A stretch of 64,000 nt of DNA from Chytridium lagenaria. Taxonomy: Eukaryota > Chytridiomycota > Chytridiomycetes > Chytridiales > Chytridiaceae. Made by a program: the position numbers and the translations under genes. Below are positions 1-64,000 of this stretch, piece by piece (within the stretch, counting starts at the first letter, position 1; every line of letters starts with the position of its first letter). The stretch spans positions 496,001 through 560,000 of the forward strand of contig JAHLKC010000003.1 in assembly GCA_025449115.1 (NCBI GenBank), written 5' to 3'. A model generated the notes under the pieces. The model was given only the letters and a program-made list of their open reading frames with translations, did not search any database and was not told the DNA's origin.

Positions 1-2576
1 CACGCTTTACGTGTAGACGCGTCGGTGGAGGTCCGGAGAAGATGTTTAGAGGTTTTAGGCAGGATTGTGGATGTCAGGGAGGGGAGGAGTGGTTTTCGAT
101 CGTATATCGGATGGTAAGAGGGCAGTATCCGTTTGAGGATGGGGGAGGAGTTGGAGTGATTGATGATGAGGGGGAACGGGATGAGGGGGTTATGGAGGCT
201 AAAAGGAGGGTTATTGGGTTTGGACAGAGATATCATATGGAGTGGTTGTATCCGAGGGTTGGTGGCGTGGTGGGGAAGGGAGGTATGGGGTTTGTAGGGG
301 GACGGGAGGAGGGGATTTGGAAGGGGGATAGTGGGTTTCAGTTTCCGGAGTTTGGGGATGGGAAACGGAAGTCAGAGAAAAAATACCGAGATCTGGAGAA
401 AGTGAGAGGAACGCGTGAAAGGCGGAAGAAAGTACGTGATATGCGTGAAAAAATGGAGACGTTGAAATCGATGGAGAAGATTGGGGAGATGGATGTCGAG
501 GAGCAGATGAGGGATATTTTAAAAGAGGATGGAGACTGTTTTATCGAGGATCGTGCATATTCAATTGCAGAGGAATCTTATCATCCTCTTATTGTGGGGT
601 TAGAGGATATGTCGAAAAACATGGATGACGTCCAACTTAAAGAAAAATCGCGGCACCAAATCTTAGCACTGACGAATTGAACAACTTACCTCAACAGGTA
701 GGAAACTTTCTGTTCGTTGCAAATCGCTAACATATCAAACCAGCGTAACGCTGATCTCGACAACGCTATACCATGGGAAGACCCTAGCATCCTCTTTAAA
801 GGATCTGAGCGATATCTTCAAGAAGCCTTTGCGCTGGTCGACGATGAAGTTAGGCGATCTTTGGCGTCGTCGCCTGTTGCTGTGTTTACACCAGGACGCG
901 CGAGGAATGTAGATTTAGAACGGATTTTGGAGGAGGAGGAAGAGGAGACCCTGAGAGAGGTGCTCTCTAAGAGGCTTCAGGATAGCGTTTTAAATGGTAC
1001 GCCGACGGGGATGCCGTGGCGGGAAGTGGTGTGAACGCGGATGAGCTTGGTGTGGATGTGGAAGATGATCATCGTGTTGTGGACGAGTGTGCTCAAAGCC
1101 GAGGGATGCCTTATGAAACGGAGAGTGATCGTGAAATTGGGGATGAGCCTGCTCAGAGCCAAGAGATGCTTCATGAATCGTTGCGATCGAGTCATCTGGG
1201 TTCAAAGGCCAACTTTTTACATGTAAACGGTGACATAACAACACAACCGTCTTATCCGCTACAACATCCACACGCCATCCCAACTATCACAAAAGACGCT
1301 AGTACTAGCATTTCGTTCTCGGATTTTATTCGAGTTCAACAACCCTCGTATCTTCGCTGAAAAGGCTACCTCGATGGGTGATTTTGCTGCCCTCGACGTC
1401 AAAGAGTCCAAAGGTGTGCAATACGATTCGGTAGAGTCTCCGTCACATCCAAACGTGGAGTCCTCAGTGGACCGGATGATGAGTTTTGAGGAAATTGTGT
1501 CGAGAGAGGGGGGTGGACGCCAAGGAACGGTGGATTTGGATGCGTTTTTAGCAGGCGGGGAGGGAGAGATGGAGAACATGGCTTCACGGATGGGTTTGGG
1601 GCCGTTGGGGGAGAGGTTTTTCCGAAACTGGCCGAGTCGAATACACCGAATAAAGGGGGCAGTATGCCTGTTCAAGCGACACCCGGAAGTCCGCAAAGTT
1701 TTAACTGGTCACAATCGTCGGTTGCATCTCCCGTTCCCAGAAAGTAAAGGGAAAGATCAAAATGAACAAGGACGTGTTGATACGATACGTTCTGCTGCCG
1801 CTGAGGAAGATATGTTTGCTAGTACGCACGCGACGTGTCTTCACGCCCTTTTAACGCACTGACGGATTGGAGTTCGACGTTTACGCTGCATACCATTCGT
1901 CCACGGATGCAGGCTGCTGTAGATTTTCTGTTACGGCATTTGGTGTTTACGGCGGCGCAGAAAAAGAATTTCGGTATAGTGATTTGTATCGGGATGGAGG
2001 GAGAGGTTTAAGTTTTGGGAGTGGGTTTCTTCTTGGCAGTACTTCGATGATGTCGTTGGGGACGATAGATTTTGGAGATGATGAGATGGTGCCTGAGGGG
2101 TTGCATTTGATGTTGAGGGAAGTTTTTAAGTTAGATGCGGTGTTGATGGTGGAACTGTGTGCGGGTATGAGTATGGGGATGAAGGGTGTCATGACGGGGA
2201 ATCCAAAGAATAAGTTGAAGATATTGTAAGTTTACTCTTCTTTGTTCGTAACCTGACGCATTTTGTTGACAGGCTCTCCGGTCTCTACGACGTACACTGT
2301 CATCTCCTCCCTACTTCACGCGCACTGTTTGATGTTGAAAAGGAGATGGGGAAGTTGACGACTGCTCAGGCTATGGTTGTGATTAGGGACCAGGTTATGT
2401 TGCAAAGGGTTACCGCGAAAGATAGGAGGGACTCTAGAATGTTTTTTCCAGGGTTGTATAGAATGAGAGCTGCAGCCATCGTTGTCGAGATGGGGTGGGG
2501 CTGGAGAAGATATGACGTTTGTGGCGTGGTTAAATGGGTTGGTGAACGCGTAGCGTGTATTTATGTGCCTGTTTAA
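1..2576 (+). CDS. Unrecognised multi-exon gene, 5' end outside window
   Basis: I do not recognise this gene. Frame 1 is open from the first base and reads a HEAT-like segment (VDASVEVRRRCLEVLGRIV), so the gene probably starts upstream. It then slips into the frame that runs to about 676. That part carries a charged helix rich in K, R and E near residues 105-150. A plausible intron lies at about 691-741, with a CTAAC branch site and a CAG acceptor, and joins to a segment beginning RNADLDNAIPWEDPS. Open stretches follow at 717-1034, 1016-1360, 1374-1862 and 1867-2229. A GTAAG...ACAG intron at about 2227-2272 leads to the last exon, which ends at 2576. The middle is low-complexity and acidic; the last 200 residues look globular. 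Exons are a best guess, and two neighbouring genes cannot be excluded. Confidence 0.4.
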
Positions 2577-2745
2577 TTATTGTATATCTTTGTTGTTTAT
2601 TTGCGTAGACGCCAGTCGGAATGAGGAATAGTTTGGCTGACACCCCCTTGTCGTCACGTAATTCATTGAGTTCTGGCTGTTGTTGCGATGGCTCCTTTCC
2701 TTGTAATTGTCAGAGTTTGGCCTTCAAATTTAATTATCGAAAGTG

Positions 2746-5700
2746 ATGGCGTCGACAAACGACCCACTATCCCCAAAGAACTCAAAGGCCATGGCCCAAC
2801 GACCCCCTTCAAAGATGCCTGACATCGTCGACGCAAAGTCAAAGCAGTCAGACACGACAGCCCTCTTTGAGTCCCTGCATGCAAAGCGATACGTCGCTGG
2901 ATTTATGTACAAGATTGACGAGCTGGGAGTCACTGGCAAGCCCTTGGGTCCTCCCATCGCTGGAGTCTGGGCGAAATGGTGGGCGGAACTATGGGGTCCT
3001 TATCTTCATCTTTGGAGAATCCCTGAAGATCTTGCCGCAAAGCCTTACTACCCACAACCATCGGTGGAGTCCATTTTGACGAATGAGGCTTCCAGTGATG
3101 AACCGGATTACGTTACAGGGATCAAGAACAGCAGCGCACCGCTTACCCTAAATATCGCGATGCTGTCGTCGAGATGTTGCCGTATGGTTATTCACCTGTT
3201 CCCAGCACTACACTAGTCACCCCAATGCCACCTATTCCCTACGACAACTTTCTCGCTCTCAACACGGCGGGATCAAACCTCTTTCACCTGTCCCTCAGAT
3301 CATCCATCGCCGCCAATGCTGGGCAGGAGCGTTTCGTCTCGCATCTTTCGAGGCCTCACGCGTTAATGAACACCATACCCTTAAGATCCTTGGAACCCCA
3401 GCGATGAAGATCTTGTTGGACCAATTTTGGTCTAAAACCGTTTGCAACGCTTGGGAACGTCGGAAAACACTTTAAAGAAATTCATTACGAAGGTCAGGTC
3501 AAAGTTCGGCTTTGCTATGGGCCCGAGTTTGTGGATTATTATGTTGTCATTAGTAATAGAGCTGAAACGCCCGGTTCTGGGTCAACAAAGGAGTCTGGGT
3601 CGTTTAGGAAATTTATATCTGCTGTTGGAAGAAAAAGAATCAAGCAGAGGCTGCTGCACCTGTTGAACAACCTGTGGCGCTGAAACGTGCCGAAATTGCG
3701 TTTTTTGGGTCACGAACGGATGCACATAATAATCAGAGACCAGTGTTTCGGTTTGAGCATGTTCGACATGTGTATGAGGATTTGACAACGGGAGTTGTTG
3801 GGAAAGGTGGGGTGATTGTTAAAATTGAGGGGTGTTGGTTATACCTGATAAAGATAAACGGCGGTCAGAATACAAGCCAATGACGAATGAACCGAGGTCG
3901 ATGGCGTATCCTGGGGCGGGGTTTGAGAATATTGATCCGATAAGTGATATGGCTGTTGGAGTCGACGCGAGGCCTCGACCGCAACACTTCCATATTATGT
4001 TACCCGATGATGCAGTTGAAGCGAATCATTGGATTGTTGCAACGCTTGCTGCGTTTCATCTTGATGCAGACTTGGGGACGAGGGAGAAAGAGATTGAGGA
4101 TGGGGAGGTTGGGGTGGTGGGGAAGGAGACGGCTTGGGGTTTGTTGTATTTATCACCGGATGATATAGCGGGGTTGGCGATGTCGCCTGAGACGCTTGGG
4201 GAGGTCAAGTTGAGGTTCGCAAAGGTTTTTAATGATAAGAGTGGGGCAAAGAGGGCGGGTTATCTTGAGGGATGGAATGACGCGGTTGGGCAGGGGACGA
4301 CCGCGAGGAATGCGTATGAGAGACAGGAGATTGAGGGGAAGGCGAAGGGGTTGGTAGAGTGGTTGACAAAGGCAAAAGAGGAGGCGGGTGGTGGTAAATT
4401 GAAGTCAAAGAAGGAGAGTATGATTTCGCCGATTATAAACGTGACAGAACCAACGGTCGAAAGGAAGACGGCAGATGTGGAGAAGAAAAAGAGTAAGAGG
4501 TTGTCGGCTATTTCAGCGACTTCGCAGGTATCGGAGAAGAGGATATCAAGGAAGAAGACGACGGATTCGAGAAAATCGACAAAGAGCGTGGAGCTAAAGA
4601 GTGTGGTTGCCCGTGAGAGTTTGGAGGAGGAAGGGGACGAGGTGGACGAGAATGGAGAAAAGATGAAGAAGCATGAAGAGGGTGAAGACGGTGTCGAAGG
4701 GGATGAAGATTCTGATAAGAGTGATTCTGCGACGGGGGAAAGTGGGGAGGGTGGCAGTACGGAGGAATCCGATGGAGACGAAGAGAGCAGTGAGATCGAC
4801 GAAAACGATGAAGAGAAGAGTGAGACTGATTCCGAATCCAAACCTGCAGGGCCGGTATTTGTCACCACCGATCTCGTCCTTCTGGCTCTTCCCATTCTTC
4901 AGCCAAATGGCATTTGGATTTGGCAGTACCAATTCGCCGATAAGGAGACTTACCAACCGCAGCCTAACATGGAGATAGTGGCGCAAGCCCCTGCTGTACC
5001 TTTTGATAAGAAGGGTATCGCCGTAGCCATGGAAAGAGACGATGAGTCTGACGAGGAAGATGGTGACGATGGGGAGGAGTCTTCGGGAGATGATGAGGAT
5101 GATGGAAGTGAGGAAAGCAGTGATGGGGAAGAGATTGTTGAGGGCGGGAAGGATAGTGCAAGTATTCGCCGTGGATCGCTGTTAGTGGCAGGCGCGCCAG
5201 GCGTTGGAGCCAGCAGCGCTGAAACCGAGCAACTGATTCCCCCCAAAAAATCCAAGAAGGCAGCGGTAGCAGCTGACGGTAGTGATGATGAAGGGAGTAT
5301 CAGTGAAGGCAGTGGGTCGGGCACGGAGAGCGGAGAAAGCGGTGAGAGTGAGGAAGAAGATGACGAAGAGTATGAGGAAGAACAACCTGATGCTCTTCGT
5401 CAGCCTTTGTTGCAGCAAAATATGATGATTCCCGGGCTTATACCTGGATTGTTACCGCTACAACCCGGATTTATGTTACCCAATATGATGGGTCAGACTC
5501 CGATGCCAATGACGCAGGATGGGATGCAAGTCGCACCATCTGAGCGTAGCTACGACGATGATGACGATGATGATGCAGTAAGTAGATTATTTCGGAGAGG
5601 TTTGTGTCAAACCTAATCCTGTTGATAGCCCGTTAGCAGAGAAAAGTTCAGACTGTTTGCCGAAAACTCACTTCTAGCGCAACTTCCCGACAAAACACCC

Positions 5701-7309
5701 GATGGCATGCTAGTAGACAAGCGGGGTAGCTCAAGACCGTCGGGCCCACTTGTCCGTCTCGACGCAGACACTCTCGAAGTTCAAGAACGTGCCATGACCC
5801 ATCGTCAAGCCCTTGCAGCGAAAGTCGCCGGTAACAAGGATACCTCCGCTGTGGTTTCACGCCAACATAACCACGGTCACCACGACTCAGGTCCTCTCAT
5901 CGGCATCCCTGCAAGCACGAAACCTAAGATTTCTGGCGGATTGCTTGCAGAGGTAGATAGAAGGGAAAAGGAGAAGGAGATGTTGAAAAAATGGGTCAGT
6001 ATCGACCTGGGATTGGGGACCTTCACCGCGGCCACCTCCGCCGGGTGCACCTCCAGGTATGCCGGGTATGGGCGGTTACTCTCCTTATGGTGCACCTTAT
6101 CCGTATCCCGGCGGGTACCTTATCCGCCTCCTATGTATGGCGGATATCCTTATCCGGCGTATCCGTACGGACCTTACCCGCCTCCGCATATGCAACAGAT
6201 GCCTGGAGGGATGCCACCGAATATACAGCAAGGCATGTCTCCAAATATGCCACCAAATATAGGTCCAAATATGCCACCTGGGATGCCACCCCAGATGCAG
6301 TACCCTGTGAGTGAATGGGGGGAGGCTTACGATGATCCCATGATCGTGCATCACGCGAATGTTCTTAGGGAGCAATGGCTTGAAAGCGAAAGGTAGATAT
6401 CCGATGTTGGTTTTAAGTTTACTAACTCTTTGCAGGATGAAGGAACGTCAACGTATCTTAGAAGAGGAGAAGTCCTCCGCCGCAGGGCCCATACGGTACG
6501 CCTGTTCTACAAAGATTTCCTACTATTTATTTAATGATTAACAAGTGATCTTTGCTCAGGCCCTCCAACATGCAACCACAACAATACCTCCAACGGCCAC
6601 CCACGACGTTTACGGTCGCCCTCACTCTGACTCAACCGGCTCAAGTCACAAGCATGGTGGCCGTTCTAACTCTCCTGAAAGGAAGCCTAAAAAAAGTCGA
6701 AACGCAGAGACGAAAGCGGGACAGAAAGTGAGAGTGGTAGGGATGATAGTGGAAGCGACGAAAATCCTACACCACAAAAGGAGTCAAACCTGACGGCGCG
6801 TCACCGTTATTGAAGGGCAAAAGCAACCCGGCAAGAATGATGAATCCGATACGAGCGATTCGTCAAGCACTGATGATAGCTCCAGTGATGATGGCCTCGC
6901 GTACAACCGACAGCGTCTTTCCAAAGTTCCTACACCTTACGGCAAACCCCCTAATCAACAACAACGTATGTCCTACATGCCGCAACAATACGGTACAGGT
7001 CCATACGGTCCGCATCCAACTACTACCCGCAGAGCTATAACGCTCCGGTAATATGAATACAAGACCACAGCAAGTTCAAGCTACACCGGTCGTGAATTAC
7101 TTGGCGAGCGGAAACGTCCACCGAGAATGGGGGCGGCACCGGCTGTTGCGGCGAACAATAGTGATGAGGAGGAAGACGAGGAAGTGATTAGACAAAGAAG
7201 ACAAAAAGAACGGGAGATGAAGGAGCAGGCGGTTAAGGCTGCTGAAGAGGAGAAGAAGAGGCGGTTGAGGAGAAGAGGTGTTGAAGTGGACGATGGTGAT
7301 AACAAGTGA
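2746..7309 (+). CDS. CAF120: Caf120/Skg3-like PH-domain protein
   Basis: Large fungal PH-domain protein resembling Caf120/Skg3, which in yeast associates with CCR4-NOT or sites of polarity. The N-terminal region reads FMYKIDELGVTGKPL and later WWAELWGPYLHLW, a PH fold with the family's long insert; NTAGSNLFHL and WAGAFRLASFEASRVNEHHT continue it. A second conserved block runs from about 3430 to 4170. A very acidic D/E/S-rich linker covers 4620-5400. The C-terminal third is rich in proline, glycine, tyrosine and methionine (YGGYPYPAYPYGPYPPP) and ends in a charged helix before the stop at 7309. An intron at about 5579-5628 is clear. The frame slips within the PH region, at the A run near 3632 and around 6000-6120, so the gene is listed as one span. 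The ATG at 2746 opens the conserved frame. Family placement is from memory of its sequence pattern. Confidence 0.75.
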
Positions 7310-7709
7310 TTGGGGGTCAATTTTAGCAGAATTAGAACGCGTATCGCCGCGTGGACCCGCCTCAATCTGTTATTGGTTGAATGAACATATCCTGTAGCAA
7401 TGAAGTTTTAGTTGTTTTTGTTTCTTTTTTTGTTTATTGTAACGCGCGTACTTTTTTATTTTTATCGTCTTGTTTCCTTGTATTTTTGTATGTTGTTCGT
7501 TGTCTTTCAAGCAAAAACTGAAAAAAATTATTATTTTGTGGAAAACCTGAAGCTGCTTGCTGACCATCAACAACAGAAAAACTCTGCCGCAGTTAATCAT
7601 TTCTCCAGGTGAGAACGAGCAACGCTTCAACGAGGATTCTCAAGAAGAAAGCAAGAAGCAAGAAAGGGCGTGAAGCATCATCGTTGTTCTGCAGAATACT
7701 CGCTTGGAC
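7310..7709. other. AT-rich intergenic spacer before NUP35
   Basis: About 400 bases separate the Caf120-like stop from the NUP35 start. The stretch 7410-7600 is strongly T-rich on the plus strand and holds no convincing ORF. It probably contains the 3' UTR of the upstream gene and the promoter and 5' UTR of NUP35. A GTGAG at 7609 could be a splice donor of a 5' UTR intron. Confidence 0.4.
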
Positions 7710-9026
7710 ATGTACCAGTCACCGTCATTTGCATCTTCAGTTGGGTCGGTCAATATTCGAAGACAAGGGCTGGAGGGATACGGCGGCCTTGGAGGACTGG
7801 CAAGTTCTCCATATGGTGGTGGTCACTCTACAGGTGGAAGGGACGCTGCATGGTCGAATGATGGATACTCGGGGAGCTTTGCATCAAGAAGCTTTTCCAA
7901 AGGCGACTTGTCAAGACCCCAGAGCCCTTACAGAGACGTTTTAGACAATGGCTCCTTCCATGGATCCATTCTCGAGCAGCAAGCTCATCAAACTCCCAAC
8001 GGAGTGGATCCTCGCAACAATCAACCGCAGCAACAATACCTTCCAACGTTTCTTATGAACACTGTCCGTGATAGTCCGGACATGAGGAACTCTGGGCGTG
8101 GGCTTTTGAGTCGATCTGGGGGAAGTTCTGGGTGGGGTTACTCTGCTCGGAATAGATCACGATCGAGGTCTCCTACGGCTCATCATCGTCGGACTGGTTC
8201 ATCACAGAGCGATGAGTATGGGATGGAGGGTTACGGATCGCCGTCATCCCCTCGCTCGGGTCGACTTCAGATGTCCATGTCGATGGAGGACGCTCCTCCT
8301 ATTGCGGTGTTGGATGAAATGCCGATGGGGGTTACGTCTATGTCAAGAGCCCCAGTACGGTCAGGCATCAGCAGTGGGCTTCAGGAACAAAATCAGATGG
8401 GGATGGGGATGGGAGGACGGACTTCTATGTTCAATGGAGGGTTAGTTAGTGAAAGTAGGCCGCAGGCCGCTTTCACCAATAAGGTTCGCATTTTGGGGTT
8501 CCCGCCAGACAAGGTCAATGAGGTGTATTATCAATTTGCAACGTATGGGGAGATTGTTAACACAATTTACGAGAACGGCTCAAATTTCTTGGTAATTGAG
8601 TACGCTCGAGGAGAGAGCTGTGTGAAGGCTCTTCGTATGGATCAAACAATGCTGTGGGACGCAAACATGGTCGTCGTCACCCGAATAACGGAGCCCAAAT
8701 TTGACTCTTGGAGAGAACAAGAAATCCAGCCCGTCTCAAAACCCACGTCGCCAGCAAGAAAAGTTTTGGATACGTTCTCAATTCCTCAAGTCCCAACAGA
8801 AGGTTTTAATAAGGCAGACTCAGCGGTCTCGTCGCTGTCTGGAGATTACAATCAAGAAAAGTTGCAAGGGTTGAATGTTGGGAATAAGCGGACTCATGTG
8901 AGTACGCTTGAGAGGGAGAATGTGGTTGTGAAGAAACCTCGATATCTGGATGATGATACCAATGTGCCCTCGATCAATCCGCCGAGCCTTTGGAGCAAAT
9001 TGTTGAATGTGGTATTTGGATGGTGA
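7710..9026 (+). CDS. NUP35: Nucleoporin NUP35/Nup53
   Basis: Component of the inner ring of the nuclear pore that links to Nup93/Nic96-type partners and to the pore membrane. A single open frame of about 438 residues starts at ATG 7710. The first 240 residues are disordered and rich in S, G, R and M. The Nup35-type RRM follows at about residues 255-335, with KVRILGFPPDKVNEVYYQF, a YGEI turn, FLVIEYARGESCVKAL and MVVVTRITEP. The protein ends PSLWSKLLNVVFGW, the amphipathic C-terminal helix by which this family binds membranes. No intron is needed, which is unusual among the neighbouring genes. Length fits fungal Nup53 proteins. The divergent N-terminus makes an upstream exon possible. Confidence 0.92.
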   Translation: MYQSPSFASSVGSVNIRRQGLEGYGGLGGLASSPYGGGHSTGGRDAAWSNDGYSGSFASRSFSKGDLSRPQSPYRDVLDNGSFHGSILEQQAHQTPNGVDPRNNQPQQQYLPTFLMNTVRDSPDMRNSGRGLLSRSGGSSGWGYSARNRSRSRSPTAHHRRTGSSQSDEYGMEGYGSPSSPRSGRLQMSMSMEDAPPIAVLDEMPMGVTSMSRAPVRSGISSGLQEQNQMGMGMGGRTSMFNGGLVSESRPQAAFTNKVRILGFPPDKVNEVYYQFATYGEIVNTIYENGSNFLVIEYARGESCVKALRMDQTMLWDANMVVVTRITEPKFDSWREQEIQPVSKPTSPARKVLDTFSIPQVPTEGFNKADSAVSSLSGDYNQEKLQGLNVGNKRTHVSTLERENVVVKKPRYLDDDTNVPSINPPSLWSKLLNVVFGW

Positions 9027-9214
9027 ATCCAGTTTGTTAGTGGGAGGAGAGATTGGAATTTATATCTGTATGAGAGAATATTAAAGTGTATTTATTACCC
9101 CGCTTACGCCGTTATACCCGCGAGTTTTATGGGTTTTTTACCTTACTTTCCAACGTGTCGTTGGTTAAAAGCCCGACCTTTGATCGGGGTCGAGTTTGTC
9201 CCGTTTTTTTCGCC

Positions 9215-10611
9215 ATGTCCAAGTCAATTGATCTGAGTGAGGCATCGCATGCAAAGCGTCTTCCAGACTGACTGAAATTGTTATTCTTGCAGGCAAGCCG
9301 CGTCACGATCAGTCCACGTACTGGGGACGTCTGAAGCATTTCGCTGAAGTCACAGATCCAAGGTTCTCTCAAAGATACATGTTTTATGGCCTCTGATCTA
9401 GACTCCCCCAACGATTAGAAACCTTTTTGCAACAAATAAGACCTTGAATGAAGCCAAGGCTATTGTAGATGATTTCAAAAACGGAAAGCCCACTTCTGCA
9501 ACCACAGAGCAGCTATGGCAGGCAAAGAAGCGTAAGTTTTCTATCTTCTTACTTGCAGTGTTTTCTCATCACTTTCTCAGTGGTCGACAGCACTTTCCAT
9601 CCTGATACCGGAGAAAAGATCTTGCTGCCGTTCCGTATGGCTTCCTTTGTTCCTACGAATGCTTTAATTGTGGCTGGCATGTTGATGCCGAACCCAACAG
9701 TATGAAGTCCTTTATGTTGGAAGGTAAATTGACGGATGTTGTAGACAGCAGGTATCCTGTTCTGGCAATGGGTAAACCAAAGTGTGAATGTGGCATTCAA
9801 CTATTGCAACGCCAATAAGACGACTGAAATGAACATGACAGAGACAACATGTTAGCTACCCAAGTTTGCAACGTATGGCTAAACTGTTTTACCTAGATGC
9901 TTACGGAACCGCTGTTGCGTCGTCGTGCACTATCGCGCTTGGTTTAAATCATTGGGTGAAGCGTCTTAATGGGATTTCGCCGACCGCCCTCTCGCTTTTG
10001 CAGAAGGCTGTGCCGTTTACGGCGGTTGCGGCGGCTGGAACTATCAACGTTTTCCTGATGCGTCAAAAGGAGCTCACGTATAAATTATTTGCGACGTTTT
10101 TGGCTAATATGCTACTAGTGATGGTATTGCTATTCAGGATGAGAATGGTGTGATCGTTGGAAAGTCCACAGTTGCCGGATGGGATGCTATAAGTCAGGTG
10201 ATATAAGCTCTACTAATGTTCTAATCTCTTTTTCCGTCATGACCCGCCATCGTCTCTTACTCTTTATATTATCTTTATAGGTAGCAGTTTCTCGTGTTGC
10301 GACATCCTTCCCCGCCGTCTTTCTGCCCGGCATCGTCATGAGCCAGCTCGAGAAAACTAAATTCTTAAAAGCGAATCCAGACTTGCTGTACCGCTCAATC
10401 TTGTATGGTTATGGACAACTCAAGATATCAATTACTAACACTGGAACTTAGGCGTGATATGCGGCTCGCTGATGGCTGCACTCCCCTGCGCTGTCGCCAT
10501 CTTCCCGCAGATGGCAGAGATATCTGTTGACAGACTTGAACCTGAATTCAAAGTCTCGTCGGCAAGGACGGAAAACCCATTCGTACACTTTACTTTAATA
10601 GAGGCCTTTAA
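9215..10611 (+). CDS. SFXN1: Sideroflexin (mitochondrial serine/amino acid transporter)
   Basis: Multi-pass inner-membrane protein of the sideroflexin family; animal SFXN1 carries serine into mitochondria for one-carbon metabolism. In order, the sequence shows HDQSTYWGRLKHFAEVTDPR, STFHPDTGEKILLPFRMASF with VPTNALIVAGMLMPNPT, FWQWVNQSVNVAFNYCNAN, the transmembrane stretch TAVASSCTIALGLN, VPFTAVAAAGTINVFLMRQ and the C-terminal SRVATSFPAVFLPGIVM. These are the family's hallmark blocks. Introns at about 9530-9580, 9701-9745 and 10197-10280 have good GT...AG ends. Frame slips occur near 9400, 9850-9900 and at the very end, where FNRGL followed by the stop at 10609-10611 fits the usual C-terminus. 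First exon MSKSIDLSEASHAK; its donor is not certain. Confidence 0.93.
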
Positions 10612-10683
10612 AAAATATGGCGGATAACAGGCAGAGATTTTATTTATTTTTAGACGTGAAACCACAGCTTTTGAAAAGAAACC

Positions 10684-13600
10684 ATGACAATTTCGCCATC
10701 CAGTCCTCCTTTCGCACTCATGAACACAGATTCAAGCTCGACAGCATCCTCATCGGCCTCAAAGAGGAAGCTTAGCTCCATATACGTCCCTGAGACACCT
10801 ATCTCCCGAATGGTCAACGTACATTCGTCGTCAGGGCCGTTTGCGCATGTTAAAGAAACTCCGCATGGCTTTTCGTCCGATGTAGCAGACGCAAGAACTC
10901 CTCATGTGAAGCCTTTCAATATGGCAGCATTGGACAAGACACCCATTATGATGCCGAACTCTGCTATGCTGGATAGATTTCGATATGCTGAGGCTGAGCC
11001 GACAGTTTTACCTCGAGAACCGAAGATGCCAAATATGAGAGTACCAACTATGCCTGGAGCGACGTTTTTTTCAAACGGAACCATGGACTTGGGTTCTGCA
11101 AATCGAAGCGTCAATAAGGATCTTATCTTAGCTCAAATAATGGACATGCATCCAAATACCGACAGTGGAGTTCTTGTAGCTTTGCTTCAAGAATGCAATT
11201 ACGATCTTACAAAGGCATCGTCCCTTCTCATGGACGACTCTCGACCTAAGAAACGCAAGCTTGTAAAAAAGGCCGATATGATAACTCCGTTTGTTCCAGC
11301 GCCACGGGTTGTGAATGGTCGTTTTATCAATGGTGGTGGCAAACCCCCTTTTGGAAAGAAGGCAAAAACAAAGCGGAGAGACTCTGAATCTGAAGAGTCG
11401 GCGCAATCGGATGGGTCAGATACGGAGGCGAGCATTTATTCTGATAATGAGCATGAGATGGATGCAAAGATTTTCTCGTTCGTAAATGAGACTTCGAAAG
11501 ATGCTTTGTGTGATATGGCGCTGTGTTCTGAAGATCTTGCGACTTTGATTACAAGTAATTTCATTTAATCTGCAAAGCTAACGTTGCAAGGTCTTGGTCC
11601 ATTTAAATCCTACGACAATATGGTGTCTACACTCCAGGCTCAGAAGAAAGGAAAAGCGTTACTGAAAGTCCTTGAGAAATGTCGAGAAACATTGAGCGGC
11701 TATGAGCAGGTCGACAAGCTGATTCAAATCTGTGAAAATAGAGGAGAGGATATCATGAAAGTGCTAAGACTTGGGATAGACGGAAACAAACGACGGGTGG
11801 AGAAGATGAAGATGGGGAGGACACCACTTGTCAGCTAACGCTTACGGAAATCGATGGACCGTCCACACCCGATGACACGGCTATGGTTGATGAACCTGCG
11901 ACTTTGCTTGAAAGAACAACCGTCTTTTGTGAACCCGGAGATGAAGCTCAAGTCTTATCAGCTTATTGGTATAAGTTGGTTGAATCTTTTGTTCTCGATG
12001 AACCTTGGTGCTATCTTAGCTGATGAGGTTAGGATTCTTTTTGATCGGCTAGTCTTAATTTTTGATTTTTCATCACCTATTCAATTTAAGATGGGACTCG
12101 GGAAAACCGCTCAAGTGATATGCTTTATTGGTTTGCTTAAAGACCGGGGCATCAAAGGACCACACCTTATCATAGTCCGACATCCACTCTCGGTATTAAA
12201 ATCTGTACTGTCATTGGGGACTTATCACTTATTAGAGAATTGGATGCGTGAAATTGAAAAATGGTGTCCTGAATTAAGCGCAGTATCGTACTATGGCTCG
12301 CAAGCGGAACGAGCTGAACTACGCGAATATATTCCTGATGATGTTCCTGATATAGTTGTCACAACTTATAACGTGGCGTCAGGGCAAAAGGATGACCGGT
12401 CGTTTTTGAGAAAGATGAGGTTTAAAACGATGATTTTAGATGAAGGACGTGAGAGATAGAGTAAAAAGTTTAAAGTTAATTTGTTAAGATATGGTTAAAA
12501 ATCGTCTTTCCGCAAGATACAAAAACTTGGACACTTTAAAGGTGATTTGGCAGTTTTCTTTGGTTTAAATGTCTGACTCTTTTTTCAGGTTCAATTTAGA
12601 GTTCTTCTCACTGGTAATTTGGACTAGATATGGTCATATCTTAACTTTAAACTAGGAACCCCATTACAGAATAATCTGCTGGAACTTCTGGTAAATATGA
12701 CCTTCGTCATTTACTTTTCTAATTATTTAAGTCACTTCTCACCTTTATCCTGCCCGGAATGTTTGAGGAAGATCAGGACTTTCTTTTCAAAGTTTTTAAC
12801 ACCAAAGGCCTTGGGACCGACTCTGCCGCAAATTTACTCAGCCAAAAGAGAATATCTCGTGCAAGGAAGATGATGACGCCCTTTGTTTTGAGGAGAAAGA
12901 AATCAAATGTCCTCAAAGAGTTGCCAAAGAAAATCCAAAACCTCGAGCTTTGTACGGCAACGGAGTCACAAGAAGCTCTTTACAAGGTGAGCTAGTAACG
13001 CTAACCCTTCTAATTTCTTCCTAGGAATTGATGGCCGATTGCAAAAAAGCTTACGCAGACCCGAATATGGTTATTGAAGATGAACCAGAAGAGCCTGAGG
13101 TGAATGATGATGAAAAGACGAAAAAGGACGTGAAGGCTGGCAGTAAGAAAAACGTTTCGAACATTATTATGCATCTTCGGAAAGCCGCGAATCATCCGCT
13201 TCTGTTTCGTAAACACTTTACTGATAAAAAGATTCGTGCCATGGCAAAAGATGTGTTGAAGGTTTTGTTTTGCGTTTCTTCAATATACTAAATTTTTCAT
13301 AGGAGGACGATGTTTGTACTTTCTTTAAACCTGGGCTATTTAACACTCTATCTAGTTCGTTGAGTCATCTTATGATTATGTGCTGGAAGATATGGAGTAC
13401 ATGAGCGATTTTGAGCTTCATAAGCTCGCGACAAAATATAAGGTTGGCAAAGACTTCGATGAGCGTATTGTTAAAGTCTTTGTAGCGTCTGCATAAATAC
13501 GAGTTACCAGAATCGGCGATTATGGATTCGGGTAAAGTTCAGAAGCTTCAAATGCTGCTTCCTGAGTTGATTGGGAAGGTAACGGACTGATCTTTCTTTC

Positions 13601-14269
13601 ATGATTACTGACCGCTGTAAAGGACTGTCGAATTCTTTTGTTTTCACAGTTCGTCATTATGCTGGATGGTTTATATTGTTCTTTGCGACACTAACACTGA
13701 TGTAGTTTTGGAAAGCGTACTTAATAATCTTGGCATCCAATTTGCTAGACTTGATGGCCAAACACCAACTGCCGATAGGTAATATTGTAGCGTGACTTTT
13801 ACTGTATATTGATGGAGCAATAGACAAGTGATTATAGATGGGTTCAATCTTAATCCGTCGATATCTGTATTTTTGCTGTCAACAAAAGCCTGCGGTTTGG
13901 GGTTGAATTTGACTTCAGCCAACGTCGTTATTCTCCATGATATCGTAAGGACTTTTACATAGTCTAAAAGCTGATGTTGGGTAGGACTTCAATCCTCACA
14001 ATGACGCGCAAGCAGAAGATCGTGCGCATCGTGTCGGACAGACCCGGGATGTGCATGTATACAAGCTGATACTGGACAACACTATTGAACGACACATGAT
14101 GAACCTGGCGTCGGTCAAGTTAAACCTTGATAAGCAGATTCACGAGGTTGATCCTGATGGAAAGGGAGAGAAGGGTAGCGAGGAGGATGTCGTTCCGAGT
14201 AAGGAGACTAGCGCGTCTGTGTTGAGCATGTTAAGGCAGGAGTGGTTGGAAGCGGAGAAAAAGGATTAA
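10684..14269 (+). CDS. FUN30: Fun30/SMARCAD1 chromatin remodeller (Snf2 ATPase)
   Basis: Snf2-family ATPase that shifts nucleosomes and supports silencing and resection of DNA ends. The N-terminal 290 residues are disordered and include a CUE-like ubiquitin-binding segment ([21 protein letters not shown]) at about residues 140-185. The helicase core shows [17 protein letters not shown], an LADE|MGLGKT Walker A motif split by an intron, VVTTYNVAS and the box DEGH, itself split by an intron (12450-12500) and read as [53 protein letters not shown] and [13 protein letters not shown] complete the motifs. DEGH instead of DEAH is typical of Fun30/SMARCAD1. At least ten introns. The stop at 14267-14269 follows [12 protein letters not shown]. 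Confidence 0.95.
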
Positions 14270-14651
14270 TTGTATTTACATATTAAATAAAAGGCACAAA
14301 TTTTGGCAACAGCAAAACTCTCCATATTTTTTCTTTCTTCTGGATTTGTGCTGTGGATGCGATGCGTGTCGGTGTGATGGAATGGTGAGTTGTTGAATGC
14401 AGTCCATATGGAATGCGCAAGAACATCCCTTCCCAACCTTGCCTAGTGCCTTGCGTCCATCGGCTGTGATGAAGCTTTATCGTAAATATGTTTCAAGACG
14501 GATCTGATCATTTTGATGACACCTTCCATCTGAGCCCAATTCCACCATCCCCCATCCCTTGACTCATCCATTAAAGGCATCTTATATTCTATATCGCTAA
14601 TCATCATATTTACATTTATTAGGGTACATGAAATCTCAACCAAAAGCACAA
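14270..14651. other. 3' intergenic region between convergent genes
   Basis: About 380 bases lie between the FUN30 stop (plus) and the C1D stop (minus). I see no gene here, only what should be two facing 3' UTRs. An AATAAA-like signal occurs at 14284-14290 just after the FUN30 stop. Confidence 0.5.
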
Positions 14652-15427
14652 TCACTTCTTTGCCACCTTGGACGCCTTCTCCTGGCCTTTACCCAAAGTA
14701 TCCGCTGGCCGCTTCTTCTTTCCGGCTTTCGCTAATGCACTTTGAGCCTTCAAAGGTTGCGATGATGCTGCAGCGGGTTCCGATGTTTTGGGCTCCGTTG
14801 GCATGAGATTTGAAAGAAAGCTTTCTGCTTGTTGCTCGAGTTCAGCTATGGGTAAGTTTAGGAAAGAGGTTTCGCCAAAGAGACTGGGTACCTTTGCTCT
14901 TCTCGTGATTGTTGAGACCGTGACGCACGAACCGCTTTGCTGCATCCTGGTCGATTCTTGTTGTTGCTGAAAGTCCCGTTAGTTTATTGTGTTAAAATTG
15001 GATCCCTTACGTTTATCTTTGCCGCCCACTTTTGCTGCTTTGTCCATGTAGTCCTTTATCCTCATCTAATAAAAATATCGAGTGAATATGATAAATATTG
15101 TTCACCATCTTTTGAACGCACCAACTCTTTTCTAACTGGATGTCCCTTTGTTGCACCTTCCGTCCGCAAGTATGCTGTTGGACGGATGCATATAAGTATA
15201 CTTCAGAGCTTCCACTGATTCTTACCAAAGAAGAGGGTGTTGATGGTGTAGGATAGAAGAATGTATGTTCGTGCTCGATCAATGGGGTCAAGTTTCGTCA
15301 TCATCGAGTCAAATGACTCTCCGGACGTCGCATCGAGAAATGGAGCAAGTTTCTCCTCCACTTCGGAGATCGACTCAACAAACTCTTTGGCCTTTGACCC
15401 AAACTCCATTGCAACGTCTGGATCCAT
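14652..15427 (-). CDS. LRP1: C1D/Lrp1 (Rrp47) exosome cofactor
   Basis: Nuclear protein of the Sas10/C1D family that partners Rrp6 of the RNA exosome in processing of rRNA and snoRNA ends. The first exon starts at 15427 (MDPDVAMEF) and holds the helices SISEVEEKLAPFLDA and FDSMMTKLDPIDRARTYILLSYTINTLFFG, the core of the C1D domain. Downstream segments read GATKGHPVRKEL (15120-15175) and KAAAKRFVRHGL (about 14915-14950), both matching the order G-HPVKKEL and AAxRFIxHAL known in the family. The tail after about 14850 is basic (AKAGKKKRP) and ends GQEKASKVAKK. Two or three short introns are implied, and there are frame slips near 15100 and 14930. The start codon lies only 71 bases from a transposon insertion, so its original promoter may be displaced by 5 kb. 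Confidence 0.78.
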
Positions 15428-15497
15428 CGATTTTCTTCTTTGGGAGTGAAAGTTGTCAAGAGTTTTTAGCAGTTCAAAAAGCTGTTCTGGTGATTAA

Positions 15498-15621
15498 GGG
15501 GAACTTTGGGTGAAAAATCTAAAGTGGGGATAACGAGAAGAGGACAAGAGTGCATCTCTAGTGTCACCCTTCAACTTGTCCTTTTCTTCGCTATCCCCAA
15601 GCACCCAAAGTCTTTTGACAA
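15498..15621 (+). repeat. Split direct repeat A1 (left terminus)
   Basis: This 124-base repeat is identical by eye to A2 at 20235-20358. It is internally palindromic. CTTTGGGTG (15504-15512) pairs with CACCCAAAG (15602-15610), and 15526-15548 pairs imperfectly with 15575-15598 around a 26-base loop. It marks the left end of the retrotransposon. Confidence 0.93.
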
Positions 15622-15645
15622 GCTCACCCTCCCCGTCGCCTGCCC

Positions 15646-16978
15646 ATGCCACTCCCTCGCTCACCCATCCTCCAGCGCGACACCCTTGAGGGTGCCTTGG
15701 ACCTGGACCACGCTCTTGACTTAGACGGCACTCACACCCCTACCGTCGACAGTCCTCCTCCAGCTCACCAACCTCTACTTCCTTCACTCTCTACCCCACC
15801 ACCTCCTGCCACCCAACCTCGCATCACTCGAGCCTTCGCCAGCTATCTCCATTGTCCCCTCTGTAACGACAACACAGGCCATCATTCCGCCGTCGATATG
15901 ATGCTCCTGTGCCCTCAAGCCAACAACCTGACCGCCGTGGATAAGGCCCTTGCCGTCATCAACCCGGCGCGCATACCCATCTGGTCCTCGCTGGTCTTGA
16001 GTCTCTTCGTTCAGTCCTCATATCTGGTGGTTCTAGGCCCACCGCTAGGCAAGTTCCTCCCCCTCCACCTCCTGCGGGACCACCAATCCCTCCGTTCCCT
16101 CCTCGTCTCCTAACCCCGCAACCTCTGAGCTGTCTCAACTATCTGATATTCTTAAGGCTATGCTTCTCAACGCCGAAGCCGACCGCCGTCAAGCCGCCAG
16201 TGAACGCGCAGATGCCGCCCGCCAGCAACAGGAATACAGGGATACCCTGTTGGGGCTACTGGCCACTAAGGATAGCACCCAACAGGTTATCCCACCAGCA
16301 AAACGCTCCTTGGAGAGCCACCCCATTGGTGAGCGTCTCTCCTCCCTCTTTCCCGCCATCAAGCCAGACATCATCGCAAAAATCCTCCACAAAACCTTCA
16401 CCGCACCCGACCTCTACCATCTTGGCCGGGAATATTCGGGGGAACCGGATGCAGTCACCATGGCACCACACTCTGACGGAACCTTCCAAGCCATCGACAC
16501 AAAAAGCAAGATCACGACCCTCCTACAATTGATTCGGTGCCTCGCGGTTTATTTCGCCCTACGGACCCACCTTTTCAATCACGAGCACCAGGATACCTTG
16601 AACCGCCGCCTGGATTTGCAGCCACCTCTTGTTCATCGCCAACCTCACATCCCTCTCCGCCACCTACAAGTTCGAGGCTATTCGCAACTACGCACTGGCC
16701 CGTCTACGCCGGTTTTTTGCCGACGACTCCTTTGACCTTGGACTCCTGGACGCGGAAGACGTTACCCGCTACCTCACTCCTCACCCTCTCCCCCCAACCA
16801 CAAGCCACTCTCCAACGCCTCCACCACACCTGCTCGGTCCCGCACTCCCCTTCCTACCGGTTCGTGCTTCAATCATAATCTTGGGATCCCTTGCGCTAAG
16901 TCCCCGTGCCCCTACAAGCACGTTTGCGGTAACTGCAAAGTCGCCGGACACGTGACTAAGGAGTGTACGCGGGCCTAA
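15646..16978 (+). CDS. Retrotransposon gag-like protein with zinc knuckle
   Basis: First open region of the Ngaro-type element. It begins at ATG 15646 with a proline-rich N-terminus. After a slip at about 16030-16120 it continues as a coiled-coil-like segment (LSDILKAMLLNAEADRR, 16140-16250) and a helical region to about 16510. After another slip comes a block with YKFEAIRNYALARLRRFFA (16660-16725). It ends with a CCHC zinc knuckle, CGNCKVAGHVTKEC, just before the stop at 16976-16978. The CX2CX4HX4C pattern is that of retroelement nucleocapsids, which bind the RNA template. Because the element's repeats are identical, I infer that the slips are consensus errors, but real decay cannot be excluded. 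Confidence 0.8.
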
Positions 16979-17031
16979 AAGGGCCCTCACCACGGACCGT
17001 CAAGCTAATATCCTTTCCTCCGCCTCCTTGA

Positions 17032-18925
17032 CGGTCCGTACTCCCCTTCACCCACTAGACCCCGCCTCCACCTCCCCTCCTTCCGCGCGCTCTCATCAGC
17101 CACTGTCACGGCCCGCTCAACTCCACGAATCTCTTCAGCCACCTTCGTGGAGGCCTCCTTATCCCGAGTGCTCCTTGGGACCCCCTCGGGGAAATGTCTT
17201 TTGGGGTCCCCCCCAGCAGGAAAGTGGTTTCTGCTTCTGACCCTTCCTGCTCCATTCTGATCCTTCCCTGGTTCTCCCTTCTCACAGCTTACATACCGAC
17301 ACCCCACCGCCGCCTCGACCCAACACCACGCTGCGGCAACCGCTCACTTCCGGCCAGCGTCATCAGCCTGGCTCTCCGCCTTCGCCGCTGATCACCCCAC
17401 CTCTCCGGCCGTCTTCAACCGGGAGGTGTGGGCATCGGTGTTTGCCGACTACCCTGAACCCAGTTTGATCACGTCCGTTTTGGACGCCATCACTTATGGG
17501 GTTCGCCTCGGCTCCCTTGGCCCTCGTTTTCCTCTGCGCGGCCCCAATCTCTCCTCCGCCACGACCACGCCGCGCTGCCATCGACAAGAGCTTGCAGGAA
17601 GAACTCTTAGCAGGCCGCATCCGCGGCCCCTTTGACTCTCCTCCTTTCCCAATTTTCGCTCGTCGCCCCTCGGCGCCGTCCCAAAAGGGCATTCCAATCC
17701 CCCCAAATACCGCAGGATTCACCACCTCTCATGGCCGGTTCACGGCCCTTCGGTTAACGCCAGCATCCCGCCGGAGGACTTCACGTTTTCATGCGCCACC
17801 CTTGATGACGCCGTGGAGGACGTCCTTCTCCATGGAACAAACGCGTTGCTCTCCAAGGCGGACCTGGACGCCGCTTTCCGCCATGTTATGGTTCACCCCG
17901 AAGATTGGGAACTCCTGGGTTTTGAATGGCGGGGACAGTTCTACTACGACATGTTCCTCCCCTTTGGCTGCCGCTCCTCTCCCTTCCTCTTCAACATTTT
18001 CGGCGAGCTCCTTCATTGGGCGGCCTCCCGGTGCGGCATCACCTGCCTCACCTACTACATTGACGATTTCCTCTTTGTTGAGGCCCCCAACGCTGACCCC
18101 TCCGCACTTGCGCGGTTTCTGGACCTTTGTGCACGCCTCGGCTTCCGCGTCAACCCGGATAAGACGCTCGGCCCAGCGACGCTTCTCCCTTTCCTGGGCA
18201 TCGATTTGGACACCCAGAAGATGGAGGCCCGTCTTCCTGCTGATAAGCTTGCCCGGTCCCTCTCGCTCCTTCAGACCTTCCAGCACAAGACCCGCGCTTC
18301 ACAGCGCGACATACTTAGGCTCATTGGCCCTCTGTCGTTCGCGTGCAAGGTTCTTCCCTCCTCCCGTCCCTTCTTACGGCGTTTTATCGACGCCGCCTAC
18401 TCGGTGGATCAGCTCTGGCATCGGGTGACCCTTACCGCCATCCCTACAGGAGGACTTAGCCTGGTGGCTAAGTTCTTGTTTGCTTGGAACGGGATCGGCT
18501 TCCTCCAGTGGACCCCTGGGTCACCTCAGCTGCCCTTGAACTTGCCACCGACGCCTCCGGCACCAGATAGGCTACGGCGTGTACTTCCAGGGGTTCTTGG
18601 CTCCATGAGCGGTGGAGCGGTTTGGTAACCCCTCCCCCCTTGACGCCGACATCCAGTGGAGGGAGCTTTTCGCCGTGGTCATGGCAGCGGCCACTTTTGG
18701 CCCTCGCTGGCGGGGCTCGCGCATTCGGCTTCTCTGCGATAATCAAGCCGTTGTCCAGTGGATTAACACTGGCAGTGCCCCCGCTGCCCCTTCCCACCTT
18801 CTCCGCCTTCTGGCTTGGTTCTCCGCCCTCCACTCCTTCCTGCTCCGTGCTGTCTGGATTGCTACCCTTGACAACGGCGTCGCCGACGCTCTCTCGCGCT
18901 TTGATCTAACACGCTTCCACTCTCT
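17032..18925 (+). CDS. Retrotransposon reverse transcriptase and RNase H
   Basis: Second coding region of the element, copying RNA to DNA. The clear RT block is 17813-18540: LLSKADLDAAFRHVMVHP, FEWRGQFYYDMFLPFGCRSS, then YYIDDFLFV at about 18054-18078, whose YIDD holds the catalytic aspartates, and FLGIDLDTQKMEARLP. Upstream, LLAGRIRGPFDSPPFP and VPKGHSNPPKYR match the RT entry region of DIRS/Ngaro-type elements. RNase H follows: ATDASGTG-like at about 18548, QWRELFAVVMAAATFGP (18655), LLCDNQAVVQWINTGS (18730) and NGVADALSRF (18870), supplying the D, E, D and D residues. The frame slips in 17500-17800 and 18560-18640. The N-terminal start is unclear. Confidence 0.88.
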
Positions 18926-19950
18926 TGCACCGCAGGCCTCCCCCCTCCCGACGACGCTGGCTTGCTACCCACCGGCACCTTCCGGCAGATGTGGCGTATT
19001 TCTTCTACCACGGCCTCGCCATCTCCTCCCGCCGCACCTACTCCACCGCCCAGCGGCAGTTCCTTGACTTTGCCCATACACATCGGCTCGTCAACGCCGA
19101 CGGCAACCCCCTCCCCGCCGCCGAATTAACTCTTTGCCGCTGGGCGGCCCACCTCGCCCGCCGTCCCCTCCTCCCCACCACCATCAAGCAATACCTCGCG
19201 TCCGTCAACTCCCTGCACCGTGAGCAGGGCCTCCCCGACTGCCTCACCGACCGTTTTACCCTCCAACGCGTGTGCCGCGGCATCGCACGCGCTCTCACGC
19301 ACCAACCCTCCCATGTTCGCCTCCCCATCTCCTATACCCTTCTTCGCTCCATGCACTCCCTCCTCAACCTTGACAACCCCTCCGACCTTGTGCTTGGAAC
19401 GGCCATGGCTACCGCCTTTTTCGGCCTGCTCCGTTCCTCTGAGGTCTGCCAGCCCTCCACCTCTTTCTCCCCAGCCTGGCACCTCTCCCGCTCTTCAGTG
19501 GTTTTCATCCCCTCCCTCCACTCCCCCACCCGCGTCGAGCTCACTCTCCCCAGCAGCAAAACCGACCCCTTCCGCAAAGGGGTGGTGGTGACCATTGGCC
19601 TTACTGCCACCACCGGCCCCTGTGCTGTCACCCTCCTCCGTCACCTCTTCACTCTCTACCCCGCTCCACCCGACTCCCCACTACTTCAGCTCCCAGTTGC
19701 CCCCTTCACACCTTTCACCAAACCCCGGTTTGTCCATCAAGTGCGCGGCCTCCTCTCCCGTGTCGGTGCCATCCCCCTTCACTACGCGGGCCACAGTTTT
19801 CGTATCGGCGGCGCCACCGCCGCCGGCGCCCTCGGCTACAGTGATTTCGAGATTCAAGTCCTCGGCCGCTGGCGCTCAGATGCCTACCGCACCTATGTGC
19901 GTCTTCCCTTGGACCTCCGCGCCGGACTTGCCGCCCGCCTCGCTTCTTAA
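18925..19950 (+). CDS. Retrotransposon tyrosine recombinase
   Basis: Third coding region, an uninterrupted frame of about 341 residues overlapping the end of the RNase H frame. It would integrate the circular cDNA intermediate and replaces the DDE integrase used by LTR elements. The N-terminal core-binding part contains SSRRTYSTAQRQFLDFAHTH. The catalytic part shows the first arginine in FFGLLRSSEV (19420-19450), the HxxR box in YAGHSFRIGGATAA (19785-19825), LGRWRSDAYRTYVRLP with candidate nucleophile tyrosines at 19884 and 19893, and the stop at 19948-19950. All expected catalytic residues are present, so the enzyme could be active. Third codon positions are heavily C-biased compared with host genes nearby. 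Confidence 0.95.
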   Translation: MHRRPPPSRRRWLATHRHLPADVAYFFYHGLAISSRRTYSTAQRQFLDFAHTHRLVNADGNPLPAAELTLCRWAAHLARRPLLPTTIKQYLASVNSLHREQGLPDCLTDRFTLQRVCRGIARALTHQPSHVRLPISYTLLRSMHSLLNLDNPSDLVLGTAMATAFFGLLRSSEVCQPSTSFSPAWHLSRSSVVFIPSLHSPTRVELTLPSSKTDPFRKGVVVTIGLTATTGPCAVTLLRHLFTLYPAPPDSPLLQLPVAPFTPFTKPRFVHQVRGLLSRVGAIPLHYAGHSFRIGGATAAGALGYSDFEIQVLGRWRSDAYRTYVRLPLDLRAGLAARLAS

Positions 19951-20113
19951 GTTCTCTCCTTCTTTGATTTCCCACGCCGTACCGTCCCGATTTGTTCTTC
20001 TTCTTCTCTGTTTTGTCATCCTTCCTCCTCTTCTGCAGTTTTTTCATCTTCCTTGTTTTTCCACTTCCCCTTCCCTCCTTGGGCCGTATCGCCACCTGCG
20101 GCGTCTCCTTCTT

Positions 20114-20234
20114 GGGCTGTTTTCACGAGCGCGCACCCTGCATGTCCGCGCTGGACCCAGGAGCGTGCAAGTGTTTTTCACCCGGAACCCGTTTTGCAGC
20201 CCAAAAACCACGTCTGTCCCACATGACGAGTTAT
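20114..20234 (+). repeat. Split direct repeat B1
   Basis: This 121-base repeat is identical by eye to B2 at 20504-20624. It starts GGGCTGTTTTCACGAG and ends GACGAGTTAT, and it directly abuts A2. The B1/A2 junction recreates what a circular intermediate would carry where B meets A. Confidence 0.93.
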
Positions 20235-20358
20235 GGGGAACTTTGGGTGAAAAATCTAAAGTGGGGATAACGAGAAGAGGACAAGAGTGCATCTCTAGTG
20301 TCACCCTTCAACTTGTCCTTTTCTTCGCTATCCCCAAGCACCCAAAGTCTTTTGACAA
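20235..20358 (+). repeat. Split direct repeat A2
   Basis: Second copy of the 124-base palindromic A repeat, starting GGGGAACTTTGGGTG. It is followed by a 145-base T/C-rich spacer (20359-20503) that has no copy elsewhere in the window. Confidence 0.93.
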
Positions 20359-20503
20359 CCTACCCTTCGCCTTCCCTACTTTCCTTTGTTGGTTTTTTCC
20401 TGATTCTCTCCCTTTTCCTTCCTTCTTTCTTCGGGACACCCTCACCATGTATATTCCTCTCCCCTCCGCTGGTACGCGTTTATTTTAATATATTTTTGGT
20501 TCC

Positions 20504-20624
20504 GGGCTGTTTTCACGAGCGCGCACCCTGCATGTCCGCGCTGGACCCAGGAGCGTGCAAGTGTTTTTCACCCGGAACCCGTTTTGCAGCCCAAAAACCA
20601 CGTCTGTCCCACATGACGAGTTAT
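20504..20624 (+). repeat. Split direct repeat B2 (right terminus)
   Basis: Second copy of the 121-base B repeat and right end of the element. The host sequence resumes with GTTCTATTAAATAAA. The G at the boundary is shared with the first base of A, so the exact edge is uncertain by one base. Confidence 0.92.
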
Positions 20625-20730
20625 GTTCTATTAAATAAAAATCTAAGATGCATGATGAAGCCATAAAGAAAATGAAGAAAGTAAACCTCGGGAAAACATC
20701 ATTATCGATTGCATAGAAGTTATTTTAACT

Positions 20731-23116
20731 TCATTCGTAAAGACGAAGGAAAAGGCTTTTTAACAACCTCGCCTCATACGCGACGGAGTTCTTTGCGGGG
20801 TCAATGCCTTCAACTCCCATAGGATCAATCACAACAGGAATATTACGACCATGGAGTTCACATGCATCAAAAAAGGCTAGTGCCTCTGCAAACACGGTGT
20901 CTTTGAGAAGGATCATGTGTTTTGCCAGTGTTTCAAATAAAGACGCGAAACAACGCTTGGCGTAATACCACGTATCCGTTCCCAGCTATGCAATAATTAA
21001 TGCTTGCATAAATGTATACTCATTTCAAACCTTCTTATTAAAGGGTTCCAAACTCTTCATGATACGCGAGATTCCAAACTCGTAATTTCCTTTTGCGCAG
21101 TATAAGGTCCCAATAACCAAATTTACGATACAGAGGTGGTATGTTCTCTTGTTCGGATCTTCGTAAGCAACGCGTTCTTCCTCTTTCTCAATCTTCCTCA
21201 TAAGTTTTCGGCTTCCTCATTCTGCGACGTCATAATGTACGACACACACAAGTTCGCCAACACTATAGCCGTGACATCCAGAATCTTCAAAAGGTTGGTG
21301 AGTCTATATGTAAGTTAACCTTACATTCTCGTAATGCTTTTTGACTATAGGCTCATAGAAAGATATCGCTTCCTTGTATTTACTCTCCTGCATGAAAAGC
21401 ACATGCGCAACGTTTAGCTTCCAGACGTCATGCTCGTTACAGAATTCTACGCTCTTTCGGAAAATCTTTTCAACCATGCTATAGTTCTCCATGTCCCAGT
21501 ATATTTTCGCTTGTGCCATAAGAACTGGAATATATCTTCAGAGATTAGCTTGGCCATACAATTTAAGAAATAAACCTTTCTACAGCATCATCATAATCGT
21601 TGACGACTTTCTTTACTGCCTCTTCGTCCATGTTTTGCCTTGCTTCCTGCACTTGCTTCGTGAGCTTTCGAAGAATCTCCACGTGTTTATTCGCGAGATC
21701 GTCAAGCTTCTTAAACGCTTCCTCAGGTGATGATTGTTTCAACAAAATTGCTTCCAAGTAATCAAACAAATACTAACACCGTCAGAAACCAATTTCATAA
21801 ACGTTCCTACCGTATTCAAATGGTTGTAAGTTGCCGCGCTATTCTCAGCCAAAAGGTCTGCAGCGAGATCATAATACTCGTACTTGACGTACAGCAGCAA
21901 CAGATTTCCAAAGGCTTCCGGTGGTGTGGGTGGTTGCTGAAGGAGGAAGTTGAGTTTCTCAAATCCTCCCGTCGGATCTTCGTCCATATTCATGAGGGCT
22001 TGGTTGTGAAGACTGACGGGATCCAGCTCTTGCTCAAGTCGGGGAGGCATATCTGTCAAAGCTTCGCGAGCAGCTTCAACTTCAAAGACAGTTATTTTAA
22101 ATGTTGTAAGATTGTATCTTACAGTTGCGTAGTCTGTACTCTATGGCAGCTTTCAAGTTAAACGCTTCGACGAGATACGTTTCATGTAGCACCTGCGAAT
22201 TTCCAACACTCCTGACCTCAATACCCTCAGTTGCCATTCCAACGCTCAACTCTGCAGCCAGTCAATAAACGCGTGTTTGATTTCGTTTTTACCTGGATGA
22301 TCCCGAATTCCACGTTCAATAATATCCGCAATCGCCTTCAACGCAGGTACAAACTGTTTCATCTGATAATGACATAACGCAAGGTTATAAGAAAGTTCTG
22401 CATTATATCCAGATATTTTTAAAGCTTCGGCGTATTTGATGCAGGCTTCTTCATACTTTCCTTCCTGTTATACATGTTAGGCTCTGACAGATAAAATAAC
22501 AAATGACCTTGTACAGCAAGCACGCCTGGTTTACAATCGTGTCTGGCTCATCGGGTTGACATTGTTCGATAAGTTGCTTGCAGCCTGGAAGGTCATCCAT
22601 CTCATATTTGATCGCAGCCTGGAGTTTGATCAACTACATCGAAAGATGTTAACACCAGCCAGTACTTTCACGCGGCAAAATAAGGCACCTTCTGAGAATA
22701 CTCCGGAGTTTCCACAGTCTGGCAGGCTTTTTGAGCGGGCTGATACTGCCCAGACTTGTAAAGTGACTGTGCATAGTAAAGCCTGTAATCATCGACTTCT
22801 GGAAACGTTCTCACGAGCTGCTCGTAGCTTTCAGAACTTTAGACCACATCAAAGAGAGGCATCAATTTACCATTGACAGGCAGATGCATAATCCTGTATC
22901 TGATAGTAGCAGTACCCAAGCAGCTCAACGCAGCACGACTCCGCGGGAACGTATTAAGCTCATGCGACAGAATCTTGATGGCATCCTGGAACCTCCCATC
23001 CCGAATATAGGTGTATATGTGGAAGTGTACTTCCCCTCTGGCACTTGCACAAAGGCCATACTTGGCTGCGCTATCCCTATCCCTCCACCACCGTTCATCG
23101 ATGTGGAGGGCATCAT
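20731..23116 (-). CDS. IFT70: IFT70/TTC30 intraflagellar transport protein
   Basis: Tetratricopeptide-repeat subunit of the IFT-B complex, which carries cargo along the flagellum and is needed to build it. From the N-terminus on the minus strand the sequence reads MAFVQVPEGKY, YIRDGRFQDAIKILSHELN with FPRSRAALSCLG, LQAAIKYEMDDLPGCKQL, LTDMPPRLEQELDPVSLHNQ, ALMNMDEDPTGGFEKL with FGNLLLLYVKYEYYDLAADL, LRKLTKQVQEARQNMDEEAV, YWDMENYSMVEKIFRKSVEF, CNEHDVWKLNVAHVLFMQES and finally ACELHGRNIPVVIDP. Identity to animal TTC30 is obvious throughout. More than ten short introns are implied. The last codons (LFLRLYE, stop at 20731-20733) may be slipped. Its presence shows that the organism makes flagellated cells. 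Confidence 0.95.
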
Positions 23117-23233
23117 ACCAGTCCCGTGAGAGATAGACTCGAGGTCTTTGGTGCTGACATGTTGACGAGTGACAATTTAATATGAAGTTTATTGTTTTGG
23201 CCTCAAGCATCTGGCCTCTTAGTACCCTCATCC

Positions 23234-24629
23234 TCAAGCATCGTCAGCAGCACCGGCAGCCTTCTTCTGCAAAAGGAAGTTAGATAAACCATACATCTAT
23301 CTGATATTGGGGCTTACCTTCTTCTTCTTGGAGGCCTTGCTCGCCCTGACAGGCTGCTTCAAGAGCTCCTTCAGTGTCTCATCCTGAACAGTCTTCTCAG
23401 TCTTGATGGCCTCGGTGTCCCAGGGGCCGGAAGTAATCTTAAGGGGTCCGCTGGGAAGGAGGAGGACAGTGATCAAGAAGTGGGCCACCTCATTGTCCTC
23501 CTTCTCGTGGAAGACGGGGTACGGGGTAACAAGGCCGTGCTTGGAGCACTCAACAAGACCCATACGAGCTTTGGATTCGTCGCAAACTGCCTGATGGTGA
23601 ACGCAACAGTTCCGAAGTCTTTCTTAATGGTGGAAAGGGTGGTACGGGCGGCAGCGGTCTTAAGGGCGTAGGTGGTTTGGGTCCTGCGGAAAACAGTGGT
23701 ACGGGTCTCAGTGGTCTTGGGCTTTCCGTCTCCAGTTGACACAAGAATGTCAAGGGTGTAAACTTCTCCCTCCTCAAAGGTAACGGTCTCAACATCCTTC
23801 TTTTGGGCGTCCGTGGGGTTCAAGATAATCTTCTTGGCTCCCTCCAAGTTGTTCCTCTGAAGCTGGTTGGACATCATGCCTGAAGTACAGTATTGAGAAC
23901 TTGTTTACGTGTTTAATACACCCACCTTCAACGGGAGTGCATCCAAAGTCAGTAGCAATCTTTTGAACAGCATCGGTGATCTCATAGTTGGTCTTTCCAG
24001 GTTCAACAAACGAATAGCGGCCTCAGTGGCAACGTAGGCCGCCTGAAGAACGTCGGCCTGCTTTCCTTCAATGGGCTTTGCCTTGCTGGCACCAACGACA
24101 ATAGTGTGCGCAACCTGAGCAATGTATCCATCATGTGAGCGGCAAGTTCGATGCGAACAGTCTGGCCATCGCTTAAGGTGGTCTGCGCGTTCGCATCCTG
24201 GGCGATGGGTGAAAGGTGGCAGATGACGGAGGCAGGGGAAACGCAAGTGGGGAAAGCGATACCTAAGGGTTTAAAGTGAGCATGACATTATACCAATTTA
24301 CCGTACCCTTTGCCATTCCCTTCTTCTTGTTGTAAACACCCTTAGCAAACTCAACAATGGCCTGGTCTCCAAGAATGCAAAGATCGATGACCTTGGATCC
24401 GTCCACGGCAGCAGCAATGACCTTGGCGAGTGCGCCTTTTATGGAAGAAAGGGAAAGTTGTTTAGTGCCATCCAGGCATTAATTAAATCCTCACGGTTGG
24501 CAATGTCGGCAGCGGTCTGGTACTTTGTGACATTGTCGGCGTTCAATGCGTTCTCATCCTGTTCAGTCTCTTCCTCCTCTTCGGCGTCCTCGACGTCCGC
24601 GGGTTCAACTTCCTTGGGTGGGGGGCCAT
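23234..24629 (-). CDS. PA2G4: PA2G4/EBP1-type proliferation-associated protein
   Basis: Methionine-aminopeptidase-fold protein without peptidase activity that binds ribosomes and rRNA. The N-terminus (24629) reads acidic VEDAEEEEETEQDENAL, then VTKYQTAADIANR and CVSPASVICHLSPI. The pita-bread part shows DGYIAQVAHTIVVG, TDAQKKDVETVTFEEGEVYT with LDILVSTGDGKPKTTETRT, ALKTAAARTTLSTIKKDFGT, MGLVECSKHGLVTPYPVFHE and KITSGPWDTEAIKTEKTVQD. The last intron is 23268-23318. The final exon gives a lysine-rich tail and AAGAADDA before the stop at 23234-23236. The run of C after the start codon seems one base short: restoring one C would join the ATG to the open acidic frame. Confidence 0.94.
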
Positions 24630-24873
24630 GACGTTCAAGCAAATTACAGTAAAAATGAAGAAGAAAAAAAAACGGTCACAAGTTTTCAATTTGCTTCGCA
24701 TCCCCGATGAAGGTGACTGTGGTCAGCATTCTTTGATTTTTCTCCGACGCTGGATTCAGGGGATAGACCTCAACACGAGTCGGAATACGGGAAGGTTACG
24801 AAGGATGGAGGAAAAGTTTGTTCTAAGTTTGCAGCGATCATAAAGGGCCAGCGAAAAGTAGGTGCATCGTTCG
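24630..24873. other. Intergenic spacer upstream of PA2G4
   Basis: Roughly 240 bases between the start of PA2G4 and the end of the asparaginyl-tRNA synthetase gene, both on the minus strand. It includes an A-rich run at 24655-24672. No gene is seen; it probably holds the PA2G4 promoter. Confidence 0.4.
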
Positions 24874-26458
24874 TTAGAAGCGACAACTCCCGTACCATCG
24901 CGGTAACGGAATCATATCTTTAATGTTATGCATGCCGGAAATCAGCATCATGTATCTTTCCAGCCCCATCCATACCCTCCATGCGGTGTGCCTCCAAAAC
25001 TGCGAAGATCTAGGTACCAGTCGTATTCCTTTGTATCCATTCCCGCATTTGCCATCTTTCGCCTGAGAACATCCTCCCGATGCTCTCTCAAACTTCACCA
25101 ACTAATTCGCCAATGCCAGGTACTAGCAAATCTGTACATTCTACTGTATCGGATTCCAATGTGCCATCACCTTTAGATTCCAACATGTAGAAGGGCTTGC
25201 AAGCTCTAGGGTATTTGGTGACAAAAACCGGTCCACAGTACACCTCGTCCACTAGATAACGTTCGTGCTCTGACTGTAATGCTTCTCCCCACTTTACAGG
25301 AAACTCCCATGTTTTTTTGCTTTTAGCTAAAACCTCCAACGCTTCCTTGTATGTAATCCTTGTGAATGGTTTGGATGCCAACTCTTCCAACTTCTTAAGT
25401 TTCTCTGGTTGTTTTTCCCCGTTCAACTGCTCCAAATCCGTCCTTGAATCTTCAAGAAGCCGTGACGTGACCGTTTGTATACAATCCTCCACCAAATCCA
25501 GTAATTGGCCCAAGTCTGTAAGAAATGCAGCCTCAGCTTCTAGCATCCAGAACTCTGCTAGGTGTCGCGGAGTTTGTGATTTCTCAGCTCGAAATGTTGG
25601 TCCCAATGTGTACACGCGTGAGAAGGAAGATGCCATAAGTTCCAAATGTAGCTGACCAGAAACAGTAAGATATGCCGGGTCGCCGAAAACTCTTGCGGTT
25701 GAGGTGGTTCCTCAGGTTGAGCTATTTTCTTTTCGTTTGCCTCAGTCTCCGGTCTCCAATCCTTAGGAATAACTCGAAAAACTTCACCGGCGCCTTCACA
25801 ATCATGAGAAGTAAGAATAGGAGTGTTTACTGAAAGAAATTGACGTTCCTAAGGTCATGCTTTAGGGGCGATATCGAAATCGTGTTGACTCACATTAAAG
25901 TAATCCGAAAAGGCGCGGATCGCATTATGACGGACCCTCCATAAACTCCCAAAGATCCTGCTTCTTGACCGAAAATGTAAATTGCTTCGAAGATGCTCCA
26001 TTGGAAGTTTTGCTTTATGCAATGGATACGTCTTCAATATTGTCGTAAGCACAACAGAAAACAATAATGCATGCAAACCTACATCCGGATCCGCCGCTCC
26101 CAACAGTTCCGTGGTTTGGACGTGCAACTCGTGAGATTGGCTCTTATTTGGACTTTGCTTCAGCGCTCCAAGCAGCCTAACGCTGCATCCTGTTTGAAGA
26201 CTGCATAATGATGTTTAATAAAGGATATACGGTCTGAATGCTTTACGATTTGGCGTCCAGCGGGTTGGAGAACACTGCTTGAAGAGATTGCGGTGTTGTC
26301 CCGTCAGATATCTGGGCAAACGCAAAGTTCTTGTGAACACGGACAGATCGCACCCAGCCATGAACGGCAACGGCGTCCTCAGAAGGTCGAGGGATCTGAG
26401 CAGTGCGGAGAATATCCTTTATTGAGAGAGGTAGGAAGGATGCCCTTCTTTTGAGCAT
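24874..26458 (-). CDS. NARS2: Asparaginyl-tRNA synthetase, likely mitochondrial
   Basis: Class IIb synthetase that charges tRNA-Asn. The minus-strand start at 26458 gives MLKRRASFLPLSIKDILRTA, basic enough to serve as a mitochondrial presequence, followed directly by the anticodon-binding OB fold (VAVHGWVRSVRVHKNFAFAQ). The catalytic part shows HLRSNLHFRSRSRIFGSLWR with VRHNAIRAFSDYF, SSFSRVYTLGPTFRAEKSQT with PRHLAEFWMLEAEAAF (motif 2), AKSKKTWEFPVKWGEALQSE with HERYLVDE, VFVTKYPRACKPFYM, and at the end FGGTPHGGYG and HNIKDMIPLPRW (motif 3). There are introns throughout and frame slips near 25860 and 24990. The lack of the long N-terminal extension of cytosolic eukaryotic AsnRS supports an organellar type, but dual targeting is possible. 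Confidence 0.92.
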
Positions 26459-26539
26459 TTTTCGTTTCAATTTTTTATTTATAAGTTGACATGGGAGATA
26501 ATGCAGCAATACAAACATGAAGGGTGTTTGGGAGGAAGT

Positions 26540-26925
26540 CTAATGGTTCAGGCCGTAGTTTCTAGTTGGACCGGCACCACTGAGGAGCTGGTATCAATGC
26601 GATAAAGTGTTAGCTTGACCAATTTTATAAAGTTCACAAACCTCTGTAAACTTGGCGGATTGTCCGTGAAAGGTCTTTGGCATCTCGTGAACTGATGGAG
26701 GTGTTTGACCATACAAGTTGGCCGTGGTGGTATAGAGTGGGTGTTGTCTTTTGACAGAATAGTGCCAGTTATCTTCCAAAGTTGTCAGTTAAAAAAAGGA
26801 ACTCGCTCCAGATGATGGTCACAATGGTTGAAGAGAAATAACAAACCGGGAGTGTTAAATCTAGTGGGCAAGTTTGACGTTCCGTACAAGTCGCTCGTCT
26901 TTAAACCTTTCTTCTCCGACGACAT
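26540..26925 (-). CDS. PIERCE1: PIERCE-type ciliary microtubule inner protein
   Basis: Small protein matching the C9orf116/C15orf65 family (piercer of microtubule wall), which binds inside the doublet microtubules of motile cilia. It starts at 26925 (MSSEKKGLKTSDLYGTSNLP), continues TRFNTPG, and after an intron at about 26780-26850 reads HPLYTTTANLYGQTPPSVHE with MPKTFHGQSAKFTE. A last intron (26590-26640) leads to LLSGAGPTRNYGLNH and a stop at 26540-26542. The blocks TSDxY, LPxRFNxPG, YGxxxPxVHEMPxxF and KF match the animal family in order and spacing. Together with IFT70 five kilobases away it supports a motile flagellum. The exact second exon boundary is uncertain. Confidence 0.82.
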
Positions 26926-27152
26926 GATTGCAAGCACTTTGAATAAAGTACCAATGCGGAAATCCCTTTTTCCAATTTGGTCCTCCAAATTCTTTCATTC
27001 CAGTCAGACTTTGCTATCCATGGTGTCGTGTTCTTTTTAAAAGGAACCGAAAACCCTTTGTACAGAAGGGATACGTGTTTGTTAAACAACATGTCTGGAA
27101 TCGCATCTCCTCCACTTTGACAAGCCCCCACTTCAATTTAACTTTGACGACA
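26926..27152. promoter_or_regulatory. Divergent intergenic region PIERCE / DPB2
   Basis: About 227 bases separate the minus-strand PIERCE start and the plus-strand DPB2 start. It must carry both promoters and 5' UTRs. A short upstream ORF (ATG 27091, nine codons) precedes the DPB2 start and could reduce its translation. No known promoter motif is recognised. Confidence 0.4.
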
Positions 27153-29237
27153 ATGCTGGCCGTCCGAAAGACAATCGTCCAGATCCTCTCGAAGAAGTAC
27201 GGCCTAACGCTCAAGGCAGATGCCGCAGCATTCCTGGAAGCAACATTCTCTTCTCCAGATATAGGAAGAGATGAGTTGATCACTGAAATTGACGAAATTG
27301 CTACAGCGTATCTTAAACTACATGGTAAGGCCTCATCTGAGTCTCTTGACATCCTGACCTATGTATAGGGTCCAAAGGACTGTTTGTCGACAAGGAGTCG
27401 CTTCAGAGCACATTTGATTTGTTATCGAATGGAGACTTTGGTATGGGAGAGGATGAACATTCGCATATGCCGCAAGACCTTTCTGTCTATGTGTCTGTTA
27501 TCTCTGCGTTTGACGGGCCCTGTTGGAGATATGTACCGGAATCAAGACGTGTCGAGAGGTATTTTAATAATGATCAGGTTTTATGTTAATGAAGTTTACA
27601 AGGGTTCTTGCGAAACCGAGTTTACTTAGCGATGCCAGAAATAAAATTGCCTACATGCAAATGAGGATGCACATCGTTCGGCAAAGCCTATTAAGAAACA
27701 AGAACTTCAAAGTGGCATTTCAGCAATCTCGGCAAAGCTCTGCGTTTGAGGTGAGTTTCCATAATACAGAAATGTTACTAAGACCTTCATAGTTGAGCAG
27801 CATTAAAAGTTTAAGCGGACGCAACGACTCATCCTTTTTCTTATTCGGAATGTTGACGCAGATGGAGGAAGGAAAGTATCACCTTGAAGATGGGGAAGGA
27901 TGGATTGAGCTGGACTTCTCTGGACATGTAACACTATTGTAACTTTAATGTCTTGACGCCGTAAAGGTTCAGCAAACCGTCGGCTTGTTTACACAGAACT
28001 GCTTTGTCTTGGTGGAAGGAGGTATCAACCATGACCAGACCTTCAGAGTTCAAACTATTTGTATGCCGCCTTGCGAGAAAAGGGAGACTACAATGTTCGT
28101 CATATATTTTTGTTGCCACGTTTCTGATATCATATTCTAGGTCTGTCTTTGGACAAGTGTTTGACCAAATGTATGATTCTTTCATGCGGCTCGATGATCA
28201 AGTTTGTTTATTTTAATTTAAAAACTTACATATTTAGAAAACATTACGAGAAATCGAATTGAACTCAACCGACGCGACCATCGTCATTGTCTCTGACGTC
28301 CATTTAGACTCTCCCAAGGTATGGGTTCAATCCAAAATTGAAGCCTCACTTCCGACAGGTTCTTTCAAAACTCCGTGTTCTTTTTGAAGGCTACTCCACC
28401 GCCATCCTTCCCCTCGTTTTCGTCTTTGTCGGCGACTTCTCAAACTCAACTTTCTTCCCCAACGCCGAAAGTCTTCAAACTTACAAAGGTTTACAAATGA
28501 TGCTCAATCAGCTGCTAATTCCTTCCCAGACGGATTTGACAGCCTGGCCTCCATCATCGCACGATACCCTAGTATAGCACGTTCCCGCTTCGTCTTCATA
28601 CCAGGCCCAAATGACCCATGGATTGGAAACATCTTGCCGAGGCCGCCGATCCCCAAAAACCTGATCGCGCGGTTCCAAACTGTTGTCCCAAAATCAGAAT
28701 TCACGTCAAACCCTTGCAGGTACATTTTTTTCTTAGTCAATTCACGCCCTTTGGCCTAATCTATTTAGAATACGGTATTGTATGCAGGAGATGGTGATAT
28801 TTAGGGAGAATATGATGAGTAAGATGAGAAGAAATACGATTTTGTCGCCGGATATGGCTCAAGAACCGGATATGGCGAAACATGTAGTATAATTTTTTTT
28901 CATTCCGCGTTACGATTATTAACATTAGAATCTAGCTCATTAAAACCATTTGCGATCAATCCTTCCTGACACCTTTACCTATATCCACGAGCCCGATTTA
29001 CTGGAACTTTGCCCACGCCATGACGCTTTATCCTCTTCCGCATTCAGTAAGATGGAGGATTGGAAGACACATGCTAATCATGTGTTAAAGCTTATTCTTG
29101 CAGATGTATATGACCCGTATGCGCATTCCTATGAAAACTGCGTCGTCATCAATCCGGGTTCATTTTCGACACGGAGTAGTTTTGCGGTTTGGTCACCAGC
29201 AGATAAAACTGGAGAAGTTTGTTATGTATGATAAATA
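27153..29237 (+). CDS. DPB2: DNA polymerase epsilon subunit B
   Basis: Second subunit of DNA polymerase epsilon, needed for leading-strand replication and CMG helicase assembly. It starts at ATG 27153 with AVRKTIVQILSKKYGLTLKA, the N-terminal helical domain. There follow SDARNKIAYMQMRMHIVRQS, SSIKSLSGRNDSSFFLFGML with TQMEEGKYHLEDG (OB fold), and the inactive phosphoesterase domain: VIVSDVHLDSPKVL, VFVGDFSN, FVFIPGPNDPWIGNILPRPP, SNPCRIRYCMQEMVIFREN and YWNFAHAMTLYPLP. About ten short introns are needed. The frame slips around 28500-28560 and 29000-29200. The end at 29237 is the stop of the best matching frame. Confidence 0.93.
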
Positions 29238-29398
29238 GAGACGACTACATTAAACTCTTGTAATGATGCGTGACTTTCATGCAATTAACACACTCGGAAA
29301 ATACAAATAATGCTAATGGAACTATTATCTACCTCTTGAAACTGGATAAAGAAGTATGTGTATTGATTACTGTAAATGGCCAAAACATCATTAGCTCA

Positions 29399-31140
<1,742 letters not shown>

Positions 31141-31142
<2 letters not shown>

Positions 31143-32342
31143 GGCTGCTTGTCAATTTTTTTCGAGACGGTTCATGAGCAAGCCAAAGGTATTTGCGACT
31201 CGGTTGATTCCTCCAAAGGCTTTACAGACTTTACGAGAGGATCAGAGGTGAGGATTCTTACGCACGACTTTTTGTGTTTGTTGATGCTTGTTTATAGGGT
31301 TGACGTTGAAGTTTGGGAGTCAAATGAAGCGATACCACGGCAAACGTTGTTGGAGAAGGCAGCTGGAGTGGAAGGTGTGCTCGTCATGCTCACAGATAAA
31401 GTCGATGAAGAGTTTATGAAAGCGGCTGGTAAGCCTGCGAAGACATTCCACTGTTTGAATGTTTTAATTTTATTTGTTAAGTCCGCAGCTTAAAGTCGTA
31501 TCAACCATGTCTACGGGGTATGATCACATTGATATTAACATTGCAAAAACGCGGCCAAACCTCAAGCTTGGATATACTCCTGATGTGTTGACGGATTGTA
31601 CGGCAGAAATCACTGTTGGGTTATTATTGGCGACAGCGCATCGATTCAAAGAAGCTTCGAAAACCGTCACGGATGGAACGGTAACATTTTTTATGAATGC
31701 GAGGAGGGACTTACTCCGTATTTCAAGTGGGGAAATTGGAGCCCAACGTGGATGTGTGGGATGCAGTTAACTGGAAAGACGATCGGATTTGTTGGGTTTG
31801 GGAGAATAGGTACCGCGGTTGCTGAACGCTTGGTCCCATTCAAGCCCGCAAAGTTTATATACTCTTCACCTAGCAAGAAGCAGCGTGGTGAAGAGCTACG
31901 TGCGACACATGTCCCGTTTGAAGATCTTTTACGAGATTCGGATATCGTGATCGTGACATGTGTGTTAATTCAAAGACCCACACCTGTTCAACAAATCCAC
32001 GTTCAAACTCATGAAACCGACATCTGTTCTCATCAACACAGCGAGAGGGGGGATTGTGCATCACGATGATCTGTAAGCCCTGTTTTCGTAGTTTCGGTAA
32101 TTAATGATTCACTAAAGGTATGACGCGTTGAATACTGGTGTCATTGGATCTGCTGGACTTGATGTGACGGACCCGGAACCTTTCCCACGAACGCATCCTT
32201 TGACGACTTTAAACAATTGTACAATTTTGCCGCATATTGGATCAGCGACGAATGAAACTCGGGAGGCTATGGATTACTGGCTGTACAAAATTTGCTTGCA
32301 GGCGTTCTTGGAGAACCCCTCCCTGCATCGCTTCTTCCTTAA
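31141..32342 (+). CDS. GRHPR: Glyoxylate/hydroxypyruvate reductase
   Basis: D-2-hydroxyacid dehydrogenase that reduces glyoxylate and hydroxypyruvate with NAD(P)H. ATG 31141 opens [11 protein letters not shown], a possible mitochondrial leader, before [20 protein letters not shown] (ATG 31174). Conserved parts in order are [71 protein letters not shown] with GTAVAERL (Rossmann GxGxxG), [47 protein letters not shown] with the catalytic histidine, and [17 protein letters not shown] before the stop at 32340-32342. Introns split most blocks. Slips occur near 31970 and 32285. Whether 31141 or 31174 is used decides mitochondrial versus cytosolic location. Confidence 0.92.
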
Positions 32343-33155
32343 ATCGGCAGTAATTAAACTCATGACATTTTCACATTATAGGTAGGTTGCTTTCAGTTTT
32401 GATGTTGAAAGAATCGAGTCGTACATGCTGTTTAAAAAAACACGGTCATCGTAATATTGAAGCCTACCGCGAATAGTGCATACGCTCTTTGCTTACTGAA
32501 ATTACACAACTGTGTCTAATAGCCAACAAACATATAATCAGTAACTGTTTTATATTCGATAATCAATATATATCCATTCAACCATAAACGGTTGAAAGAT
32601 GAGTTCCTAACCATACTCATCATTAGCACCGGGTCGTTACCCACGTCTATCCAAAGTAGAGGTGGGGAAAAATCCAGGTAAAGAAAAGCAGAACTGAAAA
32701 AAAAAAGGGTTGCAGTACTGCAGGGTAATCCAACGTCATTGACAAAAACGGGTGATGAGGGCAAAGAGATAGGAATATATCGGAAAGGATGATGGTAAGC
32801 GATAACATAAAAGACTAAACTTAAACAGAAGCTGGGATAAAACTTGTTTTTTTTTCGAGTTTTCTGAAGACAACATAATAAAATCCAAAAATGAAGATAT
32901 AATAAGACGCGAAATGTAAAACGATGGAGGGTTGTGGTCAAAACAATAACCGAAATACAAAAAGGGAGAGGGAAATATTTTTCTTTTTTTATGATGAAAA
33001 CAAACAAAAGCGGGAGTCTTTGCATTTTAACTTTTTTTGGGGTTGATGCTGGCCCCACCACGTCTATGAAAGAGGGCGGCAGCCAGAAAGAGGTCTGTAG
33101 AACGAAGACGAAGGGATGAACACAAGACGAAACGATAGTCAAAAGATATTCAACC
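32343..33155. other. Convergent 3' intergenic region
   Basis: More than 800 bases lie between the facing 3' ends of the hydroxypyruvate reductase and the three-RRM gene. The sequence is rich in A on the plus strand, with poly-A runs at about 32696-32706 and 32848-32856. A 278-codon minus-strand frame (32516-33352) crosses it but has the composition of noncoding T-rich DNA. I see no gene. Confidence 0.5.
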
Positions 33156-34702
33156 TTAAGCCATAGTGGCAGGTTTGTTGGAGTGAATGGCCATAAGCTT
33201 CTTCTCACGGTAGCCTCTCGGCTCGGCAATGTTGACGACAATGTTTTTTGACCCGTATCTCCTCCCGTTAAGCTCCATGAGAGCACGTTGAGCCATCTGT
33301 TCCGTTTCAAAGCTGACGAATCCGAATCCCTTTGAGCGACCGGTGGAATCATCCCTCATCACCCTCGCAGACACGATACGACCGTAAGCGCGGAATAAGT
33401 TGAACAACTCCAAGTTATCCACATGGTCTTCAAGGTTCTTCACGTAAAGGTTACGCGAATCAAGGGCGACGTTGGAATAATCAAACGATTGCTGTTGAGC
33501 GCTGTTCCAGGCGGGTGCATTGGCGTGCCATCCTGTGGCGGAATTAGGGGCTTGGGGAGAAATGGGTGACGATGGGTTGCTGTTGGCGAGACCAGGTCGG
33601 GGTTGACGCGCTGTAGTTCTGGGGAGACGACCAGGTAGTCGGAGGATGCAGGAGGGGTGCTCCCATCCGGCGGCAGCTGCGACGAGGACGGTATCGGTAG
33701 AGGAGGGGTGGATGGTAGGAGGAGGAGACATTGACGTGATATCTGCGGGTGCCGCGTTCTTGTGTGTTGGGTATTGGTAGGGCGAGTTCTTTGGGAATTG
33801 CCACGTGAGGGCGCTATTTCGAAAATAATGAGGCAATGGTTACACCAGAATTCAGACGCATGATTGTGTGGACGGTGGTGCATGCTTATATGATGGATTA
33901 AATTCTTACATGGCGCTTCCTCGGAAAATGGAGCCGTTCATTTCCTGAAGGCATCGGTCCGCATGATCCTGGTTCTCAAACTGAAGCAACGCGTAAGATT
34001 CGGCACCAGACCGATCCATCATCACTTTGCATGAGATGATCCTGCCATAGTTTCGAACGGCCTCGTAAAACTCCAAGGAGGTGACGCCAAGGGGAATGTG
34101 CTTAATCACAATAGTCTTTGCACCAGAAGTGTTGCTAAAGTTCATGTTGGGGTCTTTGAAAGTCAACTGGACTTTGGATCCCAAGAACATGGAGCCATTG
34201 ACCGTAGCAAAGAAGCGCTCGGCTTGATAAATACACATTAGTTTCGCTCGCGACATAATCATATAATACATACCATCGGGCATATGGCGGAAGATGACCT
34301 TGACGCGAGGAGCGCCAGTGACAGGGTCGCGTTCAATGATGACCTTCCTGCAATGAGAGAGAAGAGTGAGTAAAAATACACGAAAGTAGCATTAGTTTCA
34401 CAGGGCTTAAATTTCCAGATACATACGTCTCAACACGCATGTCATTGAGGCATCGAACCAATATCCTGTTACAAAAAATTAAGAGAGTTGGTCAGTACAT
34501 TGAGTATATCGCTATTATTCACTCTAAATATGTAATCATTTAACTACTAACCAGCTCTGTGATTGTGGGGAGGGAGGCCACTATTATAGGTTTGGTTAGT
34601 TTCGTGCTAATTATGCCAACATATCAACTAGACCAAAAAACAAAACAACCGCAATGTCTCACCTGATAATGAGGGTAGGGTAGGCGTCGAAAGGTCCGTC
34701 AT
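33156..34702 (-). CDS. RNA-binding protein with three RRM domains
   Basis: Cytoplasmic or nuclear mRNA-binding protein, PABP-like in its last RRM. The likely start at 34702 gives MTDLSTPTLPSLS, followed by exons with LVRCLNDMRVE, KVIIERDPVTGAPRVKVIFR and AERFFATVNGSMFLGSKVQL (a first RRM). The second RRM is TIVIKHIPLGVTSLEFYEAV to SYALLQFENQDHADRCLQEM with NGSIFRG. After a linker rich in P, S and A (33480-33800) the third reads SRNLYVKNLEDHVDNLELFN, AYGRIVSARVMRDDSTGRSK, GFGFVSFETEQMAQRALMEL and a short tail. RNP1 and RNP2 motifs are intact in the third RRM. Introns are short; the linker frame slips. I cannot assign it to one named family. Confidence 0.75.
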
Positions 34703-35941
34703 TTTTTTCCAAAGCAGGCGATAAATGGATATACAGAGATAAATAGAGATGTTTGAATGTACAGAACTCTGGTTTCTGTTTGATCACAAAGAAAGTTAAA
34801 ATGTTTAGATCGCCGATCATAGCGAAAAGCATCAAGATACGGATCATTCAGTAAACCAAGAATGCAAGCACATTGAAAAAGTTACCCACCTTTTATCGAG
34901 CCGATTTGCAAGTGGTGTGATTTGTACCTTGTTCTTTTCCTAGGTTACGAGGTCTGCTGGATGGGAATGCTGTTGAATGGTATGCCTTTCTTGCAGAGGA
35001 TGTATGGATGGAGTGGATGATAGAGGTGAGATGTAGTTTTTAAAGTGAAAGAGGCCGCAGGTGACGGAGTTGAGCAGTATGAGGTTGCAGAAGGTGGAAT
35101 GAAGGGAAATAACGGGAAAAAGAAAACTCAAAAGCTCAAAGGGGTCAGAGGTCATCGGCCCCCATAAAAAACAAAGAGGCCACTTAAAATAATTAAGTGT
35201 AACCTGAACAAGCACCCACTTTCTGTTGTCCGCAGACAAACACAAAAAAACAATTGGACACTTTCTTGAGCATTTAAAAACCATGTCATCATCAGCCTCA
35301 GGAGGTGGTAGGTGTAGGTAGGTAGGGACGTTGGCTCCAGCCGTCATTCAGAGCTTTGTTAATATCGAGTAATGTTGGTTTGAGAATTAAGGCATCATTC
35401 CGCGTGTTGCTTTGATGATACCCAAGTGCTTGATGTTGGAAGATGGTGTCGGCTCTAATGGACGGCATTCACTCCGTCAAACGCTTTCTCCCCTGGGGTT
35501 GAATGGGTGATCGCTGGAGTATAGGGTTTAGAGTTCACCTTGTTAAAAAGGTTCGCAGTTTAGACATCTCTAAAGAAACGCGTTGCTGAGCAAAAGGCTT
35601 GAAGCAGTGCATGCAAAGGGGATGTGTGCTCTCATTTTGTGCAAGTTCTGTGAAGGAACAGCCCACTCCATATTATATCTATCTCCTTGCATAATTTCTG
35701 GAGAATTCGTATCAATGGCCACTCACTGGCGTCCCCCAGATCCCGTATGAAATTGATTCACATGAAAAAAAAGCTTAAATGAAAAGTCACATCACTTTAA
35801 ACTTCCCACCACCTTTGTCAGTCAGTAAGGAAATGCTGACCGCATCCGTCGTGGAGGATCATAACGAAAATAATGAAAACCAATGCCACCACGGCAAATG
35901 GTAGTCGTTGGTTGTTGGAATTCCTGCAAGAGTTGTCATTC
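34703..35941. promoter_or_regulatory. Long divergent intergenic region
   Basis: At about 1.2 kb this is the longest gene-free host stretch, between the divergent three-RRM gene and RNase H1. A minus-strand frame at 34940-35347 starts MTAGANVPTYLHLPPPEADD, then turns into T-rich nonsense. It might be an upstream exon or 5' UTR of the RRM gene. No RNA gene or repeat was recognised in 35348-35941. Confidence 0.35.
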
Positions 35942-37109
35942 ATGGGCAAGGCCAAATCCAAGTTCTACTCAGTGCGAGTAGGTAGGCGGACAGGGGTGTA
36001 TACGACCTGGTCAGTTTTTTTGGGCCGCTTTTAGCAGTCTCATCATACTTAAGCTGGGCTTGCAGGCGAGAATGTGAGCAAAATATACTTGGTGTATCAA
36101 AAGCTGAGTTCAAGTCATTTGCTACCTTTGAAGAAGCCGTCAATTATCTTGGGACCCCTGCCGATGCCCCACAAGTCTGTCCGCAAGCCACCCCGGTATC
36201 GAATCTTCCAGGAGCTTCGTCTAGTATATCACGGGATGGAAATGGTCTTTTGACTTTTAATCAAAGAGCTACTATTTCTTCCTCGCCAGCCTGCTCTGTG
36301 TCGAGTCTTCAAAGCTTGGGGGTGGAACTTGGCCTGTTTCGCCCAATTACATACACGACAAGTCTCTACCTCTTCGTCAACATCATGTCCGCCTATCCTT
36401 CGCCTTCACAGGAATCCACCGCCCAAACTTTAGCGAGATCCTTCTCAGCAGCATCTCCTTCCTCCTCACAACCCACCCAACAACTTCCACCTCACAGCCT
36501 TCTAGAAAAACTCCTTCGAAATCGAAGATTAATGATAACGACTTTGTGTTTGATCTCGAAGTATACACAGACGGATCTTGTTTAGGCAACGGGAAAAACC
36601 ATGCTAAGGCAGGAATGGTGTATTTTTTGGACCCAGCGATCCTCGGTAACCATATAATGCTTTATATTTGCCTTATTTGTTTGCAGAAACATCAGCGAAA
36701 AGCTTCCGGGAAGTGCAAACAAACAACAGGGCCGAGGTGTTGGTAAGACACGTAGACTTTTACTTAAGGTTAAATTAATCAAAGGCTGCTATTCGTGCAT
36801 TGGAAGCGACTCCAAAGCATCTGTCGGTAAAGATCCTTCAGATAGTACTTATCTTCGTCAAGTAGGACACCGTTGCGTGATTCAACTTTAACACAAATAA
36901 AGGCATATCCCTTTGGATGACCAACTGGAAGAAAAATGGTTGGAAGACGGCGAAAGGAACACCCGTGCTTAACCAGGATTTATGGCAAAGACTCGACATG
37001 CTGATCGATTTCATGAGAATCACGTCAAGTTTGTGTACGTCAAAGCGCATTGCGGTATTTTGGGAATGAAGAAGCGGACCGATTGGCGAATGAGGGAGCG
37101 TGGCTTTAG
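35942..37109 (+). CDS. RNH1: Ribonuclease H1
   Basis: Removes RNA from RNA-DNA hybrids in nucleus or mitochondria. ATG 35942 gives [20 protein letters not shown], the start of the N-terminal hybrid-binding domain. After an intron (about 36012-36066) come [19 protein letters not shown] and a serine-rich linker up to about 36520. The catalytic domain reads [19 protein letters not shown] (first D), with [17 protein letters not shown] across an intron (the usual glutamate/N-N-R-AE block appears disturbed by slips), [20 protein letters not shown] with DSTYLRQ (third acidic residue) and [20 protein letters not shown]. The end is [12 protein letters not shown] and the stop at 37107-37109. Frame slips near 36280, 36880 and 37000. 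Confidence 0.9.
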
Positions 37110-37154
37110 CAGTGAACACGGAAATACATTTATTTACAGTTAAAATAGTCGACA

Positions 37155-37861
37155 TCATACTCCAAGTTGTGTTTCCAACGCATTTAAGGTCGAGTCAAAG
37201 TTTAGGAAGAGCAGCGACATGGTTTGGACCTGGAAAACTCTTAGCGGGGTTCATGCAAATAGTAAAACTTACTTGCTCGTTGTACTCCTCCATTACCGCC
37301 ATCAATTGGCTCTTCAATGCCAAAATCTCCTGCTTCTGCAAATACTGATTGTATTCTAAAGGATGTAATGCTCTCACATGTTTGTCGATATCTTCGCAAT
37401 ACCGTCAGCGTGGCATAAAGTACAAGGCATGAACCAACCTCAGAGACGTGGACTCAAGCTCCGCCTTTAACAAATCCAGCTCCTTCAGTTGCATGGCCGC
37501 ACCGAAAATCTCAGATTCGGACGCCATCACAATCTCTTTCTTTGCTCCAGAGTCCAACGCTAGAGCTTCCATGTCCTTTGATGATTCCTGAATGAGATCC
37601 TTGACTTGACCGTCTACAACCCAATGGTAAGTAATCGAATGTGGATTAACGCACATTTCCGGAGAAACTCATTCAAGGATCGCCTTTCTTCGATGATGGT
37701 GTGGAGCTTTGACTGGATGGATTGGAGGAGGGAAAGATTGAATTGGATCCGAGTTGACGACCTCGAAAGGATGAGGTGTTGGCGGGGAGAATGTCTTCCA
37801 AGTGCTTGAGCCGGGACTCGAGAACGGTCAAGTCTGGCTCTACTTCTGCTGGTGTATTCAT
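37155..37861 (-). CDS. DCTN3: Dynactin p24 (DCTN3)-like coiled-coil protein
   Basis: Probable small shoulder subunit of dynactin, the cofactor of cytoplasmic dynein. The start at 37861 gives MNTPAEVEPDLTVLESRLKH with LEDILPANTS, a helix followed by a serine-rich stretch. Then come LQSIQSKLHTIIEERRSLNE with FLRK, MASESEIFGAAMQLKELDLL with KAELESTSLRL, YNQYLQKQEILALKSQLMAV with MEEYNEQ, and after an intron (about 37224-37258) SLLFLNFDSTLNALETQLGV and the stop at 37155-37157. The N-terminal helix, the mid-protein coil and the EEYN..F..WD-like ending follow the DCTN3 arrangement, but similarity is weak. It could be another small coiled-coil protein. It faces RNase H1 tail to tail, 45 bases apart. 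Confidence 0.6.
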
Positions 37862-38034
37862 GGTTGTCTGATGAATTCAAAGATTCTTGGACTGTTGGAC
37901 AGGAATGCAACTGGAAAGGGCCTGTCAACGTATTCGTCCCTCTATTAATAACAGTTACGATCACGATAAGGCAAAATAAACAAACCTCGTACAGGGTAAG
38001 ATACGGCATATAATTTACAATACGTATTGATGAG

Positions 38035-38673
38035 ACTACAATCTTCTCTTCTGGGTGGCCTGCATCCACCATGTCTGATAGGCGTCACATCCGTGATACG
38101 CTTAATATTCCACCCCAAGCCCTAACTGCCCTAAACGCCATCTCCCTCCCCGGTCCAAACAACTTCAACCTCACCTCCACCCCCCTCAATTGCACATTCT
38201 TCTTCTCCGCCTTCTCCGCCAACTGCAGAATCGTTTGATATCCCGCATCAGAGGTTCCTCGAGCCGATTTCTTTAATCCACAGGTTCCAGCGGAGGCCCA
38301 GACTAAGGCATTTCCAGAAGCGTCGGTCAACGTCGCCATGGTGTTGTTTCGAGTTGCCGTGACATGGACAATGTGATGGTCTTCTGGGCCTTTTCGGTGA
38401 CTTCCGTGATCTTTCCAGATGATCGAAAGGGGTGTTTTTCGAAGCCGAAGTTGGGGGTGGCTTTCGGGATAACTGACATATCAAGGGCGGTGGGCTTTGT
38501 TGTTGGAGTTACAGGAGTTTGCGCATCGGTTGAGAGCCCGCGCGGGAGAGAGAATTAAAGATCCGGAGGTGGGCATGTATCACATCCTGTTGCTCCTGAC
38601 GACACGAGAGGCGAGATGCAGTAGCATGGCCCTGGATGCGGGCCAGTAGTGACGATGAGTGCCTTGAGAACAT
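38035..38673 (-). CDS. MRPS11: Mitochondrial ribosomal protein uS11m
   Basis: Small-subunit mitoribosomal protein lining the mRNA exit region. ATG 38673 gives MFSRHSSSLLARIQGHATAS, a typical mitochondrial leader rich in R and S. After a slip at about 38530, PTALDMSVIPKATPNFGF and KITEVTEKAQKTITL continue. The conserved domain reads NNTMATLTDASGNALVWASA, GTCGLKKSARGTSDAGYQTI, LQLAEKAEKKNVQLRGVEVR with LKLFGPGREMAFRAVRAWGG, then a DVTPIRHGGCRPPRR ending. The glycine-cysteine-arginine ending HGGCRPP is diagnostic for uS11. The exact stop is uncertain by a few codons because the purine-rich end may be slipped. Confidence 0.9.
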
Positions 38674-38715
38674 TGCTTGCGAAAAGCAGAAAAAAAGGAC
38701 TACGTAACGCAAGAC
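38674..38715. promoter_or_regulatory. Short bidirectional promoter region uS11m / KXD1
   Basis: Only 42 bases separate the minus-strand ATG of uS11m and the plus-strand ATG of KXD1. Promoter elements and 5' UTRs must lie within it or extend into the coding sequences. No motif is recognised. Confidence 0.5.
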
Positions 38716-39152
38716 ATGGATGATGGCGAAGGCAGCCTATTTGCAGTTCGGATGGCGGGGGTTGTGGGCAAGGACAATATGAACAGCATTCTGGAGAAGC
38801 AGGAGGAAGTGTATGTCATCGAGGGAGAGTTGAGGATCGATAGGGACTGACTGTGTTTTTGTAAAATAGGTTGGCCACGCTAAAGCATTCGAACCGGTCT
38901 CTGGACGCATTTAACAGCTTTTCGCGTCGCGGTATGAGGAAAATCTGGGCAACGTTGAAAACTACACGGCGATGCTGAAGGAGATGAAGTCAGACCTTGA
39001 GTTGATATTCAAGCGCATCAGGTTTTATTTAGTTTGTTCATCAGCAAGGAGGATTAATTCAAAACAGGTCTCTGAAGTCCAGATTGTCATCAGCTCATCC
39101 AGATCACTTTGCGAGAGTGGTTTCATCTGCTGCGGACGAGGAGGAGGACTGA
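38716..39152 (+). CDS. KXD1: KxDL-motif protein (BORC/BLOC-1 subunit KXD1)
   Basis: Small helical protein of the BLOC-1/BORC assemblies that govern lysosome or endosome positioning. ATG 38716 starts MDDGEGSLFAVRMAGVVGKD with NMNSILEKQEEV. An intron follows (about 38810-38869), then LATLKHSNRSLDAFN, NLGNVENYTAMLKEMKSDLE with LIFKRIR, which contains the KxDL signature as KSDL, and after a second intron a short acidic tail ending SSAADEEED before the stop at 39150-39152. A slip lies near 38925. Length (about 115-120 residues) fits the family. The next gene starts only 20 bases after the stop. Confidence 0.86.
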
Positions 39153-39172
39153 ATCACTGAGACCATGCCGCA

Positions 39173-42100
39173 ATGTTCTTGTCGGCGATTCAGAAAAATG
39201 ACCTTCAGACGGCAAAGTCTATCCTTCAATCACTCGACTCGTCCGACCGTCTCACACAATCAACACCACCATCCCGTTCATTCGATACCCTTGCTAAGCG
39301 TAGCGTGAAAGCATCAGACCTTAATAAACGTGACATTAACGGAAATGGCCCCATTCATATTGCTGTGGGGAAACGGGATCAAGAGCTTTTGGAGCTTTTG
39401 CTGAAACTACCTCTTGTCGATGTGAATTTGCAGGATGAGGAGAGCGGATACACCATCATGCATAGAGTAGAGTGAGATTGTAAATGTGGGTATTAAAGTC
39501 TGTCTAGGCTTTGTATCAAGGAGACCTTCGACTTGCTCTGACCGCTATGCGGATGCGCCCTGATGTCGATTTGCAAATTCGAGATTGGGAGGGCTTGACC
39601 TGCTTTGACGTCCTTGACGTATGTTAAAACCTACTTGGTGTGGAATTTCTAATGTATCCCAGCTTAGCGTAAACCAACTCAAGAGCTTATATGTCGTTCA
39701 CTCTGAACTTGAACGTGGAGCAGAGGAGGACGATGAAGATGAGGCGAATTGAAGTCAGAGACTGTTACGGGTTTCATCGACTCTGAGCTTTCGTCCATTT
39801 GGACATGGGGTACTAATAGTAATTACGTACGTTCATGTTTCATCTCACTTGGTGTTTACTTACGATGCATGGAAGGCCCTCGGGAACCAAAACTCAGATG
39901 ACCGTATTCTCCCTGAAAGAGTTGACACGGATTTCAACTTCTCCAATCCACAAACCATCTCCTCCATGCTTGAACCTCGACCCACCATCGTTGCTCTAGG
40001 TCTTTCAAAATATCATATGGTGTTTTCGACAAGTAACGGGAATATCTACGCGAACGGGTTTGGACCTGGTGGGAGATTAGGACTTGGACATGAAGATACC
40101 GTCGTGAAACCGGTTTTGGTGAAGGGGGTTAAGGGACAGGTGAATGTATTGCACTGGTCCGGATCATACTGTTGTGGTAACGAGTGAAGGAGGGGTGTGG
40201 AGTTGGGGGAGTAATAAATATGGACAGCTTGGTAAGAGCGATAATCAGGGGTTTTCTCGGCTAAGATTCCATAGGATTTAATACTGATTTAAGAAATGGC
40301 GATTATCTTCCGTCATTGGTGCCTGAGGAAATTGGAGGACCTTTGAAGAAAATTAGGATCGTGGGGGGAGCTGCTTCAAAGTATCATACAGCTGTTTACA
40401 CAGACACTGGTCTTATGTTCACATGGGGCCATAATGTTGGTCAGCTAGGTTTGCGATTTTTCGCCGTTTTTTTTCGTAATGACAGTATTATAGGCTATCC
40501 GAAACAACCTTCATCGTCATTACAAACTATACCAAAGAGAGTCTCGACATTTCACAACATTGGATTACTGCATATTGCTGTGACCAATAGCTCTACCGCT
40601 GTGTTAACCTCGCAATTCGAGGTTCACGTAATGTCTTTGTTCGCAAGTCAACGTGTCTCCTTCAATTTCGCGTACTTTCCCAAGAACATGGTTGTGCATC
40701 GCCCCTTCAATTCCACTACGATACATATAGTTAAAGTAGTATCAGGCAACCATCAGTACGCGGCTACTACGAACACTGGTGATTTTTTCTGTGGTCACCA
40801 CCTGAAGACAATCAGTTTAGCGGTACATGGCAGAATGTGAATTTCCCGCAATCCAATCCGAGACGTATTTGGACGTCAAGGACGCGACATATGACCGCTG
40901 TTGATGTGTCCATTGGGATTGATTCCACGATTCTTATTCTAACAAAGCAAGGACATGTTTTCATCGGACACCGGTGAGCGCAGTTTGATGCTGTCTGTGG
41001 ATAATAACAGTTATAAGCCGACCAAACGTTAAAGCGAAACCTATTGGCATCAAATCATCGTCGTCGGAGAAAGAGCTTATTTTCTTCAAATTCCGAAAAG
41101 TTCCGTATCTTCAACACGTCAAGACGGTGTTTGCTTCTCCGGCTGGTAATTACGCCGCACTACGGAACGACTTCGTCAGACTTGGCAACAATTATATACC
41201 GCATGATTTCAGAGAAGCGCTGAAAGTCGTCGCACCACATAAATGGGCTTTAACGTCTGATTCTTCTTTTCATCACACTGTTGATTGCCACGTGACTGGA
41301 TCTGTATATTCCCTGCACATAGTTATTTGCTGTGTTATCAAAGTGCTGTACTTTTAGAGTATTTCACGAAGCCGAACGGGAGCAAAATTGGAGGGGTCGC
41401 GGTTTCATGGACTCACTCTTCCAATGGAAGACGTATCTTTGAGATCAAACTGTCCGATTTCGCGCCTGAAGATATTCGAGCCTTACTTGATATAGTCTAC
41501 TTTGGTCGAACAGAAAGCCGACGCGTCTTTCCGTTCGCGTCAAAAGGTGGCGACCCTGTCGATAAGGTCCTCAAGAATCTCGGTATTGTTCGAAACTCTT
41601 CCGCAAACCTGCCTCTTGGACCCGCTTTGGAAAACACTAAACTTCAACAGCTCACCGACGCCATTATCAGAACATCGGAAGGAGATCTACCATGCTTTCA
41701 GGCAATACTAATTGCAAGGTGTCCCTTTTTCGAGGCCATGCTGAACGATGAGTCGCGTTGGCTTCTTCAAAAACAAGAACGCGACGATGGATGTGACGTT
41801 GTTGTGATTGATATGGTGCATGCTCGACTCGAAGTCTGTGAAGTGGTGCTGCGGTGGATTTATGGGGAAATGGAACCTTCCCATTTATTTCCTACTAAGA
41901 TTCGGAAGGAAAATGTGGATACATATGTTGCGTTTCTCATTGAGGTGATGGCTATGGCGGATGAGCTTCTGCTTGATGAGTTAAAGGAGATCACGTCAAG
42001 AGTTATCTTTCGAAGCATTGAAATTAGGAACGTTGCTTCGTTCTTGGAGGTGGCGGATACGTATGAAGCGCACACATTGAAGAAATGCTGCATTAATTTC

Positions 42101-43498
42101 TGTAAGTATTGTTTTTCTGTATTGTTCTAATGCTTTTGTAGTGATGGATAACTTGGAGACAGCGATTGAAACCAACATCCTTGAGCTTGTTCCAGAGCAT
42201 TTGCTTGAGGAAATTGAGATGCAGTTGCAGAGCATACAAGAAGAATGTCTTCCGTATATTCGAGGCGAAGATAGTATTTACCATCACATCAAGCAGCTTG
42301 TCGAAGAAGAGGCTAGGAAGAAGAAGATTGAGCGGAAGGAACTGTATGAAAGGAGTTTGGAGCAGAAGGTTCTAGCATCTCACTCGAGAAAGGGAAAGGA
42401 GGCAGATGTCAAAGCAGACCATAAAGGTGACAACATCTTTTCTTATCGACTTCTTTATCAACAATTACTTCCAGTGGTCGAAGTCGATGACTCAGTTTTC
42501 GATCTTGAAATCGAAGATACCGGTTCAAAATCACCAGAAGCCAAAAACGCGAAAATTATGGAAAGCCAATTCAAGGACAAACCAGAACCTTCGACTAAAG
42601 TGCCTGCATCAACTCCAAAATCGCCGAAACCTTCAAACAAGTTTACCAACGTGTCTCCTGTCAAACCGATAACGTTAGCATGGGGAAAGCCGCCAATACC
42701 ATGGACTAAAGCCCCCGATGCTTCAATGTAAGATTGTAGTTATATTGCTATATTAATTAGAATACCAGGCCCAAGGTTTCATTTACAAATATTATGTCTG
42801 AAGCAGAGTCGTCTGGATCGAAGACCTTGACACGGCGCGTCTCTCAAACTATAAGCCCTGCCAAGGCAATAAATATCGATAGAAGTACACGGTCTCCTAA
42901 TACAACACCAACGGTATTACGCTCGTGCTAATACAGCCTAACGATTCTTTAGAAATCGCCAGCAAAGGATATGTCAACGTCAATATCACCTCTTTCCTCA
43001 TCACCTCTGAACATTTCCATCAAAGTTTCTACTCGTCAGTCACAAAAAGAACGTAGAAAGTCACGAGGGCAAGTACAGGGAGAGAAACCTGAAAATTGTC
43101 TTGCCAAAGAGCCCTGCAAAAGCTTGGAATCTCCCAACGACAAGTGCAAACAGTCTCCAGCCATCATCCGCGAAAAGGGCAATGCGCGAACTTATCGAGG
43201 AGGCGGAAATGAAAGCTTTGAAAGAAAAAGGCAGCGACAGCAGGTGAGTTTATTTGTAATATAATGTCATGACTTTGTTTTTCCTCTGCAGCAATCTGTG
43301 TCCTTTCGAGACATTCAGGAGGGCCAACTTCAGGCCAGCCAACTGCGGACGCAAAAGTTAAAAAAGCCTCTTAGCCAGATACAAGCAGAGGAGAGAGCCA
43401 TGCAGCAGCTGGCAGAGTTTTACCGGATGACCTCTGCCGCGGAGGAGGCAGAGTGGGTCTCCATTGAGGTCGTGCCTGTTACCAACAAACGAAATTGA
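39173..43498 (+). CDS. IBTK: IBTK homologue (ankyrin, RCC1 and BTB domains)
   Basis: Homologue of inhibitor of Bruton tyrosine kinase, in animals an adaptor for the CUL3 ubiquitin ligase. ATG 39173 starts FLSAIQKNDLQTAKSILQSL. Ankyrin repeats follow (NGNGPIHIAVGKRDQELLEL, LRLALTAMRMRPDVDLQIRD). RCC1 repeats span 39800-41000: FGPGGRLGLGHE, VWSWGSNKYGQLG, GLMFTWGHNVGQLG. BTB domains lie at about 41120-41510 and 41650-42130 (GDLPCFQAILIARCPFFEAM). A charged, serine-rich region leads to the C-terminal block FRDIQEGQL, KKPLSQIQAEERAMQQLAEF with YRMTSAAEEAEWVSIE, which matches the IBTK C-terminus. Many introns. The whole domain order fits IBTK and no other family I know. Confidence 0.9.
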
Positions 43499-43531
43499 GA
43501 AAATATTTATTGAGAGAAAAAAAAAGTCTTG

Positions 43532-44908
43532 ATGTACTATTATCCCAATCAAGCTGTTCAAGGGCAGCAGCCTCAATACCCCCAAGCTCAGGCTTACCCG
43601 GCAGCCCCTGCAGCAGCATGGTAAGCTCATGGTTCATTCCAGTGGTGGCTCTAACAAGGTAAAGGCCTACTGCACCGCAACCCGGAGCGCAGGCACAAGC
43701 TGCTCAGTCTACTGCAACAGCGCAGTGGACTGCTGCAGCTGCAGCCGCCTACTATCAACAGCAACCACAAGTGGCTGCCTCATCTGCTGCAGTTAACTAC
43801 GCAGCGTATGCTCATGCATATCCTCAACAGGCGCAGGCATACTATGCGCAAAATCCAGCGATCATGGCCCAACAAGTTCCCCAAACGTATTCAGCGGCTC
43901 AACCTTACTCAACGCCGCAACCTACCGCGCATTACCCTTCTAGTGCAAATACCTCTGCCTCATTGCCGGCATCTGGACTCGCTCTTCCTCCAAAACCTCA
44001 GACGGCGACGTCGTCGGCTTACGGACAAAACGGTTACGGTTATCCTTCAACACAGACATCAGTTGCCGCAGGCGCGTACCCGGTGCACCCTGGACCCGCG
44101 CATCCGCAACATCCTTCGGCCTCCCCATCCCTATACCCACCGCAGCCACCCTATCCCTCTCCGTATCCGACTGACCAGCGAGGCCAGAAAAGAGATTCTC
44201 CAAGTTTCAGTCGACCAAATGATGACCGAAGATCTGTGCGAGGAAGAGGTGAAAGGCATTGGCGTCAAATCAACCATACTGACTTTATTTTGCAGGCTAT
44301 GAGCCACCTCCTCCGGATGACCGAGGCTACCGCTCTCGTGAACGCCCTCCTCCCGCTGGTTATCCGTCGCAATCATACAGCAGAGGAGATTACCATGAAA
44401 GAGACTATCGTGATTCCTACAGCCGTGATCCTCCACCGTCTGATTACTATAGCAGAGGATATCGTGCGCCGCGTGGACCGGAGCGTTCTGACTACTACGA
44501 TGATGGATATCGTCGAGATTCTCGTTCCTACAGTGATCGTGGAAGCCCTCGAATCTCTCAACGAGGTGGACGTGGTTACGAAAGTCGATACGACAAAAGA
44601 TATCCGGAATATGATCGTGAATATGATCGTTACGGCCCCCAAAAGGTCAGTAGGCTTTGTAACTCATGTGTCGATTTTCGTTAGAGCTTTTTCTAACGAA
44701 ATTTATTGCTTGCCACCAGAAGAGGAGAACGGATGGACCTGAGACGCCTCGATACCCACCACCGTCCAGAAATCGGCCTTCTGGACCTCCTCATGGCGGT
44801 CCGCGTGAGAATCAACCAGTGAAGATGGAGCTGTACTATCGGAAGAACTTTGCAGAGGATCCATGGGAAGATTTGTGGAAAGAAAAGGGCCTGGTGGAGG
44901 TCAAATAA
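43532..44908 (+). CDS. Tyr/Gln/Ala-rich protein with RG/RS-like region
   Basis: Unassigned low-complexity protein, perhaps an RNA-binding or condensate-forming factor. ATG 43532 starts MYYYPNQAVQGQQPQYPQAQ. Short introns at about 43621-43664 and near 44241-44295 join segments rich in A, Q, Y, P and S. From 44296 the best frame alternates R with D, S, Y and G, as in RG- or RS-rich nuclear proteins. After an intron (44647-44718) a proline-rich stretch leads to the only conserved-looking part, MELYYRKNFAEDPWEDLWKE, and the stop at 44906-44908. An ending with a FxEDPW motif is seen in some small eukaryotic nuclear proteins. I do not claim a family. Confidence 0.6.
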
Positions 44909-45000
44909 AAGTGCGTTGAATGTTGCATGCTGATATTACGTGATTTTGTAAAAAGGAAAACGATTTAAATTCACAGTTTTAACAAACCTGTTTCTCAGAA

Positions 45001-45712
45001 ATGATGCAATGCGCACTTGGACGATCATGTCCGATCCAGCTTCTTTGCCGTTAGGCCGAACAATGTCTTCTTACCTAAAGCATCGCCATTCTCCACAGCA
45101 AGGTCGCATGTTTATAAGCAAAGCCAGTTGGCAAATATGTCGGGAGTGTACTATGCTGGAGCGGCTATGATCACTTTCCTCGGTTTGGCATACGCTGCAG
45201 TACCTCTCTACCAGATCCTTTGCTCGCAACCGGCACGGATGGAACACCCATGACATCACAATCCCGCAAGTTTGATGCTGCCACCATGAAGCCTGTCACA
45301 ACCTCAAAGAAGCTTAAGATTCAATTTGAGTCATCCCTCTCTGACTCTATGAAGTGGAAGTTTGTGCCGCAGACAAGAGAGATTAGTGTACTTCCTGGAG
45401 AAACTGCATTGGCGTTCTACACTGCAGTCAACCCGACGGACACTGATATTGTTGGAATCTCAACCTACTCTGTGACCCCGGCGCGAGCAGCACAGTAAGA
45501 AGACATATGTCGTGACGATTGCTAAACGCTCCTTCAGATATTTTAATAAGATCCAATGCTTCTGCTTTGAGGAGCAGAAATTGGCTGCTAAGGAGGAGGT
45601 GGACATGCCAGTGTTTTTCTACATTGACCCTGAATTCGCATACGACCCCAGAATGAAGGATATATCTCAAATCACTCTCCATTACACGTTCTTTAAGAGC
45701 AAGGCACAGTAA
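45001..45712 (+). CDS. COX11: Cytochrome c oxidase assembly protein COX11
   Basis: Inner-membrane copper chaperone that delivers copper to the CuB site of Cox1. The N-terminal presequence (from ATG 45001, with a slip to the frame [19 protein letters not shown]) precedes the single membrane segment [20 protein letters not shown] with LYQILCSQ. The intermembrane-space domain continues [60 protein letters not shown] with CFCFEEQKL, whose CFCF copper-binding cysteines are intact, and ends [15 protein letters not shown] and [13 protein letters not shown]. An intron splits it at about 45498-45537, and a short one or a slip lies near 45225. The stop is at 45710-45712. Confidence 0.95.
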
Positions 45713-45858
45713 CCGACGGTTTATTGTGACAGAGGGTATTTGGTTTGGGGACTACGGGTGGGCATATACAAATAATAGTTGAGAGAGGGGTATGTACAAG
45801 CGGCTTTGGCGGGAGGATATGTCGCACGTTAATGACGCATGAGAAATGGATGCAGGCG

Positions 45859-47421
45859 TTAAAAGATCATATCAGCAAGAGATTTGACGCCAAGATCCCT
45901 GTCTCTTTGGAATTCGAATACTGAACCGTAACGCTCATCTTTCAGAAATGCATACATCAAAATAAAATCTTCACGCTGCATCCAAGAAAATATTACCTGC
46001 GTTTCCTATAAACAATGAATTTCCATCCCTCGGCGAGAAAGAAATCCCAGCAATGTCGCCAAAAAAGTCGATAATCTGGCTTCGGTATCCAGGATCTTTA
46101 AAATCATATACATGAACAAAATCTGCGGGTTCCGCGGCAGCCAGGAAACGGCCATCATCGCTGAACCGAAGCGACCGAATAGCTCCGTAAGTCCCTGGGA
46201 GAACAGCGATAGATTTCGAGTGATTTCGAAGGTCATATATCCGTGTCGTTACATCCTGATTTCCTGTCGCGACATAAAGTCCACAAGGTGACCATGCACA
46301 AGCGAACGAATAGTCAATATGACCCGAAAGCTTGATTTCCACTATACAAGGTCAGATAGATGGATAATCACACAATAAAAACCTTCTCCACTGTTTGCAT
46401 TAACAATGTGCGCGTCTCTCTCGTCTCCTACAATGCATATCATGCGTTTGTCCGGGCTTAATGTCGAGCACTTTAGAAGGAGAAACCATCACTTAGATAA
46501 CGGTATAAATAATGGCATACTACATTAACAGCCCAAGGCATAGGAAATTCAGAAATAGCTGTAAGTTGGTTCAAGTCAAAAACTCGCGTCATTTCATCGT
46601 TGCTCGAAATAATGGCAACCGGCACTTTAGAAAAGAAAACTATCAGTTATCATAATAAGGGTTTTCCGGTGTTGGTACCAACCTCCATTTCGGGATTCAT
46701 TAAGTTCTACGTGATTTGTTATCCCGTTCGGATCCATAGTAATTTTCCCTGTGTGTATAGCGGCATCTGGCTCTAGTCGTTTGAAGTAATAGTCACCAGA
46801 GAGACCTCCAGCAAATAAAGATTTGTTCGCCGCAGCCATACTGGTGATCTTGATGAAAGGATTTATCTCATTGCAACTACAGGCCGCCGAACTTGCGGGC
46901 ACCAATGATAAATGGAAGACCTGTCTACAAAGCTGTTACAACGCATGACCTTGTTCATCAACTCACGGCTGTAAAAACACGTCATGGCTGCTGGTTGCCC
47001 AAATAAGATTTCTTAGTTGAAAATGTCCATAGCTGCACTTGTATCGAAGATTGGTATAATGGAAGCGATAGAAAAAGCCATCTGTTCGTGGGTATATCAT
47101 ATCCTTTATGCAAAAAGAAGTCAGACAATTGCGGCATAAATGATACACAGGTGAGTACCTTGAGTATTTCATCATTAGGAACATGTAAGTTGGTGTAATT
47201 GGTGAGGTTTTTCATAATGCGAGTGCTCCTGTAGACATCTCGAGGAACAGGACAGCTCTGCCAATTGATGCCCTGAATGTCCACTAGTAAAAACACACAA
47301 AAATCGCATCAGCACAAAGCCCTTCCTTTTAGCTAGATATGTTCCGGAATGCATCCTCACCGCTACCATTCTCCACCGACTCTTGCAGCACCTCAAATTC
47401 GTCGTCATCCGCCTCGCTCAT
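45859..47421 (-). CDS. WD40 protein of the S. pombe C2A9.03 type
   Basis: WD40 protein of a family conserved in fungi and plants but poorly characterised. The start at 47421 gives the acidic MSEADDDEFEVLQESVENGS. An intron follows, then GINWQSCPVPRDVYRSTRIM with KNLTNYTNLH. Further blocks are YGHFQLRNLIWATSSHDVFL, TSMAAANKSLFAGGLSGDYY with FKRL, and the strongly conserved LSGHIDYSFACAWSPCGLYV with ATGNQDVTTRIYDLRN, YGAIRSLRFSDDGRFLAAAE with PADFVHVYDF and DFFGDIAGISFSPRDGNSLF. The last exon ends GSVFEFQRDRDLGVKSLADM before the stop at 45859-45861. At least eight short introns. The function is unknown. Confidence 0.82.
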
Positions 47422-47473
47422 GTCTCAATCCAAAGATCTGTGAAACCCAACAATTCTTGCTCCAAATCCAAAA
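47422..47473. promoter_or_regulatory. Bidirectional promoter region WD40 / RPC6
   Basis: Fifty-two bases separate the start codons of two divergent genes. Both promoters must therefore share this stretch or use sequence inside the opposite coding region. No known element stands out. Confidence 0.5.
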
Positions 47474-48767
47474 ATGAGCAAGTTGGATGAAGATGAAGGA
47501 GCTCTGCTCAAACTGTTGCGGCAGCATGAGAGGGTAAATCACCGCATCGCCGAGACTGCTGGAAGTGGTAGCTGATTGTTTAACCCAGGGTTTGGACAGC
47601 GAAACCATTGTGAGAATATCAGGGGCAGACCCGTCCACAGTGGTGGACATCATGAACAGACTGTCGAATAAGGTGAGAGTTTTAAAAGGTGACAGATTTT
47701 TTACAAACCGCCCTTCTATCTTAAGGGTCTCGTTCAATTCGTCAGCTTGAACAAGAAACTAGCTTTTAAAGCCATAGCGGAAGAGGAAGTCCAAAAGTGA
47801 GCCTTACAACTTAGCTCCATTTTCTAACTCCTTCAGAACGAAGAATCTCACCGAATTCGAAAAGATCGTTTATGAGATTATTACCGCGGAAAAGTCGAAA
47901 GGTAATTAGCTACAAGCCCTTGCTTCATTTACTGACTTCGCGTAGGCTTGTGGATCAAAGAGATTAAAGAACGTTCTGGCCTGCACTCAAAAGTCGTAAC
48001 GGATTGTATCAAATCCCTTGAAAAAAATAACCTCATCAAAGCTGTGAAGTCGGTTAAGGTGAGCTTGTCAAGTGGTGTGAGCCTAAGCTAAGAAGCATGT
48101 AGCATTCGACAAGGAAACATTACATGGGATTCGATTTTGAGCCGAGCGAAGAATTGACGGGCAATAACTTTTACACCGATCAAGATCTAGATGTTCCTTT
48201 TATCGAGTCTCTTTGCGAAACAGTTCACAAGTATATTTACTCCAAGGTGGATGCAACGAGGATTGTGGTGTTTGTTGGTTTTTTTAACTGAAATTGTTTG
48301 CGACAGAGTTTTCCTTACGAAGCCACGAACGAAGACTTTCCACCTACGTACTCAGACTACCCTACCACCCGTCAAATCGCCAGATTCATCAAACAAAGCC
48401 AAAATTACAACTGTCCGTCTTTCTCTGCCCGAAACCCAGCAGCTTGTGGACAGACTTTTCTACGACAAGAAGATCCAGAAAATGATGAAGTTTAAAATGG
48501 ATGATTCGAGTCAGTCTGATCAAGACATGTCGGGAGAAGAAGAGTTTACATCTAGGAATGAAATGGAGTTGTACACGTCGTGATGTACAAGTCTTATAGA
48601 ACGGTGGACATTGAGGACTTGCGGCAGACATCAATGGAAGGAAACGTGGACTCATATACCCTGTGGCGTGTGCCCTGTGTCGGGTTTTTGGCAGGCCAAA
48701 GGGACCGGTGAGCCCTGAGACCTGTGTTTATATGGACGAATGGTTGAAGGAGCCATTATTGTTTTAA
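47474..48767 (+). CDS. RPC34: RNA polymerase III subunit RPC6 (Rpc34)
   Basis: Winged-helix subunit of the Pol III-specific RPC3/RPC6/RPC7 subcomplex, needed for promoter opening. ATG 47474 starts MSKLDEDEGALLKLLRQHER. Winged helix 1 contains VVADCLTQGLDSETIVRISG. Then FKAIAEEEVQKTKNLTEFEK and VYEIITAEKSKGLWIKEIKE with RSGLHSKVVTDCIKSLEKNN (winged helix 2), KHYMGFDFEPSEELTGNNFY with TDQDLDVPFIESL, TVRLSLPETQQLVDRLFYDK and YKSYRTVDIEDLRQTSMEG. The C-terminus carries the 4Fe-4S-type cysteines, CGVC then, after a one-base slip at the GGGTTTTTGG run (about 48679-48690), a third C and SPETCVYMDEWLKEPLLF. Stop at 48765-48767. Short introns throughout. Confidence 0.95.
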
Positions 48768-48932
48768 CTTATTCTGTTGCAATTATTTATACGCGAAATA
48801 CATGCGCACTCACGTACTTTAAACGCAATTATCCATTTGAAACGGCGTTGAATTGCTATTACCATTCATCCATCCCCATTCCACTTATAACAGTCAAGGA
48901 AAGTTCATGACAAATTCGAGGTCAGATCCGAA

Positions 48933-51900
48933 ATGAAGCTACTTTGGTTGGTATACTCTTGCTGCATGCAAGGCTAGCCTTTGCAAGCCCGCCGACGGCC
49001 ATCCATGAAAGGGATACTGCTCCATGTATGGGGTGTGTGGCTCGGAAACGGGATCCAAGTTCTCGCCCAAGTTAAAACTGTCCAGCAAATGTTGAGGCTA
49101 AGCAGGTAAATAGATACCGTCCTATTATTATTAACACTCAATGCTGTCAGAACAACGACACTGTGTTCCAGGAGCTCATAGGAAAAACATGCGGGGAAAA
49201 GTTTCTAAACACGCCGGTTTGCTGCAATACGGAGCAGCTTAATACACTATCAAACAACTTATTATCTGCCGTTAATTTAGTGGGATCCTGCCCTGCATGC
49301 TGGGATAACTTTAAGGGCTTTTTCTGCGATCTTGCCTGCTCTCCAGGTAACTCGTCTAGTCCTGACTGTGAGTGACTGTGAGAACTTACTCTACCTTTAG
49401 ATCAGAGCACGTTTCTCAACGTCACTGAAACCATCGTGGCACCTGTTGAAAAGGTTGACATAGTGACTCGTGTGGACTTTTTTGTTAGCGAAGAGTTTGG
49501 AGCTGGATTTTACAACTCTTGTCGCGACGTCAAGTTTGGTTCGGACAACAACTTTGCCATGAACCTGATCGGCGGGGGTGCGAAAACTATATTGGTGAGG
49601 TACCCGAAGAATGTCGCGCGCTAAGCTTTGTGTAGATATGCTCCGTTATATGGGAACAAAGAGATCAGTCGGCTCCCCCTTCCAGATTGACTTTCCGGCA
49701 CCAGCAGCCTTCCCGACGATGTGAAGCCATTGGAACGCGAATCTGTATCTTGTTCTTCAGGAGCCTCACGGTGTTCCTGTGTGGATTGCGCGGGAACCTG
49801 CCCTACCCTTCCCGAGATCTCGGATTGGGATCATTGTCGTATCGGGCCTGTCAGCTGCTTCACTCTCACATTTGTCTCGGGGTACGCAGTACTTCTCATC
49901 GCCGTCGTGGCGGGTATTTTGATCACATCCAACCGAAACAAGGAGTTAGATGGATTTCAGCCGGTGCCGACGAGAGATCCGAAGATGATCGGGATACATC
50001 GGTGGACTCTGAGAGGATACTTCCGTATAGGCTGAAGGAATCACGCGTGAACATCGTTGTTCAAGAGACCTTTTACAAGCTCGGGAGATTCTGCGCACGG
50101 TTTCCTTACTTCACTATCACTTTTGCTCTAGTATTGGTCTTTATAGCATCAATAGGATGGGTTTGGTTTGACGTTGAAACTGATCCTGTGAAGCTATGGG
50201 TTGGCAGGGACTCTTTTACCGCAAAGGAAAAGGAATCATTCGATAATAACTTCGGACCATTTTACAGGACGCAGCAAATGATATTGCATTCTACGATGGC
50301 AAACCTGTTGATTCAACGTGATATCATTCTTCACGTTTTTTCCATGATGGATGATGTGAAGAATCTTAGGTCCTCAGAGGACAACACCACCCTATCCGAT
50401 TTATGCACAAAGCCTACAGGGGATGCATGTGTCATTCAATCCATCACAGAATACTGGAAAAGCCGCGACGAATTCGATGTGGACGACTGGGATGAAACAG
50501 TTTGATCTGTGCGTGTCGGATCCTGTGCAGTGCCTTCCTGAATTTCAGCAACCTATCAAGCCAGAGCTTGTTCTTGGTGGATATGAGGAAAAGAAGTTTT
50601 CCCTCTGCTCAAGCTATAATTGTCACATTTGTGTTGGATAATTATGTGAATGGGACGTTGGAGGCGAGGGCTTCTGCTTGGGAGAAGGAGTTGTTGGATT
50701 ATTTTGAAAAATTCGCAAAGGAGATTACGAAAAAGCATACAAACATTACCATTAGCTACTCGACGGAGGTATGCTACTTGCGGCTATGCAATTAAAAGCC
50801 TGACGATTCTTCATTTTATTAGAGCTCTGTTGAATTTGAGATTAACAAAGAGTCGAAGGCCAACTTTTTCACGATTATCCTGAGTTATTTGGTGATGTTC
50901 TTTTATGCATCATTTGCGTTAGGAAAGGTGAGTTTTAATGTTCCATTCTCTGCGTATGCTCAATTCTTTATTTTAGTTTACTCATGCGTCTCGCATTGTC
51001 ATTGATTCGAGGTTCTCGCTGGGATTGATAGGCATATGTATTGTTCTTTCGAGTGTGTCAGCATCAGTAAGTGACCACCGCTTAATCGCCCTACCATATA
51101 CTGACTTTATCAGGTCGGGATCTTCAGCTTCTTTGGGGTCAAAGTCACCTTAATCATCGCAGAAGTGATTCCGTTCCTTGTTCTTGCAGTCGGAGTCGAC
51201 AATATTTTCATTCTATGTCATGCTTTCGACTCTGTTGATCCCGAGTTCCCTATTGATGACAGAGCAGCCCTTGCTCTCGCTAAAGTTGGCCCAAGCATTT
51301 TGTTAGCAGCTGTTTCAGAGACAGTAGCTTTTTCTATGGGGATATTTGTTAGCATGCGTGAGTGATCGTCAGACGTCAATGTCTTGTCTAATAAGTAACC
51401 TTCGATCAGCCGCCGTCAGTGTTTTCTCCATGTACGCCGCCACCGCCGTCTTTGTAGATTTCCTGCTCAAGTGACATGCTTTGTCTCTCTTCTCGTCCTT
51501 GACAGTCGTCGTTCCGAAGTCAACCGTATCGATTGCATGCCCTGCATTCGTATTCCGAATGCCTTCCCAAGGCCATCTCAAGTTCACGATGGTGTTTTGC
51601 AAGGATTTGTGCGGAAAGTTTACGCACCTTTCTAATGAACCAGGAAGTGAAGATTGGAGTGTTTACGGCTTTATCGCAATGTTTTTCATGTTTTTGGCCA
51701 TGGTAAAAAATGTGGAGTTGGGCTTGAATCAACGGGGAGGCTGTTCCGACGAGCTCTTATCTTGTCAATTGTATGTTGTTGTTTTTGTTGTTTTTTTTTT
51801 GTTTGTTTTTTTTTTGGTTCTTTTTGGAAGTACTGACGATAGCGTTTCAAAGATTTCAATGACCTTGATGAATATTTTGGTGTTGGACCTCCCGTATATT

Positions 51901-54096
51901 TCGTTGCGACGGGGATGAACGCGACTGAGAGGAAGGTTCAGCAATCTGTATGCGGAAGATTCCCTGGGTGTGACGTTTTCTCATTGTCCAATATTTTGGA
52001 GGGAGAGAGAAAGCGGCCAAATTCATCATATATTGCGCAGCCAACCGCTTCATGGTTGGATGATTTTTTCCTTTGGCTCAATCCTCAGGTGATACCTCTT
52101 GACGCTCTATCGCGTTGTCATTATACTAACCGTCTCCTTTTTTCACAATCATCTCCCAAAGTCGGAACTGTGTTGTCGTACCAAACCCTCTACGTCGATT
52201 GAAGGTGACCGCGAGCTTTGTCAACCTACCGACGACGATGATGCCTGTGAGCTTTGTTATGAACCAGGGACGTGGAATTACTCTATGGAAGGGTTCCCGG
52301 AAGGTCCCGAGTTTGTCAAGTACATCCACTTTTTCCTTCAGTCTATTCCGTCGCAGGAATGTCCGTTGGGAGGAGCTGCGGCTTACTCGAATGCGATTGT
52401 TGTGGATGCAGATGAGGGTGTTACGGCTTCCCATTTTAGGTGAGGATCGGCAAGTGCCTCCTCAACCCCCCTTCCTTTTTTATTCTCCGTTTTTGCGATA
52501 TTTGGCTGGTTTAGTCATGAGCTGATACCTTTTTCATGTTCTTTAAAACTTTCAAGGACGTATCATACACCGCTCAAGTCACAGAAAGACTTGATTGGAG
52601 CTTACAAGTCGGCTAGGCGAATTGCGAAAGACATTACGGAAAAAACGGGGGTGACGGTGTTCCCGTACTCGATCTTTTATGTCTTTTTCGAGCAGTGGGT
52701 GTCTTCTCATTTATAGCGGGAACTTTCCTTTTTCTCGGTTCAAACATATGCATTTACCTCTTTCCCCGCCTTTTTTTTCTAGGTACACGACTATCATCAA
52801 GCAGGCTGTGATGGTGGTGTTTATTGCCTGCGTCCCCATCTTCGCCATCACCTCCATCTTCCTCACCGTCCGCAGTGCCATCCTCGTTGTTGCCACCACC
52901 CTTATGATCATTGTCGACCTTGTGGGTGTGATGAGTCTTTGGGGAATCAGTCTCAACGCAATATCCACGGTCAACCTCGTCATAGCTGTTGGCATATCGG
53001 TAGAGTTTTTGAGCCACATCACGAGAAGTTTTGTGGTACATGCTGGGAGTCGAGATCAGAGAGCGTTTGATGCGGTTGTGGAGATGGCGGGGAGCATTTT
53101 TTCGGGGATCACGGTGACAAAGTTTGTGGGGGTGACGGTGTTGGGGTTTGCGGAGTCAAAGATTTTTGAAATTTATTACTTTAGAATGTGGGTGACGATT
53201 TTTTTCTTCTTCTTCTCTTTTGCTTGGTTTTTTTTAGTATTTCTCGGTCACCCCGTTTTCTTGCTTCCTTTTTTTTTGGGTGTGGGGGTTTAGAATCTAA
53301 ATCTTTTCTGTAATTGTTATTTTATAGGTATCTTTCTATTGTTATTCTTGGGTGCCTTCACGGTCTCGTCTTTCTTCCAGTGATTCTCAGCCTTTTCGGT
53401 GACGACATTGTACTCACTGAAATCGATGAGCTTGACGTTCTCACTGCAGAAGGTGGCATTGCCTCTACCTCCACCTCCACCGGCAACGGAGGTGCATCGG
53501 GGACCGGGATATCGTTTGTCCGTGGGCGCCGCAGTCGTCGTGATAGACCTTTGAGAAGGTTTGCGGATCCGAGATCTTGGAATCGGAGACGGAGAAGATT
53601 GGAAGACGAGGTTGATGATGATGAGGATGAGGATGGAGGGGAGACGAGGGGGCTTTTTGATGATGTGCTTTATGATGATGATGATGGTGCGGCGAGCGTG
53701 GATGAAAATGGGGGGGAGGGGAGGAGGTTCGTTCCTGTGGATGGGACGGTGGAGGGCGATGATGGGGATGACAATAAAGCTTTGAAGGTGAAAGGGTTGC
53801 CGCCGCTAGGCCCTCCACGACGACCGCAGACGGTGTCCGGTAGAATTCGGTATGTTCGTATGAACGAGGATGAGGATAGGGAGAGAGATCTTGTGAAGGA
53901 TGAGGTTGTGGGACAAGGTCCAGAGCTTGCAGTGGAGACGGAGATTCCGGGTCGCGCTGGTGGTGGTGATCCGCTGAATGCTATAGCGGCTGAAGAGGTG
54001 GTTGTAAGGATGCCTGGCGGTTCGGCTTTGTCGAGGGAGACGGGAACGGATTTGGGGTTGGCAGGGAAGAGGCAAATGTCTTTAGGGGATTTGTAA
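48933..54096 (+). CDS. NPC1: NPC1 cholesterol/sterol transporter
   Basis: Homologue of Niemann-Pick C1, which takes sterol from NPC2 in the lysosome or vacuole lumen and passes it through the membrane. ATG 48933 opens a hydrophobic leader, then the cysteine-rich sterol-binding N-terminal domain (ACWDNFKGFFCDLACSPGNS). The first membrane helix is FVSGYAVLLIAVVAGILITS (49880). ETDPVKLWVGRDSFTAKEKE begins the middle luminal domain. The sterol-sensing domain shows FLVLAVGVDNIFILCHAFD and LLAAVSETVAFSMG. A second luminal domain, cysteine-rich, lies at 51915-52690. The last helices run 52795-53400 (NAISTVNLVIAVGISVEFLS, VGVTVLGFAESKIFEIYYFR). At least twelve introns. The tail after the last helix is unusually long and acidic (53400-54096). 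Confidence 0.97.
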
Positions 54097-54238
54097 TATA
54101 TTCCATATTATTCTTTAAATCTTATATCTATAAATATGTGTGTTGGTGGTGGTCGGTTGGTGAGGGAGTTTGGAGCGTAAAAGGTGGATCCCAAATTCAT
54201 TCAGAAAAGCATAAATTTGTCTCTTTTGAAAAAAATCG

Positions 54239-57200
54239 ATGAGATTGTGTGTTTTATCTCCTCTCCATCGCAGCCGTCCTCCCGGTGGTTGCGATGGAGC
54301 TCCTCCTCCCTTTCGGCGAGCTGACAATGATTCCTACATTCCTTGTGTACATGATCATGATGTGGCCTATGACCATGTTCTTTGTGAGTATCCCACCCAC
54401 CTTGCGTCGAACGAAAGGATTAGGAAGAAGTTGTTTCCAAACGTAAGTAGGCTTGTTTCATGTAGTTGGTGGTTTGTGAACTGAATCAAGAGGGTATCTT
54501 TATCTGATTTAGAGCAAGGCCGTGGGATGGAGAGCCTGGTTCCCGTTCGCCTTTAAGCGATCTCCTCCTCTCTTCCCCAACCATCAGCCCATGTCAGCAG
54601 GAAGGTGAGTTGAGACACTTTTTACTTGATTTGTTTGTTTGTTTGTTTGTTTTGTTTTGTTTACTTCCAGTCTGACAATTTCTCTAAAATTAATTTTTCT
54701 AAAATTTCAATTATTGGCAAAAAGGGAATCTTGTTCAAATCAGTGGCAACTGTGGCATCGTATCCTTGGGGTTTGTGGTGGTTGGACGCGTGGTTGGATA
54801 CGTTATTTACAACATCAAAATGCTCATGTGCTACTTCATACTCACTGTCATCTTATGACGCTGTTTATGATGGTTTTAAAGTATTTGGAAGAGATAAAGG
54901 TTGGCGTTTTTTTTGTTTTGTGGTTTGGTTTTTTTGTTTGGCGTTTTGTTTGGTGGAGATATCGTTTACATACTTTTTTATCTCGTCTTTTCATTAGTTA
55001 TACTTTAGCCATTTATTGAATTGAATTCTTACTTTTTAATTATTACAGAATGCTTGGAGATTAAGTTGTTCATTCATTCAAAGTTTCTTCCAACAACAAC
55101 AACCACAACAATCGGAATATATCTACGAATATGACGAAGGTATTTATTACTAATCTAGTCATCATCTAATTTAATATGTAGATGGAAGCGGTATTAATAA
55201 CAAGCGATTCTTTAATTATGAGAATACACTGGGTGTTCCTATGCTCACAAGAGAAGAGCTCCGATGCCGTCGATGGTCCAAAGGTAAGAATATTATTCTT
55301 TTATTTTCTACAGAAAATAGTTGAATTTTCATTAATATTCTTGAAATTTTTAAAAATGTTACTGACAATTTTTCATCTTTGATTTATTTATTAGAAAAAC
55401 CCTCTTCCATTTCTCAACGGCATCAGCAGCAGAGCAGTGTCGTGGACCCCACCATTCCTTTGTTGATGATGGGCTACATGACAGCCGCTATTGCTCCTGC
55501 TGCTGAACCTCATTACGCTAGGGTCAGGGCTTCACAGGAGAGAGTCGAGAATATTCACGCGTTTAATCGTAAGCATTTCAATAACTTTTGCTTATTCAAC
55601 TTATTCACCTTTTATAACATTTCTACATCAAATAGGTACCATCCGCCAAAAGACGTCGTATGAGATTAAATGCGAGAAGAGCCGACTCCGTCTCCAGCAA
55701 AGTGAGTGAATCTCTTTTTTTTTATATTTAATTTTTTTTTTGTTAATATTATTTATTGTTAGGCTTTTCGTTCACAGCCCAATCGCAGTATACCCGTCCA
55801 GCTTCACCCGTCATCCAACCTCCAGTCATCCGACCCACCGTCATCCAACCCACCCAACCCCAGAAACCCCTCCAATGCGTAACTTCAACCCTCCGTCCTA
55901 CGGACCTTTTCCAGAGAATAACGGCTAGCAACTCCCTCGCCACCCAATCCGACCCAGTTACTCAACACTTTAACATCCCCACCTTTAACGACACCAATGG
56001 CCTTTCCTGCCCTATCCCCTCATACTACAACCTCAGCACGGAAACTCAGCAGCAGTTCACGGACGGTCAGCAGCAGCAGCAATCGTTCCAATACAGTAGC
56101 CAGCAGCAGGAAGGGCTTTCATTCCAGCAACAGCAATTGCATCAAGTTCAGCAGCATCCGTATAATCACCAGACATTTCCGCTTAACCAGCAGCAGTTTC
56201 CTCTCGAGAACCAGCAACCGCAGCAGCAGCAGTATCATCCCCAGCAATTGCCGCTGGAACAGCAGCACGCGCACCTGTTTGTGCAGCAGTCCCCGCTCAC
56301 GTACCAGCACCCGCAACAGCAGCCGTATAATCACGAACCATTGACGCTCATGCAACAGCAGTTCACTCTCGAAAACCAGCAACAGCAGCAGCAGCAGTAT
56401 CATCCCCAGCAATTTCCGCTAGATCAACAGCAGCACGCGCCATTGTTTATGCAGCCGTCCCCGCTCACGCACCAGCAACCGCAACAGCAGCCGTATAATC
56501 ACGAACCATTGACGCTCATGCAACAGCAGTTCACTCTCGAAAACCAGCAACAGCAGCAGCAGCAGTATCATCCCCAGCAATTTCCGCTAGATCAACAGCA
56601 GCACGCGCCATTGTTTATGCAGCAGTCCCCGCTCACGCACCAGCAACCGCAACAGCAGTCGTATAATCACGTGTCATTGCCGTTTATGCAGCAGCAGTTC
56701 CAGCTCGGATACCAAGAACAGCAGCAGCAGCATCACCATTACCAGCAATTTCTGCTGGAACAACAGCAAGCTCCACCGTCTATGCAGCAGTTCGCGTTCG
56801 GGTACCAGCAACCGCAGCAGCAGCCGTATAATCAGCCATCACCCCTCAACCAGCAGCAGCTCTTATACGGCAGCAGCAGTACTTGTACGCCAGCAGGAGC
56901 AGCCGTTCCAGTACGGTAGCCAGCAGCAGGAAGCGTTTTCATTCGAGCAACAGCAAAGGCATCAAGTCCAACCGCAGCATCATCAGCAATATTCGCTCGA
57001 ACAGCAGCAACCGCAAAGTTGGCAGTCCTCGAGCACCAGCAACCCCAGCAGCAGCAATACCATCACCAGCAATTGCCGCTCGAACAGCAGCAAGCGCCGC
57101 GGTTTATGCAGCAATTCCCACTCGAGTACCAGCAACCCCTGCAGCAGCAATACCACCACCAGCAAATAACGCTCGAACAGCAGCAACCCCAGCAGTTGGT

Positions 57201-57661
57201 GCAGGGATTCCCGCTCGAGCATCAGAAACCACAGCAGCAGCAGTACCATCACCAGCCATTGTCCTTCGAACAGCAGCAACCACAACAAGGTATTCATTGC
57301 CTTCTCATTTTTTTTAACCTGTTTTTATCTAGTTGCAGCTCCTCTTGAGGACCCGGCCCGATTCTCCGCACCCAGCCTAGCTCCGCTTGAGACCCCAACC
57401 CCTTTTCCCGCACGCAGCCTCCGCGACGCCGCCCCCCTTTCCGACAGCAACGCATCTGTGTTGCAAAGGCTTGGGGTCAAGCCTGCAGTGCCGGAAGTCA
57501 CGGCCGCCTTTACTGTGGAGGAGGGTGTCGGTACTTCACGCGGTCGCTCCCGTGAGGCTATGAATGATGTTCAGAGGCCTGGGTCGTCCAAGCGGCGTTC
57601 AAAGAAGATGACCGCGAGCGAGCTTTTGGACTTGGAGCTGCGTAATGTTAGAAGTTGGTGA
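54239..57661 (+). CDS. Glutamine-rich protein of unknown family
   Basis: Not recognised. A spliced reading from ATG 54239 keeps one frame across good GT-AG introns at about 54441-54513, 54604-54669, 55138-55182, 55285-55393, 55569-55636 and 55700-55762. The N-terminal 250 residues include HVLCEYPTHLASNERIRKKL, VGWRAWFPFAFKRSPPLFPN, FFNYENTLGVPMLTREELRC with RRWSK, and YARVRASQERVENIHAFN. From 55763 on, over 400 residues are dominated by Q, P, H and Y, coded by CAG/CAA, with a 56-residue unit repeated three times (56293-56790). An intron at 57285-57335 leads to the last exon, ending SKKMTASELLDLELRNVRSW at 57661. Slips occur at about 56870-57010. Composition suggests a transcription or mRNA-decay coregulator, but that is inference only. 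Confidence 0.55.
56293..56790 (+). repeat. Coding tandem repeat, 168-base period, three copies
   Basis: Units begin at 56293, 56461 and 56629, each with CCGCTCACG. Copies one and two differ at about three positions in 168; copy three is clearly diverged in its second half. The period is 56 codons, so copy number can change without breaking the frame. Confidence 0.9.
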
Positions 57662-57940
57662 GTCTTTTTTTTTTAAGTCTTTGAACGTGTACTAACCAAT
57701 GTTTTTCCTTTTACATATTAGAGTTAATTGTTTTTTCGGACCCGTTTTTTTCCGTCGTCATTTTTATTCTTCCCTTTAAATGATGGAATGTTATCCTAAA
57801 ACTCTTCAATAAAAGCAAGCGCGATATTTACGTGCGCAATAATCCTGATAAAATGCGATAGTGGCAAGGCGTTCAACGGAGAGGGTTAAAAAAAGGCATA
57901 GTGTTAAAGGTAATGTTTATTTTTCAAAGTCCAACAAACC
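57662..57940. other. Intergenic spacer before coiled-coil gene
   Basis: About 280 AT-rich bases follow the Q-rich gene. AATAAA at about 57807-57813 can serve as its polyadenylation signal. The rest should be the promoter and 5' UTR of the next gene. No other feature is seen. Confidence 0.45.
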
Positions 57941-60900
57941 ATGTCATCGACGGACTTGTCACAAAACATCAGTGATGGTGAAGCAGCCCTCACTTCAACA
58001 GTGCAGCAGATGTTGGATCCTGGCAATCCATCACCACCTCACGATGCGTCGACCTTGAAGCTAAATACAGGTTTACCCCTTCCGATCAGCATCAATGCTG
58101 TCTCAGACGCCATCTCCACACCATCCGTCCCAGCCATCTTTGGTGCAGCCTCACCTCAACTCTCCAACAAACTCGTCGCCTACATCCAAGCATCCCGAAT
58201 CATGAACGCACCGTCCTCATTCGAGATGAGCGTTGGAAAAGCTGCGTTTTACGATGAGCTTTTAGTCTCGGTTGATGAAGGCGATGACGAGTTGACAGCT
58301 TTAGAACGAGGAAGCATTGCTGCTAAAGCCGTGCAAAAGGAGTTTGAAGAGCTGGACGCCATCAAAGTCCGTTTAGCAGAGGAAGCGCAAGCTATTTCGG
58401 AGCCTCCAAAGGATGAAGTCAACGATGAGATATCAGAGTCGCCTATAGACGTAGAGAGCGAATCACCGCCAAAACCATCACAGGAAGGAGCGATTCCGGA
58501 GCATCCCGAAATCACCATCATGTCACCATCGTTAAATCCACCTTCACAGCCATCTTGGCCATCCATCTCGTCGCCGAGGCATCCAAAGAATGGGCGAGGT
58601 TTCAAATCCTCGTTTGGGGGTGGCAACGTGGCACGTTTAGAGGATTTATTGATAACATTATCCGGCCTGCGGTTCGTGGGAAGGCATATTACGATTATCA
58701 ATCTTCCAGTGGAAGTGATTTGACAAAGATACGGATGCTTTACAACAAACTCATACTCACTATTGATGATTATGATCATGTCACGTTGGCGGATGGGAAT
58801 GGTGAGTTTTGGGGGACTATGCGGATCTGATGTTTTGACGTAGCTCGTGCAAAGGATATGCTGGATTCTTATCGACAAAGTATTGAGGCGGTGGAAAGAC
58901 TTACTCGGCAACGTGTTGTCGCGGAATACCAAAAGGTAAGATTGTAACGAGTAGATGCCCTTCTCATGGTTTGAAAGAGAATCAGCCATGACGAGTGCGA
59001 TGCACAAATATCTTCACTATCAAGAGAATGTGCTATAATGAAAGAAGAAACCACACGAATCGTCGCACTTAACAACAAGGTGAATTCACATAACGTCTAT
59101 ACATTATGACCCCGACTTATTGGTTCTTCTCAGCTCACTCAAGAAGTCGAAGAATTTAAAGTCTACAAATCCAACGCCGAAGCCGAGATGAAGATCCTCT
59201 TATCCGATTGCGCAAAGCGACGAATTCATTGCTCAGCTCTCAAAAAACGTCTTCAAGTCGCAACTCAAAAACTTGAAGAAACCGAAAAGGTTGTCGTCTC
59301 TCTTGAGGCGGATCTTACCGCCCAGACCGCACTCAACCCAAACTACTCCATCACACCACGTTCCAGTATGTCCAAACGACCCTCTCTGGATGTCCGCGCG
59401 TTTCATGGTAAACGGAGGTCCACGTTACAGAATCTTCGGTTATCAAAGTTTGGGGAGGAGAGAGAGGATTTGGAGTCTATCCATTATTCAAGTGAAGATG
59501 ATCGGCATTCGACAATGTCATCACGAAAGTCCCCGTGGCCTTTTCGAGACGCTGAGAGCGTTAAATCGGGAAGAACTTCGTCTGGCTTCAACACATCTGA
59601 TGACAATATCAGTGAAGATGACATTAATGATGAGGAATGGGAGACCTGGTGTAAGTATCGTCGCCGTTTTTTCAATGATGAATTAAAAGTTGGTATTTAT
59701 TCCTTTGTCACAGCAAAGAACATGATTTTCGTCGTCCAACTTGGAACGCCTCCGTCAAAACCACTCTCCTATCCAAAAAAAGCCCCATCAAGCGTCGTTC
59801 ATATAGGTGATAACCGAGCAGCGGGAGTCGTCGAAGCCATCGAGATGATATCCAACATCAGTTCGAGTGGACGAGCTGCGCAAGTTGCCGCTATTTCAGG
59901 AGCGAGCGCCGCATTTTCGTTTCGAGACGATTCTGCCATTGCGTCGGAAAAGACACGGAAACGAAAGGCTTTGAAAGGTGGCGGATTTTAACTTTAAACG
60001 TTCGTTTATATTTTTTGGTAGATGATTTAGAGGCAAAGATTAGAAAACGATATGACTCGGAAATCAATAGAATTCGGGAGCTTTTTAACAAAGAACGGAA
60101 AAAAGCAAGGTGTTTGCTGCGGAATAATGTTTCCATGTCTAATTTTAATGTTTTATAAGAAAGTCGATGAAGCTTCAGGTTGAGCAAGAAAAGACAGTCG
60201 GAAGCTTATCGAGGATACTTGAGGCATGTCTTCAGGATCTATCCGATGCAAAGGAAATAGAGGAAGAGGTTTGACATTATAGACAATCAAAGCGACCTAA
60301 TGCAAACATGTAGGCCTCTACAGGGTCTTTCTTGAAGAACCGCGATAAGCGAAGCCAATACCTTGCTCGACTATCTTCACAAGAATCCCTGCTTCAATCC
60401 ATACTGCATGCATTAAAATCTCGACAATCGGCTCCAGACATTGACGAAACTCAGCTCTCATCCTCACTCCCAATTCTCGACCCCCCAAAACCACCCAAAA
60501 GAGCTCTAAAAAAGCCATACGTTCCAGAAGCCCTCACACACGCATGTTGGAATCCGTCGCAAACGTCACCCTCGAACAAGAAATCGATAGTCTAGGTCGT
60601 TTCTCCCGTCCCGCCACACCAGCAGAACACTACACCTTGGACAACATACCCCATCCCACACGTCCACAAACACCAGCATCGCGACCACTCAACCAAATAT
60701 CCCGTCGAGACATCACAAGCACCTCGTCCGTCTTTATGCTCACAAGCGTAAAACTCGGGGCTGATGATCAACTTGAATCTCGTCGTTCGTCAGTCACGCG
60801 TCCGAAAAGCGCCCCTACAGTGAGACCTGTGCAGCCGATTCAACCACCGCTTCCGCAAACTTCGGTGAATATCGTGAACATTGAGACGGAGGTTCCCCCG

Positions 60901-61124
60901 CAACGAGACGGAGACGACCGGTTTCAGCGGACGTGTTGGGGAGAGGTGGGAGTAAAACGGGAAAGACGAAGCAGATTGGGCAAGGGTCGGCGTGGAGTAG
61001 GCCTCCGACTGCGTTTGGAGGGATGAAGGTCGGTATAATCTGGAATCCATACATAATACGGGAAGAGTGGAAGCGGCAAGTTGTTTGTGTTGGCTGGGCG
61101 AAACATTGGGAGCAAAGGCTCTAA
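57941..61124 (+). CDS. Coiled-coil protein of unknown family
   Basis: Not recognised. ATG 57941 starts MSSTDLSQNISDGEAALTST. A predicted helical segment follows at about residues 70-155 (KLVAYIQASRIMNAPSSFEM, SIAAKAVQKEFEELDAIKVR). Next are an S/P/E-rich stretch and a conserved-looking part (GGNVARLEDLLITL to RMLYNKLILTIDDYDHVTLA). Coiled coils cover 58845-59350 (AKDMLDSYRQSIEAVERLTR, LTQEVEEFKVYKSNAEAEMK, LKKRLQVATQKLEETEKVVV) and 60025-60280 (EAKIRKRYDSEINRIRELFN). The C-terminus is rich in S, P and T. Introns at about 58801-58845, 58937-58982 and 59078-59134 are well formed. The 3' frame is uncertain, with stops at 61026 or 61124. The mixture resembles cytoskeletal or cilium-base proteins, but no family is claimed. 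Confidence 0.55.
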
Positions 61125-61310
61125 ATAACTAAAACATATTCGTATCAATCATACACACACAAAAAATCTGAAGCTGGCTTCATACTCAAATAAAGACTTT
61201 GTAAAATATCTATCATTTCATCATGGCAGTCAATGACGCTGAAACAAAGAAAGTAGGGAAAGTAATCCACATAAAAAAAGAATAAATAGAAAACAAAAAA
61301 AAATGGTCCT
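61125..61310. terminator. Convergent 3' ends of coiled-coil gene and NSA1
   Basis: Two plus-strand and minus-strand genes face each other across about 185 A/T-rich bases. A-rich runs at 61270-61300 on the plus strand read as T-rich downstream of the NSA1 stop. No gene is present. Confidence 0.35.
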
Positions 61311-62922
61311 TCACTGGACCTCATCCAACCCCTCCAACATATCCTCAACGTCATCATCGTCCCCAGCTCTCACTCTCTTCTGACCCGGCTCATCCTCGTT
61401 ACCCTTACTCACTTCCTCAAGTACGTAATCTTCGTCGATTGCAAGACAAGTCAATCTTTGCTTAAGGTAGATCTATCACACCATCAGTATATGTTTTCAT
61501 AAACAGCGCAAAAAAAAAAGAAAAGAAAAAAGACCACAACATACCTTGGACAGAAGCCGTCGTTCTCCTTCAAGCTGGAAAACACGCACATAACGATCCA
61601 AAACAGAAACCGCAACCTGAGGGAGCTTCGACATGACGTAAATCGACGAAACCGCACCAGGACATCCACGGTAAGACCCCATCTTCTTTCCATTATCCAA
61701 GTCAACATGAGTCAGCGTCCCAATGGTATCAGTAATGACAGCTTGTCTGTAACCCATAATAGATTAAAACCACGAAAGACAGCATCACACACACACATAC
61801 CTTTTTCCTGGCACAATCGCAAGGTGTTTTAACGGATGTTCCCCAATCTCCACCGATACCACAGGTCTCCGTGTCTGGCTTTTTGGCGAAACATCGTAAA
61901 CGCGGACATGTTTGAACTTTGTGCAGAGAGCGATGCGAGTAGGTGGTCGAGGTCGGTGTTGAGAAATTGAAGGTCGAGGATATGGACGGGACGCGGAGAT
62001 CGAGGTGATTGTGTTTAACCTATATTGTTATTTTTTTAAGACAGTAAGCGGTGGTCATCATAATAAAATTAAGTTCCTCCACCATAAAACTCACGTTCTT
62101 TGCTTTCCATATCTCTTTTGGTGCTGCTCCGTCCTCCTTCCCGCATCCAGAAACATCCCAGATGGTCAAATCCCTCTCATCACCTCCTGTCGCAAAGATG
62201 TTGGGGTTTCCAGGAAATACTCTCATTCGGCATAGTTTATCCAGACCCAAAGATGTGGAAAAGGTGGGAACTGAGTCGGTCTCTCTGGTATCGCCGTTGG
62301 TTTGGGAAAGTTCTATACGGGGGTGGTAGGTGACATTGCCTTTCGATGTGCAAGTAATAATGGTTCTAAAAGAACGTGTCAATTAGTGAGATACTAAACA
62401 GTTTTAGAGGAGTTTTAAATGGTTATGGAACTCACCCCCTACTCTCATGTAAACCAATAAATGTCTCAGTGTCTACAGGAGCCTTCCCATTCCAGCCACA
62501 GCCGCGCTCTCAAAAACCTTGATCGTTCTCACCTCCTCCCCGTCTCAATATCCATACCCTCACGGATCCGCTCTTCAACGCTGCCATCACATACGGCCGT
62601 CCATTCGGAGACGTCATGGCTGAAGACGTCAAAGCCATCATCTGGACCTCCATGGTCCGATCGACTTCGGTAAAAGGGGGGTGATGATGTTGTTAGACGT
62701 GGAAGCATCTTTGGAGGGAGCGGGATCGTCGGAGGTGGAGGGGTGCGTTTCTTGTCAGTGTTGGAAAGACGGGGTTTCTTTAAGGCTGGTTTTTGGTCCT
62801 TTGGTCTCACATGAACGGCTGCAATTTCGAAAGCGGTCAATGGATCTTGGTTAATAAAAGTCCGACATATTAGAGGCTTTACTTTTTACCAAACCGGCGT
62901 CGTCTCCATGAGGGATGAGCAT
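61311..62922 (-). CDS. NSA1: NSA1/WDR74 ribosome biogenesis WD40 protein
   Basis: Nucleolar factor of pre-60S assembly. The start at 62922 gives MLIPHGDDAGLVK. An intron follows, then DPLTAFEIAAVHVRPKDQK, a basic proline-rich insert, and blades with GTVETDTETFIGLHES-like text near 62470. Stronger blocks are SFRTIITCTSKGNVTYH, LCRMRVFPGNPNIFATGGDE with RDLTIWDVSG, EIWKAKNV, FKHVRVYDVSPKSQTRRPVV with SVEIGEHPLKHLAIVPGK, QAVITDTIGTLTHVDLDNGK with KMGSYRGCPGAVSSIY, and LPQVAVSVLDRYVRVFQLEG. The end is YLKQRLTCLAID followed by the acidic/basic nucleolar tail EDEPGQKRVRAGDDDDVED. Stop at 61311-61313. The combination CPGAVSSIY, DRYVRVF and YLKQRLTCL follows WDR74. Slips near 61930 and 62600. Confidence 0.9.
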
Positions 62923-63275
62923 GTTGACGTTCAGTTGTTGGTTGACTTTTTTTTTTTTAACAGCTGTCTGACAACTGGAACATAACGGCTCCACACGAAA
63001 AGCGATATGACCCACATAAAAAACCCTTTGGCAAACTAATCGAGTGCGATATAAAAAAGCTTTACAGAATCACGTTCGTCAACCTCTCATTAATGGGAAA
63101 CATTGTGTAGAGACGAGAGATTGTCAAAGAATGACAAGAAGAAACACGTCGCAGATGCAGATGCAGGGGATGCGATAGAGGCGAGCGCGAAAACAAAACC
63201 ACTGAGAGTATCCAAATCTCAGAGAAGCTCAGCGCCCCCCAGAATGAACAAAAAAACAAACAGAAACAGCCTTAT
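62923..63275. other. Intergenic region upstream of NSA1
   Basis: About 350 bases between the NSA1 start and the 3' end of the DnaJ-X gene, both on the minus strand. It contains a poly-T run at 62948-62958. No gene is recognised; it should hold the NSA1 promoter. Confidence 0.4.
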
Positions 63276-64000
63276 TTAAAAGATACAGGTAATAATAAAG
63301 GATGAGGGTATGTCAGGGGTGCGCAGATAGAAAGCTAGAAAACAAGGGGAAACGGAGGAGAGCATTAGAGCGTTTATAAGCAAGTGATCTTGAGGGAAAA
63401 TAACGAATAAGGAACCAACTTCAAGCCCCTTCTTCGCTTTTGACTCGTCCTCCAAAGGTCTCACACTCTCATATACACTGCCAAGCACTCTCAACGCCTC
63501 AACCCTTCTCTCCTAATCTCTCTCGACGCCTTCTCGTCACCCAAAACCCTATCACAAACTTCCCTTAACACTGACTCCACCTCAATTTGGACCCCCTCCA
63601 CAAAGCCTCAAGCCCCTTGCTCGCAGCATCCGCCTCAAGCTTCTGTCTCAACTCCCTCTCCTCCGCCGTCATCTGATACTCCTCATCATCATCGGTTGAC
63701 GTCGCGTCCTTCTTTTTCGTTTCAGCATCTACACCGTCCCCTTTCGTCGCCGTCCCATTCTCCTTCCCAGGCTCACCGACCGCCGCATCCTCCTTCTTCT
63801 TCCCATCCTTCTTCTTTCCATCTCCTGCAACTTGGCAAACGACTCTGAAGATCAATCGCCGTCTTAAATGTCCCAACCGTTTCACCCACAATAGTGCCTT
63901 CTCCCTTACAACCCCCATCCATCTGCTCCCAATCCCAAAAGCCTCTTCAACATAGACCTTCTCAATCAATCTTGGCCGCATGCTGAGAGCCTTAAGGGTA
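63276..64000 (-). CDS. DnaJ-X domain protein (Caj1/Djp1 type), C-terminal part
   Basis: C-terminal part of a J-domain protein with the fungal/plant DnaJ-X domain; the J domain would lie beyond the window edge. Reading down the minus strand: LIEKVYVEEAFGIGSRWMG, then in a shifted frame GTIVGETVGTFKTAIDLQSR, a K/E-rich insert (63690-63840), YQMTAEERELRQKLEADAAS with KGLEALWRGSKL, and after a missing base near 63586 EVESVLREVCDRVLGDEKAS with REIRR, then VEALRVLGSVYESVRP. The series ETVxTxKxAxDLQ, KGLxALWxGSKLEVESVLRE matches the X domain. Yeast relatives act in peroxisomal import or nuclear/cytosolic folding. The end is unclear: one frame stops at 63421, the continuing one at 63276. Confidence 0.8.

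Follow-up and report, generated by a model that had tools for sequence, protein, structure and literature searches.

Ngaro elements belong to the tyrosine recombinase (YR) retrotransposons, and the definition used here is drawn from the available portions of three papers (PMC3783388, PMC4157794, PMC8547959). The accessible text of a 2013 survey of 177 fungal genomes describes fungal Ngaro as Dikarya-specific (PMC3783388). As in the element described below, the Ngaro elements of Basidiomycota are organized as A-pol-B-A-B, have the order reverse transcriptase (RT)-RNase H-YR and lack a methyltransferase; the position of the YR frame relative to RT is likewise variable (PMC3783388, in part). The same portions of the survey record no Ngaro in early-branching fungi among the 177 genomes, the chytrids named amounting to two genomes, and leave undecided whether Ngaro was inherited by Basidiomycota or entered them horizontally. 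Among the matches listed in open-access titles and abstracts, we found no report of Ngaro from zoosporic fungi.

Here we describe an element in a 64,000-nucleotide stretch of DNA (the window) that is very probably a Ngaro-type YR retrotransposon, recently inserted between a C1D-family gene and an IFT70 gene of a zoosporic fungus, the host being probably a member of Chytridiomycota.

Organization of the element and its insertion site

The element has two pairs of split direct repeats, and its internal repeats lie downstream of YR (Table 1). Exact extension shows A1 and A2 to share all 124 of their bases, and B1 and B2 all 122 (20114-20235 versus 20504-20625) when a shared base is included. The final base of this longer B1 doubles as the first G of A2, so that B consists of 121 bases plus the shared one. 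A separate direct-repeat search of 6.2 kb recovered both pairs. Its remaining direct-repeat families were 20-37 nt long with 72-85% identity (one is a further register of A), and inverted pairs numbered two (20-21 nt, 75-81% identity); inverted terminal repeats with an internal complementary region, as in DIRS1, were absent from the 6.2 kb.

Table 1. Features of the element and its neighbors (window positions)
Feature	Position	Strand	Evidence
Left neighbor, Sas10/Utp3/C1D-domain frame	15203..15493	-	PF04000, E 6.3e-7
A1 repeat, left element end, 124 bp	15498..15621	+	exact extension; one long hairpin
gag region, several frames as assembled	15622..16978	+	ORF list; conserved segments versus C131
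gag zinc knuckle CX2CX4HX4C	16925..16966	+	same motif in C131
Reverse transcriptase	17354..18472	+	Pfam PF00078, E 2.9e-13
RNase H, stops and frame changes in first part	18432..18950	+	homology to P0121, P0122
Tyrosine recombinase, 346 aa open frame	18910..19950	+	profile match, aligned residues, predicted fold
B1 repeat, 121 bp	20114..20234	+	exact extension
A2 repeat, 124 bp, adjoins B1	20235..20358	+	exact extension
A2-B2 spacer, 145 bp	20359..20503	+	between repeats
B2 repeat, right element end, 121 bp	20504..20624	+	exact extension
Right neighbor, IFT70 exons (intraflagellar transport)	20731..22140	-	PDB matches

The element sits just upstream of the left-neighbor frame, which scored 30.3 bits against the PF04000 cut-off of 30 and had no match in PDB. 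On the right, PDB matches to IFT70 cover 20731-20985 (E 1.9e-20) and 21739-22140 (E 9.3e-37). The term zoosporic fungus holds because IFT70 adjoins the insertion and the host has a Lys2-like gene. Neither Rfam families nor tRNA genes were found in the window.

A sequence-only reading had described a structurally complete Ngaro-type element in such a host, with identical repeat pairs of 124 and 121 bases, the order A1-gag-RT/RNase H-YR-B1-A2-B2 and all YR motifs in one open frame. Both pair lengths proved exact, the repeat coordinates, RT match and YR frame confirm the order, the R-K-H-R-W-Y set is kept in that frame, and the architecture, completeness and host are supported as well.

A long hairpin fold was observed in 6 of 6 full A repeats compared. 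Because an eight-row alignment contained no compensatory changes among 39 consensus pairs, this hairpin is supported by its conserved fold and not by covariation. The B repeat folds more weakly (z -2.58, with 4 of 200 shuffles as good), and no hairpin is claimed for it. This A-repeat structure is a new observation, as is the 5'-to-3' drop in divergence reported below; among the literature matches listed, we found no comparable hairpin.

Coding regions and their relatives

The RT has a YIDD box near 18.06 kb (read by eye) and had no match in PDB. RNase H was recognized through homologs; the PF17917 match was sub-threshold (E 0.061). Pfam was run on 13 plus-strand and one minus-strand element frames, of the 38 frames of at least 80 aa at 15000-21200, and returned only RVT_1, the sub-threshold RT_RNaseH and two weak, chance-like matches; methyltransferase, DDE integrase and protease domains were not detected in these frames. 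Elsewhere in the genome, DIRS was considered and rejected: two Dam matches, one marginal (C228, 28.5 bits versus a cut-off of 28.1) and one below the cut-off (C109), were tied to no element. Seven stretches in viral contigs fitted a pattern sought for viral relatives, and none was confirmed.

The YR frame, whose first part overlaps the terminal portion of the RNase H frame, is free of stops until its own end. Residues R175, K217, H295, R298, W321 and Y329 are invariant across 29 aligned YR rows. The window YR alone had no Pfam match, and it was recognized through its relatives, 17 of the 29 rows matching PF00589. The YR profile matches Cre (E 1.7e-13), as does the predicted structure (pLDDT 85.5; E 4.7e-11), although this model is weak near the catalytic tyrosine (pLDDT below 50 for residues 323-330) and superposes on Cre only loosely over the whole chain (TM 0.5, rmsd 8.7). 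The protein thus models as a Cre-like fold with the tyrosine recombinase catalytic set.

In a YR tree of 48 rows (seven named basidiomycete and one coral, built without C67 and curated Ngaro rows), the window YR joins basidiomycete Ngaro-like recombinases with support of 100/100, where its sister group comprises 17 rows of basidiomycete type and P0019. A first tree of 59 rows, with a very long C67 row from the same genome and a different choice of unnamed rows, had left the basidiomycete placement unsettled. The RT tree places the window copy (C3) with C131, apart from the C67 type; it was used solely for this grouping, since long branches meet in it and other RTs of the genome lie behind a branch of 5.6.

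Other copies and the state of the window copy

Searching the genome with the repeats, as the sequence-only reading had proposed, revealed A or B on ten other contigs, i.e., one interrupted full-length copy, fragments and two solo A-B remnants. All four left ends begin with GGGGAAC, and GTTAT terminates nine of nine B ends that lack an adjoining A2. No target-site duplication abuts C3 or the solo copy on C33; at C131, an AT-rich four-base match (AAAT) abuts both ends and is probably due to chance.

Between C3 and C131, dN/dS was 0.03-0.08 for RT, 0.06-0.09 for YR and 0.13-0.22 for gag, values which indicate that all three have been shaped by purifying selection. Divergence falls from 5' to 3' along the element, which suggests that its lineages may be mosaic. 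As assembled, the gag and RT/RNase H regions of the window copy are divided among several frames, with shifts near 16.0, 16.6 and 16.8 kb in gag and at 17.56-17.64 kb in RT. In this assembled form the copy has no way of making an unbroken RT/RNase H, and it was therefore supplied in trans, broken after insertion, or contains assembly indels. The earlier description of a very young, possibly active copy thus stands in part: the insertion looks recent, but activity is unsupported for an autonomous copy in which gag and RT/RNase H are interrupted and only YR is open.

Assembly indels could account for the frame changes, in which case the living fungus would have an intact copy that may be autonomous and active; we consider this somewhat unlikely. 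The low dN/dS does show recent function. Within each copy, the B repeats of C131 and C107 differ by single-base gaps located in runs of C, without any substitution, and one-base gaps between C3 and C131 fall within runs of at least three bases in 9 of 31 cases in the 5' part and 10 of 16 in the 3' part, versus 18.5% and 27.5% of bases lying in such runs. Most gaps, however, are outside runs; at element positions 1-3972, 55 of 61 alter the frame, many of them longer than one base. Open frames that contain other RT-like matches in this assembly reach 1308 aa, and the window itself has an uninterrupted YR frame along with a number of open host frames (297-595 aa). Alternatively, the insertion could be older, gene conversion or YR exchange having since homogenized the A and B pairs and removed the value of their identity for dating. 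This would fit identical repeats alongside frame changes, as well as C3 and C131 repeats (A 96.7%, B 99.2% identity at ungapped sites) that are closer than gag (85.5%) and RT (84.9%). Yet the low dN between these two long copies (0.02-0.18) bounds neutral decay, and C3, C131 and C107 have no within-pair substitutions while differing from one another, which makes late homogenization quite improbable.

The gaps also bear on whether the element now moves solely as a DNA circle through YR, in the manner of a Crypton, while gag and RT decay. YR is the sole open frame, with frame-changing gaps between C3 and C131 numbering 1 and 0 in its N- and C-terminal parts, whereas gag has 18 and RT 13. But purifying selection on RT and gag is as strong as on YR, or nearly so, and RT was therefore needed until recently; we regard Crypton-like movement as very unlikely. 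It is highly improbable that the element is PAT-like or derived from DIRS, its methyltransferase having been lost and its likeness to Ngaro being convergent. Such a loss is reported for Caenorhabditis briggsae in the accessible part of PMC4157794, split direct repeats are common to PAT, Ngaro and VIPER according to the available text of PMC6681497, and our trees were made without named PAT or DIRS rows. Against this, the window YR clusters with basidiomycete YRs, and the accessible portions of PMC3783388 give Ngaro as the sole type of YR retrotransposon in basidiomycetes.

A recently inserted Ngaro-type element would move as follows. Gag would package the transcript, and RT/RNase H would copy it after priming. 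The A and B repeats would close the cDNA into a circle with a B-to-A junction, which the Cre-like YR may recombine with chromosomal DNA by strand exchange, leaving A1...B1A2B2 without a target-site duplication. The internal B1-A2 block is the same junction as in the proposed circle.

Ngaro in fungi and comparison with known systems

The element may, although this is less likely than not, represent a chytrid-lineage Ngaro family that is sister to basidiomycete Ngaro and whose A repeat forms a conserved hairpin for reverse transcription or recombination. If so, Ngaro either predates the split between zoosporic fungi and Dikarya or crossed between them, and its entry into fungi did not occur within Basidiomycota. 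With a sister YR lineage in a host of chytrid type, inheritance and horizontal entry become open to test against each other. The copies, which combine near-identical repeats with diverged interiors and include solo A-B scars, also offer compact material for studying how split-repeat YR elements integrate and are reverse transcribed, processes that have received little attention.

Cre and Tn1549 recombinases share the tyrosine recombinase fold and residues with the window YR, at about 19% and 13% identity, respectively. Neither is part of a retroelement; the Tn1549 structure entries are complexes with circular-intermediate DNA. The VIPER RT/RNase H clade is, to our knowledge, so far confined to kinetoplastids; the host here is a fungus. 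PAT-like elements have split direct repeats in common with the window element but carry a methyltransferase, which was not found in the element frames scanned; the gag of Pat1 has a zinc knuckle, as does the window gag (PMC4157794, in part). The Ngaro of Cafeteria burkhardae, as described in the accessible text of PMC8547959, also has the arrangement A1-[ORFs]-B1A2B2, gag, RT-RNase H and YR, and isolated genomic AB repeats; this likeness is one of description, and that host is a stramenopile in which the elements often lie within virophages. In Basidiomycota, the YR of Favolaschia is about 40% identical to the window YR. The host of the present element is, in contrast, an early-diverging, flagellated fungus, a group from which the available portions of PMC3783388 report no Ngaro.

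Organization of the element and its copies

The sequence-only reading had described a complete, recent and possibly active Ngaro-type tyrosine recombinase (YR) retrotransposon in a zoosporic fungus. By exact comparison, its two pairs of split direct repeats are identical as described, over 124 of 124 bases for A and 121 of 121 for B (122 when the G common to A2 is included), and B1 is in direct contact with A2. Other copies were found in the genome assembly (41.9 Mb, 356 contigs), where the whole element gave at least 23 matches, the A repeat at least 9 places and the B repeat at least 14. Repeats are carried by 11 contigs: C3 (the window's own), C131, C107, C33, C108, C27, C110, C13, C116, C238 and C117, the last with a 53-base piece. 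All genes are covered in C3 and C131 only. C33 holds a solo A-spacer-B remnant and C108 one truncated at its left, as expected for A1 x A2 recombination.

The ends of the family are constant across copies. GGGGAAC begins all four left ends (C3, C131, C33, C110). Of the 14 B places, four are followed by A2, one (C117) is itself a partial match, and the other nine end in GTTAT, followed by G (four), A (two), C (two) or T (one). No abutting target-site duplication was found at C3 or the C33 solo copy; the flanks of C131 share a 4-base AAAT match in AT-rich surroundings, probably by chance. At the B1-A2 junction, the six bases between the inverted arms match a recombinase crossover core in length, and the arms, of only four bases each, may be due to chance.

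Features of the window and of other contigs of the same genome
Feature	Location	Observation
Left neighbour		C1D-family frame
Right neighbour		IFT70
Element	15498-20624	strong skew of C over G along the coding strand
A1	15498-15621	124 bases, identical to A2
LPTGTF stretch of P0121/P0122	18917-19153	frame differing from that of YR
B1-A2 junction	20225-20245	AGTT-ATGGGG-AACT, short inverted arms flanking 6 bases (read by eye)
A2	20235-20358	124 bases, identical to A1
Tandem repeats	56071-57306	glutamine-rich, within an open frame
Insert in YR of C131	C131:33142-40629	about 7.5 kb, interrupting YR; about 52 bases of YR on each side, an unusually long duplication
Second, distant YR retroelement family	C67:53300-56400	RT and YR on the same strand, with identities of about 27-29% to those of the window; no Pfam match in two frames scanned
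Aminoadipate-reductase adenylation-part matches	C154:498-28956; C122:54481-61778	runs within long frames that may be multimodular NRPS-like genes

Encoded proteins and the A-repeat hairpin

Reverse transcriptase (RT) was identified by a PF00078 match (E 2.9e-13). RNase H was identified from its homology to the proteins P0121 and P0122, and its Pfam match is sub-threshold (E 0.061). Gag has a zinc knuckle, CX2CX4HX4C, which is also present in C131 and is expected by chance 0.003 times per element (300 mononucleotide shuffles). YR begins within the end of the RT/RNase H frame.

In YR, residues R175, K217, H295, R298, W321 and Y329, taken to be the catalytic set by analogy with Cre and XerD, do not vary among 29 aligned rows, one of which (C107) belongs to the window's own family and is incomplete. 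A profile alignment to Cre backs R, HxxR, W and Y. By itself the YR of the window has no Pfam match, and PF00589 is matched by 17 of the 29 rows. The best structural match of the YR model (pLDDT 85.5, pTM 0.68) is Cre (E 4.7e-11, TM about 0.5, rmsd 8.7); residues 323-330, including the tyrosine, have pLDDT below 50.

The window's A repeat folds into a single long hairpin (-51.1 kcal/mol, z -5.95), a stability that none of 200 shuffles reached. Five more full A repeats (C131, C33, C107, C27, C110) gave z of -2.96 to -4.53, between 0 and 2 of 200 shuffles equalling the real sequence. The inner stem is present in all six minimum-energy folds, that of C107 being without the outer stem. The C110 repeat is 76% identical to the window's, and no compensatory pairs were found in the hairpin, which could serve in priming, strand transfer or YR binding.

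Age, selection and frame changes

The repeat pairs of C3 differ by no substitution in 245 bases, and those of C131 and the B pair of C107 by none, with one gap each. By the rule of three, the upper 95% bound on C3 divergence is about 1.2%; the claim of recent insertion is therefore sound, though its date is imprecise. Between C3 and C131, dN/dS is 0.03-0.08 in RT, 0.06-0.09 in YR, 0.13-0.22 in five gag segments, and 0.15 and 0.38 in RNase H, the latter segment extending into the YR overlap. YR gave 0.12-0.17 against C13, C107, C238, C27 and C110, and RT 0.05 against C107 (57 codons) and 0.42 against C238 (34 codons). In each of 10 wrong-frame controls, made on YR and RT, the ratio was at least 1.7, and amino-acid identity in other gag frames is lower than in the frame used. 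Selection on gag, RT and YR therefore lasted until a short time before the insertion of these copies.

In the assembled C3 sequence the reading frame shifts within gag (near 16.0, 16.6 and 16.8 kb), within the N-terminal part of RT (17.56-17.64 kb) and within RNase H (18.46-18.66 kb), where stop codons also interrupt the frame that was traced. The element is therefore complete in structure only, and possible activity does not follow from the evidence. Pure assembly error would explain the changes and agrees with the location of within-copy B differences, single-base gaps in C runs, and with the excess of one-base gaps between C3 and C131 in base runs (9/31 and 10/16, versus 18.5% and 27.5% of bases); against it, RT-like matches elsewhere in the genome sit in uninterrupted frames as long as 1308 aa. 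C131 has frame changes of its own, and the changes near 16.0 and 17.64 kb are apparently common to both copies, in which case they would reflect an inherited defect, an intron or a programmed shift.

Identity of C3 to C131 at ungapped sites is 85.5% in gag, 84.9% in RT, 89.9% in RNase H, about 91% in YR, 99.2% in B and 96.7% in A, and dS is 0.48-1.24 in gag/RT versus 0.32-0.39 in YR. This 5'-to-3' gradient reads as if 3' parts had been exchanged among lineages. The coding strand of the element is C-rich (38.6%), with C at 62% of third positions in YR and 47% in RT, while two host frames have 13% and 19%. The element may thus be of foreign origin or may have been shaped by mutation biased between the strands.

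Host and relationships

The zoosporic fungal host is borne out by the IFT70 neighbour, aminoadipate reductase and NUP35. The fungal aminoadipate-reductase profile, of 1390 positions, is covered from 4 to 1375 by colinear pieces on contig C93, of which no single one reaches the cut-off (best 529 of 1030 bits). Sub-cut-off pieces also occur in 12 of 14 control genomes from prokaryotes, and the weight of this evidence therefore lies in the colinear coverage. The window's NUP35 frame has two protein matches in all, the host's own and Blyttiomyces sp. JEL0837 (29% identity). On one protein, the host phylum is probably Chytridiomycota.

The YR search scored 7999 candidates and gave 797 matches, eight of the best 120 having an organism name; the tree comprised 48 rows, the window and 47 of those best 120. 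The window and seven named basidiomycete rows fall in one 22-row clade (100/100), with the coral row outside. Within it, the window groups with the unnamed P0001, P0002 and P0003 (100/99), and the other 18 rows form the opposite side (91/84), to which the window's group would be sister if the tree is rooted outside this clade. The RT search gave 260 matches, with two named among the best 120 (fish, oyster).

On the structural criteria tested, the element is of the Ngaro kind, as proposed. The host lineage, the place beside basidiomycete YRs and the A hairpin are new. Both the frame overlap and the variability of the YR frame are already known in Ngaro (PMC3783388). Isolated AB repeats are likewise reported for Cafeteria Ngaro elements (PMC8547959), and are comparable to the solo A-B remnants found here.
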